NCBI GenBank assembly: GCA_961205875.1
Contig: OY540821.1
Coordinates: forward strand, 2,914,001 to 2,978,000
DNA: 64,000 nt
Direction of reading: 5' to 3'
From: Sialis fuliginosa
Taxonomy: Eukaryota > Arthropoda > Insecta > Megaloptera > Sialidae
Positions 1 to 64,000 of the stretch are shown here, one piece after another. Below the pieces are notes generated by a model. The model worked only from the letters and a program-made list of their open reading frames with translations, made no database searches and was not told the DNA's origin. Every line of letters begins with the position of its first letter. The first letter of the stretch is position 1. A program made the translations under genes and the position numbers.

Positions 1-515
1 AACATTTTTTAATCATTAGCAAGTGTCCATCACTGAGTGCTCATTACTGGTTTTACCTTTGCCATTACTGGAGAAAAAACATGAACAAAATACTTGTACT
101 TGTCATTTTGTAATCATTATATCCGGTATTATAAAGGAACTAGCAAATTTGCTAGCTAGCAAACATTTTCAAATGAAATATCAAACTTATATGACAGTTC
201 TTTTGGAGTTTGTTGAAGACTGACAAGTTTCGCGCACGCGTTATAGGTAAATACCAACGGTATTAAAACAGTGGTGATATTATGAAAATTATTTTGTACG
301 GTGAAAGATGCCAACTGTGTTACAATTAGTTGAAGTGTCACTGTTCTAAATTCCATAACTAATCCATAGATACTAATACAGAATTAATACCCCATTTAAA
401 AGTGCTTGCTAGCTAGCAAATTTTGCTAGCTCCTTTATAATACCGGACATTAATGTCACAAGTGCCTGCGTGCTCATTATTGGTTTTATCCATTAAAAAC
501 TATATTTGCGGACTA
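1..515 (+). repeat. K-family MITE, partial and rearranged
   Basis: Positions 1-100 match the middle of the K repeat (compare 24412-24513). The text then jumps back to an earlier part of K, and after the insertion at 120-449 it resumes up to about 515. Both K termini are missing, so this is a broken copy carrying an internal partial duplication. Confidence 0.7.
120..449 (-). mobile_element. Harbinger-like MITE with TTA target duplication
   Basis: A 330-bp non-autonomous element. The inverted ends read T(A/G)TCCGGTATTATAAAGGA at both sides and are followed by GCTAGC-rich subterminal palindromes. TTA flanks it at 117-119 and 450-452, the TWA duplication known for PIF/Harbinger elements. A second copy in opposite orientation lies at 60187-60512. 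The 66-codon frame shared by both copies looks like repeat text, not a gene. The superfamily is inferred from the duplication and ends only. Confidence 0.7.
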
Positions 516-772
516 ATTATTTTCTATAAATTGACTACACCTAATCCTGCTGAATTGTTTGTTTAACCCCGGTAGGAATTAAATTAATTTTTAAAATATT
601 TTCTATAATTTTCTTTTAAAGGTTAATTTTTTATCTTTAACTAATCAAGAGTAAATATATCCGTTTCCGGCTGTTGGGTTTCTTTCAGAATATTTAGTAC
701 TTATTTACCTATGTTAAAATCTCTAGTTGCTTTTTTCATAATTTTAATTTTCTTTTAGACGTGGAATGGGGA

Positions 773-1360
773 CATTGATTTTTAAGGGCCTTTATAAATA
801 AAAATAATATTTATTTGAACCATATTCTTTTTAAAATTTAAATTTAATTTGGGAACCTCTGGCATTCAAGGAACATATTAATTTACCCCTTCCTTTCTAT
901 TCACGTATAAAAAAAATTAATTTTGAGGGCCTTTACAAAAAATAATATACTATTTATTTTAGTTAAATATTCATTTTAATTTAATTTGGAAACCCCGGGC
1001 ATTTGATGGTCTGGTTAATTTACCCTACTGCCCCCATCCCCCTCTTATGTGCATAGAAAAATAAAAACAGTGAATTTTGGGGGCGTTTACGAAAAACTAT
1101 TACACTATTTATTTTTAGTCATATAACTTTTAAATTTAAATTTAATTTGGGGACCCCGGATATTTGATGACCTTATTAATTGACCATACTCTCCCTCCCC
1201 CTTTTATGTGTGTATAAAAAAATAAAAACACTGAATTTCGGGGATTCTATATTTTTTTATCGTTAAATTTTCATTACGAACAAATAACAATTGAGAGTTG
1301 AGTTATCTGATCCTGCAACCCCCCCCCCCCCGCCTCAATCTTTATGTGTGCATAAAAAAT
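773..1360. repeat. Tandem array, about 155-bp unit, four copies
   Basis: Successive units start near 773, 918, 1073 and 1233. Each has a GGGG(C/A)TTTA-type start, an AATTTAATTTGG stretch, then a C-rich run and TATGTG(T/C)(A/G)TA followed by an A-run. Copies are clearly diverged. No coding potential. Confidence 0.75.
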
Positions 1361-1426
1361 TATAAATCAAATCACAAAAAAAGTCACTAGTCAAACGAAG
1401 TTCAAAGAACTAAGTTCAGACCAGAC

Positions 1427-1457
1427 CTGAAGATGGCCGATAGGATTCGACCGAAAT
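1427..1457 (+). other. CTGANGA-hairpin-GAAA motif (copy 1)
   Basis: CTGAAGA, one unpaired T, a short imperfect stem opening with GG and closing with CC, then GAAA. The same arrangement recurs at 22348, 48589 and 59035. It resembles a hammerhead-type core but has one extra nucleotide before the stem. Confidence 0.45.
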
Positions 1458-1467
1458 GTTGTCAAGA

Positions 1468-1943
1468 AAATAATATCTGCCTTGGGAACCACGGGACTTT
1501 CTTATACCTAACCTAACCTAACAGTGAATTGTATACGTGATTCTTTGTTTATTAAAACATTTCTAACAAACTAACAAGAAAGAACAAAATTAATAATTTT
1601 ATATTTTTATAACAAGTGATTTTTTTAACGTAATAACTGAAAACGGATGTTTACTCTTGTAAATTTTTGGATTTTTGAATTATTTTTGAAATAAGAAAAA
1701 AATGTTTTAGATAAAAAATGTTGAGTATGTTATTATCTATAATTTATTCCCCATACATTTTTTTCCAACATTTATGATTTAGCCAGAAAGAATTTTTTTA
1801 TGTAATTATTTAGATTCACCTACACAGTTCACTCTCAGTATTACGTATAAGAAAGTCCCATGTTACCTTCGGCAAATGCACACACTGTCCAATCTCTGTA
1901 ATACGTATAAGAAAGTCCCATGACACTCATGGCAGATATTTCT
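1468..1943. repeat. Inverted repeat with AAAGTCCC arms
   Basis: The left arm at 1468-1510 (ATATCTGCC, then GGGACTTTCTTATA) is mirrored by 1898-1943. An additional direct copy of TACGTATAAGAAAGTCCCA lies at 1842-1860, 60 bp before the one at 1902-1920. Three CCTAA units occur at 1507-1522 beside the left arm. This is probably a decayed transposable element. No coding sequence. Confidence 0.55.
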
Positions 1944-2159
1944 CCTCTGTTATGAACCATTTGAATTATAATAATTTTTTTTTTCAAAAATTCGTTTTCA
2001 CAAAAAAAAGAATAGAACATTAATTATAGATATAGATATTACCTACATTTTATAACTTGACCATTTTTCTCTATTTCGCACTGTTTCAGAGTAATTCGAA
2101 AAATTAAAAAATCGACATAGGTAAACATCCGTATCCGGTTGAAAGATCGTTTTCAAAAA

Positions 2160-2400
2160 TAGGACGTTTTCTTCTCAGCCAAAAATTAATCTTAAATATA
2201 AAATATCAGCCTTCTACGATTTGTCGTATTTGAGTTACAGCGCTTACAGACAGACAGACAGACAGACGGACACACAGACATCATGGCGAAAATAGTCAGA
2301 ATGGATTCAGGGAAGGTCAAAATAGATAATTCCGTCAAAATCCGGAGTTCGAAAAAAATCGGCTTCACTATACTTACTTATACTAATGTATATTTCATAT
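2160..2400 (+). repeat. Dispersed repeat tail with (ACAG)n
   Basis: An (ACAG)n/(ACGG)n microsatellite at about 2247-2280, followed by text of the type found at the 3' ends of insect dispersed repeats (comparable tails at 53960-54050 and 61020-61060). Confidence 0.5.
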
Positions 2401-2940
2401 ACATGGTATAAGAAAGTAAAAAATAGAACGCGGAGCTACCCGGAATTTTTCACCAGCAAATCACAATCTTATATAGAAACTGGACATCCCTTACATACAA
2501 AGTATAATATCACCACAGGGCATGTTTTTTTCTATAATGACCATTATCACTATGACTTGTTATTAGTTACTTATTACCTATAATTTTTTACAACTGTTTT
2601 GGAGATCTATCAATTAATATACGCGCAAATACGTTTTATTATCTGATGGCGAATTATTTATGACTGTGTAATACGAAATTTGATATCTACGTATTAAATT
2701 TTTATTATAATTATTAGACGTTTATATTTTTTAATCGATTTTATGTTTGATGTGTTGAAAATATTAACCACATTTTTGGCTTTTATATTTAATATTTTGT
2801 AATAACATAGTTGAATCTTTATGTATGGTATACAGGACTAACTGATTATTGTAATTTTGCCTGAAATAAATAATCAAAAAATTTTACAACTGAACAAATC
2901 AAATATAATTAATAGCCCAGGAAATAAAGGAAAAAGTACA
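2401..2940. other. AT-rich, nothing recognised
   Basis: No repeat partner, coding signal or RNA gene was seen. Confidence 0.5.
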
Positions 2941-3424
2941 CGGAAAATGTATGAGTAGCCAAATTTAAACAGTGATTTGAACATGTCCAGATCATAGACA
3001 TAGAGAATGGATCGCGCATCTGACTCGAAAACAGAGTCGTGTCAAAAGAAAGAGATAAAAACAGGTTTGGAATATACTTGCCCTTTTTTTAAATAGGAGT
3101 GTAACTATTTCATTCTTGGCCCCGAACATTAAAAATATTCATAAATAAGGTTAAAAACAAAAAATAATTAACGTTATAAAAAAATTTTATTGAAAAAAAA
3201 ACAATTATTGATTTCTAAATAATATAAGTTTCGAATTTTTTTACTCAATTTTAATATCTTGTTCTTCCTTTTTCGTAGCTTCGTAATGTAACCTAAAATA
3301 AAAAAAAATATTTAAAATTTTGTTAAGTAAATCTTGTATGTGCTGTTTGTAAGTGTAGCAATCCACCTCATCATTTTGTAGCAACCACATGGGAATTGAT
3401 TAAAAACTATTTTTTATTAATATA

Positions 3425-4286
3425 CCGGGTGGTCTATTTAAACTGAGACAAGTAAATATTTAAAAAACCAAGAATTTTTAGAAAAAAAGTTTGGTACAAA
3501 AGTTTCAGGGTTAGGAGGGGGAAAACTAATGAATGTAAAAAATTTGAACTTGAGTGTATGTTTTAAGGTCATTTTGAGGTCAAATTCATTTTTTTAAATG
3601 GAAATATATATATTTTTTTACATATTCGTATTCTACAACAAAAAGGAAATAACTTTTGTCTAAAAAGTTTTTTTTTTAAATCCCAATTTTAATTTAAAAA
3701 AAAATTTTTTTTGTTAAAGATATCTGAAATTAATCTTCTAGAAAAAATGAAACTAAAAATAATGGAAATTTAATGTTTTATTAATGTAAATAATAAATAT
3801 TCGAAGTGATAACCATCAACTTCAATACATTTTTCAACATGATAATAATTAGATATTTCAAAATAATTCGAAAGCCTAGCCAAACTGGAAAACTGAAAGC
3901 CTTTCCAAATAAATTGTTGTTATGGAAACTTGAATGATGTAAAATATCAAAACTTTTTGGATCAAGCGCTATATGAACTACATAAGCTAACTGATGAAGA
4001 AAAAAGAAGAATGTGGTTTCAACAGGAAGGTTTTCGAAAAAACTTTTTAGACAAAAGTTATTTCCTTTTTCATTGTAGAATACGAATATGCAAAAATATG
4101 TATATATTTCCATTTAAAAAAATGAAGTTGACCTCAAAATGACCTTAAAACATACACTCAAGTTCAATTTTTTTACATTCATTAGTTTTCCCCCTCCTAA
4201 CCCTGCATCTTTTGTACCAAACATTTTCTCTGAAATTCTTTAGTTTTCGAAATATTTACTTGTCTCAATTTAAATAGACCACCCGG
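3425..4286. mobile_element. Fold-back TIR element, TA-flanked
   Basis: An 862-bp element with ends CCGGGTGGTC/GACCACCCGG next to TA on both sides. Inverted arms of roughly 280 bp are well conserved, for example GTTAGGAGGGGGAAAACTAA near 3510 against its complement near 4185. TA flanks point to the Tc1/mariner type but no transposase is present. Open frames inside the arms are products of the repeat. Confidence 0.75.
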
Positions 4287-4487
4287 TATATTTAATATTT
4301 TTGGTAACGAAAATGTTATTTTCACGGAATATCCGTTCATAATTTTGCAAATTTCTATCAGATCAATTGATGTTTTTTTTAAATTTCCTCGATGAAATAT
4401 GAACCTACACTGCATCTCACTTTTTGAACAGATTTTATACCATTGAGTTAATACAGAATGCTCTGTCCATTCTCTATGTCTATGGTC

Positions 4488-4938
4488 CAGATGTATATTT
4501 CCTGAAAACTCCCTAGCAAAGTTTGCTCTGAAGTCTGAAACACCCTCAACCAAGTTTTGTTTTACAAGGATTTTGTAAACACTCTGTATCTAATGTACGG
4601 AATGTTCAATCAACCCCGTCTTTCGCGTTTTAAACAGATAATTAAATTTTCTACAACCTTTTTCTTTATTATTTTAACCAAAAATAATTGTATACCTTTC
4701 AAAATGGCGGTCAAACTAAATCTTTACTTTAAAAATGTAAAATTTTGAATTCGACAGTCTTTTTGATAGGTATAAAGTTATTTATGACCAAGAATGTGTT
4801 ATAATTGATTGTAGTGCATTTAACTGTATTTAAAAAATAAAATAAAAATGGGGTTAATTAGATACAAAATTTTGGGCCCTTGGTTGAGGATATTTCGGAA
4901 CAAATTTTGCTAAGGAGTTTTCAGGAAATATACATCTG
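4488..4938. repeat. Inner inverted repeat
   Basis: CAGATGTATATTTCCTGAAA at 4490 is mirrored near 4919-4938, with arms of about 60 bp. It lies inside the larger inverted structure 2946-4985. Confidence 0.6.
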
Positions 4939-4999
4939 GGCATATTCTAATCACCGTTTAAATTTGGCACCTCATACATTTTTCCAAATTTTACACCAG

Positions 5000-5300
5000 T
5001 AAAATATTCTACGTTGTCTGGACTATAAATATAATTTGTATAACGATCATTTTAAGATGAATCTGAAGTTTGTATGATTTATAGTTCCAGAGTTCTATAT
5101 CACTAAAAATAAAACAATTTTTTCTGTCATTATTTAAAAAAAATTTTTTTGTACTTTACCTAAAGAATTGTAACTCTTAAATTTTTCATCAGTATGATTC
5201 AAAATTTTAATAAACGTAAAACAAGACTATCTAACGCACATCTTAACAAATCTGAAGTCTGTGTGATTTTTAATTCCAGAGTTCTATGTTACTAAATAAA
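5000..5300 (-). repeat. P repeat, two tandem units
   Basis: Two copies of the ~175-bp P repeat, recognised by (A/T)TTATAGTTCCAGAGTTCTAT, which on the other strand is the ATAGAACTCTGGAACTATAA core. Related units lie at 11830, 15008, 39170, 42075, 44475, 46740 and 57730. Confidence 0.75.
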
Positions 5301-5683
5301 ATAGATACACACAAAATAAAAAATCATTTAAAATATAAATAATTATAGGTATAATAATAATTTCATTAGTTACAATCTAGAGGTCAGGAGATCGAACTTG
5401 AAATGATTTATAAGTTCGAGTTGTTATAGATCGATACTTTCTCCGGTTGTAAAACTATTAATAAATCATCCGGAACGTATTGTTCGTTGTAAAGAGAGAG
5501 AAAGATAGATGTGCGAGCCACGTTTTGGGCGTTACTGCGTTTTCAGAAAACAATGCTAAATTATGAATTATATGAGAATTCTTGTACAAGTTAAATGTTG
5601 AAAATTGTTTTTAAAAGGAGAAATTACAATAGAAATTGTGTTAAAAACTATTTAGAACATTCTACTATTTTGAATTGTTTATG
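5301..5683. other. AT-rich, nothing recognised
   Basis: No gene or repeat partner was seen. Confidence 0.5.
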
Positions 5684-6622
5684 AGGTTCTGGCACACCAG
5701 TCTTGAATCACACCCCAGTGTTGGACACTTATTTCATTAAATATACTAAATTAGAAATATTTGTTGATATTTGATTACTTTAATTACTCAATTATAATCT
5801 ATAGACACTTAACTGTAAAACAGCTTAATTTGATGGTAATCGTCCAATTGGTGTCAAAATGCTGCTAATTATTACTGTATAGGCATGATGCCAGTAACAA
5901 AGTATCACTGAAATTATGATTTTAAATAATGAAATAAGCTAAAAGGATTCTAAAAAATGAATTTATTTTTATATTAAAAGCGAAATTTATATGATTTTTG
6001 TTAAAATAAAAACGCAAAATACAGTAGTCAGAGTGGATGACGTCACGGCTACGTAAACGTCATTTTTGTTTCATTAATATCTGCACTGTTTATAAATTAT
6101 TTTGTGGTTTTAAATCATCAATTCTCTCAGTTTTGTGTTACCAAAAGTAAAATCGAGAAACATTAGCGATGGAACAAAGATTTGTTATAGTTGACAAGGA
6201 GTGTTTACATAGACGTGACGTCAAAAATGCGCCATGACACCTGCGAGCGTTTTGGCGTCAAATTCGAAATTAGTTTTAAAAGGGTCAATTTTTGTGATTA
6301 AACCTTTATTTGCTGCAGAAATAAGCATTTTTTTGGAAATAAGAGACATGTAAGATCATCATAAAATAGTTTTTAAAAATTAGGCATCATGCCTATTGCT
6401 TATCCTTTATTGTATAACTTTTATAATCATAAGCAAGTGTCCATCACAGGGTACCCATGACTATAATTTAAAAAAACAAACTATATTTACGGACATTGGT
6501 AATTATTTAATTTCATAAAGAGGTACCTGTTTTATTGGTAACATGAATTCTTAAGAATTACAAAAAAGCTCATCAAAATAGTATACCTTGTTCTTAAAGC
6601 GGCGAAGACTGGTGCCAGACCT
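5684..6622 (+). mobile_element. K-family MITE with nested insertion
   Basis: Begins AGGTTCTGGCAC and ends GGTGCCAGACCT followed by TA. The internal text is shared with the other K copies (AGCAAGTGTCCATCAC, GGACATTGGTAATT). It is interrupted by an unrelated TIR element at 5882-6393. Confidence 0.8.
5882..6393. mobile_element. Short TIR element with GGCATGATGCC ends
   Basis: Perfect inverted ends GGCATGATGCC/GGCATCATGCC with TA on both sides (5880-5881, 6394-6395). About 510 bp, non-coding. It contains two TGACGTCA palindromes at 6038-6045 and 6216-6223. The superfamily is uncertain; TA flanks suggest the Tc1/mariner type. Confidence 0.6.
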
Positions 6623-7080
6623 TATTTCCTTTGTTATACTTATAAAAACCGAAATGGGGTTTGTTTGTGAACCACTGCTTTATAACTTAGACTGTAACCT
6701 AACTTATACAAAAAATGTAATTCATTATTAAATAAAATACATTTTTTAAAGGGTTATAATTTTTTTATGTCTGTATTTTTTGTTTCTATAACAAAGAGAT
6801 GTTAAAGAAAAAAAATGTTTTTCTAGAAACTCTTACCAATTATGTGTAGTTCTAACTAATTTAAAATAGTAAAATTTATCTTTTTTTAAGCCTAATTCTG
6901 TCATAAACTAAATCGTTGATGTTTACAATTATATTATTCTGGTCAAGATAAAATCTAGACATGAATACCATGTAGATATCTCTTTAACTAGAATAATAAT
7001 AAATATTTATGAAGAGAGTATACTTGCAAAAAATATTATAAATACATACGTTGAAATGCATGGCTACCTTGCGCTAAAAT
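6623..7080. other. AT-rich, nothing recognised
   Basis: No gene or repeat was identified. Confidence 0.5.
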
Positions 7081-8320
7081 ATATAAATAAATAAAAATTA
7101 AAATGACCTAATTGTTTTTAATTATAATTTCTCTTTTTCATTTCCAATTTAAGTTTACTTACTTATGTTAGAGAAATTATTTTTTGCTATTTAAAAAAAA
7201 AATTTGTTTTTAATTATTTTCCCTTGTACTTGTATCTCTCAACGGTTAGTCCGATTATTGTGAAATTTCTAGGAGATATTCACCATACTATGTAGTAGCT
7301 ATTTTTTCAACTAGAATCGTTGACAAAAAAATTATTTCAAAAATGACACTCGTTTTTATTAATAAATAAAAATCAAAATGACCTAATTTTTTTTAATTAT
7401 AATTTCTCTTTTCCATTTCCAATTTAAGTTTACTTACTTATGTTAGAGAAATTATTTTTAGCTATTTAAAAATTTTTTTTTAAAATTATTTACCCTTGTA
7501 CTTGTATCTCTCAACGGCTAGTCCGATTATTGTGAAATTTCTAGGAGATATTCACCATACTATGTAGTAGCTATTTTTCAACTAGAATCGTTGGCAAAAA
7601 AATTATTTCAAAAATGACACTCGTTTTTATTAATAAATAATAATTTATCTTTTCCATTTCCAATTTAAGTTTACTTAACTTATGTTAGAGAAATTATTTT
7701 TAGCTATTTAAAAAAAATATATTTTTTAAATTATAATAAATAATAAATTTGTGCTTGTATCTCCCAACGGTTAGTCCGATTGTTGTGAAATTTCTAAGAG
7801 ATTTTCACCATACTAGTAACTAATAACTAACTTTTCGACTAGCATTAGTTTTTATTAATAAATTAAAATTAAAATGACCTTATTATTTTTAATTTTTTTT
7901 TTTTAATTTTAATTTTGTCTATTGAAATTTTGTTCATTTAGACAGCTATTTTATGTTCTATTTTAATTTTCTTTTAATTTTTTATTTTTATTTATTTCTT
8001 TATTTTTTTTATTTGTTTTTGTTAATTGTTTGCTTTTATTTAGTTATTTGTTAATTAATTAATTATTTTTACTTATAATTTCTCCATTTCCAATTTAGAG
8101 AAATTATTTTTAGTAATTTTTTATTTTTAAAATTTTCTATTTTCAACCAATATAATTTTTTTTTTTATTATTTACCCTCGCATTTTCCGAACGGTTGGAC
8201 GGATCGTTGTGAAATTTCTAGGAGATATTCACAACACTAGTAGTTATTTTCTCGGTTTAGAATCGTTGGTTAAAAAATATTTCAAACATGACACTTGTTT
8301 TTATTAGAATTATTTTATTT
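7081..8320 (-). repeat. Tandem array, about 280-bp unit, four or more copies
   Basis: Units carry TTACTTATGTTAGAGAAATT, GTATCTC(C/T)CAACGG, AGTCCGATTATTGTGAAATT and ACTAGAATCGTTGG. Three are close copies and the later ones are degraded. The same sequence in reverse complement forms the 0.28-kb spacer of the 1.4-kb array at 16438-21760. Confidence 0.8.
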
Positions 8321-8346
8321 TCAAAAATCATTCTTTATTTTATATA

Positions 8347-9232
8347 CAGGGTGGGGCATTTAAAGTGTTACAGTTGATTATCTCAGAACCATCGCATATT
8401 TGAAAAAAATATTTCAACCAAAAAATGTTTGGTTGTAAGGGGGTAATCGAATAGTAATATTTATTTGCTATTTTAACGTGGCCTTCAAGGATATTTGAAG
8501 GTCAACATCATTTTTTTAAATAGGAACCTATATTTTTTATTTAATAATCTTATTTTACGTGAAAAAATACGAATATTTCATTCAAAACTTTTTTTTGAAC
8601 AACCCGAGCTTTCCAAGGTATCTAACAAAATAATTCGAGATTTTGAATTTTCAAGAATTTTTTACTCAGAAACCATAAACTTTAGAAAAAAAGTACAGGA
8701 TACAAAAAATGTTTATTTTGGTCTAATGAAACTTGGAGAATTATTTTAGATTTTTTTAAACATTTCGTACTTTTTTTTGTTTTTGCTAAAATAAAATAAA
8801 TAGAAAAAGTTTTTAAAATTAATTTTTTTTTAAAATAATTCTCCATGCTTTATTAGATTAAAATAAATATTTTGTGTATCCTGTACTTTTTTTCTAAAGT
8901 TTGCGGTTTCTGAGTAAAAAATTCTTGAAAGTTCAAAATCTCGAATTATTTTGTTAGATACCTTGGAAAGCTTGGGTTGTTCAAAAAAATGTTTTCAATG
9001 AAAGATTCGTGTTTTTTTACGTAGAATAAGATTACTAAATAAAAACTATAGGTTCCTATTTAAAAAAATTATGTTGACCTTCAAATATCCTTGAAGGCCA
9101 CGTTAAAATAGCAAATAAATATTACTATTCGATTACCCCCTTACAACCAAACATTTTTTGATTGAAATATTTAAAAAAAAAAAAAAATGGTTCTGAGATA
9201 ATCAACTGTAACACTTTAAATGCCCCATCCTG
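8347..9232. mobile_element. Fold-back TIR element, TA-flanked
   Basis: 886 bp with ends CAGGGTGGGGCATTTAAAGT and the complementary ...CCCCATCCTG, with TA at 8345-8346 and 9233-9234. Arms of over 300 bp are near-perfect complements (GTTACAGTTGATTATCTCAG; AAGGGGGTAATCGAATAGTA). The 84-codon frame within the left arm has no recognisable protein features. Confidence 0.8.
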
Positions 9233-9296
9233 TATACAAAAAAAATTTAAAGCAGAGTAATGGGGGGAGGGGTTTTAACTAAAATAATATAATTAG

Positions 9297-9574
9297 TAGA
9301 AATTGGAAAAATAGTTGTTATTTTCAATGAAATAGTTACTAGTTGAATTTTTTTTCGGAAAATAGTCGGTAAATAGTTTTTTTTACGATTTAATAAAAAT
9401 TAGTGCACATGAAGCAGTAAAAAGTGTCGCAAATAGTTGGAAAGGTAGTTGCAAATAGTTGATTTCAAATTGTGTTCAATCAAACAGTTTTCTGAAAACG
9501 ATGGAGATATGTAATAAAAATTACAATAAATGCATTTTTATGCAATAGTTGAAAAACTATTTTTCCAATCTCTA
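9297..9574 (-). mobile_element. hAT-type MITE with 8-bp target duplication
   Basis: 278 bp with ends TAGAAATTGGAAAAATAGTT/...CTATTTTTCCAATCTCTA, flanked on both sides by the exact 8-mer ATAATTAG (9289-9296, 9575-9582). Eight-base duplications are the hAT signature. A copy in opposite orientation is at 15969-16259. Non-coding. Confidence 0.85.
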
Positions 9575-9582
9575 ATAATTAG

Positions 9583-10074
9583 GTATTAATTATTTTTAGT
9601 TTTTTAGTTTTTCTTGAAACTATGTATTTATGAAATTAAGAAAATGTATAAAAATTCTAAAAATAATTTTATTTAGAAGAAAAAAAACTAATTCGTTTGT
9701 ATTTGTTTCGAAGTACCACGACATTACTCTGTTATTAAATTTGTCTTGTCATATTTGACGTATTTACCAACTTGTTAATGGTTTTTAATTTGAATGGAAA
9801 ACCCAATTTAGTTTCAATTTTAAAACTAATTTAACTTTAGTTATTGATATATTAGGGTGAAATTTCATTAAACTTGACCTCTATTAGAGTTAACGTCATC
9901 CAAGTACGTAACTACAGAGGGGAGGAGGGGGCTATAATTGAATACATACAGAAATTTTTTTTTTATTTAATAGAAAATGTTTTTTTTTATATCGAGGTAA
10001 ATTAAAAGAAAATTGCCCTTTTCTTGAAAGAAACAGTATACCCTCATTTGATATATGTATATCTATATCTATAT
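9583..10074. other. AT-rich, nothing firm
   Basis: Only a short stretch (GGGTGAAATTTCATTAA near 9855) recurs, near 10645. No gene was seen. Confidence 0.45.
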
Positions 10075-10337
10075 ACATGTATTATAAATCGTAACGTCTG
10101 TCTGTATGTCCGTTAGTGCGCTTATAACTCGAGAACCATATAATCCGATTTACGTGTTATTTTTTAATTGATAGATATATTCTTTGGTCAGTTTTAAGTA
10201 TATATTTTGTAACGTTAGTTATAACATAAGGAATAAGCAGTGATAATAGTTAACCCCCAGAGCGCTCTTTTGCAATACGTTGTTACGTTATAATTCAACT
10301 ATATTTTTCAAAAAATGCCGCAGGCACACACAGCTAG
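10075..10337 (+). mobile_element. Helitron-like 3' end
   Basis: Text typical of the 3' parts of insect Helitrons (GTCTGTCTGTATGTCCG, AACTCGAGAACCATA) ends at GCCGCAGGCACACACAGCTAG followed by T. A short GC-rich hairpin-like segment followed by CTAG-T is the Helitron 3' terminal pattern. The 5' limit is not defined. Confidence 0.5.
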
Positions 10338-10469
10338 TTTAATATATATAATATATAAAATAAATATAATTATAAGAATAAAAGTCATAATTTCTGTAAT
10401 ACTCATATTATAACAATTTTAACTTCTTGGGTCGATTTTGTCGAGTGAACAAATTTAGGGCTCTTGTAA

Positions 10470-10550
10470 CTAGTTTACACTGCAATGTCTGACGAAACGT
10501 TGGCCAATAATAACCAGAAGCCAAGATTTATATCAAAATCACATATTGAA
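10470..10550 (+). repeat. Fragment of the hairpin repeat found at 22312
   Basis: CACTGCAATGTCTGACGAAA CG, TTGGCC and CCAGAAGCCAAGAT match the right half of the 22312-22450 hairpin element. The left arm is missing. Confidence 0.65.
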
Positions 10551-11084
10551 GTTAGTGTTTTTGTAATAATTTTAAGAAAGAAAAATTAGGAATTAAAAAA
10601 AACTCTCATTTAAAAAATCCCGGATACGGCCGTGTGTTATACCAGGGTAAAATTTCATTAACCTTGACATCTATAACATTTGAGTGATAGTTTTAAGAAA
10701 GAATAATTCATGTGAGTACGTACAGGAATTTATTTATTTTTCTGTGGACGTATACAGGTCAAAAGTAAATTATTTAGTGAAGGGACCATCCTTCCCCTTG
10801 TCTACAAAACTTGTTATTTCTTTTGTGAGACTCTTATAGTAATAATAGTCTTTGTAATTGTACTATTTTGTGGCTAGAGTAATAACAGATGTATGTAATA
10901 CCTAGTATTTGTCGGATGACCTAATTTTTAACGACAAAAAAAATTATTTGATTGATATATTTCATTGTATCTTTTATGACTATCGATTTTTTTATATAGA
11001 AATTTGGTTTTGGTAATCAATAGGGCTGCATACGAGAAGTAATTTAAGTAAGTCTCGTCTGATCTCGACAATTTACAATTTAAA
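10551..11084. other. AT-rich, nothing recognised
   Basis: No gene or repeat partner was seen beyond a ~35-bp stretch shared with 9853. Confidence 0.45.
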
Positions 11085-11086
11085 TA

Positions 11087-11608
11087 TAGTAAAAGCTCTT
11101 TATTCGCGGGGTATATGTTCCATAAATATGGCGCGAATACAGAAACCGTGAATACGGAATGGTAATTTATATGGGATTATAGGGGATACGTTCCTAGGTG
11201 ACAAAATAAATAAACAAATACAATATAAAAAAATCAATTTAATTGAAGTTTTTGACCATATTGATTAATTATTATCTTCAGGCTTAGGCAATGGTTTAAA
11301 GAATTTTGTAATTTTTTCTTGCTTGGCAGTTTTTAAAAGCTCCTTCAATTCAGACTGATATTCAGCAGTGGCATTAGAAATTTGCCTCTTAAAAATAAGA
11401 CTTCGTTCCATAGACGGATCAATTTTCATAAAGAAATCACAAAGCTCATTTGCCATTCTTAAACCTTCACTAAGATTTTTCAAATTAAATGTCACGTTTC
11501 CTGATTAGATCCGCGAATAAAGAAATCTTTAGCCGCGAATATAGGAATTGGGTCGCAGTTTTTTAATCCGCGAATAGTGAAAACGCGAATAAGGAGCTTC
11601 GTTTATAG
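11087..11608 (-). mobile_element. Internally deleted pogo/Tigger-like transposon
   Basis: Ends TAGTAAAAGCTCTTTATTCG and, read from the other side, CTATAAACGAAGCTCCTTAT, with TA at 11085-11086 and 11609-11610. GCGAATA motifs repeat just inside both ends. The interior keeps only the C-terminal coding part of the transposase, so it is non-autonomous. TA duplication and this style of terminus fit the pogo/Tigger branch of Tc1/mariner. Confidence 0.75.
11265..11495 (-). pseudogene. C-terminal remnant of pogo/Tigger transposase
   Basis: 76 codons lying within the TIR element 11087-11608. The text (ANELCDFFMKIDPSMERS, later AEYQSELKELL) follows the pattern of Tigger/jerky-type transposase tails, where an aromatic-rich helix precedes a conserved DP..ERS block. 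It ends with QEKITKFFKPLPKPEDNN. QEKITKFF fits the PCNA-binding PIP box (Qxx[I/L/M]xxFF), a feature reported for Drosophila pogo transposase. The DNA-binding and DDE catalytic parts are absent, so no transposition activity is expected. The frame is intact to its stop, suggesting modest age. The family assignment is from pattern recognition, not a search. Confidence 0.7.
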
Positions 11609-11829
11609 TACTCATATATATTTTTGCAATTAAATTATTATGTAATCTATTGAAAATTGTATACGTAAATTTTGTGGCAATAAATATTTGATATTCCGAA
11701 TTTTAGTATTTAAATATATTAAACTTGATAGAAAAAGATAACCAATGATGTTTGTCTTTAAATTTGGAATCTGTTGTAAGCGATTCTAGCCTTTAGGGTG
11801 CCAGACGAGTTCTGCAGGCGACTGTACCT

Positions 11830-11985
11830 AGGTACTTTACTTAAAGAGCTGTAATTACTAAAGTTTCCATCTAAATGATTTAAAATTTGAATACGTAAAA
11901 GTAGACTTTAAAACAAAAATTTTAAGACTATTCTGAAGTTGGTGTGATTTATAATTACAGAGTTCTATGTCACCAAAAAAATGAT
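11830..11985 (-). repeat. P repeat, single unit
   Basis: Contains AATTACAGAGTTCTATGTCA and the upstream AAATGATTTAAAATTTGAA text shared with the other P units. Confidence 0.7.
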
Positions 11986-12454
11986 TATGATTTAACTGTT
12001 ATAAAAACTTTTCATTTATATTTAATTGTGTAAAACTATAAAATAAAGTACATAGTTATAGGTTTTATTAATTTAGGTTATGAGGAATTTTTTAATTAAA
12101 AATTAAATTGATTTTTTGCAAAATATACTTTAAGTAAAAGTTAATGACAAATATTTAGACGTTATCTTGAATCAGAATAGTGATAATTATTTTTGTAATT
12201 TCATCTCTAATGTGACAAGTTTATATTAATTTACTTTTTTAAATATAGAAAGGTTAAACACAAATATATGTAACAAAATTCATAAATTTTTTTAAATGTA
12301 ATTTACTCGCAAATCATTAACACTATGTATATTATATAAATAGATTTTTTATGCATATTTTTAAAGTATACATATTCAATAATATGTAAAAAAAATTAAG
12401 TCAAAATTTCTAACCATATTCATATAGATATTGATAAAATATTTATTTATTTTT
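11986..12454. other. AT-rich, nothing firm
   Basis: A ~40-bp stretch near 12290-12330 (CGCAAATCATTAACACTAT) recurs near 13780. No gene was seen. Confidence 0.45.
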
Positions 12455-14405
12455 TTCCGATAACCCATCTCAAAATTTGAATGCGAAAATGGAGAAAAAT
12501 ATTTTTTGGTCGTCACATCAAGGCTCGTAACTTTACAATTTTTTTATATTTTTCAATAAAAATTGATATTGAATAATTAGAATATAATATACATAAAAAA
12601 ATGTTCTCTATATCATTTCAAAATCATCAAAATCGTATGTAAGGGAGAGACGTGACATCCCAAAATATTTTTTTTCAAGATATCTTTCCCCTCCAATATT
12701 CACATATGCAATAACTTCATTGGATTCTTTAAGTATGTATATACCGGGTGTTCCAGACCACCCGTCCACTATGTTTTACGCCCAAACTATTGAAGATAGA
12801 GTTTTATGATAAAAAATTTACTATATATATCGACCCTAAAGAATTTCAGGAAAATGTTTTCAACCCCCTAAAACTCCTCCTTGGGGGGTAGTTTGAGGGG
12901 TACATGCCCGTTTCTCAGCAAAATCAAATAGAACGGTATATCCAAAAGTAGATCATTTTGAAGATCACATAAAAGTAAGAAACTTTTGTAAAAAAAAATG
13001 TTTCATACATTCAATTGTTTAGAAAATATGGCGACTTGATCCTAAATTTTAGGATTTTACTAAAATTGCTCTAGTTTCGTTAAATATTAATGAAATTTTA
13101 TTTTTAAAATTTGTTTTGAAAGTAGAAACAACGAACTTTCTAATGATGTATGATTATTTGAGATTTGGATAATTTAAAGTGTCATACGCGATATATCAAA
13201 AATTCAAAACTTCAATTAGGGATAATTCAAAAATTTTAAATGGAATGGTATATCAATTAGTACTTTATCTTAAAAAATATATTTAAATTAACAACTTTTG
13301 TTAAGAAAATTTTAAATTTTATTAAAAAAAAATAAATTTTAATTTTAAATTTTAATTTTTTGAATTATCCCTAATTGAAGATTTGAATTTTTGATATGTC
13401 GCGTATGACACTTTAAATTATCCAAATCTCAAATAATCATACATCATTAGAAAGTTCGTTGTTTCTACTTTCAAAACAAATTTTAAAAATAAAATTTAAT
13501 TTATATTTAACGAAGCTAGAGCAATTTTAGTAAAACCCTAAAATTTAGGATCAAGTCGCCATTATAACAAAGTGATTTAAAACAAAAAAAAGAAATCTAA
13601 GAATTATGTTGTTTTCAGGACGATTTTTTTCCTATTTTTCCTGTACTACTACCCGATCCTGAAATAAAAAGTTATACCTGTGAAATTTTTTTTCAAACAT
13701 TAACAATTTTTTCATCCGTCACAGTGGCTTTCCTCCTTAATACAAAAAATTCATCAGTTTTTTTTAAATGTATTTTTCTCGCAATCATTAACACTATATA
13801 GTTAAACGTCTGGTAGAAGTCCGACTGTATAGATGTTACCCTGTAACGTAACACGATCCCTATAACCGATATTTTCGATAAACATTCGGCCCAAGTCTCC
13901 ACACAGCAGTTACCTAAAACTGGATGCTGCATTTACTTAAATATAGAATCATTTACATTTTCTACAAACCCAAAGGGTGTTGACCTACGAGTATTAAATA
14001 ATATATGTGTTTATATTTAAACGACTCAAAATACTGCATTTGTTTGCATGTTTAGTAACGTTCACAAGCCAAAACTAGTAAGGGAGAGTTAAAAAAAGAA
14101 CGTCTGCTGTGCCCGGGGTTAATTGCAAAATTAATATCAACCAAATAAATTAGACTTGACTCAAAGGGGAAAGCCGTTGTGATGGGTAAAAAAACTGACA
14201 ATGTTTGGGAATTTTTTTCACGGGTATAACTAATTATTTTAGGATCGGGTACAAGATATTTTATTAATTAAGTATATATTCAACTTATTCATTACCAATT
14301 TTTATTGAAAATTTTTAAAAATTAACAAAGTTATGAGCCTCGATGTGACGACAAACAAAATATTTTTGTCCATGGTTCCATCGAAATTTTGGAATGGGTT
14401 ATTAG
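12455..14405. repeat. Composite inverted repeat
   Basis: Text at about 12455-12580 (ATAACCCATCTCAAAATTT, TCACATCAAGGCTCGTAACT) is mirrored at about 14270-14405. Between them are a lone TIR-like start CCGGGTGTTCCAGACCACCC at 12744 with no visible partner, and the fold-back 13028-13562. The whole looks like several elements inserted into each other. Confidence 0.5.
13028..13562. mobile_element. Fold-back element, about 535 bp
   Basis: Left arm ATGGCGACTTGATCCTAAAT and right arm ending ATTTAGGATCAAGTCGCCAT. The arms extend about 240 bp toward a short AT-rich centre (shared GTGTCATACGCGA.ATATC, AATTAGGGATAATTCAAA). No clear target duplication and no coding sequence. Confidence 0.75.
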
Positions 14406-15007
14406 TAGAGGGAATAGAGACATAAAAAGTGATGAATAGTGATGCATTCGGGAAGTTGGATTTTTTTGGATTTTATCTTTATATGTTCGAAGACGAGTTG
14501 AAAGTCAAAAATTTGGAAAAATCGGCCATGTGCGTCACGAGAAAATTGCATAATTGTGCATTTTTGATACATTTCAGGTGTATCGCTACACAGTTATTGA
14601 AATATCTCCGGTTCTATAGGTATTAGGAAAAAAAAAATTAAAATACTTATAAGACTATAGAACTGCATAGGTAGTATTACTTTTCAAACGCATCATAACC
14701 TTAAAAATAAAAAAAATGTCGAAAAACTTTTTTTATCACTAATAATTCAATAATTAACGTAAAAATGAAGGGATTTTTACGAAAATAAGAGGAAATATGT
14801 ATTTTTATGCTATAAATACATGATAAAGTTTTCAAAAATAAAATTTTATTTTTACACCCACAATCGGCCATTTTTGAAAAAAATGGAAAATCTCGCCATT
14901 TAATGAGAAAACGGCGTAGGGTAATAACGTTAACAGATTTTGTTTGTTGCATTACTAGAATCTGATTTTTAAAAAAATATTGTGAATTAATATCGGGCGT
15001 TAATGGG
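14406..15007. other. AT-rich, nothing recognised
   Basis: Two short open frames (around 14429 and 14701) have no protein-like features. No repeat partner was found. Confidence 0.45.
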
Positions 15008-15145
15008 TTAAAGGACTGTAACTACTAAACTATTATTTGAAATGATTTTTAATATGAACACGTAAAACTAGATAATATAATAAACATTTTAATACCATTT
15101 TGATGTATTTTTGAATTATAATTTCAGAGTTCTATGTCACGTTTT
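15008..15145 (-). repeat. P repeat, single unit
   Basis: Carries AATTTCAGAGTTCTATGTCA and flanking P text. Confidence 0.7.
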
Positions 15146-15741
15146 TTTGTATTTATCTATGTATTGAGTAAATTATTATTTTATTTCATTGTTTATACAC
15201 TTTTAACATTAATTTTTGTATTGTCTTGAAACGGCTTTCACAAAAATGAAAAGACTCCGGTGCACTTTTACAAAACAGATGCATTATTATTGATATTTTT
15301 ACTGCACGATCAATGGACCATTGATGCTGTGCTAATGGAGAAAGTCACGTATTGTTTATTAATATTATTTTAACGAAGTACACCTGTATCACTTTTATAA
15401 TACAAGTTCAATGTCTTTTTTTTTAACAAATATACCTATGTAAATACTATAATGTGCAACCGATTTGCCCTAATTATACTAGAAATTTTATTCATTTTAT
15501 TTCAATGTTAATATTAAATTGAAAAATCTAGTAGTTGCGCCAAGTCTGTCAGAGTTGCATTTATCTATATCAGTTTAAAGGGTAATTTGAAATTTTAGGG
15601 GATGGCTAATATTGTACATACATATTAATTATTTTTAAATTCCACAAAAATAAATTTGAACAAACAAAATTATAAACTCACCCCCCCCCCCCACCACGAC
15701 TACTTCACACAGTTAAATTATTTAATAATGTGAGATAATTA
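15146..15741. other. AT-rich, nothing recognised
   Basis: A C-run lies at about 15682-15692. No gene was seen. Confidence 0.45.
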
Positions 15742-15968
15742 AGATACTGGCACTAGTTTTGAATTATACCCCCGTGTTGGACACTTGTTTAATTAAATGT
15801 ACTAAATTAGAAATATTTGTTGATATTTCATTAAGTACTGCCATTACTGAATCTATAGACACTTAACTCTAAAACATCTTAATTTGATAATATATATAAT
15901 AATGGGTGTCAAAATGGTGGACATTCAAACTAATTATTAGTGAAATGTAGGTATTTATTAATTATTAT

Positions 15969-16259
15969 TAGAGATTGGAAAAATAGTTTTTCGACTATTG
16001 CATAAAAATGCATTTATTGTAATTTTTATTACATATCTCCACCGTTTTCAGAAAACTGGTTTGATTGAACACAATTTGAAATCAACTATTTGCAACTACC
16101 TTTCCAACTATTTTAAAACTATTTGCGACACTTTTTACTACTTCGTTTGCACTAATTATTATTAAATCGTAAAAAAAAACTATTTACCAACTATTCTCCG
16201 AAAAAAAATTCAACTAGTAACTATTTCATTGAAAATAACAACTATTTTTCCAATCTCTA
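15969..16259 (+). mobile_element. hAT-type MITE with 8-bp target duplication
   Basis: 291 bp with ends TAGAGATTGGAAAAATAGTT/...CTATTTTTCCAATCTCTA, flanked by exact ATTATTAT at 15961-15968 and 16260-16267. Same family as 9297-9574, opposite orientation. Non-coding. Confidence 0.85.
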
Positions 16260-16471
16260 ATTATTATATTACCATAGCATCTGTTTACATTGTTAACAAT
16301 ATTACGATTCTTTATTTTATAACTTGTGTGTCGTAACTTACCATTAGCAAGTGTCCATCACAGGGTGTTTATTGTTGGTTTTACTTTATCCTTAACTGGA
16401 GAAAAACAAACGAAATAAAAGGCTGCAATAAAAAAATAATTCGGGCAAGACATACACGAGTGTATGCCATA

Positions 16472-17562
16472 AGGGTTCCGAAGTACGTACTACGTGAAAT
16501 GTTTGGAACCACTTACAGGTGTTTAAGTTAATGTTTAAATATAAAAAAGTGTCAAGTTCTACTAATTGAGATCTATATTTTGACATACCACATGCTTAGA
16601 TATCAAAAAAAAAAATTTTATGACGCCCCTCCCTATAATTCCAAAATTTAAAATTATATTGTTGACTTTAGTATTTGTCGTTAGTAGTCCCACCAAAGCC
16701 TCGTTACCAAATTTTTTTCAGATTTTTTGAGCCAGTAGTTACAGAGATAGAGTAGGGGGGGACAAAATAAAACACTGCTTTTAGCCTCCTACAGGTGCCA
16801 TTTTTGAGTTAGAAAAAAAATAAAAAATATAGTCATGTTCTACGAATTGAGATGTACATTTTGACATATCACATGCCTAGATATGAAAATAAAAATTTTT
16901 AATTCTCTTACACCCCTCCCTATTATTCCAAAATTTAAAATTATATTGTTGACTTTAGTATTTGTCGTTGGTAGTCCCACCAAAACCTCGTTACCAAATT
17001 TTTTTCAGATTTTTTGAGCCGGTAGTTACAGAGTTAGAGGGGGGGGGGACAAAATAAAATACTGCTTTTAGCCCCCTACAGGCGTCATTTTTGAGTTAGA
17101 AAAAAAATAAAAAATAGGGGCATATTCTACTAATTGAGACGTAAATTTTGACGTGCCACACGTCTTGGTATACAATTTTTTTGTTTTTTTGGATTTGCTT
17201 TAAAGCCCCCTACAGGCACCATTTTTGATTTAGAAAAAAAATAAAAAAAGGGTCAAATTCCGCTTGTTGGGTTATACATTTTAACGTGCCACATGCCTTG
17301 GTATAAAAAAAATATTTTTTTTACCTAGCTTTAGCTCCTTATTGCCCCCCCTGAAAAATTATTTATTCAATAAATTTGTACATATTTTACTAGAGGGTGT
17401 CATTTTACATGTTCAGTAAAAATTTCAAGTTTCTAGCTTATATAGTTTACGAGCTATTTAGCTTTGAGTGAAAAGGACGGACGGACGGACGGACGGACGG
17501 ACGGACGGACGGACATACGGACGGACGACAAAGCGATATTAATAGGGTTTCTTCGGAACCCT
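16472..17562. mobile_element. TIR element with (ACGG)n, array copy 1
   Basis: Ends AGGGTTCCGAAG/CTTCGGAACCCT are perfect 12-bp inverted repeats. Inside are four internal subrepeats (two of ~300 bp, two shorter) that share TTTTGAC(A/G)T..CACATGC-like text. An (ACGG)n run lies at about 17475-17525, close to the right end. Elements with this kind of end and a GTCC/ACGG microsatellite are widespread in insects, notably Lepidoptera. No coding sequence. Confidence 0.75.
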
Positions 17563-17872
17563 AATAAAAACGAGTGTCATTTTTGAAATATTTTTTTGCC
17601 AACGATTCTAGTTGAAAAAATAGCTACTCATAGTATCGTGAATATCTCCTAGAAATTTCACAATAATCGGACTAACCGTTTAGAGATACAAGTGCAAGGG
17701 TAAATAAATTTAAAAAATATATTTTTTTAAATAGCTAAAAATAATTTCTCTAACATAAGTTAAGTAAACTTAAATTGGAAATGGAAAAGAGAAATTATAA
17801 TTTAGAAAATTAGGACATTTTGATTTTTATTTATTAAAAATTCGGGCAAGACATACACGAGTGTATGCCATA

Positions 17873-18964
17873 AGGGTTCCGAAGTACGTACTACGTGAAA
17901 TGTTTGGAACCACTTACAGGTGTTTAAGTTAATGTTTAAATATAAAAAAGTGTCAAGTTCTACTAATTGAGATCTATATTTTGACATACCACATGCTTAG
18001 ATATCAAAAAAAAAAATTTTATGACGCCCCTCCCTATAATTCCAAAATTTAAAATTATATTGTTGACTTTAGTATTTGTCGTTAGTAGTCCCACCAAAGC
18101 CTCGTTACCAAATTTTTTTCAGATTTTTTGAGCCAGTAGTTACAGAGATAGAGTAGGGGGGGACAAAATAAAACACTGCTTTTAGCCTCCTACAGGTGCC
18201 ATTTTTGAGTTAGAAAAAAAATAAAAAATATAGTCATGTTCTACGAATTGAGATGTACATTTTGACATATCACATGCCTAGATATGAAAATAAAAATTTT
18301 TAATTCTCTTACACCCCTCCCTATTATTCCAAAATTTAAAATTATATTGTTGACTTTAGTATTTGTCGTTGGTAGTCCCACCAAAACCTCGTTACCAAAT
18401 TTTTTTCAGATTTTTTGAGCCGGTAGTTACAGAGTTAGAGGGGGGGGGGGACAAAATAAAATACTGCTTTTAGCCCCCTACAGGCGTCATTTTTGAGTTA
18501 GAAAAAAAATAAAAAATAGGGGCATATTCTACTAATTGAGACGTAAATTTTGACGTGCCACACGTCTTGGTATACAATTTTTTTGTTTTTTTGGATTTGC
18601 TTTAAAGCCCCCTACAGGCACCATTTTTGATTTAGAAAAAAAATAAAAAAAGGGTCAAATTCCGCTTGTTGGGTTATACATTTTAACGTGCCACATGCCT
18701 TGGTATAAAAAAAATATTTTTTTTACCTAGCTTTAGCTCCTTATTGCCCCCCCTGAAAAATTATTTATTCAATAAATTTGTACATATTTTACTAGAGGGT
18801 GTCATTTTACATGTTCAGTAAAAATTTCAAGTTTCTAGCTTATATAGTTTACGAGCTATTTAGCTTTGAGTGAAAAGGACGGACGGACGGACGGACGGAC
18901 GGACGGACGGACGGACATACGGACGGACGACAAAGCGATATTAATAGGGTTTCTTCGGAACCCT
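17873..18964. mobile_element. TIR element with (ACGG)n, array copy 2
   Basis: Same ends and order as copy 1, nearly identical to it. The G-run before ACAAAATAAAATACTGC is slightly longer. Confidence 0.75.
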
Positions 18965-19274
18965 AATAAAAACGAGTGTCATTTTTGAAATATTTTTTTG
19001 CCAACGATTCTAGTTGAAAAAATAGCTACTCATAGTATCGTGAATATCTCCTAGAAATTTCACAATAATCGGACTAACCGTTTAGAGATACAAGTGCAAG
19101 GGTAAATAAATTTAAAAAATATATTTTTTTAAATAGCTAAAAATAATTTCTCTAACATAAGTTAAGTAAACTTAAATTGGAAATGGAAAAGAGAAATTAT
19201 AATTTAGAAAATTAGGACATTTTGATTTTTATTTATTAAAAATTCGGGCAAGACATACACGAGTGTATGCCATA

Positions 19275-20362
19275 AGGGTTCCGAAGTACGTACTACGTGA
19301 AATGTTTGGAACCACTTACAGGTGTTTAAGTTAATGTTTAAATATAAAAAAGTGTCAAGTTCTACTAATTGAGATCTATATTTTGACATACCACATGCTT
19401 AGATATCAAAAAAAAAAAATTTATGACGCCCCTCCCTATAATTCCAAAATTTAAAATTATATTGTTGACTTTAGTATTTGTCGTTGGTAGTCCCACCAAA
19501 GCCTCGTTACCAAATTTTTTTCAGATTTTTTGAGCCAGTAGTTACAGAGATAGAGTAGGGGGGGACAAAATAAAACACTGCTTTTAGCCTCCTACAGGTG
19601 CCATTTTTGAGTTAGAAAAAAAATAAAAAATATGGTCATGTTCTACGAATTGAGATGTACATTTTGACATATCTCATGCCTAGATATGAAAATAAAATTT
19701 TTAAATTCTCTTACACCCCTCCCTATTATTCCAAAATTTAAAATTATATTGTTGACTTTAGTATTTGTCGTTGGTAGTCCCACCAAAACCTCGTTACCAA
19801 ATTTTTTTCAGATTTTTTGAGCCGGTAGTTACAGAGTTAGAGGGGGGGGGGGACAAAATAAAATACTGCTTTTAGCCCCCTACAGGCGTCATTTTTGAGT
19901 TAGAAAAAAAATAAAAAATAGGGGCATATTCTACTAATTGAGACGTAAATTTTGACGTGCCACACGTCTTGGTATACAATTTTTTTGTTTTTTTGGATTT
20001 GCTTTAAAGCCCCCTACAGGCACCATTTTTGATTTAGAAAAAAAATAAAAAAAGGGTCAAATTCCGCTTGTTGGGTTATACATTTTAACGTGCCACATGC
20101 CTTGGTATAAAAAAAATATTTTTTTTACCTAGCTTTAGCTCCTTATTGCCCCCCCTGAAAAATTATTTATTCAATAAATTTGTACATATTTTACTAGAGG
20201 GTGTCATTTTACATGTTCAGTAAAAATTTCAAGTTTCTAGCTTATATAGTTTACGAGCTATTTAGCTTTGAGTGAAAAGGACGGACGGACGGACGGACGG
20301 ACGGACGGACGGACATACGGACGGACGACAAAGCGATATTAATAGGGTTTCTTCGGAACCCT
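19275..20362. mobile_element. TIR element with (ACGG)n, array copy 3
   Basis: Same ends and order as copies 1 and 2, with a few substitutions (for example GTTGGTAGTCCC in the first subrepeat, where copies 1 and 2 have GTTAGTAGTCCC). Confidence 0.75.
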
Positions 20363-20672
20363 AATAAAAACGAGTGTCATTTTTGAAATATTTTTTTGCC
20401 AACGATTCTAGTTGAAAAAATAGCTACTCATAGTATCGTGAATATCTCCTAGAAATTTCACAATAATCGGACTAACCGTTTAGAGATACAAGTGCAAGGG
20501 TAAATAAATTTAAAAAATATATTTTTTTAAATAGCTAAAAATAATTTCTCTAACATAAGTTAAGTAAACTTAAATTGGAAATGGAAAAGAGAAATTATAA
20601 TTTAGAAAATTAGGACATTTTGATTTTTATTTATTAAAAATTCGGGCAAGACATACACGAGTGTATGCCATA

Positions 20673-21759
20673 AGGGTTCCGAAGTACGTACTACGTGAAA
20701 TGTTTGGAACCACTTACAGGTGCATTTTTAAGTTAAAGTTAAAATATAAAAAAGTGTCAAGTTCTACTGATTGAGATCTATATTCGGACATACCACATGC
20801 CTAGATATCAAAAAAAAAAAATTTATGACGCCCCTCCCTATAATTCCAAAATTTAAAATTATATTGTTGACTTTAGTATTTGTCGTTGGTAGTCCCACCA
20901 AAGCCTCGTTACCAAATTTTTTTCAGATTTTTTGAGCCAGTAGTTACAGAGATAGAGGGGGGGGGGGACAAAATAAAACACTGCTTTTAGCCCCCTACAG
21001 GTGCCATTTTTGAGTTAGAAAAAAAAAAAAATATGGTCATGTTCTACGAATTGAGATGTACATTTTGACATATCACATGCCTAGATATGAAAATAAAAAT
21101 TTTAAATTCTCTTACACCCCTCCCTACTATTCCAAAATTTAAAATTATATTATTGACTTTAGTATTTGTCGTTGGTAGTCCCACCAAAACCTCGTTACCA
21201 AATTTTTTTCAGATTTTTTGAGCAGGTAGTTACAGAGTTAGAGGGGGGGGGGACAAAATAAAATACTGCTTTTAGCCCCCTACAGGCGCCATTTTTGAGT
21301 TAGAAAAAAAATAAAAAATAGGGGCATATTCTACTAATTGAGACATAAATTTTGACGTGCCACACGTCTTGGTATACAATTTTTTTGTTTTTTTGGATTT
21401 GCTTTAAAGCCCCCTACAGGCACCATTTTTGATTTAGAAAAAAAATAAAAAAAGGGTCAAATTCCGCTTGTTTGGTTATACATTTTAACGTGCCACATGC
21501 CTTGGTATAAAAAAAAATATTTTTTTTACCTAGCTTTAGCTCCTTATTGCCCCCCCTGAAAAATTATTTATTCAATAAATTTATACTTATTTTACTAGAG
21601 GGTGTCATTTTACATGTTCAGTAAAAATTTCAAGTTTCTAGCTTATATAGTTTACGAGCTATTTAGCTTTGAGTGAAAAGGACGGACGGACGGACGGACG
21701 GACGGACGGACATACGGACGGACGACAAAGCGATATTAATAGGGTTTCTTCGGAACCCT
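20673..21759. mobile_element. TIR element with (ACGG)n, array copy 4 (most diverged)
   Basis: Same ends. It differs from copies 1-3 near its start (TGCATTTTTAAGTTAAAG) and has a shorter (ACGG)n run. It is followed directly by resumed K-repeat sequence, so it marks one edge of the array. Confidence 0.75.
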
Positions 21760-21892
21760 AAAAACTATATTTGAGGACTTTGGTAATTAAATTGATTTAA
21801 TGAAGAGGTATTTGATTTAAAAAGGAGCCCATCAATCTCAAAAAACAGTATACCTTGCTTTTAAAGCGGCCAAGACTGGTGCCAGTACTTTA

Positions 21893-22311
21893 TCTCTATA
21901 TTGTTTTAAATACATTTTTAGATAACTATATGCAAATTATTTCGATATTTGCATATGTGGTAAACAGTAGTTAGAATGGAATAAAAATATATTTTTTTTA
22001 AAACCACAGCTGTATTTAATTTTAACTAGAACGTGTATTTGTAATTATTTTGAAAATTAAAATTCATGTGTGGTTTTCTAAAAAAACTTAAGGTCGGATA
22101 AAAAATAAAAATACAAGAAAGTTGCTGCTAATTTTTAAAGTTACATAAGATAAAAAAAATGTGTATAAAATTAATGAAAATTATCAAAAATGTTAACGAT
22201 TTTATAATTGATACATGGGCGTAGTTAAAATGGGGGACTTAAGTCAATTTAATCGTAAAAGAAACAAAAATATTAAACTTGATATTAATCTATAATATAT
22301 TATATACAGTT
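21893..22311. other. AT-rich, nothing recognised
   Basis: No gene or repeat partner was seen. Confidence 0.45.
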
Positions 22312-22450
22312 GATATGGATCTTGGCTTCTGGGTGTTAGAAAGAGCCCTGAAGATGTCCACTGCAATGTGTGACGAAACGTTGGCCGATAACACGACCAA
22401 ACCGACGCGGTTTACACCCAGAAGCCAAGATCCATATCAAGATCACCGCG
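22312..22450 (+). repeat. Hairpin element with 25-bp perfect arms and CTGANGA/GAAA core
   Basis: Arms at 22312-22336 and 22414-22438 are exact complements over 25 bp (core GATCTTGGCTTCTGGGTGT). Between them lies CTGAAGA (22348-22354), T, GTC...GAC and GAAA (22375-22378). The element is GC-richer than its surroundings and a partial copy is at 10470. This block (...GACGAAACGTTGGCC) resembles conserved segments found in retroelements of many animals, but I cannot assign a family. Confidence 0.7.
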
Positions 22451-23042
22451 GAAGCCTCAAGACTTGTATATATACAGTTGAATAAATACTAATAAAATTC
22501 AATGCCTACACACCCCTAATCTTCTTATTAGTACGCCACTGAAAAAAAAAAAAATAATATTTATTTTATTATAAAAACATTTCACGAAAAAAAGCTTTGT
22601 AATTGTAGTAAAAATAGTCGAATATTGATAAATAAAAAAACATTTAAAGATTGAAATATCTTCTTTCCAATACTTTTCATACATTCCATTTTAATTCATT
22701 TTTTGCATAGATATTATTTATATGAAAAGTAAATCGCATAAAACGAAATGTTATTTATATGTCGATAAATCTTAATTTTCCCTCGATTGATGCGCCTCTG
22801 GATAAAATAGTTATTTAATGAAATAATAGTTACAATAAAACACAAGTACATATAATGTCTGTAAGAGTAATTCAACTAATTGTTTAATTTCAAAATAATT
22901 AGACATACGTTTAAATTGTAACGACCAAAAAAACATGTATCATGAAACATTTAAACTATTATAAATGTGGGAAATTTATAGCATTTCTATAACTATGAGA
23001 ATCATTCAGAAGGCAATATGATTACATAAACCATATACAACA
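22451..23042. other. AT-rich, nothing recognised
   Basis: No gene or repeat was identified. Confidence 0.45.
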
Positions 23043-23044
23043 TA

Positions 23045-23299
23045 TCGCACCCTTAGAATGAAAATGACCTAAGTAAAAAAATGCAATTTGTGGGAAATGA
23101 GCAAGAAAGTCTTCAAAAAGTATTGATAATTTTGAATGTATCTCTCCCGTGTTTCATCTGAAAAAATCAATCATTTCCGATGAAACACGGGAGAGATACA
23201 TTCAAATTTATTCAATTCTATACTTTTTTGAAGACTTTCTTGCTCATTTCCCACAAATTGCATTTTTTGACTTAGGTCACTTTCATTCTAAAGGTGCGA
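23045..23299. mobile_element. Fold-back element, 255 bp
   Basis: Near-perfect palindrome from TCGCACCCTTAGAATGAAA to TTTCATTCTAAAGGTGCGA, TA on both sides. The inner arms include GAATGTATCTCTCCCGTGTT and its complement. Non-coding. Confidence 0.8.
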
Positions 23300-24100
23300 T
23301 ATTATTATATGTATTATAGATATTATTTAAATATGAAATCTTTATTTATAAAATAATTTGTCTTCACGGACTGACATCTTCATCAACACACAGCCCTTCT
23401 ATAACATAAGTATATACCCACTAAGAAGGGGTTTTCTGAAACTACCCTAAAGCGGTGTGAGTTGCTGCAAATAACATATTATAGATATTGTTGAAATATT
23501 AAATATTTATTAATAAAAGAATTTGTCTTCACTGACTGGCTTTTATAACGTAAGTACTCACTAAGAAAAGATTTTCTGAAATTCTACCTTAAGGGGGGGG
23601 GGATGGTGTAAACAACATATTATAGATATTGACTGGCTCATCAACGCACAACCCTTTTATAAACTAACCACTCGCACTAAGAAAGGATTTTCTAAAATTC
23701 TACCTAAAAGGGAGGTGAGGAATGGTGTAAATAACATTTTATAGATATTGTTTAAATATGAAATATTTTTGAAAAGAATTTGTCTTCACTGGCTACTGAC
23801 TGACTGACTCATCAACGCACAGTTTTTTTACATATAACGTAAGCACTCACTAAAAAGGGGTTTTCTAATTCTACCTCAAAGGGGGGGGGGATTATTTTTA
23901 TAAAGGTAAAAAATAGTATAAATATTTAATATTAGATTTTATAAACTATATATCTAAATGGTTATAAAATTGAATACAAGGCGGGTGAAGCCGCGGGTGG
24001 GCCCTTGTATAACTTAAGAACCCACTAAGAAAGGAATTCTACTCCAAAGTAGAGGGGGAGGTGTTTTATTTTGATAAATGTAAAAAATAGATTTTATAAA
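23300..24100. repeat. Degenerate tandem array, about four units
   Basis: Repeated blocks: TATTATAGATATTGTT, GAATTTGTCTTCACTGACTG, CATCAACGCACA, ACTCACTAAGAAAGG and a G-run, starting near 23303, 23475, 23610 and 23737. Around 23970-24001 is GGTGAAGCCGCGGGTGGGC, matching the Helitron-like end at 25430 in inverse orientation. Confidence 0.65.
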
Positions 24101-24103
24101 TTA

Positions 24104-24676
24104 AGGTAGTGGCACCTGCCGTGGATATGACCCCAATAATGGCTATTTTTTAATTAAATGTACTGAATTAGAAATATTTGTTGATATATACCTATTTGAT
24201 TACTACCATTTCTAAATATTAATCTATATATACATTTAACTGTCTTACTGCGTGATTTGATGACAATCGGCTAATAGGTGTCAAAATGGTGGACACTTAA
24301 ACTAATTATTAGTATAATTTATTTATTAATTGTTATATTATCATAGCAACCGCCTTACATTGTTTCAAATTTGACGATTATTTCTTTTATATCTTTTGTG
24401 TCGTATTACTTAACATTTTTTAATCATTAGCAAGTGTCCATCACTGCGTGCTCATTACTGGTTTTACCTTTACCATTACTGGAGAAAAAACATAAACAAA
24501 ATAAAAGGTTATAAATTAAAAACTATATTTACGGACTTTGGTAATTAAATTGATTAAATAAATAGTTACTTGTTTTATTAGTAATATGACTTGATGAGAA
24601 TTACAAAAAACAAGCCCATTAATCCAAAATAACCGAAATCTTGCTCTTATAGCGGCGATAACTGGTGCCTTTACCT
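24104..24676 (+). mobile_element. K-family MITE, complete (573 bp)
   Basis: TA at 24102-24103, then AGGTAGTGGCACCTG; ends ACTGGTGCCTTTACCT with TA at 24677-24678. This is the reference copy for the family: terminal inverted repeat of about 16 bp, internal AGCAAGTGTCCATCACTGCG, ACTGGAGAAAAAACAT and GGACTTTGGTAATTAAATTG. No open frame of note. Confidence 0.85.
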
Positions 24677-24678
24677 TA

Positions 24679-25428
24679 CATTGTTTATTATACAGGTGAT
24701 TTTTGGATACATATTCATCTAAGTTTACCCTCGTTCATGTAATATAGTATATCAACTAATTCTAGGGTCCTAGGCTTATAATTTAGTTTAGTAATTTTTG
24801 TGCCAAGTCAAAACGAATTCTAAACATTATCAAAATGGCATTTTTTATAATTTTAATCTTCCCCAAATCACTTTTGATGATGATGTAACATAAAATGTCA
24901 TATTTAATATTTTTTAATACATCTTACTTAAAACCAGATTCAAATTTTATTAATTTTAAAAACAGTACGTTCAGTTACTTAAATGATTAAGTTAAAAAAA
25001 AATTAATCGTTTATATCAAAACGAGACAGGTTTAAATTTTGACGAGACTGACAGTTATAAAACTATTCCTATACCCAAATATCGTCTCGTGGTTTCTACA
25101 ACTTTTATAGAAAATATAATTATAATACTTCTTTCTACCTTTAAATATATTTTTCACTTCAATATTGTTTGTTACCTATCCTATTTTGTGGTTAATTATT
25201 TATAAGAGAAGTTACTCAACTATAAAATAATGTACTTTACAAAAAAACACATAGATTTTCTTTAGTTACATTTGATATAAAGTATCTACCTATATCAAAA
25301 TGATCGAACTCTAACTTTTTCTTTTCTTTTTTTGTTTGTTAATATCCATTCAAGCGAAGAAAATACAATAAAATGTTGTATGCAGTGTTAAGAAAAATAA
25401 ATTTAACACCTTGAACATGATTCAAGAA
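24679..25428. other. AT-rich, nothing recognised
   Basis: No gene or repeat partner was seen. Confidence 0.45.
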
Positions 25429-25490
25429 ACTAGCAGCCCACCCGCGGCTTCACCAGCGCTGTATTCAATTTTATAACCTTATAGATATAT
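25429..25490 (-). mobile_element. Helitron-like 3' end (minus strand)
   Basis: Read on the minus strand it ends GGTGAAGCCGCGGGTGGGCT, GCTAG, then T. A GC-rich hairpin followed by CTAG-T is the Helitron 3' pattern. It is cut on its other side by the K copy at 25492. A related stretch without the terminus is at 23960-24001. Confidence 0.6.
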
Positions 25491-25491
25491 A

Positions 25492-26043
25492 AGGTACTGG
25501 CACCATTTATGGCCACTATAAGAGTATGGTTTACTGTTTTTGTGATTGACGGGCTTCTTTTTTGTAATTTTCATGAACTCATGTTACTAATAAAACAAGT
25601 TACTCATTATTTAAGCAATTTAATTACCAAAGTCCGCAAATATAATTTGTTTTTTGTTTATGTTTTTTCTCCAGTAATGGATAAAGTAAAACCAGTAATA
25701 AGCACGCAATGATAGACACTTGCTAATGATTAAAAAATGTTAAGTAATACGACACAATAGATATAGAAGAAATAATCGTCAAATTTGAAACAATGTAAGG
25801 CGGTTGCTATGATAATATAATAATTAATAAATAAATTATACTAATAATTAGATTAAATGTCCACCATTTTGACACATATTAGCCGATTGTCATTAAATCA
25901 CGCTGTAAGACAGTTACATGTATATAGATTAATATTCAGAAATGGTAGTAATCAAATATATATCAACAAATATTTCTAATTCAGTACATTTAATTTTAAA
26001 CTAGCCATTATTGGGGTCATATCCACGGCAGGTGCCAGTACCT
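25492..26043 (-). mobile_element. K-family MITE, complete, reverse orientation
   Basis: TA at 25490-25491 and 26044-26045; ends AGGTACTGGCACC and ...GGTGCCAGTACCT. Its right flank (about 45 bp) is also the left flank of the K copy at 24104, in inverse orientation, so the two copies are arms of an inverted duplication. Confidence 0.85.
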
Positions 26044-26082
26044 TAATTTATAAAATCTATTTTTTACATTTATCAAAATAAA

Positions 26083-26378
26083 ACACTACGACACAAAAGA
26101 TATAAAAGAAAGAATCGTCAAATTTGAAAGAATCTAAAGCAGTTGCTATGATAATATAATAATTAATTAATAAATTATACTAATAATTAGTATAAATGTC
26201 CACCATTATGACACCTATTGGCCGATTGTCATCAAATCACGCTGTAAGACAGTTAAATGTATATAGATTAATATTCAAAAATGATAGTAACCAAATATCA
26301 ACACATATTTCTAATTCAGTATATTTAATTAAAAATTTGTCATTACTGGGGTCCTTGCCAAGACTGGTGCCACTACCT
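26083..26378 (-). mobile_element. K-family MITE, half copy, reverse orientation
   Basis: Carries TGACACCTATTGGCCGATTG and ends ...GACTGGTGCCACTACCT-TA, but the other half of K is missing. The small open frame here recurs in other K copies. Confidence 0.8.
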
Positions 26379-26809
26379 TATTTGAATTTATATAAAATAT
26401 GTTCTTTTTTCATTCCATATTAAGTTAAGTTAAGTTAATTAGTAAACAACATATTATTATTGTAATTTTTGAATGTGCATTTTGGGTACAATAGGAAAGA
26501 ACCAATGTCAAAAATGCACGAATTTAAAATTACATTAACCAAGTTTATGTAGGATGTTTATTATACATCACGTTATGAAATAATGTTTCAGTAATTACAA
26601 AAATTAATCGAATATTAGTTTGGTTATGTATATAAATGCAATTTGCAGCCCACAGTGTGTTTTTACAGTCAATTAGATATGGAACAATGACAATGTTAGA
26701 AGAATTATGGGTATGTTTATATTATCGTATAAGTCGTAAAAGCAAAAATTTTATATTTTAACACATTTTAAAAATAAATTTCATGGAAAGAGGTTTTGAA
26801 ATTAATTTG
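26379..26809. other. AT-rich, nothing recognised
   Basis: AGTTAAGTTAAGTTAA near 26420 is a short microsatellite. No gene was seen. Confidence 0.45.
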
Positions 26810-27175
26810 TGTTTTTTTTTTGTATTACTTCGAAGATCGAGAAGCTTTGTGATCGTTTTAGATTGAAACAAAAAAAATGTTCTCCCATTTCAAAATTTTA
26901 AATTAATCTTTCTGTATTTACTTTGATATATGTATTAAATGTCATTTTAACGTTTGTATAGATTTAGATTGAAATTGTCAAAAAATAAAAAATATACCAA
27001 AAAATAATCAGGTGCGTCTTAAGAAAAATTTCGATCTAATATTTTTTAGTAAAATTTTATAAAAATTAATTCATCAGTTTTTATTTAAATTGTTCAATAA
27101 TTAACTACCTTTGATGAATTTGGCACGAGGAAGCACTGTGCATTTACTTGGCAAATGTTTTTTTTTATCAATCTT
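26810..27175 (-). repeat. Q dispersed repeat, reverse orientation
   Basis: Shares GGAAGCACTGTGCATTTACT-TGG and GATCGAGAAGCTTTGTG with the plus-strand copies at 53405-54165 and 60530-61165. Possibly a fragment of a larger retroelement. Confidence 0.65.
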
Positions 27176-27364
27176 GAGTCTGTATCTCAAGATATTAAAG
27201 TTTCTAGTTTCCATTTTTTTGAACGGGTAATCGTATTTGACTTTTATTGCCGAATTTGAAATCAGCATGTTAAAATCAAAAAAGTATTAGAGACCCTCAA
27301 AACATGTAATTCCATTAAAATTTCGAGTTCTTATTAATTAAGTAAAAAATTATGTAAAAAATTA

Positions 27365-27859
27365 TGCAGGTGTTGTTATCAGATAAGAATATTGAAACAA
27401 TATCTTGACGAGCACCAGTTGATGGCTTACTATTACGCACATGTGTACTCTGCAATGAGGTATGGTATCCTTCTGTGGGGAAGTACTTCAGAGGCTGGAA
27501 GAGTGTTTGTTATACAGAAAAAAAATTTAAGACTAATTTTTAATTATGATAAAAAAAAATCACTTAGAGGTATTTTTAAAACTAACAATTTATTAACTAT
27601 TTATGGTATATATGCAACAGAATTATTAAAAAATATTAAAAGCAAAAAAGAAGAAAGGAAAATTGCAAATTATGACTTTAGAGGTAGAATTCAAGAGATA
27701 TACCATAAAACTACCTTTTATGAAAGATCTCCAGATTATATGTATAACAAACTTATAAACACTCTTCCTGGCATATTAAAAACCTCAAAAACATACAAAA
27801 TACATTTAAAGCAGTACTTCATAATGAAGAAACCATACAGCATTGCTGAGTGCTATTAG
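27365..27859 (+). pseudogene. Reverse transcriptase C-terminal part, 5'-truncated Jockey-type LINE
   Basis: An open frame of 164 codons with no ATG of its own at the left edge; it starts abruptly in coding text and ends in TAG. Residue patterns fit the region just after the RT domain of Jockey/CR1-type LINE proteins: IRILKQYL, YYYAHVYSAMRYGILLWGS, then QKKNLRLIFN, a basic/SLRGIF block and LLTIYGIYATELL. This region has no separate catalytic role. The palm motifs and the apurinic-type endonuclease that would lie upstream are absent, as expected for 5' truncation during target-primed reverse transcription. The frame has no internal stop, so the insertion need not be old. The clade is inferred from the YGI..WGS and QKK..R motifs. 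Confidence 0.85.
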
Positions 27860-28009
27860 CTTAATTATTTTATATTGCAGTAAAAAAAAAATTATATATT
27901 ATGTATATATTTTTATTTATTTATGTATATTGTATACCACATATTGACGTTTTGTATACCTAACCAATGGTCGAACATAACAAATAAAATTTATTATTAT
28001 TATTATTAT
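27860..28009 (+). mobile_element. 3' UTR and (TTA)n tail of the truncated LINE
   Basis: A short 3' UTR follows the stop and leads through CATAACAAATAAAATTTA (includes AATAAA) into TTA repeats at 27991-28009. Ending in a simple repeat instead of poly(A) occurs in some LINE lineages. The TTA tail resumes at 31802, beyond the inserted Dong-like element. Confidence 0.75.
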
Positions 28010-28143
28010 GTATGGATAAAATCCTTAAAAACCTTGTGCCACGCAAACCACTAACAAACTTTAGGTTTGACACCGCCATCACTGTCAGAGATTTGCACAG
28101 CTGGATGTTACCATAGCCACGTCTTGAACCACAAGATAGGTGA

Positions 28144-31100
28144 CTACAGAGTTTTGGGGTCATGCGCACGGAGTACTCGGAGTGATCCAAGAAGCACTGC
28201 CTTCTGCATTCGATATGCCAATGTTTCAGCATTATGCTGACACGCAGGGATGCTTCTGAGAGCAGAGACCAGCGACGATTTAGCTCCTCCAAGGACACCA
28301 ATAATTATGACGACAAGAGAGACAGTATATCCTGGGTACAGTTGTCTCAGCTCAAATATGAGATCTTGATATTTGGTACGTTTCTCGACTTCCTTTACAG
28401 CTATGTTCGTTTCAGCAGGAGCCGAGAACTCGATGACAAACATAGACTGCTTTGAATAGTCAAGTAGAACGATGTCAGGCTTTGTAGCAGTGAGTTGTCT
28501 AGAGGTAGGAAAGGCATAGTTCCAAAAGATCTTACATCTATCGTTCTCGACAACAGACTCTATGTCCCCAGGAGCGTACGGCAAAACGGGGGATTCGTCT
28601 ATTCGATAAGCGTGTCTAAGATGGTAGTAAAGGACACGTAAAGCTGCGTTGTGTCTATGGATATACGCGCAGGAGGCATAAAACTTACATGCAGACAGAA
28701 GATGCATCAATGTCTCCGGGTAAGAATGACATGCTCTGCAAGTAGTAGCTGCGGTTTCTGAATCCATAATCATACGACGATAGACAAGTGTGTTTATGAC
28801 GCCGTCTTGACATGCCAACACAAATCCCTCGGTTTCAGATTTCAGTCCGGCTGATCTGAGGAAGGCAAACGTCAGATCTTTCGATAAGTTGCATGTTTCG
28901 ATATTTCTATAGAACACACCATGTAAAGGCTTATCGACATGCTGCTTTAGCAAGGTATCATGCTCGGCTTTCTTTATTTTAGTTTTTACTTGATCTGACG
29001 TTAGTAGTATGATAGAATTGTCTCTACGCCTTCCAGTTGGACTTGGGTCAAATTCTAAACCGAGTTCGTTTGCCGCTCTCTGTGCTGCCGAATAGAGAAA
29101 TGCTCCTGTGTTTGCTGACTCGTGTGTATGCACAAGTTTCAAGAGGGGATCTGAGCTATTCAAAACTTGATGGGCTGTACTAAGAACTATTCTGTTGTGT
29201 AAATACTCCAGACTTAGTAGACCTCTCCCACCCGACGAACGTGGAAGGTACAAACGCACAACGGAAGATTTGGGGTGAAGACTTCGGTTTATTGTCATTA
29301 TTTTTCTGGTCCCTCTATCCAGATTTTTTAATTCGTTTATAGTCCACTTAATTGCCCCAAACGTATAAAGCAGGATCGGGACAGCAAGCATGTTTGTGGC
29401 TAAGACTTTATTTTTTCCCGACAGTTGAGAACTCCAAATTTGTCGCAGAGATTGCCGGTACTTACTGCGAAGAGCCTCTTTTACAGTGTTCACATCCTGA
29501 ACATGTCTCTCACCCACGCCCAGATAAGTGTAAGACTCTTCGGCATCAAGGTGATGAATGATGCTTCCGTCAACGAGTTGCATGTCTTCTCCGAAGTCTT
29601 TGTTTCTTCCTTTTTGTAGATGGATTACTGCGCATTTGTCTAATCCGAATTCCATTCCGATATCACGGCTGTATGATTGCACAGTGTTGAGCGCAAGCTT
29701 AAGATCATTTGCGCCAGACGCATAGATCTTAAGGTCATCCATATAAAACAAATGGGTGACTTTGTGCTTCCGATTTGAAGGTTCGCCGCACATGTATCCT
29801 CGAGAACGTCTCAACAAAAAGGAAAGGGGCAGTAGTGAAATACAAAAAAGGAGGGGACTCAAGCTGTCACCTTGAAATACCCCGCGAAGGTATGTTACCG
29901 TCTCTGTTGCCACTACACGCTTCTCAGATGTTATGATGAAGCGTGTTTTCCAGAGAGGCAGCAGATTTTCAACGCATTTCACTATATCAGGGTTGATTTT
30001 TAAGCATTTCAAGAGACTATTTAGTAGCTCATGCGATGTTGTATCGAATGCCTTTCTATAATCGACCCAGGCCATTGACAAGTTGCGCTTGTACTGTACT
30101 GCATCTTGGCAGATGCATCTGTCTACAAGTAAGTTTTCTTTGCATCCTGCCACTCCTCGTTTCGAACCCCGTTGTTCGTACACCTCCTTCCATATAGGGT
30201 CGATTTGTTTAAGGATACGTTCGTTCAGAATGGAAGTGAACGCCTTGTAAACTGTGTTGAGACATGTTATCGGTCGGTAGTTCCTCGGATTCGAGAGATC
30301 TCCTTTTTTGGGGATGAGGACGGTTCGCCCTTCAGTGAGCCAGGATGGAATCGGCTCTACGTTGGTGGTAAAAGTAGTGAATATTCGCGCTAGATGCTTA
30401 TGGGTGGCCGAGAACTTTTTCCACCAAAAGTTATTAATGGCATCTATTCCAGGGGCTGAAAAATTTTTCTTTCCCACGAATGAATTTTTCACTATTTCTT
30501 CGGTAACTATAGGGACTACATCATCTTCTATTAAAACTGCATCACACTGTTTTTTGAACAGTACTAGTGCTGGAGTATTCATATTTACTGGTATCTTCTG
30601 TTCGTAAATACCTTTCCAGAATGTTTCAATCTCTAGTGCAGCTGGTGGAGCATTTTCAGTTGGCGTATTTTGTTTGAAAAGACGAGATGGGCTAATGGAA
30701 AAGGTGTTATTCTCCTTTATGCGACGTATACGCTTTTCTAACTTTTTTCTGGCACTAGTTAGTGCCCTTATTCGGTCTAAGCTACGCTGTTTGATGACCT
30801 GTAGAGTATTTTTGTTCAGTGTGTGATGTTCGGCCTTCAGAGCAAGCGCAATACGCTTAATCTTAGACGTGAATGCACGCCCAGACGTTTGATAGTCTAT
30901 CACACACTGGATCCTAGACACTAGTTGCCTTTCTGTTTTTGTCTTTTTGTTGAGTTTCTGTATACGCAATTCCGATTTGTCTTCCTTTCTTTTGTGAGGG
31001 ACTGATGTAGTCAAAACTTTCGCTGCAGCATATACAGCACAATTCACCGTCCAGAGATCGCAATCTTCCGAAAGGTATTTGTCGAGAACTTGATTCATAC

Positions 31101-31485
31101 AATCTAGTTGTTCAACACGCAAAACTATTTTTTGGTGAATAGATCTCTTTCGTTCTTTGATGTCGTCTTTAGTATTTATAGTTGAGTAGAACCGCGAGTT
31201 CAAATCTGTTTCAGCTGGTATTATAGGTGCGATTTGGGTCACTGTGGGAACATTAAGTGACTTAGCTGTAACTGGGACTTGCGGTTCGGAGTTAAATCCT
31301 CTTCGTCGTAGGTGGTTAACATAGTCTCGCAGGTTTTGTTGCGAGAGGTCCGTGTATTCTGGGTGCATCTCGCACCACAATGAATGCATCCGGGCCATGT
31401 ATCCTCTACACGAAGGGTCACTGGATGCGTGACATGCAAGTAGGTCACGTCTCAGTTCATCCGTCCACTCCATGCGGATGACCAT
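28144..31485 (-). CDS. R4/Dong-type reverse transcriptase with restriction-like endonuclease
   Basis: This 1113-residue protein would nick the (TAA)n target and copy its own RNA onto it (target-primed reverse transcription). Residues 7-62 (WTDELRRDLLACHASSDPS, LWCEMHPEYTDLSQQNLRDY) fit the Myb-like N-terminal DNA-binding region of R4 elements. A basic linker follows (about 105-270). The RT domain is about 380-660: GRTVLIPKKGD with NYRPITCLN near 387-409, motif A AWVDYRKAFD (472-481), motif B GVFQGDSLSPLLF (535-547) and motif C YMDD (581-584). A C-terminal zinc knuckle is C916-x2-C919-x8-H928-x4-C933. The restriction-like nuclease follows, with KPD at 1002-1004 and E1019. Length is usual for R4-clade single-ORF proteins. 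No internal stop or frameshift. The frame is open for about 33 more codons upstream without an ATG, so a non-AUG start is possible. Several small antisense frames are shadows. Confidence 0.93.
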   Translation of the reverse strand: MVIRMEWTDELRRDLLACHASSDPSCRGYMARMHSLWCEMHPEYTDLSQQNLRDYVNHLRRRGFNSEPQVPVTAKSLNVPTVTQIAPIIPAETDLNSRFYSTINTKDDIKERKRSIHQKIVLRVEQLDCMNQVLDKYLSEDCDLWTVNCAVYAAAKVLTTSVPHKRKEDKSELRIQKLNKKTKTERQLVSRIQCVIDYQTSGRAFTSKIKRIALALKAEHHTLNKNTLQVIKQRSLDRIRALTSARKKLEKRIRRIKENNTFSISPSRLFKQNTPTENAPPAALEIETFWKGIYEQKIPVNMNTPALVLFKKQCDAVLIEDDVVPIVTEEIVKNSFVGKKNFSAPGIDAINNFWWKKFSATHKHLARIFTTFTTNVEPIPSWLTEGRTVLIPKKGDLSNPRNYRPITCLNTVYKAFTSILNERILKQIDPIWKEVYEQRGSKRGVAGCKENLLVDRCICQDAVQYKRNLSMAWVDYRKAFDTTSHELLNSLLKCLKINPDIVKCVENLLPLWKTRFIITSEKRVVATETVTYLRGVFQGDSLSPLLFCISLLPLSFLLRRSRGYMCGEPSNRKHKVTHLFYMDDLKIYASGANDLKLALNTVQSYSRDIGMEFGLDKCAVIHLQKGRNKDFGEDMQLVDGSIIHHLDAEESYTYLGVGERHVQDVNTVKEALRSKYRQSLRQIWSSQLSGKNKVLATNMLAVPILLYTFGAIKWTINELKNLDRGTRKIMTINRSLHPKSSVVRLYLPRSSGGRGLLSLEYLHNRIVLSTAHQVLNSSDPLLKLVHTHESANTGAFLYSAAQRAANELGLEFDPSPTGRRRDNSIILLTSDQVKTKIKKAEHDTLLKQHVDKPLHGVFYRNIETCNLSKDLTFAFLRSAGLKSETEGFVLACQDGVINTLVYRRMIMDSETAATTCRACHSYPETLMHLLSACKFYASCAYIHRHNAALRVLYYHLRHAYRIDESPVLPYAPGDIESVVENDRCKIFWNYAFPTSRQLTATKPDIVLLDYSKQSMFVIEFSAPAETNIAVKEVEKRTKYQDLIFELRQLYPGYTVSLVVIIIGVLGGAKSSLVSALRSIPACQHNAETLAYRMQKAVLLGSLRVLRAHDPKTL

Positions 31486-31800
31486 CCGTTGATTTGTGCC
31501 ACTCCCAACTCCACTAGGGCCTGCATCCGAGACAGGCCGGCTGTGGGTGGCTTTACTTAGATTCTTTTTTGGAACCCAGTGTACCTACTCAAGGGAAGGT
31601 TGGCCCCAAGAGTAGCGGCAGCATTTGTCAGTGCAGAGACTGTTCAGGGCACGCCACGTAACGGCTGCTGATCCGATTTGTGCCTCTAGTTTTGGTCCAC
31701 CCCGGGTATTTTATTTCCCCGGTGCCCGCCATATCTGGTGAGCATTCCCCTATCCGCCACCTGGGGAGGCGCCCGATGGGGGACTAGCAACCCCTCACGG

Positions 31801-31801
<1 letters not shown>
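31486..31801 (-). other. GC-rich, structured 5' leader of the Dong-like element
   Basis: About 316 nt. Read on the minus strand it starts CCCGTGAGGGGTTGCTAGTC. Possible stems are CCCCCATC with GATAGGGG, a GCGCC...GGTGGC hairpin with a C-rich loop, GTGAG with CTCAC about 50 nt later, and CCGGG...CCCGG. RLE-type elements such as R2 carry an HDV-like self-cleaving ribozyme here. The GCC-loop-GGC hairpin is reminiscent of its P3, but I could not assemble the full double pseudoknot. Confidence 0.5.
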
Positions 31802-31833
<32 letters not shown>

Positions 31834-31860
31834 GTTATTATTATTATTATTATAATAATA
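31802..31860. repeat. (TTA)n microsatellite, right side of the Dong insertion
   Basis: About seventeen TTA units with one TTG interruption, then a TAATAATA change of phase. Together with 27991-28009 it formed the target repeat. Confidence 0.9.
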
Positions 31861-32119
31861 CTTCATATATAAAAATTTTTAAAAAACACCAAAAAACAAG
31901 ATTAACAAGACAAATTTTCCACCAAGAAGTCCACAACTATTGTTTGTTTGTTATAATTAGTTCGAATGTCACAGTATTGAATTATTAACAAAATAAAATC
32001 AATAGACATACTCTATAGGTATAATTTTTTACTGCAGTGTTATATAACCTTCAACAATTGCGTTTTTATTAACCATAAACTGTTATCTAAGTGCATTGTT
32101 AAACAATTTTATAACATAG
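31861..32119. other. AT-rich, nothing recognised
   Basis: No gene or repeat partner was seen. Confidence 0.45.
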
Positions 32120-32860
32120 GTAATTTCAGGTCGATACAAAAATAACAAACTTTAAATATAGCAGTTTTTAAAACTTCAAGATAAAGTCCATTACAATATG
32201 TGAAGAAACGTGGGCCTATTTTAGGATAAAAACTATATACATAGTTTATAATCAGAATTACTTTAAAGACCATGCCTCCCCCCATTAGTCTAAAAATTGT
32301 TATTTTATGACTAAATACAGATATCAAAAAATTATAAAAGAGTTTTTAAAAGTTCAAGATAAAGTACACTGCAATTTACGAAGAAACTTGGACCTAATTT
32401 AAGGTAAGGAATATATAGTTTATAATCAGAAATAATTTAAAGACCATGCCTCCCCCCCTATTAAACTTAAAATTGCAACCTTAATACTAAATACAGATGT
32501 CAAATAAATATTACACAGTTTTTAAAAGTTCCAGATAAAGTCCACTGCAATATGTGAAGAAACTTGAACCTAATTTAAGGTAAGGAAAATATAGTTTATA
32601 ATCAGAAATAATTTAAAGACCATGCCTCCTCCCCCCTTTAAACTTAAAATTGTTACCTTAATACTAAATACAGATGTTAAATAAATATTACACAGTTTTT
32701 AAAAGTTCAAGATAAAGTCCACTGCAATATGTAAAGAAACTTGGATCTAATTTATGGTCAGGGTTATATAATTTATAATCAGACCATTCCCCTCACCCCC
32801 GCGACCATCAAACTAAAATTTGTTATTTTAATATTAAATACAAATGTAAAAAAATTATAG
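32120..32860. repeat. Tandem array, about 177-bp unit, four copies
   Basis: Units near 32165, 32340, 32519 and 32695 share TTTTTAAAA(C/G)TTCAAGATAA, GTCCACTGCAATATGTGAAG, AAACTTGGACCTAATTTA, AGACCATGCCTCC and ACTAAATACAGATGT. Moderately diverged. Confidence 0.8.
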
Positions 32861-33700
32861 GATCAACTTTTTTTGTAGAATAAAATTATGCCATAATTCA
32901 AACGTCTATACGTCTGTAATAATGGTAAAGATGGTTATAGTTACATATGTAGGTCAAATTAATGCATTTTAAAGATTGAATTTTTTTCTTTTTAATGCTG
33001 TTTGCAGATCTAATTTTCATGCAATTTTCATGAAGTTACAGAATTATAACGATTATTAAAAAAACAAATTTTTTGTTTGTGCGGGAGTATGGGGTTAAAA
33101 AAAGTTTAGATCTCACTTGAAAAAGTGAAAAGTTTCAGTTTCAAAATTCTTTTTTGAGATTTAATTTGCAATTTTTTTTATAGAGTTATTTGAATTCAAA
33201 AATATTTAAGTTTCGTTTTGAAAAAACAAAAATTAAGTTGGTCTCGTCTCAGTTTTGTCTCGAACATCAGGCTCGGATCTAGGTCATGACAAATTTGGGG
33301 GGGGGGGTCATGGTTTGTGAAACGGACAAAAAAATTTATAATCATTGATTTATTTATTTTGCTTTAAATTTTGAGGTTCCCGGGGGGGGGGAGGGGGGGT
33401 ATGTCCTCCATGACCCCCTGGATCCGTGTTTATCGTACACGTGATCGAGATCGAAACAAAACCGAAACTAATCTCGTCTTATCTGTAAGTCAAATTATAA
33501 AGTGATTTAAATAATTTAATTTTTTTAAATAAATAGTACGATTATCATTATGAATAAATCAAAATATTGCAGGGTCTATTAGACCCTTCAATTCCTGCGG
33601 TAACCAAACATTAAACTAAATAAATAAATTACAAAAAATCATATAGTACCACATTAAAAAAATAAAACAGTTAGTTCTGATATTCAGTTTCGAACCAATG
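32861..33700. other. Mostly AT-rich, G-runs, nothing recognised
   Basis: Two G-runs (about 33296-33308 and 33384-33400) flank GGTTCCCG. GTCTCGTCTCAGTTTTGTCT near 33242 is partly repeated near 33470. No gene was seen. The region precedes the promoter at 33747. Confidence 0.45.
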
Positions 33701-33746
33701 CTTATGTGTATTAGGGCAAAACTGCGCTCGACCCCCCCTCCCAGCC

Positions 33747-33812
33747 TATAAAAACAGACGCGCAACTCTACATAACTTCAGTTTGCTTCTAACTCCTATA
33801 TCGTCAAGTCGA
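33747..33812 (+). promoter_or_regulatory. Core promoter: TATA box, initiator and DPE
   Basis: TATAAAAA starts at 33747. TTCAGTTT at 33778-33784 fits the arthropod initiator with A+1 at 33780, 33 bp after the TATA start. At +28 to +32 (33807-33811) AGTCG fits the downstream promoter element RGWYV. All three are at canonical spacing relative to the same +1. The local sequence (33720-33960) is less AT-rich than its surroundings. No experimental support; inferred from sequence alone. Confidence 0.65.
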
Positions 33813-33995
33813 TATTTTTACGTGTTATTTCCTCCTATAGATCTCTCTCGTTCTAACACTTGCCAGTGTTTTCCCGGTAGTGCGTTTTGCCCTTTATTTG
33901 TATTGTATATCAGTGCGCTTGTGACTGACAGAGATGGCTACATATGCAGCTTACAGACATATCGAACTTGACAATGTTGGCTACAGCAAAAAAAG
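33780..33995 (+). other. Predicted first exon: 5' leader plus coding start
   Basis: From the predicted +1 to the splice donor AAAAG/GTTAGT at 33995/33996. The 154-nt leader contains no ATG. A TTG-initiated frame in the leader (33783-33971) is not credible as a protein. Confidence 0.55.
33934..33995 (+). CDS. First coding exon of an unrecognised host gene
   Basis: The first ATG after the predicted transcription start has a good context (GAGATGG: purine at -3, G at +4). It opens MATYAAYRHIELDNVGYSKK and then two bases (AG) before a donor, GTTAGT. The short soluble, tyrosine-rich N terminus shows no signal peptide and no family motif that I recognise. The following intron sequence is AT-rich, and no matching downstream exon was identified in this window. 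The exon is supported by three independent facts: core promoter spacing, ATG-free leader, and a donor in phase. It could still be a chance arrangement or a transposon promoter. Confidence 0.5.
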
Positions 33996-35049
33996 GTTAG
34001 TTTATATATTTTTATTTTTTTGTTGGTGTTGACGAACGAGAATTAGAGTCTTTTTATTATTAAAAAAAAAAATTTATTATTAAAAAAATATTTTTTTTTA
34101 TTAATTTTTTTAATGGGTAATTAATTTTTTAATACCCCAAATTTATTATCTTACGACTTTTGATATTGCGAAACGATAGTTGAAGTCTTGAGAGCAATAA
34201 TTATGCAATTTAAAAAATTTACATATTATGTGTGTGATGGCGGAACGACAGTTGAAGTCTTCAGTTGTATATGTTAATTTGTTAATTACTTAACAATAAT
34301 TAAGGACTTAAGTGTGGTATATACATTTAAATTTTATGTTTTGTATAATTTTATAAAATTTCAAAAATTATTTTTCTTAATACGGGCCTGCCGTAATTCA
34401 ATTATCATATAGCATGAACTAATACAGGAGTCATAAGCTTTCGAATAGTGAAAGTTTCATCAAAATCGGTTCAGTAATTTTTGTGTAAAGTCGAAATAAA
34501 CAAACAGATAAAATTCTAAAAATTAACAAAACTTTTTTTAATCGTAATAACGGAGTTCTACTGTATTATTTTCTTTAAACTGTTTGAAATATCACAAATA
34601 CGATAAAATCGCTTTTATTTTTAGAATAGCGCTTTGAATAATTTAAACAATTTGTTTTACTACAATAAAAAATATCGATTTTAAAACCGAAAGTTTTTTG
34701 TTAAGTTTATACTCGTACGAGTATGTTAATATATTCCATGACTGGGTCAGTAAAACGCATCTGAATAACATTAAAATTAACTGGTTTATAAACGCATTTG
34801 ACCAATCTGATTAGAGTTGTTAAAAACACCTTTTTATTTTATTTGTAAAATATTTTGTTATTGAAATTGTAAACAAAAACCATGTACCTAGTTAATCAAA
34901 TTACCCTCTGAAAATATCTAAGCAATATATTAAATATGAAAAAGTCAGAATGTACCGAACGTGCGGGTTTCGTCTGATATGAATAAAAATATTTTTCCTG
35001 GAATCACATATATTTTCTCTATGCTCTCATTTTTCCGTTAATTACATAT
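33996..35049 (+). other. Probable intron sequence; one dispersed repeat tail
   Basis: AT-rich. At 34425-34520 is ATCAAAATCGGTTCAGTAAT followed by a TCG.AATAAACAAACAG tail, of a type common at the ends of insect repeats (compare 55670 and 55855). No exon was recognised. Confidence 0.45.
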
Positions 35050-36257
35050 AGTTGCAGGTGTAGAAATTATTTCTTAAAAAATTGCACATTTTTAAAGAGT
35101 GATTTTTGAAATCAGGTCAAAATGACGCATATTTTGACACCCCACTTTTTTGTAAAATCTCGAAAAATATTGATTTATCAAGATTATTGATATTTTTTCC
35201 AGAATGATCATGAAATTTTACATACATAGTATATTCCAAATTTCAGTTAAATCAGTCCAGCAGTTTTTGATTTATGCTGCAGACAGATAAACAGTTAGTA
35301 AATAGAAAGTGGAGATAGGTTTCTTTAGCTTCTGAATGTAATAAATACAGGAAGAACTACAAATTATATCTACAAAAATTGCACATTTTAAAGGGTATTT
35401 TTTGAAATTATAATTAATTTTGATACCCCATTTTTTTTGTGAAATCTCGTAAAATATTGATTTATCAAGATTATTGATTTTTTCCGGAAACATCATGCAA
35501 TTCTACATATGTATTCCAAATTTTAGCTAAATCGGTCCAGCAGTTTTTGATTTACGCTGCAGACAGACAAACAGACAAATAGTTAGTAAATAGAAAGTGG
35601 AGATAGGTTTCTTTAGCTTCTGAATGTAATAAATACAGGAAGAACTAAAAATTATATCTTCAAAAATTACACATTTTCCAGGGATAAATAATTTTTAAAG
35701 GATATTTTTTGAAATTATAATTAATTTTGATACCCCATTTTTTGTGAAATCTCGTAAAATATAGATTTATCGGGATTATTGATTTTTTTCCGAAAACATC
35801 ATGCAATTTTACATATAGGTATATTCCAAATTTCAGCTAAATCGGTCCAGCCGTTTTTTATTTAGGCTGCCGATAGACAGACAGACAAACAGTTAGTAAA
35901 TAGAAAGTGGAGATAGGTTTATTTAGCTTCTGAATGTAATAAATACAGGAAGAACTAAAAATTATACCTTCAAAAATTACACGTTTTCCAGGGGTAAATA
36001 ATTTTTAAAGGGTATTTTTTTAAATTATAATTAATTTTGATACCCCATTTTTGTGAAATCTCGTAAAATATAGATTTATCGGGATTATTGATATTTTTTC
36101 GGAACGATAATGCAATTTTTACATATATATTCAAAATTTCAGCTAAATCGGTCCTGCAGTTTTTGATTTACGCTGCAGATAAACAGTTAGTAAATAGAAA
36201 GTGGAGATAGGTTTCTTTAGCTTCTGAATGTAATAAATACAGGAAGAACTAAAACAG
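35050..36257. repeat. Tandem array, about 300-bp unit, four copies
   Basis: Each unit has TTGATACCCCATTTTT, AAATCTCGTAAAATAT, AAATCGGTCCAGC.GTTTTT, GCTGCAGACAGA(C/T)AAACAG, TAGTAAATAGAAAGTGGAGA and TAATAAATACAGGAAGAACT. Repeats of the GCTGC block are near 35276, 35564, 35867 and 36172. The GGTCCAGC...CAGACAAACAG text suggests a captured transposon 3' end. Confidence 0.85.
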
Positions 36258-37332
36258 AAGTACCTTAATGTTATTTATTAACCATTAATCGTAATTATTT
36301 GTAGGGAGCCATTAAATATTGTTAAAAACAAATAATAGTTGGTATTTATAACTAACATACTGAACAATACATAATTCGATGTAATAATGTAATGCATTGT
36401 TAATAGTTTTTTTGATAAGAGTATAGTCGATAACAAATTTATTTGATTTAATTTTTTTGCATGTAACAAATAATGTATAAAACAAAAATAGACTTTAATT
36501 TGTATTTTATTTTTATAAAATGCATACCACATGGGCGTAGTTATAGGAAGGAGTTGTTAGGGTCCCCCCTTTACCAGAAATTGTCATTAATTAAATTATA
36601 TTGTAAGTAATAATAGCTTTTAAATATACCTATATAAATTAAATTTTAATTTAATTAATTTATAAATTATTAAATAAAATCTAAAAAATACCCCAAAGTC
36701 TCCAAAAATGCCCATAATATGGAAAAAGGTGTTTGAAAATTATCAAAAATATTCTAAAAATATCTAAAATGTGTTTACAAATTCCCCCCATTCTCATAAA
36801 GAAAATATATGCTTAATTACGACAAAAAATCAGGTGAATAAATTTAATTTAAAAAATCGAAAATAAAATAAACAAATTCTACAAACCACACAAAATAAGA
36901 ACCCTCCCCTCCCTATAGTAAAATAAATACTTAATTTAACTCAAAATGAGAACAGTTAATCGTCTTCTTTAACGGATTCTAAAAATTTGGTGAAAGTATA
37001 ACTTCCATACAACTGTTGTTCATAATTTTTTTACTAAATACCCTTCATTCATTTTACGACTAAAACAGAGCACAATAATTTAGCTTAAGCCATAATACTT
37101 AAGTACGTTTAAATACGTAAAACGAACGGTACATGTTTAATTATATATGTATTTATTTAATACTCTAGACAGCATGCATGTATTTTCAAGTTAGTTTTTA
37201 TGTATTTTGCTACTTTTTTTTAATGTTGTAAACATATGTGTATTTTTATGTACTTTTTCTAGGTAAATGTTTTACCTTTTTGCTCTTTATAGGAGAAAAG
37301 TAATTGATTTGAAAATAACAGTAAATTAACTA
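36258..37332. other. AT-rich, nothing recognised
   Basis: No gene or repeat partner was identified. Confidence 0.45.
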
Positions 37333-37791
37333 AGGTACTTGCACCAGTCTTGAATCATACCACACTTGTTTAATTAAAAATTAGAAATATTTATTGATAT
37401 TTGATAACTGTCATTACTGAATCATAATAAATAGATACTTAACTTTAAAACAGCTTAATTTGATGACAATCGGTCAATGTGTGTCAAAATGGTGGACATT
37501 TTAATTAATTATTAGTGTATTTTATTTATTTTTACATTTTTTACAATTTTACGATTCTTTTTGTATTTGTACTTATGATTTTGTAATCATTAGCAAGTGT
37601 TCATTACTGGTTTTACTTTATATATTACTGGAGAAAAAACATAAAGGTTATAATTATAATAAAAAAAACTATATTTGCGGACTTTGGTAATTAAATTGAT
37701 TTAAATTGTTTTATTAGTAACATGAGTTTATGAAAATAACAAAAAACATTAGACCTTTCTCTTAAAGCGGCTAAGATTAATGCCAGTACCT
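37333..37791 (+). mobile_element. K-family MITE, complete but shortened (459 bp)
   Basis: Preceded by TA at 37331-37332; starts AGGTACTTGCACCAGTC; ends ATGCCAGTACCT. Internal K text is present with small deletions. Confidence 0.8.
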
Positions 37792-37887
37792 TGTATTTTT
37801 TAATAAAGGATTGCTAGCTGATTAATATTTTAAAAGAAAAGACCAGCTTAAATTTTTGTAGAATTAAATTCTCGGTTTAAAATTTTC

Positions 37888-38029
37888 CAGTGGACTTCGT
37901 TAGTAGTTTTTTTTAGGTTCCGACGTTCTTCTATGAGATCCCTGTTAAAATATTTCGTTAGTACGTTTTTTCTCGTTAGTACGTGTTTTCCTCCAGTCCC
38001 TTAAAAAACGTACTAACGAGGTTCCACTG
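37888..38029. mobile_element. Mini pogo/Tigger-like TIR element
   Basis: Ends CAGTGGACTTCGTTAGTA and (from the right) CAGTGGAACCTCGTTAGTAC, with TA after the right end. Internal GTTAGTACG repeats. 142 bp, non-coding. Terminus type and TA suggest the pogo/Tigger group. Confidence 0.6.
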
Positions 38030-38299
38030 TATATGGTACAAAATTTAAAATTTTGTTTCAAGTAAGCACAACAATAGTTATGTATTTATCATTGAATTTT
38101 ACAAGTTATACTGTATTTTCAAAAAAAAATTATAAAAGTTCTACTGTAATTATTATCTACGAAATAAAGATGTTGTACTGTATACTATTAAAGAAATGTT
38201 CAATGAATAGGTACCCATGTGGTTAATTTATAAAAGGAATACATTTTTTTAGATTTTTATTGAAATTTCATATTTCTACATTAAAAATTATTTATATTA

Positions 38300-38445
38300 C
38301 TAGCGCATTGGACCCGGTGTTACACGGGTTAATACCCACAAATTATAATTAGGTGTATACACATAAACCTTCCTTGCTAAACACTATCCATTAGTGATAA
38401 CCGGAATAAAATCCGTTCGGTAGTTACATACGAACGTTAATTTAG
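38300..38445 (-). mobile_element. Helitron-like 3' end (minus strand)
   Basis: On the minus strand: GAACGGATTTTATTCCGG, AGTGTTTAGCAAGGAAGG, then the hairpin CCCGTGTAACACCGGG, TCCAATGCG and CTAG followed by T. This matches the plus-strand copy at 58105-58224 and the general Helitron 3' pattern of insects. Confidence 0.75.
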
Positions 38446-38454
38446 TTACATATA

Positions 38455-38842
38455 CAGTGTATTCCAAGTTGATTAAGACATAGGAAATTTAACATGGGGG
38501 CAATTAGAAATGTTGTAGTAACATTTGATCAAATTTAACGATGATGATTGGTGCATTTTGAAATGCCGCTACAAAATTTAATAAAATAGTAATCAGTATT
38601 TTGTTTTCAAATTTATAGCTGTCAAAAAATATTATTATAATTTTATCTAGGATGCTTAAATTAATGAAATTAAAGTTGAGAACAAAATACTGTTGATTAA
38701 TTTAAAATTTATCAGTTAGTTTCGAGGCGGCATTTCAAAATGCACCAATCACACTTCGTTAAATTTGACCAAAGGTTACTACAACATTTCTAATTGTCCC
38801 CATGTTAAATTTCCTATGTCTTAATCAACTTGAAATACACTG
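38455..38842. mobile_element. Fold-back TIR element, 388 bp
   Basis: Ends CAGTGTATTCCAAGTTGATT and its near complement, with TA at 38453-38454 and 38843-38844. Arms of about 140 bp (ACATAGGAAATTTAACATGG; GCATTTTGAAATGCCGC). Non-coding. Confidence 0.8.
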
Positions 38843-38844
38843 TA

Positions 38845-39165
38845 TATGACTTCGAATTACAGAAGTTCTACTGTACAAATAGATAAATAGTAGTATATAG
38901 ATTATTGTTGATATGCATACTCGTATTTCTTAGATCAGTTATTACATAATAACCTTGCAAACAAACAATAAACACGAATGTTACAAATATTGATACTGAT
39001 AAACAGTCACATGTGACGTATTTTCTAGGAATGTTACAGTTTCGGTGTTTTTGTGCTGCGACAGAATATCACAGCCACACTTCCTGTGATTGCTGGTTTC
39101 CTGGTACGTTAGATAAAGTGCCGAAAAACGCGTTTGATTGTTATTTGTGTTGTTTCTATTACAAG
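38845..39165. other. No feature recognised
   Basis: Less repetitive than its surroundings; 39020-39130 is somewhat GC-richer but no open frame or splice pair stands out. Confidence 0.45.
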
Positions 39166-39169
39166 CAAT

Positions 39170-39870
39170 GTCGATGACATGTTTGATAACATAGTACTCT
39201 GGAACTATACATCACACTGACTCCAGATTAGTCTTAAAATGTTTGAAGTATAGTCTTTTTTCACGTATTAAAATACCAAATCATTCAGACGGATAGTTTA
39301 GTATTTACATTTATTTCAGTAAAAGTAAGAAATAATACCAGATCAAATTTATTTATTATTTTTTGAATGACATAGAATTCTGGAGTTATAAATTACACAT
39401 ACTCCAGATTAGTCTTAAAATGTTTACAGTATAATCTAGTTTTACTTGTTAAAATTGTAAATCATTCAAACGGATAGTTCAGTAGTTGCATTCCTTTCAG
39501 TAAAAGTTAGAAATAATGTCAGATCAAATTATTATTATATTTTGAATTACATAGTACTCTGGAACTATAATCATACAGACTCTTGATTAGTCTTAAAATG
39601 TTTGTAATAAAATCTAGTTTTACTTGTTAAAATTTCAAATCATTTTGATGGATAATTCAGTAGTTACATTCCTTTCAGTAAAAGTAAAAAATAATATCAG
39701 ATCAAATTATTATTACATTTTGAATTATATAGTACTCTGGAACTATAAATCATACAGACTCCTAATTAATTTTAACATGTTTGTAATATAATCTAGTTTT
39801 ACTTGTTAAAATTTCAAATCATTTCGATGGATAATTCAGTAGTTACAACCATTTATGTAAAAGTAATTGA
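39170..39870 (+). repeat. P repeat array, four tandem units of about 178 bp
   Basis: ACATAG(A/T)A(C/T)TCTGGAACTATA starts near 39190, 39370, 39545 and 39727. Each is followed by GATTAGTCTTAAAATGTTT, AATCTAGTTTTACTTGTTAA and AATTCAGTAGTTACATTCC. Confidence 0.85.
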
Positions 39871-40148
39871 ATATTTATTTTTATCTTATCAGAATTTTTA
39901 TTTTATCAGTAAAAAATGCATAACTTTATTAACATAGTCGTTTTGAGGTTTGAATAATACACAAAATACATCTATCGAATCTGACTTTACTATTTTTTTT
40001 TTATAATTTCTCTGCGTATTTTCCAACGGGAAAAACCAGTAACTCATTTTTGTACGTTCCTTTAAAAGTGTTTTCTTCAATATGAATATTCTTTATCGAT
40101 TGTTTTTGCATTTGAAGAGACCGTTTTAAATTATCTATATATGTTGTA

Positions 40149-40677
40149 AGGTGCACCAGTTATGGCCGCTATACGAGCAAGTTTTCATTTTTTTGGATTA
40201 ATGAGCTTGTTTGTTACGAATAAAACAAATAACTCTTTTTTTAATCAATTTAATTACCAAAGTCCGCACATATAGTTTGTTTTTTATATTATAGCCATTT
40301 ATTTTGTTCATGTTTTTTCTCCAGTAATGGCAAAGGTAAAACCAGTAATGAGCACGCAGTGATGAACACTTGCTAATGATTACAAAATGATAAGTACTAC
40401 GACACAAAAGATATAAAAGAAAGAATCGTCAAATTTGAAACAATATAAAGCAGTTGCTATGATAATGTAATAATTAATAAATAAATTATACTTATAATTA
40501 GTTTAAATGTCTACCATTTTGACACCTATTGGCCGATTGTAATAAAATCACGCTGTAAGACAGTTAATTAAATGTATATAGATTAATATTCAGAAATGGT
40601 AGTAATCAAATATCAACACATATTCAGTACATTTAATTAAAAATTTGCCATTACTGGGGTCCTTGCCAAAACTATCT
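40149..40677 (-). mobile_element. K-family MITE, reverse orientation
   Basis: TA at 40147-40148, then AGGTGCACCAGTTATGGCCG. Ends in a damaged CCTTGCCAAAACTATCT, next to TA. Confidence 0.8.
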
Positions 40678-40679
40678 TA

Positions 40680-41158
40680 TATATGTAATAAAAATAATTA
40701 AATTATTTTTTATATATTTCTATTATTTTTAAACAAAGCTGGTGACAAAATACAAACGTGTTTTTTTATTTATTTTTAAAAATTATAAAGAAATCCTACT
40801 TACCAGCCCGTTTTAGCTGAATTTATCCAAAACTATTTTTCCCCGATACCAATTTAGAAATATCATAGTAACAAATTGGATACCTATTTAACCCTTTTCA
40901 TATTGAAAACTCTAACCCATTAGTGTCAAATTTCAATTAGCTAATATTCTCTATACTCATAGATAATTATGATTGATGCGAACAGTTTTTAGGGATCATG
41001 TTTGTAATTTAATAAATTATAGCGTAGGGTATAATCACTGTGGGTAATTCACCTTGTTGTTTTTTAAGCAATTAAAACCGTATTTTTATATTCTATATAG
41101 TTTTTAGATTTGTGAAATATATTTAAATCCGGTTAATTTTACGCTAATTAGCACAAAC
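40680..41158. other. AT-rich, nothing recognised
   Basis: No gene or repeat was identified. Confidence 0.45.
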
Positions 41159-41640
41159 TAAACTGACTTAAGTATATTTAGGTGTTATGTAGACTTATTA
41201 AGACTTAAATTATTGATGTTTCAGTATTTCAGAAGCTATATATGATTAATTATTATCAAATATGTATTTTACAATTTTTTTTTAATATTTGAAAGATTTA
41301 ATTTTATGAAATTAAAAAAATGAACTGACTTAAGTATATTTAGGTGTTATGTAGACTTATTAAGACTTAAATTATTGATGTTTCAGTATTTCAGAAGCCA
41401 TATATGATTAATTATTATGAAACATGTATTTTGCAATTTTTTTTTATATTTAAAAGATATAATTGTATGAAATTGATAAAATAAACTAACTTAAGTATAT
41501 TTAGGTTGAATCTTAAATTATTGATTTTTTTTAGGATTTCAGAAGCCATATATGATTAACTATTACGAAATATGTATTTTAAATTTTTTATATATTTGAA
41601 AGATCTAATTGGATGAAATTGGTAAAATGGGGTAACCCAG
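41159..41640 (+). repeat. Tandem array, about 165-bp unit, three copies
   Basis: AACTGACTTAAGTATATTTA begins copies at 41159, 41323 and (as AACTAACTTAAG) about 41485. GTTTCAGTATTTCAGAAGCC and ATATATGATTAATTATTA recur. The third copy has a deletion. Confidence 0.85.
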
Positions 41641-42074
41641 GGATAAATGACCACTTTTATATTTTTTCTTATTCAGGTTAAAGAAACTACATCATAAATT
41701 AAAAGTGATTGTTGAAAAAAATACATTAAAAATATTTTCTAGACACGCAATATCAATTTGCAGTAAAAATAATAATGAAATAAATGTATTACTTATTGCA
41801 GATGGTAGATGGACCTTTATCTATCAAAAATCTTCATTAATACATAAGAGAAAGTCCATCATTTTTCGCTATTATTGCAAATAAGTTCTAAATTACAAAT
41901 ATAATTTCTTTTGATTATTATCACATTTCAATAAGAAAGTATTAGATTTTCGTGATGCTTCTAAAATGAGCCAAATATTCATTATAGGTAATTATAGTTT
42001 TGAGATATAGAACTCAAAATTTTGAATGAGAATGAAGTAAAATGTATATATGGATATACATACAAAAAAACACA
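41641..42074. other. AT-rich, nothing recognised
   Basis: No gene or repeat partner was seen. Confidence 0.45.
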
Positions 42075-42240
42075 TCTCCTATTTGGTGACATAGAACTCT
42101 GGAACTATAAATCACACAAATTTCAGATCAGTCTTAAAATGTACGTTATTTAATCTAGTTTTATGTGTTAAATTTTCGAATTATTTTGATTAATCGTTAC
42201 GTAATTACAGCCCTTTAAATAATTTAAATACTTTTTGTGA
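42075..42240 (+). repeat. P repeat, single unit
   Basis: GACATAGAACTCTGGAACTA, CAGATCAGTCTTAAAATGT and AATCTAGTTTTATGTGTTAA. Confidence 0.8.
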
Positions 42241-42600
42241 TTTTTTAATAATAGTAATTTAACTTTTTGGAACCCCCCTTCTCTCAAAGCCTCAAGTAAT
42301 TAATGGACGCTACTGACTCCCTTACTTCTACTAATAAATAATTAACTTACTAACTATAATTTTCCCGCTGCTTAGAATACGTGTATTTAAAAATCAAATC
42401 TATAGCCCTTTTTGTATTTTTTTTTTCAATAGTATATTTTAATATTTCAATTTAATAATAGTATTTTATATTTTTTTATTTTTTCTTACACCGCCATTTC
42501 CCCCAAAGCCTGAAGTAATTAATTCATATTTCCTTACTTCTAGTAAATAATTAACTTACTAACTATAATTTCCCCGCTGTTTCTACCGCATGTATTACAA
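42241..42600. repeat. Two-copy tandem repeat, about 240 bp
   Basis: AAAGCCT(C/G)AAGTAATTAAT, CCCTTACTTCTA and AATAATTAACTTACTAACTA followed by CCCGCTG occur twice (near 42285 and 42507). Confidence 0.75.
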
Positions 42601-43060
42601 AATCAAATCATTTCGATTTAAGTTAATTTGACAATGTCAATTGATTCCTCTCATACATTTTATGTTTCGTATAAATAACATGCAGGTATTTTCATGTTTG
42701 TTTGACTTTTCCTGCACGTGCCCTTTTCATTCAATCCTTTTAACTTCTGTAGGTCAAAAACCCTTATACTAGGGATAACTCGATACATAACATTTATTGA
42801 ATTTATAAACAGAGACATGCAGATATTGCTGTATTAATATTCATATGTCTCTTCTCGTCTCACAGAAGACAATGTATATATGTAAAGAAGTACTTTACTT
42901 TGTCACGCTATACAGTGGCGTACAAAAATATACATTTATAAGTAAACAAATACTATTGAATATGAATATAAAAAATATAAATTTTTTTTGCAATTGATTT
43001 GTTCTGAGTTACTTAGAAAAGTGACTAGAGCCCCCTCCCCCCCACTGGCACCCCCCCACA
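42601..43060. other. No feature recognised
   Basis: A C-rich stretch lies at 43029-43058. No gene was seen. Confidence 0.45.
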
Positions 43061-43281
43061 GTACTTATCATTTGTAATCATTAGCAAGTGTCCATTACTG
43101 GAGAAAAAACAAACACAATAAAGAGCTATTATTTAAAACTTTGGTAATTAAATTGATTTAATAAAAAATCAGTTGTTTTATTAGTAACATGAGTTCATGA
43201 TAAATTACAAAAAAGAAGCCCATCAATTCCAAAAAGCAGTATATCTTGCTCTTAAAGTGGCCAAGACTGGTGTCAGTACCT
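43061..43281 (+). mobile_element. K-family MITE, right half only
   Basis: Starts inside K text (GTACTTATCATTTGTAATCA) and ends GACTGGTGTCAGTACCT followed by TA. Confidence 0.8.
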
Positions 43282-43480
43282 TATATTTATATAAAATTAT
43301 AATGAATGTTGTTGTTGATATTAATAATTTTCGTGTCATTTGGTTTTCATGTCAGTTTTTATAATGAATTAATATTTGAACGTATTTTATAAACCTTGAA
43401 CTATATTTGCGTGATGAAAACAAAAACAAACAAATAACTTTGTATTCGTTTACTTTCCTCTATTTTACAAAAACATAATA

Positions 43481-43988
43481 AGGTAGTGGCACCAGTCTTG
43501 GCAAGGACCCCAGTAATGGCAAATTTTTAATTAAATGTATTGAATTCGAAATATGTGTTGATATTTGATTACTACCATTTCTGAATAGTAATTAATATAC
43601 ATTTATCTGTCTTACAGCGTGATTTGATGACAATCGGCCAATAGGTTTCAAAATGGTGGACATTTAAACTAATTATTAGTATAATTTATTTATTATTATA
43701 TATCATTGTTTCAAATTTGACGATTCTTTCTTTTATATCTTTTGTGTCGTAGTACTTATCATTTTGTAATCATTAGCAAGTGCCCATCACTGCGTGCTCA
43801 TTACTGGTTTTACCTTTACCATTACTGGATAAAAAACATGAACAAAATAAATGGCTATTTTAAAAAACAAACTATATTTGCGGACTTGGGTAATTAAATT
43901 AATTAAATAAAGAGTTACTTGTTTTATTAGTAACACGAGTTTATGAAAAAACTTGCTCTTATAGCGACCATAACTGGTGCCTTTACTT
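43481..43988 (+). mobile_element. K-family MITE, complete (508 bp)
   Basis: TA at 43479-43480, AGGTAGTGGCACCAGTCTTG at the left end, AACTGGTGCCTTTACTT at the right, then TA. A ~20-bp region around 43690 is deleted relative to the copy at 24104. Confidence 0.85.
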
Positions 43989-44474
43989 TACGTATACTAA
44001 TATAATAATACATTTTAATATCTACTAAATTTTATTATATTGTGCTCCAGCTTGACAGTTTAATATCTGTTAATGAATAATTTGGGACACTGCAAAACTA
44101 TTTTCGCTTGCTAATATGTATGTAGTATACTTATTTTAATAAATATTAGGAGATCCTGAAAGTTTTACCAAAATAAAGATATAACGTTTAATTTTTTTTG
44201 TATTGACGTACGCCTATGAGTAATACAGTACGTCATACATCAAGTTATAGCTGTATAAAAACAGATGAGTTCGTATAAAATCAATACAAGTATTTTTCAC
44301 TGTACAGTTTAAATTTTAATCAATGAGTTATTATAAAAAATATCTTTATATCTACTCAAAATTTCTTACGTAATACAACTTGGCTAAATGGGTCCTAGGG
44401 TACGTTTCATCCAGAACTCCATGTTCTCTAACATTAGTAAAATTAGTCAATAACCAACTGTACTTTATTTAAAA
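43989..44474. other. AT-rich, nothing recognised
   Basis: No gene or repeat was identified. Confidence 0.45.
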
Positions 44475-44605
44475 CTTTTTTGTAATAACTAAATTAACCG
44501 TCGGAATAATTTTATACTTTAGTACGTAAAATTAGAATATACAACAATTATTTTAAGACTAATTTGAAGTAGGTATGATTTATAGTTGCAGAGTTCTATG
44601 TTACT
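44475..44605 (-). repeat. P repeat, single unit
   Basis: AGTTGCAGAGTTCTATGTTA with upstream P text (GACTAATTTGAAGTAGGTA). Confidence 0.7.
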
Positions 44606-44659
44606 TTTTTTGAGCCAATATTTATCATTCACAATCAGTATAAAATTTTTTTAAGAAAC

Positions 44660-45310
44660 AAATAAAACCGACTTCAAAAAAGTTTAATGTGAAGACACCA
44701 GTTATGGCCGCTATAAGTGCAAATTTTCGTTGCAGTTGTTATGATAATATAATAATTAATAAATAAATTATACTAATAATTAGTTTAATCCACCATTTTG
44801 ACACCTATTGGCCGATTGTCATCAAATCACGCTGTAAGACAGTTAAATGTATATAGATTAATATTCAGAAATGGTAGTAATCAAATATCAACACATATTT
44901 CTTATTCAGTACATTTAATTAAAAATTTGCCATTACTGGGGTATTTGCCAAGACTGGTACCACTACCTGATAATAATTAAAAACAGTTTTTGAAGTCGGC
45001 TTAATTTTTTTATTCCTTAAAAACTTTTTTATCGACTTATTGTTAATGTCGACTTCAAAAATTGTAAAATTTTATTATTATATATTTTTCAGTGTTTTTT
45101 TATTTTCCCCTTTGTCTAGCGTATCTCTTAAATCCATGGTTAGATTCTAATTAAATTTATATGGGACCACACTGGAAGTATACTCTTTCAAACAAATAAA
45201 AAAACGTCTAAATTGGTGCATATTTGTTGAAGTTATGCCCGAACATACATAATAATTGAACACCTCCTCTTTTCTTGGTCAGTTAAAAACGACTTCTACT
45301 TAAGTACTAA
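44660..45310 (-). repeat. R dispersed repeat (ACCGACTTCAAAAA type)
   Basis: AAAACCGACTTCAAAAA near 44666, TTTTTGAAGTCGGC near 44987 and GTCGACTTCAAAAATTG near 45050. Then ATGGGACCACACTGGAAGTA, TACTCTTTCAAACAAATAAA and GTTATGCCCGAACATACAT match the copy at 57355-57730 in reverse complement. It hosts the deleted K copy at 44693. Similar text is common in insect genomes, probably a transposon remnant. Confidence 0.65.
44693..44968 (-). mobile_element. K-family MITE, internally deleted, reverse orientation
   Basis: Left end ...ACACCAGTTATGGCCGC and right end GACTGGTACCACTACCT are kept; about half of the interior is missing. Confidence 0.8.
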
Positions 45311-45559
45311 CAATTAAAATTGAACAGTTATATTGATGAGTCAGTTATACGAAAAAATATATGCAATATGCATATCGAATTATTAATATCATGTGATTAT
45401 CAAAATAACAGTTAAGGTACCTTTATATTGTTAACCGAAACAGAAGTCATGGGTAGATAGATAGCATATTTCCATGTCGCAGTCTTTTTGCGTTGTCACG
45501 AAACTTTGCGATTAAATGCTCGAATAGACAAAGACAATGGATTCTGTGGGAGGTTTATG

Positions 45560-46640
45560 TCTGCGGTATTAGATGATATAAATAATAATAATGATTGGAA
45601 ACGGTAAGTTACAGACATTGGTGTAACGGTGATACTTTAAATAGGGGAATTATTAATTGGTTAATTTTGTTTGTGTTTTGAAAACTGTAAAGGAATGATC
45701 CAGGGAGTTAAGATGATATAAATAATAATGATTGGAAATATTAAGTTATAGACATTGGCGTAACTGTGATACTTCAAATAGGGGAATTATTAATTAGTTA
45801 ATTTTGTTTGTGTTTTGAAAACTGTGAAGGAATGGTCCAGGGAATTAAGATGATATAAATAATAATGATTGAAAACGATAAGTTACAGACATTGGTGTAA
45901 CGGTGATACTTTAAATAGGGGAATTATTAATTGGTTAATTTTGTTTGTGTTTTGAAAACTGTAAAGGAATGATCCAGGGAGTTAAGATGATATAAATAAT
46001 AATGATTGGAAATATTAAGTTATAGACATTGGCGTAACTGTGATACTTCAAATAGGGGAATTATTAATTGGTTAATTTTGTTTGTGTTTTGAAAACTGTG
46101 AAGGAATGGTCCAGGGAATTAAGATGATATAAATAATAATGATTGAAAACGATAAGTTATAGATATTGGCGTAACTGTGATACTTCAAATAGGGGAATTA
46201 TTAATTTGTTTATTTCGTTTGTGTTTTGAAAACTGTAAAAAAATGATCCAGGAGTTTAAGATGATATAAATAATAATATATCAATAATAATGATTGAAAA
46301 CATTAAGTTATAGACATTGGCGTAACTGTGATACTTTAAATAGGGTAATTATTAATTGGTTAATTTTTGAAAATTGTGAAGGAATGATCCTGGGAGTTTA
46401 TAGCACAGTTAATTGATTTGTTTTTATATCATTTGTAAGAAAGAACATCGACTTTATAATTTCTTCCGTCAAATTCATATTTAGTAACTGTGTTATTGTA
46501 AATAGGGAAAATAAAAATTTTAATTTAGGGAATTTTTAGTAAAGTTAATTGCTTATTTAATAGTCCCTGATATACAATTTATAAAAAAGAACATCGACTT
46601 TATAATTGTTTCCGTCAAATTCATATTTAATAAATATTAC
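45560..46640 (+). repeat. Tandem array, ~137-bp unit with dimeric higher order
   Basis: GATGATATAAATAATAAT starts near 45571, 45710, 45848, 45985, 46123 and 46260. Units alternate between type A (TTACAGACATTGGTGTAACG) and type B (TTATAGACATTGGCGTAACT), so the true period is about 275 bp for the first four. A degraded tail with two copies of AAGAACATCGACTTTATAAT continues to 46640. Confidence 0.85.
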
Positions 46641-46653
46641 GCAGTTAAATATA

Positions 46654-47355
46654 CAGGGTGGTTTAAAAAAATACATTAGTTTTTACGTATAGTATAGTAT
46701 ATTATAATATAGTATTTACAGATCGATTTAAACAAAAATTTAGGAATTATGATTAAAATTATTTTTTAAATACCATTTACCTAAAACATCATTTCTGTTA
46801 AACTAATTACAATAATCAATTTAAATTTTAACACTAACCTGAAGTTTGTGTCATTTATAGTTACAGAGTTCTATGTCACTAAACAGAAGACGATTTTTTA
46901 AATAAATGTTTTATTTTATTTTACTTATAGAGCTATAACCTTTTTTTACATCAATATTAAATAAAATTTTACTATTTTACTATATTGCAAATATTTTGAC
47001 ACTAATCAAGTGCGACTTATGGTTTCAGAGTTCTATGTATTCAAACATGATATGATTTTTTTATAAATATATTTCCTTATTTTACTTAAAGGGCTATAAC
47101 TTTTTTTTTACACATCAAAATCAATTAAAATTTAATTATGTGAAACTAGACTATATACGAACATTGTGAGACTAATCTGAAGTTTGTATCATTTATAATT
47201 CCAGAGTTCTATGTCACCAAACATAATACGATTTTTCTTATTTTACTGAAAAGCGCTTTAATTTTAATCAAAATCAATAAAATCAGACTAAATTACAAAC
47301 ATTTTAAGACTAATATAAAGTTTGTGTGAGTAATAGTTTTTATTTACCCATCCTG
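46654..47355. mobile_element. TIR element carrying a P repeat array
   Basis: Starts CAGGGTGGTTTAAA after TA and ends ...ACCCATCCTG before TA. Inside (46740-47335) are four P units in reverse orientation (TTACAGAGTTCTATGTCA, TTTCAGAGTTCTATGTAT, TTCCAGAGTTCTATGTCA and a fourth eroded one). The ends resemble those of 8347-9232. Confidence 0.65.
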
Positions 47356-47832
47356 TATACAAATAGTGGGCCATTATTCAAGCATTTTCGCATGTCATAA
47401 AGATTTACGAGTTATAATATCCATGTTATAATAACTATTGTATATAATTCCACATCTCCTGGCGATGTCTCCGCTATCCGGATCAATATTTTTCCCATTT
47501 TCCGTGAATTTGATAGATTCGGGTAAAACATATAACGTCACATCTTCTCTACAAATAGCATATCGAATAAAAAACGTTTATATCTGCAATTGTGACGAAG
47601 GAAATTGAAATATAATATCTGTGTTATGTTAGTACAATGACGTCATATTTATTATATACTATGAGTAAAAGTAATCTATGGTACATAGGGATGTTAGATA
47701 CAAACAAATATTTACTATTTTGTATATATATTGCAGGGTTTTTTGTAAATATGTTTAATTCAAATATTTTTACTAATAATCATTAATTAACTACATGCAT
47801 AAAAAGGTTTACTTAAAACAAGTGAAAATATA
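47356..47832. other. No feature recognised
   Basis: GC-richer patch at 47455-47540; no open frame or repeat partner was seen. Confidence 0.45.
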
Positions 47833-48282
47833 CAGGCTGATTTACAACCAGCGTAAAAAATGAACAGTAGATCGAGGATATAATTCTAAGCATAAAACTT
47901 TAAGTGAACCTTTTTCGATATTTCTCGAAAACTGTTGATCTTATGATAAATGAACTAACAATAAGTATATTTTTGTGTATTTTGTGTCATATAATCTTCT
48001 ACAAGTACCCAAAATACCTGATAAAAATCGGCGGACTTACTGGCCCCATACACCCCTGGTCTAAATTATGATTGTTTGATATTGGAAATCGATAATACTA
48101 AATCTTGTATTAAATCTCATAACTGTATCACAATGGGTTCTCTAGATATTAAATAAACACTAATTTTTGGCAATTTTTTTGGAAAGTTGTAGCTCCCTCA
48201 CGAAGAATTTTCGGACACAGGTTCAATTAAAGTTTTTTGCTTAGAATGTTGAATTTTTTTACTCTAGTTGTAAATCAGCCTG
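47833..48282. mobile_element. TIR element, 450 bp
   Basis: CAGGCTGATTTACAAC at the left, exact complement at the right, TA on both sides (47831-47832, 48283-48284). The interior is non-palindromic and non-coding. Tc1/mariner-type MITE by its TA flanks. Confidence 0.75.
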
Positions 48283-48440
48283 TATATTGTTTAGAACAAA
48301 GAATTTATTGTTTTCGTCCAACAATATTGTTTTAAAGAGAAATAATGGAGAAATATTATATTCTAATGTTAAGAAAATGTTGTTTTCGATGTATGTATAT
48401 TATTGTATAATAATATAATAGTAGTGACGTTAAATATAAA

Positions 48441-48672
48441 TAAAAACAAACTTGTTTGTCTAAACGTCAAAATTTATTTAAGAAAAGGTAATCGCAAGCT
48501 TTCGATTCACAGAATCTCAATAAAATTCATGAATTTTATTGAGATAACAACATCGTTCTCACATTTAAATCTTTATTATTAGCCTGGCCTGACGATGATT
48601 TTGTGAATCGAAAGCTTGCGATTACTTTTTCTTAAATACATTTTGACGTTTAGACAAACAAGTTTGTTTTTA
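48441..48672. mobile_element. Palindromic element with ~75-bp arms
   Basis: The left arm (ACAAACTTGTTTGTCTAAAC ... GCAAGCTTTCGATTCACA) and right arm are about 97% complementary. The loop starts with a second, perfect 28-bp palindrome at 48516-48543 (centre AATTCATGAATT). At 48589 is CTGACGA-T-GATT...AATC-GAAA, part of which lies in the right arm. Confidence 0.8.
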
Positions 48673-48674
48673 TA

Positions 48675-49870
48675 TTATTGTATATATATGAAGTAAGGAT
48701 TGTCTAGGTTCAATACACTTTTTTCTGAGTACATTAGTATACTTGTATTATGTATTTCTGTCACAATCCAAGGTTTAAAAAATCTATTAATTATTTCTTC
48801 TAACTTCTGTTAGTTTTAATAGTCAAACCGAAGTACAAAATTTCAATCTGGTAATAAATTTGAATCAACTGGTTTTACGAGAAAAACTGTACTATTGAAT
48901 TTTTCACATTATTAACAGAAGAGCCTTACCTCAATGTGCCTTAAAACCCGTTAATATTGCCTCCTTGTTCGTTAAGATCTGCTATGATTTTATTACAAAA
49001 ATATCAATATTTGTTCATTAAATCGAAGTTCTACTATAGTTTCAGTATCAAATTAATTAACAAACTAATTGAATTAAACTAACAAAAAATTGATATATCC
49101 GTCAATATTAATTAATATATTACAAAATATGAATATTTATTAAGTTTTTTTAATTTATGGAGTTGGTAATTAAATTTATTAATTGTTTTTCAATTAATTG
49201 AGACGTTTATAAATAACTTATTTTTATGGACAGTATTTCTAAAATTAAGATTCAATAATTTTATAATTACATTTATTTTTATGATACAGTCATAAATATT
49301 AAGATCAAATTAATGAATTTATTATTAAATATTAGTAGACCATAAAATATGTGGATACAATTAATTATTATATGTATTTTCAAACGGTATTTTTGGTTGA
49401 CTGATTTATTTAATTTGTTTATTTATTTTAATACCAACTGTGACGAATTATACCTAAACATTATTAATTAAGAAAAAATAAAAATTAATATATAAATAGT
49501 TACTGATTGAAATTTAAATAGTGATTTTTCTTTCGGTACAATTTTTTTTGAAAGTGCCATAGTATTATGGAGAGTGGGGAGGGGGGGGGGGGGTTATTGT
49601 TACATTTGTAATTTTTTAATATTGATTTCTTATAAAATGAAATAGAAATTCTAACTGTTCCTACCAAGGGAGAATTGAAAACGGTATTAATTTGATTTCA
49701 TTACATTTCTTAAGAACTACTTAACCGATTGGGTTGAAATTTGGAGTGTATATGTAAAATTATTTGCCCATTTCGGGAAAAATATGAACAATCTCAAAAA
49801 AATGTATTTGCTTTGTACTACGCCACAAAAAAAATGTATTTTTCTTTATCCATAAGTGGGATATCAAAAA
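48675..49870. other. AT-rich; one pogo-like terminus
   Basis: ATTAAATCGAAGTTCTACTA at about 49018-49037 resembles a pogo/Tigger right end without a partner. A long G-run lies at 49577-49592. No gene was seen. Confidence 0.4.
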
Positions 49871-49879
49871 TATGTACAT

Positions 49880-50637
49880 TAGGGTGGTCCTTAAATAGGA
49901 TTGGGCGAATTTTGACTGGGCCGTCCTTCAAAACAGCTCCATATCATTAAAAAAAATGTGGAAAAAGTTTCAGACCTCTATCTTAAAAAACGGCCATTCC
50001 TGGTACTAATATATTCCATATCTTGATGGATAAATTAAATTTGTGATTCAACGTTGACAGCTATATGGATCATTGGGTCATTCCATCAAGAGAAAATAAA
50101 AAAATTTAAATTTTTTTATAATTTCTAGATAATTTTATCAGAAAAACGTTGGCAATGAAAATATTGATCTTGAAATAAAAAAAATTAACTCTAAAATTAA
50201 ATTTAAAGAAAAAAATGGGTCACGCCAATAGAAATATGGAATGATTTTTTTAATTTTAGAATCATTTTTTTTATTTCAAGATCAATATTTTCATTGTCAA
50301 ACATTTTTCTGACAAAATTATCCAGAAATTATAGAACATTTTTTTTAAATTTCTCTTGATGGAATGACCCATATAGGCCAACGTTGAATCACAAATTTAA
50401 TTTATCCATCTAGATAATATAGAACATGAGTACCAGGAATGCTTGTACTCAGTTCTTTGAAAAATCGAAAAAACACGTGTATTTTAAATGGGAAAATCAC
50501 CCCCCTCTGGTAATGGCCATTTTTTAAGATAGAGGGCTGAAACTTTTTCCACATTTTTTAAAAATTATTTGGAGGTGATTTGGGGGGGGGGGCAGCCCAG
50601 TCAAAATTCATTCCAGCCCCATTTAAGGACCACCCTA
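49880..50637. mobile_element. Fold-back element with 8-bp flanking repeat
   Basis: 758 bp. Ends TAGGGTGGTCCTTAAAT/...ATTTAAGGACCACCCTA, flanked by ATGTACAT at 49872-49879 and 50638-50645; that octamer is itself palindromic, so it could belong to the element. Arms of about 350 bp include GGAAAAAGTTTCAGACCTCT and GTCATTCCATCAAGAGAAA with complements. Possibly hAT type. Confidence 0.75.
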
Positions 50638-50690
50638 ATGTACATAGTATACTTTTAATAAAAATATTTGACCGCGAAAGGTAGTACTTA

Positions 50691-51186
50691 CAAGGGGAAC
50701 CCTTGAACTTGTTCTTTCCGATTTTCTTCATATTGAAATATGTTGTAGAGGGGGGTTCCCTGATAACACCTATACCCGGTTTTGGGCGTAGACGGGTAAT
50801 AGTTTAGAAGATATGATCCAAAATATTTTTTAATGCTGCATATATACTATGCTTATGTCTACAGTTTTAACAAAAATTTTGAAAAATAAACATTGGAAAT
50901 AAATTCATAAGATATTTTATAGAAGAACTATATATTTAAATAATGTCACTGTGTGCAATTAAAAATAAAAATAAAAATTTGAAAGCACAGACTGGGTCTA
51001 TTATCATTACCGCTAAGCCAACAGACGCTTATGTCTACAGTTTTAACAAATAGGTTTGGATCATATCTTCTAAACTATTACCCGTCTACGCCCAAAACCG
51101 GGTATAGGTGTTATCAGGGAACCCCCCTCTACAACATATTGCAATATGAAGAAAATCGGAAACAACAAGTTCAAGGGTTCCCCTTG
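50691..51186. mobile_element. Fold-back element with TTA target duplication
   Basis: 496 bp. Ends CAAGGGGAACCCTTGAACTT and its complement, TTA at 50688-50690 and 51187-51189. Arms of about 190 bp (GTAGAGGGGGGTTCCCTGAT, CCGGTTTTGGGCGTAGACGG) are nearly perfect. The TTA duplication suggests a Harbinger-type MITE. Confidence 0.75.
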
Positions 51187-51189
51187 TTA

Positions 51190-51950
51190 GCTGAAATAAA
51201 TTGATGGAAAAAATTGAAAGATTCTAGGAAAAATATATCAGAGTGAACTCGCACATTGTTTACGATATAAACAGTTATTAAGTTAGCTATCGATCCGTAG
51301 TTTTCTTCTTTAATTCAAAAATACATACTCTTCATTTTCGAAATGTTCTAGTACATTAATTACATTTCCTTTTCAACTGATGCTTTTTTTAAATACAGCA
51401 ACTCCCTTTTATGAAGGACAAAAAGACAAAAAAATAATACGAAAAAATGGTTTAATTATAAAATAACGTTTTTGTAGGTTTGGCCTTACTTTCACTATAG
51501 GTACTAGGTAATGTTTATATCTATGGTGTCTTCACGCTGTATTTGTGTTAAACTGCAGAGACACACGCGTACCCTTGGCGTGTCAGATGTGACAGCACGT
51601 GTCACGTGTGGCATTTTTATACACCCTAAACCACAGCTGAAATCTGTTAAAATATATCTCTGTATAATATTATGTTATATTATATATGTATATGTAAATA
51701 CGCATACCTCTATAATATATGTGTGTGTGTGACAGAGATGTAAAGAAGGGGGCGGGAATCTACCCCCATCCCCCAACCTTGCACTAGTGTAGAAAATAAG
51801 GCGTTATTTAAAATATATAAATGTAAAAAAGGTCTTCAAATATATGTTTTTACTTAATTTATGTATATTTTTTATAAATATTTATATAAAAACTACCCCC
51901 TCCAAAATATATTAGTTACACCACTGGTGTGAGTGTATTGTGTACCTAAA
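51190..51950. other. No gene; paired E-boxes inside
   Basis: Mostly AT-rich, but 51530-51640 is GC-richer and holds the E-box pair. A (TG)n run follows near 51719. No repeat partner was found. Confidence 0.4.
51596..51608. promoter_or_regulatory. Two CACGTG E-boxes one base apart
   Basis: CACGTGTCACGTG. CACGTG is the palindromic site of many bHLH factors. Whether it is used here cannot be told; no promoter or exon was recognised next to it. Confidence 0.3.
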
Positions 51951-52760
51951 GTAATTACTTTTTATATGGTTTCTTCTATTTATTAATTTTTTTTTTTATT
52001 TTTCAATTTTATTACTTTTTTGTACCTAGTATTTTTATTTGAAATGTTCTGGGGTGAGGGGGAGAGGTGGTATTTCTTTGTTTTGTTCTCATACTCTCAA
52101 TGATTTTTTAGGGTTTCTTTTGTTATAATAACAGTGGTGTGTTTTTGTATTTAATAATTTTTATTCTATACGTTTTTATAATATTGTTATATATTTGAAA
52201 ATTAATTATGATACTAGTGGGTAGGGGGGGGGGGATTTTTGTTTTGTTTTGTGTACTCGTATTGTCAAAGTAATTCTAGGGTTTCGATTATTTTCGTAAA
52301 GGTAACAGAGGTGTTTTTTTTATGTAATAATTTTATTTTTTTGTAATGTCAAATCAATTTTAAATCGTGATATCCTGGGGAGAGGTTGTTTATATTGTCA
52401 TTTATACTGTTCATATATTTTTTTAGGGTTTCTTTTACTTTAAAATAAGATAAGGGTGTTGTATTTCTTTTATAGGTAATGTCAGTTTAAATTGTATATA
52501 TGTAATACTATTATTTGAAATTTAAATCATATCAGTAAGGGGGGGGGGGGGTACTTATGTTTTGTAGGGTTTCTTTTATTTAAGAAACCTTGTTTTCGTA
52601 ATACAATATGTGTTTTGTTTAGTTCAAGTAAAATTTGAAATATAATTCATTTATAATACATATATTATATGTATTATGAATTTACTCCATAAAAAGGAGG
52701 GGGGGGGGGTAGTTAATGCATGTTTGTATCAATGTATGTATGTATATAAGTTTACCCTGT
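51951..52760. repeat. Degenerate array with G-runs, about 160-bp period
   Basis: AGGGTTTCTTTT-type blocks alternate with G-rich runs (near 52055, 52226, 52373, 52541, 52698). Similarity between units is low outside these blocks. Confidence 0.55.
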
Positions 52761-53404
52761 CTAGCTTTTTTATGGATTCTTTTGAAGAAAAAGAGAACTT
52801 TTTGCTTCCGTAACATAATTATTTTATTTTTAACTTATTGAGTATCGAATCCATTGGCGTATTCAGAGATTGGGAAGGGAAGGGGTATAACTATTTAATA
52901 AATAATATAGCAATATATACAATTACGTGCTAGTCGTTTTGGTTTCTGGATAATTTTAATTTGAAGTAAAAATTTAAAAAAATTAATTTAGTTTGGTTTA
53001 TTAAAATTGTACAAAATTGAAAAAAAACTGTTAAAATATACATTATAACGGTATTTTTTCTATCTACGCCACTGAACTGTATGGTTGAAATGTTTCTCTA
53101 ACCACACCCTTCCTTTATTTTGTACAATAATGATTCGAATTCATCACTGCATAGACAATGAACAAAATTATAATGCCTGATGTAATTTGTGTTATTATTA
53201 TATTATTTAGTCTATGGTTCTTTTCATATATGTTATTATATTACAACTGTTAAAAATTTTAAATCTTTTATATCTTGGATACTTATAAGATTGATACAAT
53301 TTATTCTAGATGATTATTATATTTTTTGTGATAGTTAAATTGGGCTTTTTTGTTTGTAACATATATATAGGATGATTCATAACATCTCATAAATATAAAA
53401 GTAA
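52761..53404. other. AT-rich, nothing recognised
   Basis: No gene or repeat partner was seen. Confidence 0.45.
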
Positions 53405-54165
53405 AAAAATACATTTGCCAAGTAAATACACAGTGCTTCCTAGTGCTAAATTCAACAGAGGTAGTTAATTATTCAACAATTTAAATAAAAAAGATAGTGT
53501 TTATATAAATTGCCTGGAATTGGTTAACCATTTAATTTTTATACAATTTTACTAAAAAATATTAGTTGGAAATTTTTCTTAAAACGCGCCTGAATATTTT
53601 TTTATGTATTTTAAATTTTTTGACAATTTCAATCTAAATCTAAATTTATGCAAATGTCAAAATGACATTTAAATCGTCAAAATGACATTTAATATGTCCA
53701 AGCAAATATCAATTTAGAAAAACAAAACACATATTTTTAAAATAAATTGAGATAAATCTTTGTAAGGGAATATTTTACAACAAACGTTGTAGACCAATAT
53801 TATAGGAAATTTAATGCTCGACAAAAAATATTCTATAAAATTTTCACGTAACATGTGACGTTCTTGAGAAATATTTTGGGATGTCACCCCTCCCCTTACA
53901 TACGATTTTAATGATTTTGAAATGGGACCGTCCTCAAGCCAGACCCAACCATCCGACCAAGTTTCAATAATATTGGTTCAGTGGTTCATGAGTTATGCGT
54001 GTGACAAGGATTCAGGAGACAGACGGACACACAGACAGACAGACACGGAACGAAAAGTGTTTGCTTGACGTGAAACGGATAAATCAATTTAAAATTTTGA
54101 AATCGGAGAACATTTTTTTTGTCTCAATCTGAAACGTATCTTCGATATTGCGAGGAAGCAATATT
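53405..54165 (+). repeat. Q dispersed repeat, longest copy
   Basis: Starts near CCAAGTAAATACACAGTGCT, passes GGGACCGTCCTCAAGCCAGA, an (ACAG)n tract with GACACGGAACGAAAAGTGTT, and ends near GCGAGGAAGCAATATTG. It matches 60530-61165 on the same strand and 26810-27175 in reverse. Likely a fragment of a larger transposon; no coding text. Confidence 0.7.
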
Positions 54166-55589
54166 GATAAAAAGATATCCCCTTTTTAAAAATCATTAAT
54201 ACGCACGTGCGTATGAAATTGACAGTGTGAGAGTAAGTATTTAATATAATTATACAAATATATATACGTGTATGTAAGCTATAGTTACAGACAGACAGAC
54301 GGAGACATACAGTCACGCTAACGTGGATCTGATGTCACATTTCTAGGCTTTCTCATACAATAATATACATACGTATGTATAAGTAAATACACTTGTTTAC
54401 CTTGTCAACAAAGAACTGCCAGAAAAACAAACAACTGGGGTAGTGCTTGGCTTCTTGCTTTACGTCACGTCTTTTTCGATTTGAAATAATTTTTAACAGA
54501 TAAATTTCTACCACTATTTTATTTTATTTAACTAAAGAATTATTTTCTTTTGTATATTATTATATTTTTACTTGAATTTAAGAGTTAAACTGTAAATAAC
54601 TCTCGTTTATGAATCCGGTCATTAAATTCAGAAATTCATTCAGAAATTTAAATAATTATAATATTATTAACTTAATTGGTTTATATAAAAAATTAAATTA
54701 CTTGAAAATTGTGAAAATTTAAACGAATTTCGTCCTACGCCTATTTTAATATATTTTCTATATTGTTTAATAATTAGTCTAAATTTTAATTGGGGCCTGA
54801 GGCATATGTACAAATAAAAATAATACTGACAGTGACAACATTCTATATAAATATTTAAAAAATTATGAACGTATATTAATTTCATAACATTTTTAAATTT
54901 AAGTATCCAATTTTAACATAAAATGCAATGTAATCTGATATCATTATATATACATTATTAATTATATCATTATTTGTGCCTACTAGTATACAAAAATGGT
55001 AGCAAATTGGTTATTATATCGACTCAAAGAAATATATCGAATTCTATATATTTTTCAAGGATATTTCCATTAAATTAGACAATAAAATTGTAGCTATTAT
55101 GTCAAATAATTGCAATATATTTCAGCCCACGAAGAAACTGTTTAGCAAAAAGTTAATAATCCTAACTATTTCCGGTAGGTTGAATTCATAATTCGATGAA
55201 TCATTTTAATTGTATTGTTTTTGAATCCTTTATAAGGTATTATATCAATTTATACTTATCTATTTTATATCAAATAAAAAAAATCCTACATCAAATCTAA
55301 AAATAGCATTTTGAAGATGAAATTCTGCACTTTCGAATAGCATTAGCAGATTTATTCTGAATTTTTTTCAACCCCTCTTATAAATACAAAATAAATAAAT
55401 AAAAGATTCATTTTTTTTAGTTTCCATTAATTCCATAACTCTACGATAAATGAATGAAAATTCAATCAATAAAATATATTGAAAAGTAGACATTTCAATC
55501 TTTAAAATTCTTGTTTTTTTTAAATATTCCTTTTTTTGTCGTATTTAATATTTTTTTAAAAATAATAAAATGTCAATTGTAAATTTCTT
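54166..55589. other. AT-rich, nothing firm
   Basis: A short CAGACAGACAGACGG tract lies near 54288. No gene or longer repeat was seen. Confidence 0.45.
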
Positions 55590-55965
55590 TAATACGGACC
55601 TTCCCTAATAAATTTATCATATACCCACTCACTGATTATAGTGTCTCTGGGTTTCTAACAGTGAAAGTATCATCAAAATCGGTTCAGTAGTTTTCGTGTA
55701 GAATCAGAACGAACGTATAAACTTTTTATTTTATTTTATTGCTTGTAAAACAACATAAAAATTTACTGTTCAGACAGAGCCTGCATATCCTTAATTAATT
55801 TATCATATACTCTTTACTAATTCTATGGTCTTACGTTTTCGAACAGTGAAAGTCCTATCAAAATCGGTTCAGTAGTTTTCGTGTCAAGTCAGAACAAACG
55901 TATAAACTTTTTTATTTTATTGCATGTTAAACGCCATATAGATTAAAAAATATATATTATAGTTT
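55590..55965 (+). repeat. Two-copy tandem repeat with transposon-tail text
   Basis: TTAATTTATCATATAC, AACAGTGAAAGT..TATCAAA, ATCGGTTCAGTAGTTTTCGT and CGTATAAACTTTTT occur twice (near 55610-55730 and 55795-55915). Same class as 34425-34520. Confidence 0.75.
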
Positions 55966-56284
55966 AGACAGAGCCTGTAGGTTTATATTCTACATTTAAT
56001 TATTTTATTAATATCTAAAGCCTATACATATAATAGCGTATTTTTAAATATTTTGAGTGAAGAAATACCCTTTGTGTACAAAACACACAAAAAACTGTAT
56101 TCACATATGTTTTAATGTATTTCTTTAAGAAGTGCATCCATTTATAAATATTACAAAGACGGGGAGGGGCGGTGGATATTTTTAGTTCTAAGTGGCGGGT
56201 CGTGTCTAAAACTCATCAGTTCCACGTGTTACGAAAGTAAAAAAATACATTCCCGATGCACTATTTTTAGGTTTTTAGTGAAAC
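55966..56284. other. No feature recognised
   Basis: A GC-richer patch at 56158-56230 has no open frame or partner. Confidence 0.45.
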
Positions 56285-56990
56285 TTTCATGGAAAGACAG
56301 ATTTGAAGTTTTAATTGTTCTCAGTAAAAAAGAAACATTAGTTAATTCTTTAAAATACTTTTTTTATCGATCCCGTGCGACCATTTTTACTATAATTATA
56401 GAAGTTAAAAAAAAAAAACATTTATAGAAAATTTATAAAAAAACGATTTTAATTATTTTTTGAATTTAAAATTCTATAACTCCTCAGAAAATTTAAGAGA
56501 TTTGAATAAGTAAAGAAGAGATTCTTTAAAACACTTTTTTTATTTATACGACAGTTTTTACCATAATTACAGACTTTTAAAAAAACCACATATAGAAAAT
56601 TGGTTTTAATGATTTTAAAGTTTTTTAATTTAAAATTCTCCTTAGAAAATGGGAGACATTTCATTCAGTCAACTGCATTAGAAAGAAGAGATTCCATTAT
56701 TTAAAACGCTTTTTTATTTATTTTCATACTATCATTTTTACTATAATTATAGATCTTTAAAAAAAACACATATAGAAAATTGGTTTTAATATGATTTTAA
56801 AGTTTTTTAATTTAAAATTCTCATTAGAAAATGGGAGACATTTCATTCAGAAAGAAGAGATTCCATTATTTAAAACGCTTTTTTATTTATTTTCATACGA
56901 TAATTTTTACTATAATTACAGATCTTTAAAAAAATCACATATAGAGAAAATCAGTAATACCACGATTTTAATATGTTCTGTAATTTGATA
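56285..56990. repeat. Tandem array, about 175-bp unit, four copies
   Basis: Shared blocks: AGAAGAGATTCCATTATTTA, AAACGCTTTTTTATTTATTT, TTTTTACTATAATTA, CACATATAGAAAATTGGTTT and AGAAAATGGGAGACATTTCA. The last two copies are closest. Open frames here follow the repeat. Confidence 0.85.
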
Positions 56991-57354
56991 TTCCTCACGA
57001 TCAAAGGTTTCCTATCAAAACAAACACGTTCCGAGTTGAAAAATACGATATTAACTTTCAAATAACATAAATTCTTAATGTAATTAACACTGGTTGGATG
57101 TTATTACTAGTACTTCCACAACATAATGATATTATCTGATATCGAATTGGATATAAATAAATAAATTACTGTTCAGTTCTGTAGTTATCACATACTTTGT
57201 GTAATTTCCTCCGTGATCTTTTTACTGTTATTACAACAATTATTGTGTTGTTGGTAGGTATATAATTGCTTTCAGTACTTTCTCTAGAGTAGATGCATTA
57301 TTATTTATAACTAGATTATTACAATATTACTGTAAAGTACTGCAAAAGCTATTT
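56991..57354. other. AT-rich, nothing recognised
   Basis: No gene or repeat was identified. Confidence 0.45.
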
Positions 57355-57729
57355 TTAATCGGATTCAAAAAAGGAAGAGGTTCTTTTGGATATTTTTTAT
57401 GTATGTTCAGCCATAACTCCGACATATGCACCGATTTTGTTTGTTTGAAAGAGTATACTCCCGAGATGGTCCCAAATAAATTTTACCAGAATCTGATCAT
57501 GGACTTTTGGACTCAAAAGGGAGAAATAAAAATCTTTTTTTAAGAAAAAAAATAATATCGACTTTAAAAACACAATTTTTGAAGATGGTAATAAGCGAAT
57601 ATAAATCTTTAAAAAAATAAAATAAAACCGACTTCAAAAATTGTTTATATATACTTTTCACTGTTTTTTTTAAGTCAAGTTTTTTTTGAAGTCGAGTTTT
57701 TTTTTGTTAACTAAAAAAATACGTTTCAT
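57355..57729 (+). repeat. R dispersed repeat (ACCGACTTCAAAAA type)
   Basis: GATTCAAAAAAGGAAGAGGT, TATGTTCAGCCATAACTCCG and GAAAGAGTATACTCC, then AAAACCGACTTCAAAAATTG at about 57625. It matches 45046-45310 in reverse complement. Confidence 0.65.
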
Positions 57730-57875
57730 GTTTGGTGACATAGAACTCTGCATCTATAAATCATATAAACTTCAAATTAATTCTAAAATGTTTGTTATAT
57801 AATCTAGTAATAGGTATTAAAATTTCAAATCATTTCGACGGATAGTTCAGTGATTACAAAAAAGTAAATTCGTTA
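57730..57875 (+). repeat. P repeat, single unit
   Basis: GGTGACATAGAACTCTGCAT and AAATCATTTCGACGGATAGT. Confidence 0.8.
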
Positions 57876-58104
57876 TTTTTACAGAGTAGGTATATTAGCT
57901 TTTTTTTAATTAGTTGCAATTGAATTAATGTTTAAATGAGTGAGAAGTAATTGAAAAACAGTTATAGTATCAAAAACGACTTAACTAAATAGTCCAGATA
58001 CCAGACTTTATATAAATTATTTGAATGTTTAAAAAAAAATAGTGTAATATAATTTTGATTAGTTTAAAATGATTTTTCTATCATATAAAATTACCCAAAT
58101 CGTT

Positions 58105-58224
58105 TGTACGAGGCTTATAAACCCAGTAACTACTGAACGGATTGTATCCTGGTTTTCACTAATGGGTAGAGTGTTTCACGAAGAAGGTTTATTAACCCGG
58201 GTAACACCGGGTCCAATGCGCTAA
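58105..58224 (+). mobile_element. Helitron-like 3' end
   Basis: GAACGGATTGTATCCTGG, CACTAATGGGTAGAGTGTTT and AAGAAGGTTTATTAACCC, then the hairpin ACCCGGGTAACACCGGGT, CCAATGCG and CTAA followed by T. CTRR-T and the hairpin just upstream are the Helitron 3' pattern; it matches the minus-strand copy at 38300. Confidence 0.75.
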
Positions 58225-58657
58225 TTATAAATAATAAAGAAATACAAATTTCACGACAATAATTTTACGAAATCGGTTCATACCTACTTCTATATAAATT
58301 TATATCTAGTAACACCAAAACAACAAAATAAAATAAAAAACCAATCAGCGTGAATAATTAACAATTTCCTTTTCACAGCCACCGTTGATTGTTTCCATTA
58401 ATCGACCCGAATCAAGCGACTATAAATAATAAATAAAAACTACATTTCCGTAGCGAATTTTGAACACGCGCCGGATAAAAACAAATAATTTATTTACTTC
58501 CGTTGGTCAACTTTCGACTCAAGATGTGACATTTTAAATAATAGTTATAACACCTGCATTGTGCAAATTGTTAAACATTTTTCTCAAATACTAAATTTAT
58601 CAAATCAACCCCTACTCCCTAAAAAAAACTATTATTTGGAGAGGTTTTATTGTTATA
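58225..58657. other. No feature recognised
   Basis: Somewhat GC-richer at 58370-58520, without an open frame. Confidence 0.45.
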
Positions 58658-59375
58658 AGGTAATGGCACCAGTTATGGCCGCTGTAAGAGCAAGTTTTCG
58701 TTTTTTTGGATTAATGGGCCTGTTTTTTGTAATTTTCATTAACTCATGTTACTAATAAAACAAAAAAAAAGCAAAAAACTCTTTATTTAATCAATTTTAT
58801 TACCAAAGTTCGCAAATATTGTTTGTTTTTTTAAATTTTAGCCTTTTATTTTGTTCTTATTTTTTTCTCCAGTAATGGCAAAGGTTAAACCAGTAATGAA
58901 CACGCAGTGATGGAAAAAAGAAATGTAAAGCAGTTGCTATAATATCTAATATAATAATTATTTATTATTTATTAATTTATTATTTATTTATTAATTAATT
59001 ATTTATTTATTAATTATTTAATTTTAAATAGATACTGAAGAAGTCTAAATAAGACGAAACATCTATAAATAATAAAAAATGTTATATCTAATATAACTAT
59101 ATTTTTTTATTCAACCAATGACCTTAAACCTCGAAAACAAAATTAAAATATTATAATAATTAATTAATAAATCATACTAATAATTAGTTTAAATGTCTAT
59201 AATTTTGACACCTATTGGCCGATTGTCAACAAATCACGCTGTAAGACAGTTAAATGTATATAGATTAATATTCAGAAATGGTAGTAATCAAATATCAACA
59301 CATATTTCTAATTCAGTACATTTAATTAAAAATTTACCATTATTGGGGTTCTTGCCAAGACTGGTGCCACTACCT
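58658..59375 (-). mobile_element. K-family MITE with AT-rich insertion, reverse orientation
   Basis: TA at 58656-58657; starts AGGTAATGGCACCAGTTATG; ends GACTGGTGCCACTACCT. About 200 bp near 58955-59155 is foreign to K and carries the CTGANGA motif at 59035. Confidence 0.8.
59035..59060 (+). other. CTGANGA-hairpin-GAAA motif (copy 4, clearest)
   Basis: CTGAAGA, A, GTCT-AAATA-AGAC, GAAAC. Flanking ATAGAT and ATCTAT are complementary, so the motif forms an internal loop between two helices. It lies inside an insertion in the K copy. Confidence 0.5.
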
Positions 59376-59594
59376 AATCTAATTATTTTTCAGAATATAA
59401 AAGAAATTTTATTTTTATTTAATTGTACAGGCTGTCAAACATTTTTCTCAAATAACAAAGACCTTTATTAATTTAACCCCTCCCCCTTAAACAATTTTTT
59501 GTAGAGGTTTTCAAAATTCCAAAAAATAACATTATTTATTTATGAGATATTTATTACTCCTATAATACATAATTACGTTATGATAGTCGATAAA

Positions 59595-59832
59595 ACAGGG
59601 TTTAGTTTCGAATTTCCACTATAATGCCGAGTTTAGACCAAAGAAAACATGTCGTATTTAAAAAGCATAGGGTTTATTGCATTTTTATCGGGATACAAAG
59701 TAGCCTATGTACTTCCTCAGGATGCAATCTATCTCCCTACCAAATTTTATCAAGATCGATTTAGTGGTTTAGCCGTGAAAAGGTAACAAACAGACAGACA
59801 GACTTTCGCATTTATAATATTAGTATGGATTA
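59595..59832 (+). mobile_element. 3' end of an RTE-like LINE or derived SINE
   Basis: CGGGATACAAAGTAGCCTAT, CTATCTCCCTACCAAATTTT, GGTTTAGCCGTGAAAAGGTA, CAGACAGACAG and the tail TTCGCATTTATAATATTAGT-ATGGATT. This is the widely seen 3' end of insect RTE-like retroelements; no coding part is present. Confidence 0.7.
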
Positions 59833-60183
59833 AAAATGGTTAAAAAAATTATCTATAAACATGTTTATACTTCTGAATATAAGTCGTGTCTTCTTTTCAA
59901 TGCTAATATTCAAAAATACCTGAACGAAAATAACAGTTTTAAAAAAATCATAAAAATTCAAATATATCCAATAAAAAACATTTTATGATATTACTATATA
60001 CGATAAATCATACAAATTATTGACATAATATCGTCATAACTAAACATAAATTTACTTTCAAAATGTTATAAATTTACCAAAAAAAAACAACCATAAAATG
60101 AATTGTTTGTATGTAAACAAAATAATGACCCCATATATTATCTAAAAATATCTAACTAGCGCGATGCTTTCCATAATATGGAC
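59833..60183. other. AT-rich, nothing recognised
   Basis: No gene or repeat partner was seen. Confidence 0.45.
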
Positions 60184-60186
60184 TTA

Positions 60187-60512
60187 TGTCAGGTATTATA
60201 AAGGACCTAACAAAATTTGCTAGCTAGCAATTACATTCAAATGGGGTATTAATTCTATACTAGTATCTATGGATTAGTTATGGAATTTAGAGCAGTGACA
60301 CTTCAACTAATTGTAACACAGTTGGCATCTTTGACCGTACAAAATAATTTTCATAATATCACCACTGTTTTAATACCGTTGGTATTTACCAACAACGCGT
60401 GCGCGAAACTTGTCATCAACAAACTCCAAAAGAACTGTCATATAAGTTTGATATCTCAGTTGAAAGTGCTTGCTAGCTAACAAATTTGTTAGGTCCTTTA
60501 TGATACCGGACA
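60187..60512 (+). mobile_element. Harbinger-like MITE with TTA target duplication
   Basis: 326 bp. Ends TGTCAGGTATTATAAAGGAC and ...GTCCTTTATGATACCGGACA, TTA at 60184-60186 and 60513-60515. Opposite orientation to the copy at 120-449 and very similar to it. Confidence 0.75.
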
Positions 60513-60529
60513 TTATACTTTTAAAACAC

Positions 60530-61165
60530 ATGTGCCAAGTAAATGCACAGTGCTTCCTCGTGCTAAATTACCAAAGGTTAATTATTGAATAATTAAAATA
60601 AAAACCGATAAAGTGTTCGGATAAATTGCTTAACCATTTAATTTTAATACAATTTTGTTTAAAAATATTTATTCCACATTTTTTTACGTGCCTGATTATT
60701 TTAAAAAATTTTAAATTTTTTTGCAATTTCAATCTAAATCAAAATTTTTCTACTATGCAAAATATCAAAATAAATAGCGATTATAAAAAAAAAACAAATT
60801 ACGATTTAGGGAATATTTTACAATAAACGTTGTAGTGACGTATTCTAGAAAATTGAAGTCTCTACAAAAAAGATTCTATGAAATTTTCACGTAACATGTA
60901 TCGTTCTTGAGATAATTAAAATATATAGCAATTTTGAAATATCTACCCTCCTCTTTAATGATTTTGAAATGGGACCGTCCTCAAGCCAGACCAACCAACC
61001 AACCAAGTTTCATTAATATCGGAGTCACAGACAGACAGACACGGAACGAAAAGTGTTTGTCTTGACCTGAAACCTAAAAATTTTGAAATCAGAGAAAACA
61101 AATTTTCGGCTCATTTTAAAACGACCACAAAGCTTCTCGTATCTTTGATATGGCGAGAAAGCAAA
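60530..61165 (+). repeat. Q dispersed repeat
   Basis: GTGCCAAGTAAATGCACAGT, GGGACCGTCCTCAAGCCAGA and GACACGGAACGAAAAGTGTT; ends near TCTTTGATATGGCGAGAAAG. Confidence 0.7.
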
Positions 61166-61744
61166 ATTAGTGGATAGTAAATAATTTTGCACACTTACCT
61201 TGACGTCTCTCTTACTGCCCAGATGGGGTCCAGATGAACAAAAAGGGTATTACTCAACGTATGTCTAACATAACCTTACACTTTATTTTCTATTTAGTAA
61301 CTAATTACAATATCTTCACAAATTCACAATAAAAACAAAGGTAACTAATTAATTCGATAATAAAAACAATGGGGTTAACAATTCAAATACAAATACCGGG
61401 TTAATAATAATGAAAATATTGTATCCGACGAGGTAGGGGGAGTTGAGGAGCAATTCGTAGAATGTATACATTATATTCACGCTATCATTCGTAAAAGCTG
61501 AGCAGTTATATTTATATTAAAGTATAAGCTAGTAAATTATAGTATCTAAATAAAATCAATTTAAAATATCTACATATATGGCCTGACCACCAACTATACT
61601 ATACCGTGTTATAAATTACATACATAAATATATGTTTTCAATGGTAGTATGCATATAATTTTTTATGGGGAAAGGGTAAAAGTACTTTATATCAATTTTT
61701 TTGAATATGTTAATTAATTATTTATTTTATAAATAGTTAATATA
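61166..61744. other. No feature recognised
   Basis: 61195-61240 is GC-richer (CACTTACCTTGACGTCTCTC). On the minus strand a donor-like GTAAGT lies near 61197, but no exon could be supported. Confidence 0.4.
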
Positions 61745-62020
61745 GTAGGACACCTATAAGTTTGGCCCGCGAGGGTAATAATAAAAAAAAATTTATATAG
61801 TAATAAATTTACATTAAAATTACTTAGTACGACTAAAAAAAAAGGTCTTTAGTTTTACCTAATATAACTCGTTATTTATTCAATAAAAATTAGGAATTGC
61901 AATAGACGCGACTAAAAAAAAAAAAAAAGGTCCTCGGTTTTATATTCTAGCCTGCGGCCCTTTAGTAATTAAAATTTCTGCTATGCGGCCCAGAAGGTTG
62001 AAAAGGTTGGACACCTATGC
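61745..62020. mobile_element. hAT-like relic (GTCCAACCTTTT ... GGGCCGC end)
   Basis: Read on the minus strand the right end is GCATAGGTGTCCAACCTTTT...CTGGGCCGC, the style of hAT (Charlie/ZBED-type) termini. The left side has AAGTTTGGCCCGCGAGG. Decayed; no duplication could be defined. Confidence 0.45.
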
Positions 62021-63265
62021 GCTAAGCAATACTGAGCATGAGAAAATTATTATGTAAATGGTTTCATAATTATATAAATGGAAATTTAAAAAAAAACAAT
62101 ATGTAATCAAATACTTACATTAATATTCAAATAAAATTTAAATATAGTCACTATTTTCTTCTGAAGACGCCATATATTACAAATAATGAACTGTCAGATA
62201 ACTTTTCAATTTTACCACCAGAGTGTCATCCACGTGGGTTATGTTAGATTGCTTTGAGTAAAATGTGCGAAAGAGAAAGCTATTCCCGTCTCATTTCATT
62301 AGATCGGTATTGTGATGGAAGGGGTACCCCGTAAGTGCGAATTTCGAGAATTTTCGGTCCCGTAGCCTAGAACTTATAGGAGTTCTACTGAATGTCCTAA
62401 AAATGAATTTACTATATATAAATAATTAATAGAAAAACTTCCTAACAACAAAAATGGGGGTCAGTTAGATAAATATGTATATCCAATGTAAAACATGAAT
62501 AATAATCTATTGGGGTGAAGGGAGGGGGTGGAATAATATTCACTTTAATAATTTAGTTTTTTTACATCAATAATTACATTATATGAAAGAAATGGAGAGG
62601 AAGGGGGGGGGGCAGTTAAATTAATAACTTAACAATTTTATTTATAATAAAGAGATGTAAGAAATAGAGAGGGACATAGCAAATATTCTAGAGTTAGATT
62701 TATGCATTTATATTTTATATTTTATTGATATTAGTATAAAAAATGTATTTTCAGTTGTTTCTCATCCCTTTTAACCCCCATTATGTACCGGTTATAGTTA
62801 AAAAACCAAATGATTATAAATATATTTTTTTAAATTGAAATGAATTAAATGATTAAATAACATCTTGAATAATAATAATTCTTGCGGTCTATTTGATCCC
62901 CATAGATGCGCCGCCTGTGGTTAATATGCGCCAGACTGTCTCGATCATTATTAGCATCACGAAGCACTATAACTGACACTAACAGTACTTATAGGACGTG
63001 CGGTAATCAGATGTTATAAGTACAGTTGAAAAATATAAAAATAAAATAGATGCTCCAATTTTTTGTGTAACTTAAAACAGACATTTTAATTTTATTAATT
63101 AATTTAAAATAGTAGATTTACAAATTAATATATACATATAGGTGCAATTAAATGGTTTTATTATTATTACAAAAAATATCAAAACATTTATGGAATTTTT
63201 AAAATAGTTTGTATCGGATTTTTTTTATTGAAATAATGAATTATTAATTCACATTCTAACACATA
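62021..63265. other. No gene supported
   Basis: Includes a GC-richer patch 62215-62390 with CCCC/GTAAGT at 62331, G-runs near 62515-62620, and AT-rich sequence. No acceptable exon pair or repeat partner was found. Confidence 0.4.
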
Positions 63266-63268
63266 GAG

Positions 63269-63595
63269 CAGTGGTTTCCAAACTTTATGTTACTACGTCT
63301 TCCTTTAAAAAATAATTAATCTTGCCCCCCCCCCCTCCTATTTATTTTATAAAATAATACAAGCTTTAAAATGGTAATAAATGTAGGTATAAATACAAAA
63401 AAAAAATTAAAAAAACGTAATTGATAGATAAATGTGTTTGTTTAATAGCATAAACTTCATTAAATCTAGGTGTCATTGAGGAAAGTGTTACTCGTAGCTC
63501 TTTTTCTATAATATTACTAAACGGTCTCGATATTTGGATTTCATTGCAATTAATGCAGAGAATCCCGCTTCGCATAAATATATAAGATGTTACGA
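63269..63595 (-). pseudogene. hAT transposase C-terminal remnant and transposon end
   Basis: On the minus strand, frame one reads YLCEAGFSALIAMKSKYRDR, then stops. After a small frameshift, a second frame reads EKELRVTLSSMTPRFNEVYA-IKQTHLS. Together they have the layout of the hATC dimerisation region near the C terminus of ZBED-like hAT transposases. Downstream, after a UTR-like stretch, the transposon ends at CAGTGGTTTCCAAACTTT (starting 63269 on the plus strand), a typical hAT terminus. The N-terminal BED finger and the catalytic core are missing, so it is a dead fragment. The left part of the element may be truncated near 63595. Assignment is by motif pattern. Confidence 0.75.
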
Positions 63596-64000
63596 CACAG
63601 TGGTCCTCAAGCAGTGTCAGGTATTATTAAAATGTAGCCAAGTGCAACCTTCAGGAAGTAGGATCGAGCGGGGTAAATATGAAACACCAAAAAAATGGGG
63701 TAAAAATGAAACAAATTTGCAACTAAAAAACTAATTTGTTTATAGGAGAATTATAAAAACTGACATCATCATTAAAGGTTTGTTAAAGCAACCTGAAAAT
63801 ATGAATCGCCTAATAAGTGATGTCACCCCTACAGATTTCCCTGTTAGTCGATGTGAATTAAATTTTAATTCATTGCACATAACTTTCTGTATAACTCAGA
63901 TATTAGTTACAATTTCACATTGATATGCCACAAAGAAGATAAATCAAAGTCGCTTTTGTAGCTTTTCTTTTAATTTTTCGAGAAATATTTTCAATTAGAC
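63596..64000. other. No feature recognised
   Basis: GGGGTAAATATGAAAC and GGGGTAAAAATGAAAC are a short direct repeat near 63671-63712. No gene was seen up to the window edge. Confidence 0.45.

Follow-up and report, generated by a model that had tools for sequence, protein, structure and literature searches.

LINEs are commonly regarded as units inherited along with their reverse transcriptase (RT). The described systems closest to the element reported here are the R4/Dong LINEs, for which a diverged Myb/SANT N-terminal domain is reported in the accessible text of one source (PMC7998251), and among them Dong of Bombyx, for which the accessible text of another shows self-cleavage exactly after the TAA repeats (PMC3774820). 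A short 5′ sequence common to several LINE families is reported from trypanosomatids, where the accessible portions of two papers describe a core promoter element within the 77-nt Pr77 (PMC4748587) and an HDV-like ribozyme (PMC4035085).

We analyzed a 64,000-nucleotide stretch of DNA from Sialis fuliginosa, referred to as the window, together with the 392-Mb host genome, which comprises 20 contigs. The evidence supports reading the locus as an intact, recently copied R4/Dong-type LINE, present as a single copy in the window. The best explanation of the whole, which we consider likely, is a recent, TAA-inserting R4/Dong LINE with an exchanged, pseudoknotted RNA head acting at its 5′ end. The features of the element and its surroundings are as follows.

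28010..31801, minus strand: full-length R4/Dong-type LINE, 3792 nt (ends from comparison with other genomic copies; TAA on both sides)
28144..31485, minus strand: single ORF, 1113 aa (stop-free translation; intact in 4/4 full or near-full copies)
31486..31801, minus strand: 5′ untranslated region, between the TAA array and the ORF
28010..28143, minus strand: 3′ untranslated region
31300..31473, minus strand: N-terminal domain, putative Myb/SANT-like (by eye only)
29515..30315, minus strand: reverse transcriptase domain RVT_1, residues 391-657 (Pfam; R2 RT structures)
28687..28740, minus strand: CCHC knuckle, residues 916-933 (read from the translation)
28366..28482, minus strand: restriction-like nuclease motif KPD..E..EKRTKY, residues 1002-1040 (read from the translation)
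27991..28008, no strand: (TTA)6 target array flanking the 3′ end
31802..31853, no strand: (TTA)n target array flanking the 5′ end
27340..28008, plus strand: 3′ end of a different, abundant LINE with the (TTA)n tail into which the element is inserted

A preliminary description, made from the letters of the window, had noted an uninterrupted frame of 1113 codons with RT motifs, a CCHC knuckle, and a PD...E nuclease, all of which were recovered. The ORF at 28144..31485 on the minus strand has no stop, and AFD and YMDD are read in its translation. RVT_1 is matched at E 2.1e-24 (Pfam), and the best match to solved R2 reverse transcriptases is at E 1.7e-30. The knuckle at residues 916-933 has the spacing C-x2-C-x8-H-x4-C, and C916, C919, H928, and C933 do not vary in a three-row alignment of the element with L056 and L057, which are pieces from a second R4-like lineage. 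The nuclease motif, KPD..E..EKxxKY at residues 1002-1040, was seen by sequence and in this alignment, without a profile match; P1003, D1004, E1034, K1035, K1038, and Y1039 are invariant in the three rows. The Myb-like N terminus named in the preliminary description is a reading by eye; Pfam searches found neither a Myb/SANT match (E≤1) nor a zinc finger there, and no APE domain in the element.

A single ORF with a central RT, a CCHC knuckle, and a C-terminal restriction-like nuclease is the R4/Dong layout. Two features of R2 are missing, since no N-terminal zinc finger was found by Pfam and the target is TAA, not 28S; the R2-like L058 of the same genome adjoins 28S sequence, and its translation has zinc-finger-like motifs (by eye). 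In a protein tree of six rows (Dong, R4b, R2, and three APE elements, without external R4, Dong, or NeSL references), the RT of the element pairs with the second R4-like lineage and next with R2, apart from the APE-type LINEs, and the branch that sets the APE elements apart from the other three rows has 100/100 support. The R4/Dong assignment made in the preliminary description is thus supported by the domain order, the (TAA)n target, and the placement of the RT nearest the second R4-like lineage in this six-row tree. No relatives of the element were found by protein and DNA pattern in viral contig and genome contig collections.

An R4/Dong LINE would insert into (TAA)n by target-primed reverse transcription. 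TTA/TAA repeats bound the element, as described earlier, with runs at 27991-28008 and 31802-31852, and the flanking TTA runs account for 3 of the 4 runs with at least 4 TTA/TAA units in the 64 kb. Matches listed for the LINE end at 27340..28008 number 43 (89-100% identity, the window itself among the 43), and 34/43 extend at least to query position 664, within the TTA tail that starts at 652. The element is evidently inserted antisense into the (TTA)n tail of another LINE. Genome-wide, the proposed (TAA)n target was borne out: a TAA run of at least 10 nt follows 13 of the 14 copies or pieces at or near the 3′ end, and the lone piece without a clear TAA run behind its 3′ end is L020. This count leaves aside sequences ending well before the 3′ end (the second copy of L010, the first piece of L016, L017, L018, L026, L028, L037, and L038). 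Insertion into a LINE tail was shown for the window copy only; the flank of L013 is repetitive, with the repeat starting ∼110 nt from the array and no LINE end at the array. The 11 flanks that were compared have only short matches in common. A TTTATT motif lies shortly past the array in 5 of the 11 (window, L013, L015, L016, and L019; by eye) and is only suggestive.

The host genome contains four copies with an intact ORF, differing by 2-5 nt, as well as 5′-truncated copies; copy L011 begins at nt 70. The four full or near-full copies and their truncated companions support the earlier view of a recent and possibly active copy. The longest other stop-to-stop frame in the window has 173 aa, in agreement with the earlier remark that all other elements there are dead. 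Against three relatives with 64-78% protein identity (the second copy of L010, L017, and L018), pS is 0.70-0.81. Because synonymous sites are near saturation while pN is 0.14-0.21, the ORF has been under selection.

The most unusual part of the element, absent from the preliminary description, is a shared structured module at its 5′ end.

31686..31801, minus strand: 5′ RNA module common to APE-type R1-like LINEs (sequence comparison, covariance model)

The module, with 62% GC, takes up the initial ∼116 nt of the element. Across 109 nt it shares 87-89% identity with the 5′ ends of a family of the same genome, here called AC (E 3.7e-35 against three copies and 1.9e-32 against a fourth), and it shares 75-79% with those of telomeric LINEs, also of this genome, that target (TTAGG)n. 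The two telomeric families, TEL1 and TEL2, are matched at E 9e-19 and E 4e-17 in a four-element, plus-strand comparison, in which no part of Dong outside the module matches at the DNA level. The AC family consists of APE-type, two-ORF R1-like LINEs targeting CA/CATA-type repeats. AC (L021) and TEL1 (L030) encode APE and RVT_1 and a CCHC ORF1; TEL2 (L031) encodes APE and RVT_1. The AC nuclease matches TRAS1 and R1Bm, and that of TEL1 matches TRAS1. By target and nuclease similarity, and not by a reference tree, these partners would be TRAS/SART and Waldo-type LINEs.

A 19-mer core in the helix d part of the module (see below) occurs exactly at 13 genomic places, all within the sharing LINE families, and a second marker pattern, searched at 2 mismatches, gave too many background matches to be useful. 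The module alignment has eight rows, which represent six lineages, two of these being decayed; left out were L022, L023, L030, and L032 (families already present), L035 (partial), and the other Dong copies. A covariance model scores the Dong module at 130 bits, the Dong sequence being among the model's own eight rows. Of two further R1-type sequences inspected for the module, L060 is a truncated copy and L061 was uninformative. No Rfam family matches the module. Our literature search found no description of a 5′ module common to R4-type and R1-type LINEs.

By its protein, Dong falls among the R2/R4-type elements, so the module has very probably moved from one LINE clade to another; a template switch in the course of reverse transcription is one way in which this could happen. 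Dong and AC modules are 85.0-86.7% identical, Dong and TEL modules 75.9-78.2%, and AC and TEL modules 69.4-76.4%; by these values, Dong does not stand apart from the other two as vertical descent would require. The RLE/APE split is presumed to be very old. Descent of the module from an ancestor of both LINE types is compatible with an unrooted three-group module tree, which cannot itself show transfer, so that the argument lies in the distances and the presumed age of the split. Dong might also have carried the module for a long time, because the other Dong-type lineages inspected (L017, L018, the second copy of L010, L056, and L057) are all 5′-truncated and none retains its 5′ end. We nevertheless regard vertical descent as very improbable: Dong and AC are the closest module pair despite a weak protein match (25.7% over 249 aa, E 4e-7), AC and TEL modules are more distant despite ORF2 proteins that are 43-53% identical, and the first 18 nt of Bombyx Dong, as given by a primer in the accessible text of PMC3774820, are unlike the 5′ end of the element by eye. 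The sequences thus argue strongly for passage of the module between RLE-type and APE-type LINEs after the clades had separated. An R1-type donor to Dong is the more likely direction. Counted in its favor is L034, a decayed AC relative (70.8% across 264 nt, and 56.7% across 60 aa for the ORF1 match) in which a terminal CCCGTGTGGGG resembling that of Dong is followed by sequence resembling AC. These comparisons suggest that LINEs of different clades can swap RNA heads.

The RNA of the element would start with this discrete, pseudoknotted module of ∼110 nt, homologous to the 5′ ends of R1-like LINEs. Its proposed fold includes the following helices.

31781..31788, minus strand: helix a, 5′ strand, GCUAG UCC (2 pairs with both-side changes)
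31686..31698, minus strand: helix a, 3′ strand, GGA and CUAG around unpaired CCAAAA
31771..31774, minus strand: helix b, 5′ strand, with its partner at 31740-31743; crosses helix c (1 pair with both-side changes; also found by RNAalifold)
31768..31770, minus strand: helix c, 5′ strand GCC, with partner GGU at 31699-31701 (the telomeric families have GCG/CGC where Dong and AC have GCC/GGU)
31746..31767, minus strand: helix d, UCCCC/GGGGA, closing a conserved loop of 12 nt, AGGUGGCGGAUA (both-side changes at 1 pair)
31702..31722, minus strand: helix f, CCGGG/CCCGG, with the loop GAAAUAAAAUA (2 pairs with both-side changes)

In the eight-row alignment, 96.0% of 199 cells are paired and 7 of the 25 pairs have compensatory, both-side changes, with the structure drawn from the same eight rows as the covariation and few independent events; slid controls gave 32.5-51.8% paired cells and 0-1 pairs with both-side changes. 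RNAalifold favors another register of helix a, broken in 2/8 rows at one pair, and the register adopted here is broken in 2/8 and 1/8 rows at two outer pairs. The whole 5′ UTR folds no better than shuffled sequences (z −0.69) in a program without pseudoknots. Upstream bases can pair with the segment past GGGAAUG over 5 bp in Dong and, with the telomeric repeat, over 7 bp in TEL1. Such pairing is not general because none of at least 5 bp was found in AC or TEL2.

We infer, less surely, that the module acts on the 5′ end of the RNA, in processing, translation, or both. These elements, lying within tandem repeats, are probably transcribed by read-through from the array, and the module may therefore free or define the RNA 5′ end; it might self-cleave, allow cap-independent translation, or both. 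HDV ribozymes have a nested double pseudoknot topology. One tentative possibility is that the module is a self-cleaving ribozyme, either strayed from the HDV-like type or of a new class, that would free the LINE RNA at the border of repeat and element. The self-cleavage of Bombyx Dong behind its TAA repeats and the placement of the module where repeat and element meet, in families that use three different tandem-repeat targets, are consistent with this reading. The strands of helices b, c, d, and f also follow one another as in HDV, P1-P2-P3-P3′-P1′-P4-P4′-P2′. In TEL1, moreover, a 7-nt stretch overlapping the end of helix b can pair fully with the upstream TTAGG repeat, a pairing that, as noted, is not general. 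A plain HDV fold is a poor match: helix b begins at nt 28 and not at the 5′ end expected for P1, and the predicted cleavage at nt 27/28 would lie inside the element, against the retention of nt 1-27 in 3/4 copies without further truncation (the fourth lacks nt 1-4 only). By eye, the R2 core CCUCCUCGUGG given in the accessible text of PMC5035012 has no counterpart with pairing that survives in the telomeric families, and a scan of the 5′ end for a generic HDV-like fold returned 217 unspecific solutions. The lack of an Rfam ribozyme match weighs little, since an R2 control from the same genome also fell below the threshold.

It is likewise possible, though doubtful, that the module serves cap-independent translation or binds a shared host factor, and is not a ribozyme. 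Compensatory changes point to constraint at the RNA level, and, with unrelated nucleases and ORF layouts in the two kinds of element, a shared partner would more likely be a host factor; against this, the ORF starts ∼200 nt beyond the module. A DNA-level internal promoter resembling Pr77, whose reported promoter and ribozyme properties provide the precedent, is improbable, as a duplex-DNA signal would not predict compensatory double changes. More speculative, and rather unlikely as a whole, is a small RNA head that processes itself, perhaps as a new class of ribozyme, and circulates among LINEs of unrelated clades with nothing but their tandem-repeat habitat in common. It would adapt by taking the target repeat into its fold, as hinted by the perfect TTAGG pairing in one telomeric family.

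If true, a 5′ module shared across the RLE/APE divide would make the RNA head an exchangeable part that is relevant to life in tandem repeats. The families bearing it offer a natural set of variants for probing the role of LINE 5′ RNA, and the module could serve as a marker for detecting more exchanges between LINEs.

The element thus resembles Bombyx Dong and the R4/Dong LINEs of insects, molluscs, and cnidarians in its RT, restriction-like nuclease, and (TAA)n target, as far as the accessible text of PMC7998251 and PMC3774820 describes them. The same sources report a Myb/SANT-like N terminus for R4/Dong elements (PMC7998251) and a 5′ end directly behind TAA for Bombyx Dong (PMC3774820). Unlike the Bombyx element, for which the primer in that text differs by eye over the first 18 nt, the LINE described here begins with a module common to R1-type LINEs. 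These partners resemble TRAS/SART and Waldo-type LINEs of the R1 clade in their APE nuclease and their telomeric or CA-type repeat targets, and AC and TEL1 resemble them also in the CCHC ORF1. Structured 5′ RNA beside the target is a likeness to R2 and other LINEs with HDV-like ribozymes (PMC3774820, accessible text). In contrast to those ribozymes, the module has no recognized HDV core, an extra enclosing helix, and a 12-nt loop in place of L3. Like Pr77 of the trypanosomatid L1Tc/ingi elements, it is a short 5′ sequence present in several LINE families (PMC4035085); whereas the families with Pr77 belong to one clade, the module described here spans RLE-type and APE-type LINEs.

The uninterrupted frame of 1,113 codons reported in the preliminary description was recovered by translation (28144..31485, minus strand, 1113 aa, no stop) and belongs to the R4/Dong-type LINE of the window, here termed Dong:

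28010 to 31801, minus strand: Dong element, from 31801 (5′) to 28010 (3′), between (TTA) runs

The TTA/TAA repeats described on both sides are present as (TTA) runs at 31802-31852 and 27991-28008, and the GC content of the element is 42-44%, versus about 21-34% in its surroundings. RVT_1 was the sole Pfam match above the cut-off in the ORF (residues 391-657, E 2.1e-24), and the closest solved structures to the protein are R2 reverse transcriptases. The CCHC knuckle (residues 916-933) and the PD..E..EKxxKY nuclease motif (residues 1002-1040), both read from the sequence, held up and are consistent with those of another R4-like lineage in this genome, which is 33-42% identical to Dong by the measure used. 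Elsewhere in the window, 16537-21724 contains some four copies, arranged head to tail, of a unit of roughly 1.4 kb, each with a (GGAC)n run and repeats of 287 and 133 nt. The genome also holds an open R2-like frame of 1109 aa with zinc-finger-like motifs, adjoining 28S rRNA sequence (L058 and L059; G000 contig C3, about 36.36 Mb), with similar matches clustered at 36.36-36.53 Mb on C3 and 0.45-0.70 Mb on C10.

The genome containing the window (392 Mb, 20 contigs) carries four full or near-full-length Dong copies with an intact ORF, which are 2-5 nt apart over 3723 shared positions; three changes are private to the window copy. Other copies are 5′-truncated, the expected product of target-primed reverse transcription. 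The 3′ flanks were inspected for 14 copies or pieces ending at or near the 3′ end of the element. A TAA run of 10-41 nt follows all 11 copies whose last position is 3791 or 3792 of 3792; a TAA run also follows two of the other three pieces (L027 and L012), and none clearly follows L020. When 11 Dong flanks were compared, they had only short matches in common, and the copies are therefore separate insertions. Several Dong-type copies, different lineages included, are stacked in or beside a single TAA array (L009, L010, and L016 with L056). Against diverged relatives (the second copy at L010, L017, and L018), pN was 0.14-0.21 and pS 0.70-0.81, with synonymous sites near saturation. Decayed pieces were laxer (pN/pS 0.69 in L012 and 0.38 in L020), and the ratio between Dong and the far lineage (L056/L057) was 0.56-0.64, with saturation.

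The left flank of the window copy (27340-28008) is formed by the 3′ end of a different LINE. With the best candidates scored, the matches listed for this flank comprised 43 rows with identities of 89-100%, including the window itself, and 34 of the 43 extend at least as far as position 664 of 669, within the TTA tail. Thus, the window Dong is inserted antisense in that tail. A LINE-tail target is established for the window copy alone; the flank of another copy (L013), when examined, was not a LINE end of such kind.

In the genome search with Dong, some loci matched its first ~116 nt only, and these proved to be the 5′ ends of other LINEs. The AC family (L021, L022, L023, and L025), located in GCATAA, GACATA, or CA repeats, is 87-89% identical to this 5′ module over 109 nt. 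In the two copies for which both sides were read (L021 and L022), an A-tail is present and the flanking repeats on the two sides are of one kind. Downstream of the module, one AC-type copy (L025) has a short ACGGGCGGTGTT-like repeat in a long array, at about 5960-7320. Two further families, TEL1 (L029, L030, L032, and L033; 79% identity to the module) and TEL2 (L031; 75%), adjoin TTAGG repeats no more than about 7 kb from their contig ends; L034, L035, and L036 are three other module-bearing loci, in a decayed state. An APE nuclease together with RVT_1 is encoded by each of AC, TEL1, and TEL2. In AC and TEL1, which the ORF1 scan and nuclease searches covered, ORF1 has a CCHC knuckle, and the nuclease matched TRAS1 and R1Bm (AC) or TRAS1 (TEL1). 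A direct four-element plus-strand DNA comparison of Dong with the AC/TEL elements gave no match outside the module, and the 3′ motif TTTTAGTGGGTA, present in 4/4 loci inspected of the module-sharing APE LINEs, is absent from Dong. A 19-nt module core occurs exactly at 13 genome places and with one mismatch at one more, all in these families. With up to three mismatches, there were 37 matches versus 21 for a reversed control, so the 23 matches at two or three mismatches are at background level.

The protein tree separates Dong, the R4-like L056, and the R2-like L058 from three APE elements with 100/100 support; it comprises six rows, all from this genome without outside references, and leaves the order within the APE group unresolved. 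Had the module descended with the proteins, Dong would be the outlier in module identity, and it is not (Dong-AC, 85.0-86.7%; Dong-TEL, 75.9-78.2%; AC-TEL, 69.4-76.4%). L034, a decayed AC relative (70.8% over 264 nt, with an ORF1 match), has a Dong-like 5′ terminus and thereby links the two sides. Transfer from R1-type elements to Dong is the likelier direction because the module occurs in several R1-type families and one R4-type family. A second exchange, as if 5′ halves had been swapped, is suggested within the telomeric families: TEL1 and TEL2 (L030 and L031) are 77.6% identical in the first kilobase but only 49% in the ORF2 proteins, and TEL2 ORF2 is closer to that of AC (52.5%). A constraint placing the TEL2 and AC modules together, a group picked because of the protein distances, was rejected (AU p 0.006).

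Inspection of the eight-module alignment yielded a six-helix structure (a-f) with 25 pairs, in which helix b crosses helix c to make a pseudoknot. Of 199 cells, 96.0% are paired, a percentage biased towards the structure because it was derived from the same eight rows, and seven of the 25 pairs changed on both sides. Neither the covariation score nor the percentage paired was reached in any of 500 shuffles, and 17/500 reached the seven both-side pairs; for further pair types, the count did not exceed that of the shuffles (340/500 reached it). Sliding the partners by 1-3 columns left 32.5-51.8% paired and 0-1 both-side pairs. RNAalifold, which cannot draw pseudoknots, independently recovered helices b, d, and f, with helix a in a shifted register. 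Helix c shows the clearest change, being GCC/GGU in Dong and AC versus GCG/CGC in the telomeric families. At the end of helix b, an overlapping CCUAACC in L029 can pair along its whole length with the telomeric GGUUAGG repeat upstream; the same place in L031 pairs with one mismatch by eye, and a scripted scan found no run of at least 5 bp there.

Bombyx Dong RNA is described as self-cleaving exactly after its TAA repeats through an HDV-like ribozyme (PMC3774820), and by analogy a similar role would be the natural first guess for the module. An Rfam search with the module matched no family, a weak negative given that in the R2 element of the same genome, which adjoins 28S sequence, no ribozyme match exceeded the threshold either. 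Read as HDV, the covarying fold would place the cut after nt 27, whereas nt 1-27 are kept in three of the four Dong copies not truncated further, the fourth lacking nt 1-4. We therefore favour an RNA-level role at the 5′ end, in processing or translation, and self-cleavage appears rather unlikely.

No description of a 5′ module common to RLE-type and APE-type LINEs was found in the open-licence papers searched. The element itself is a further member of a described kind, since PMC7998251 reports for R4/Dong both the targeting of (TAA)n and an N terminus with a diverged Myb/SANT domain.
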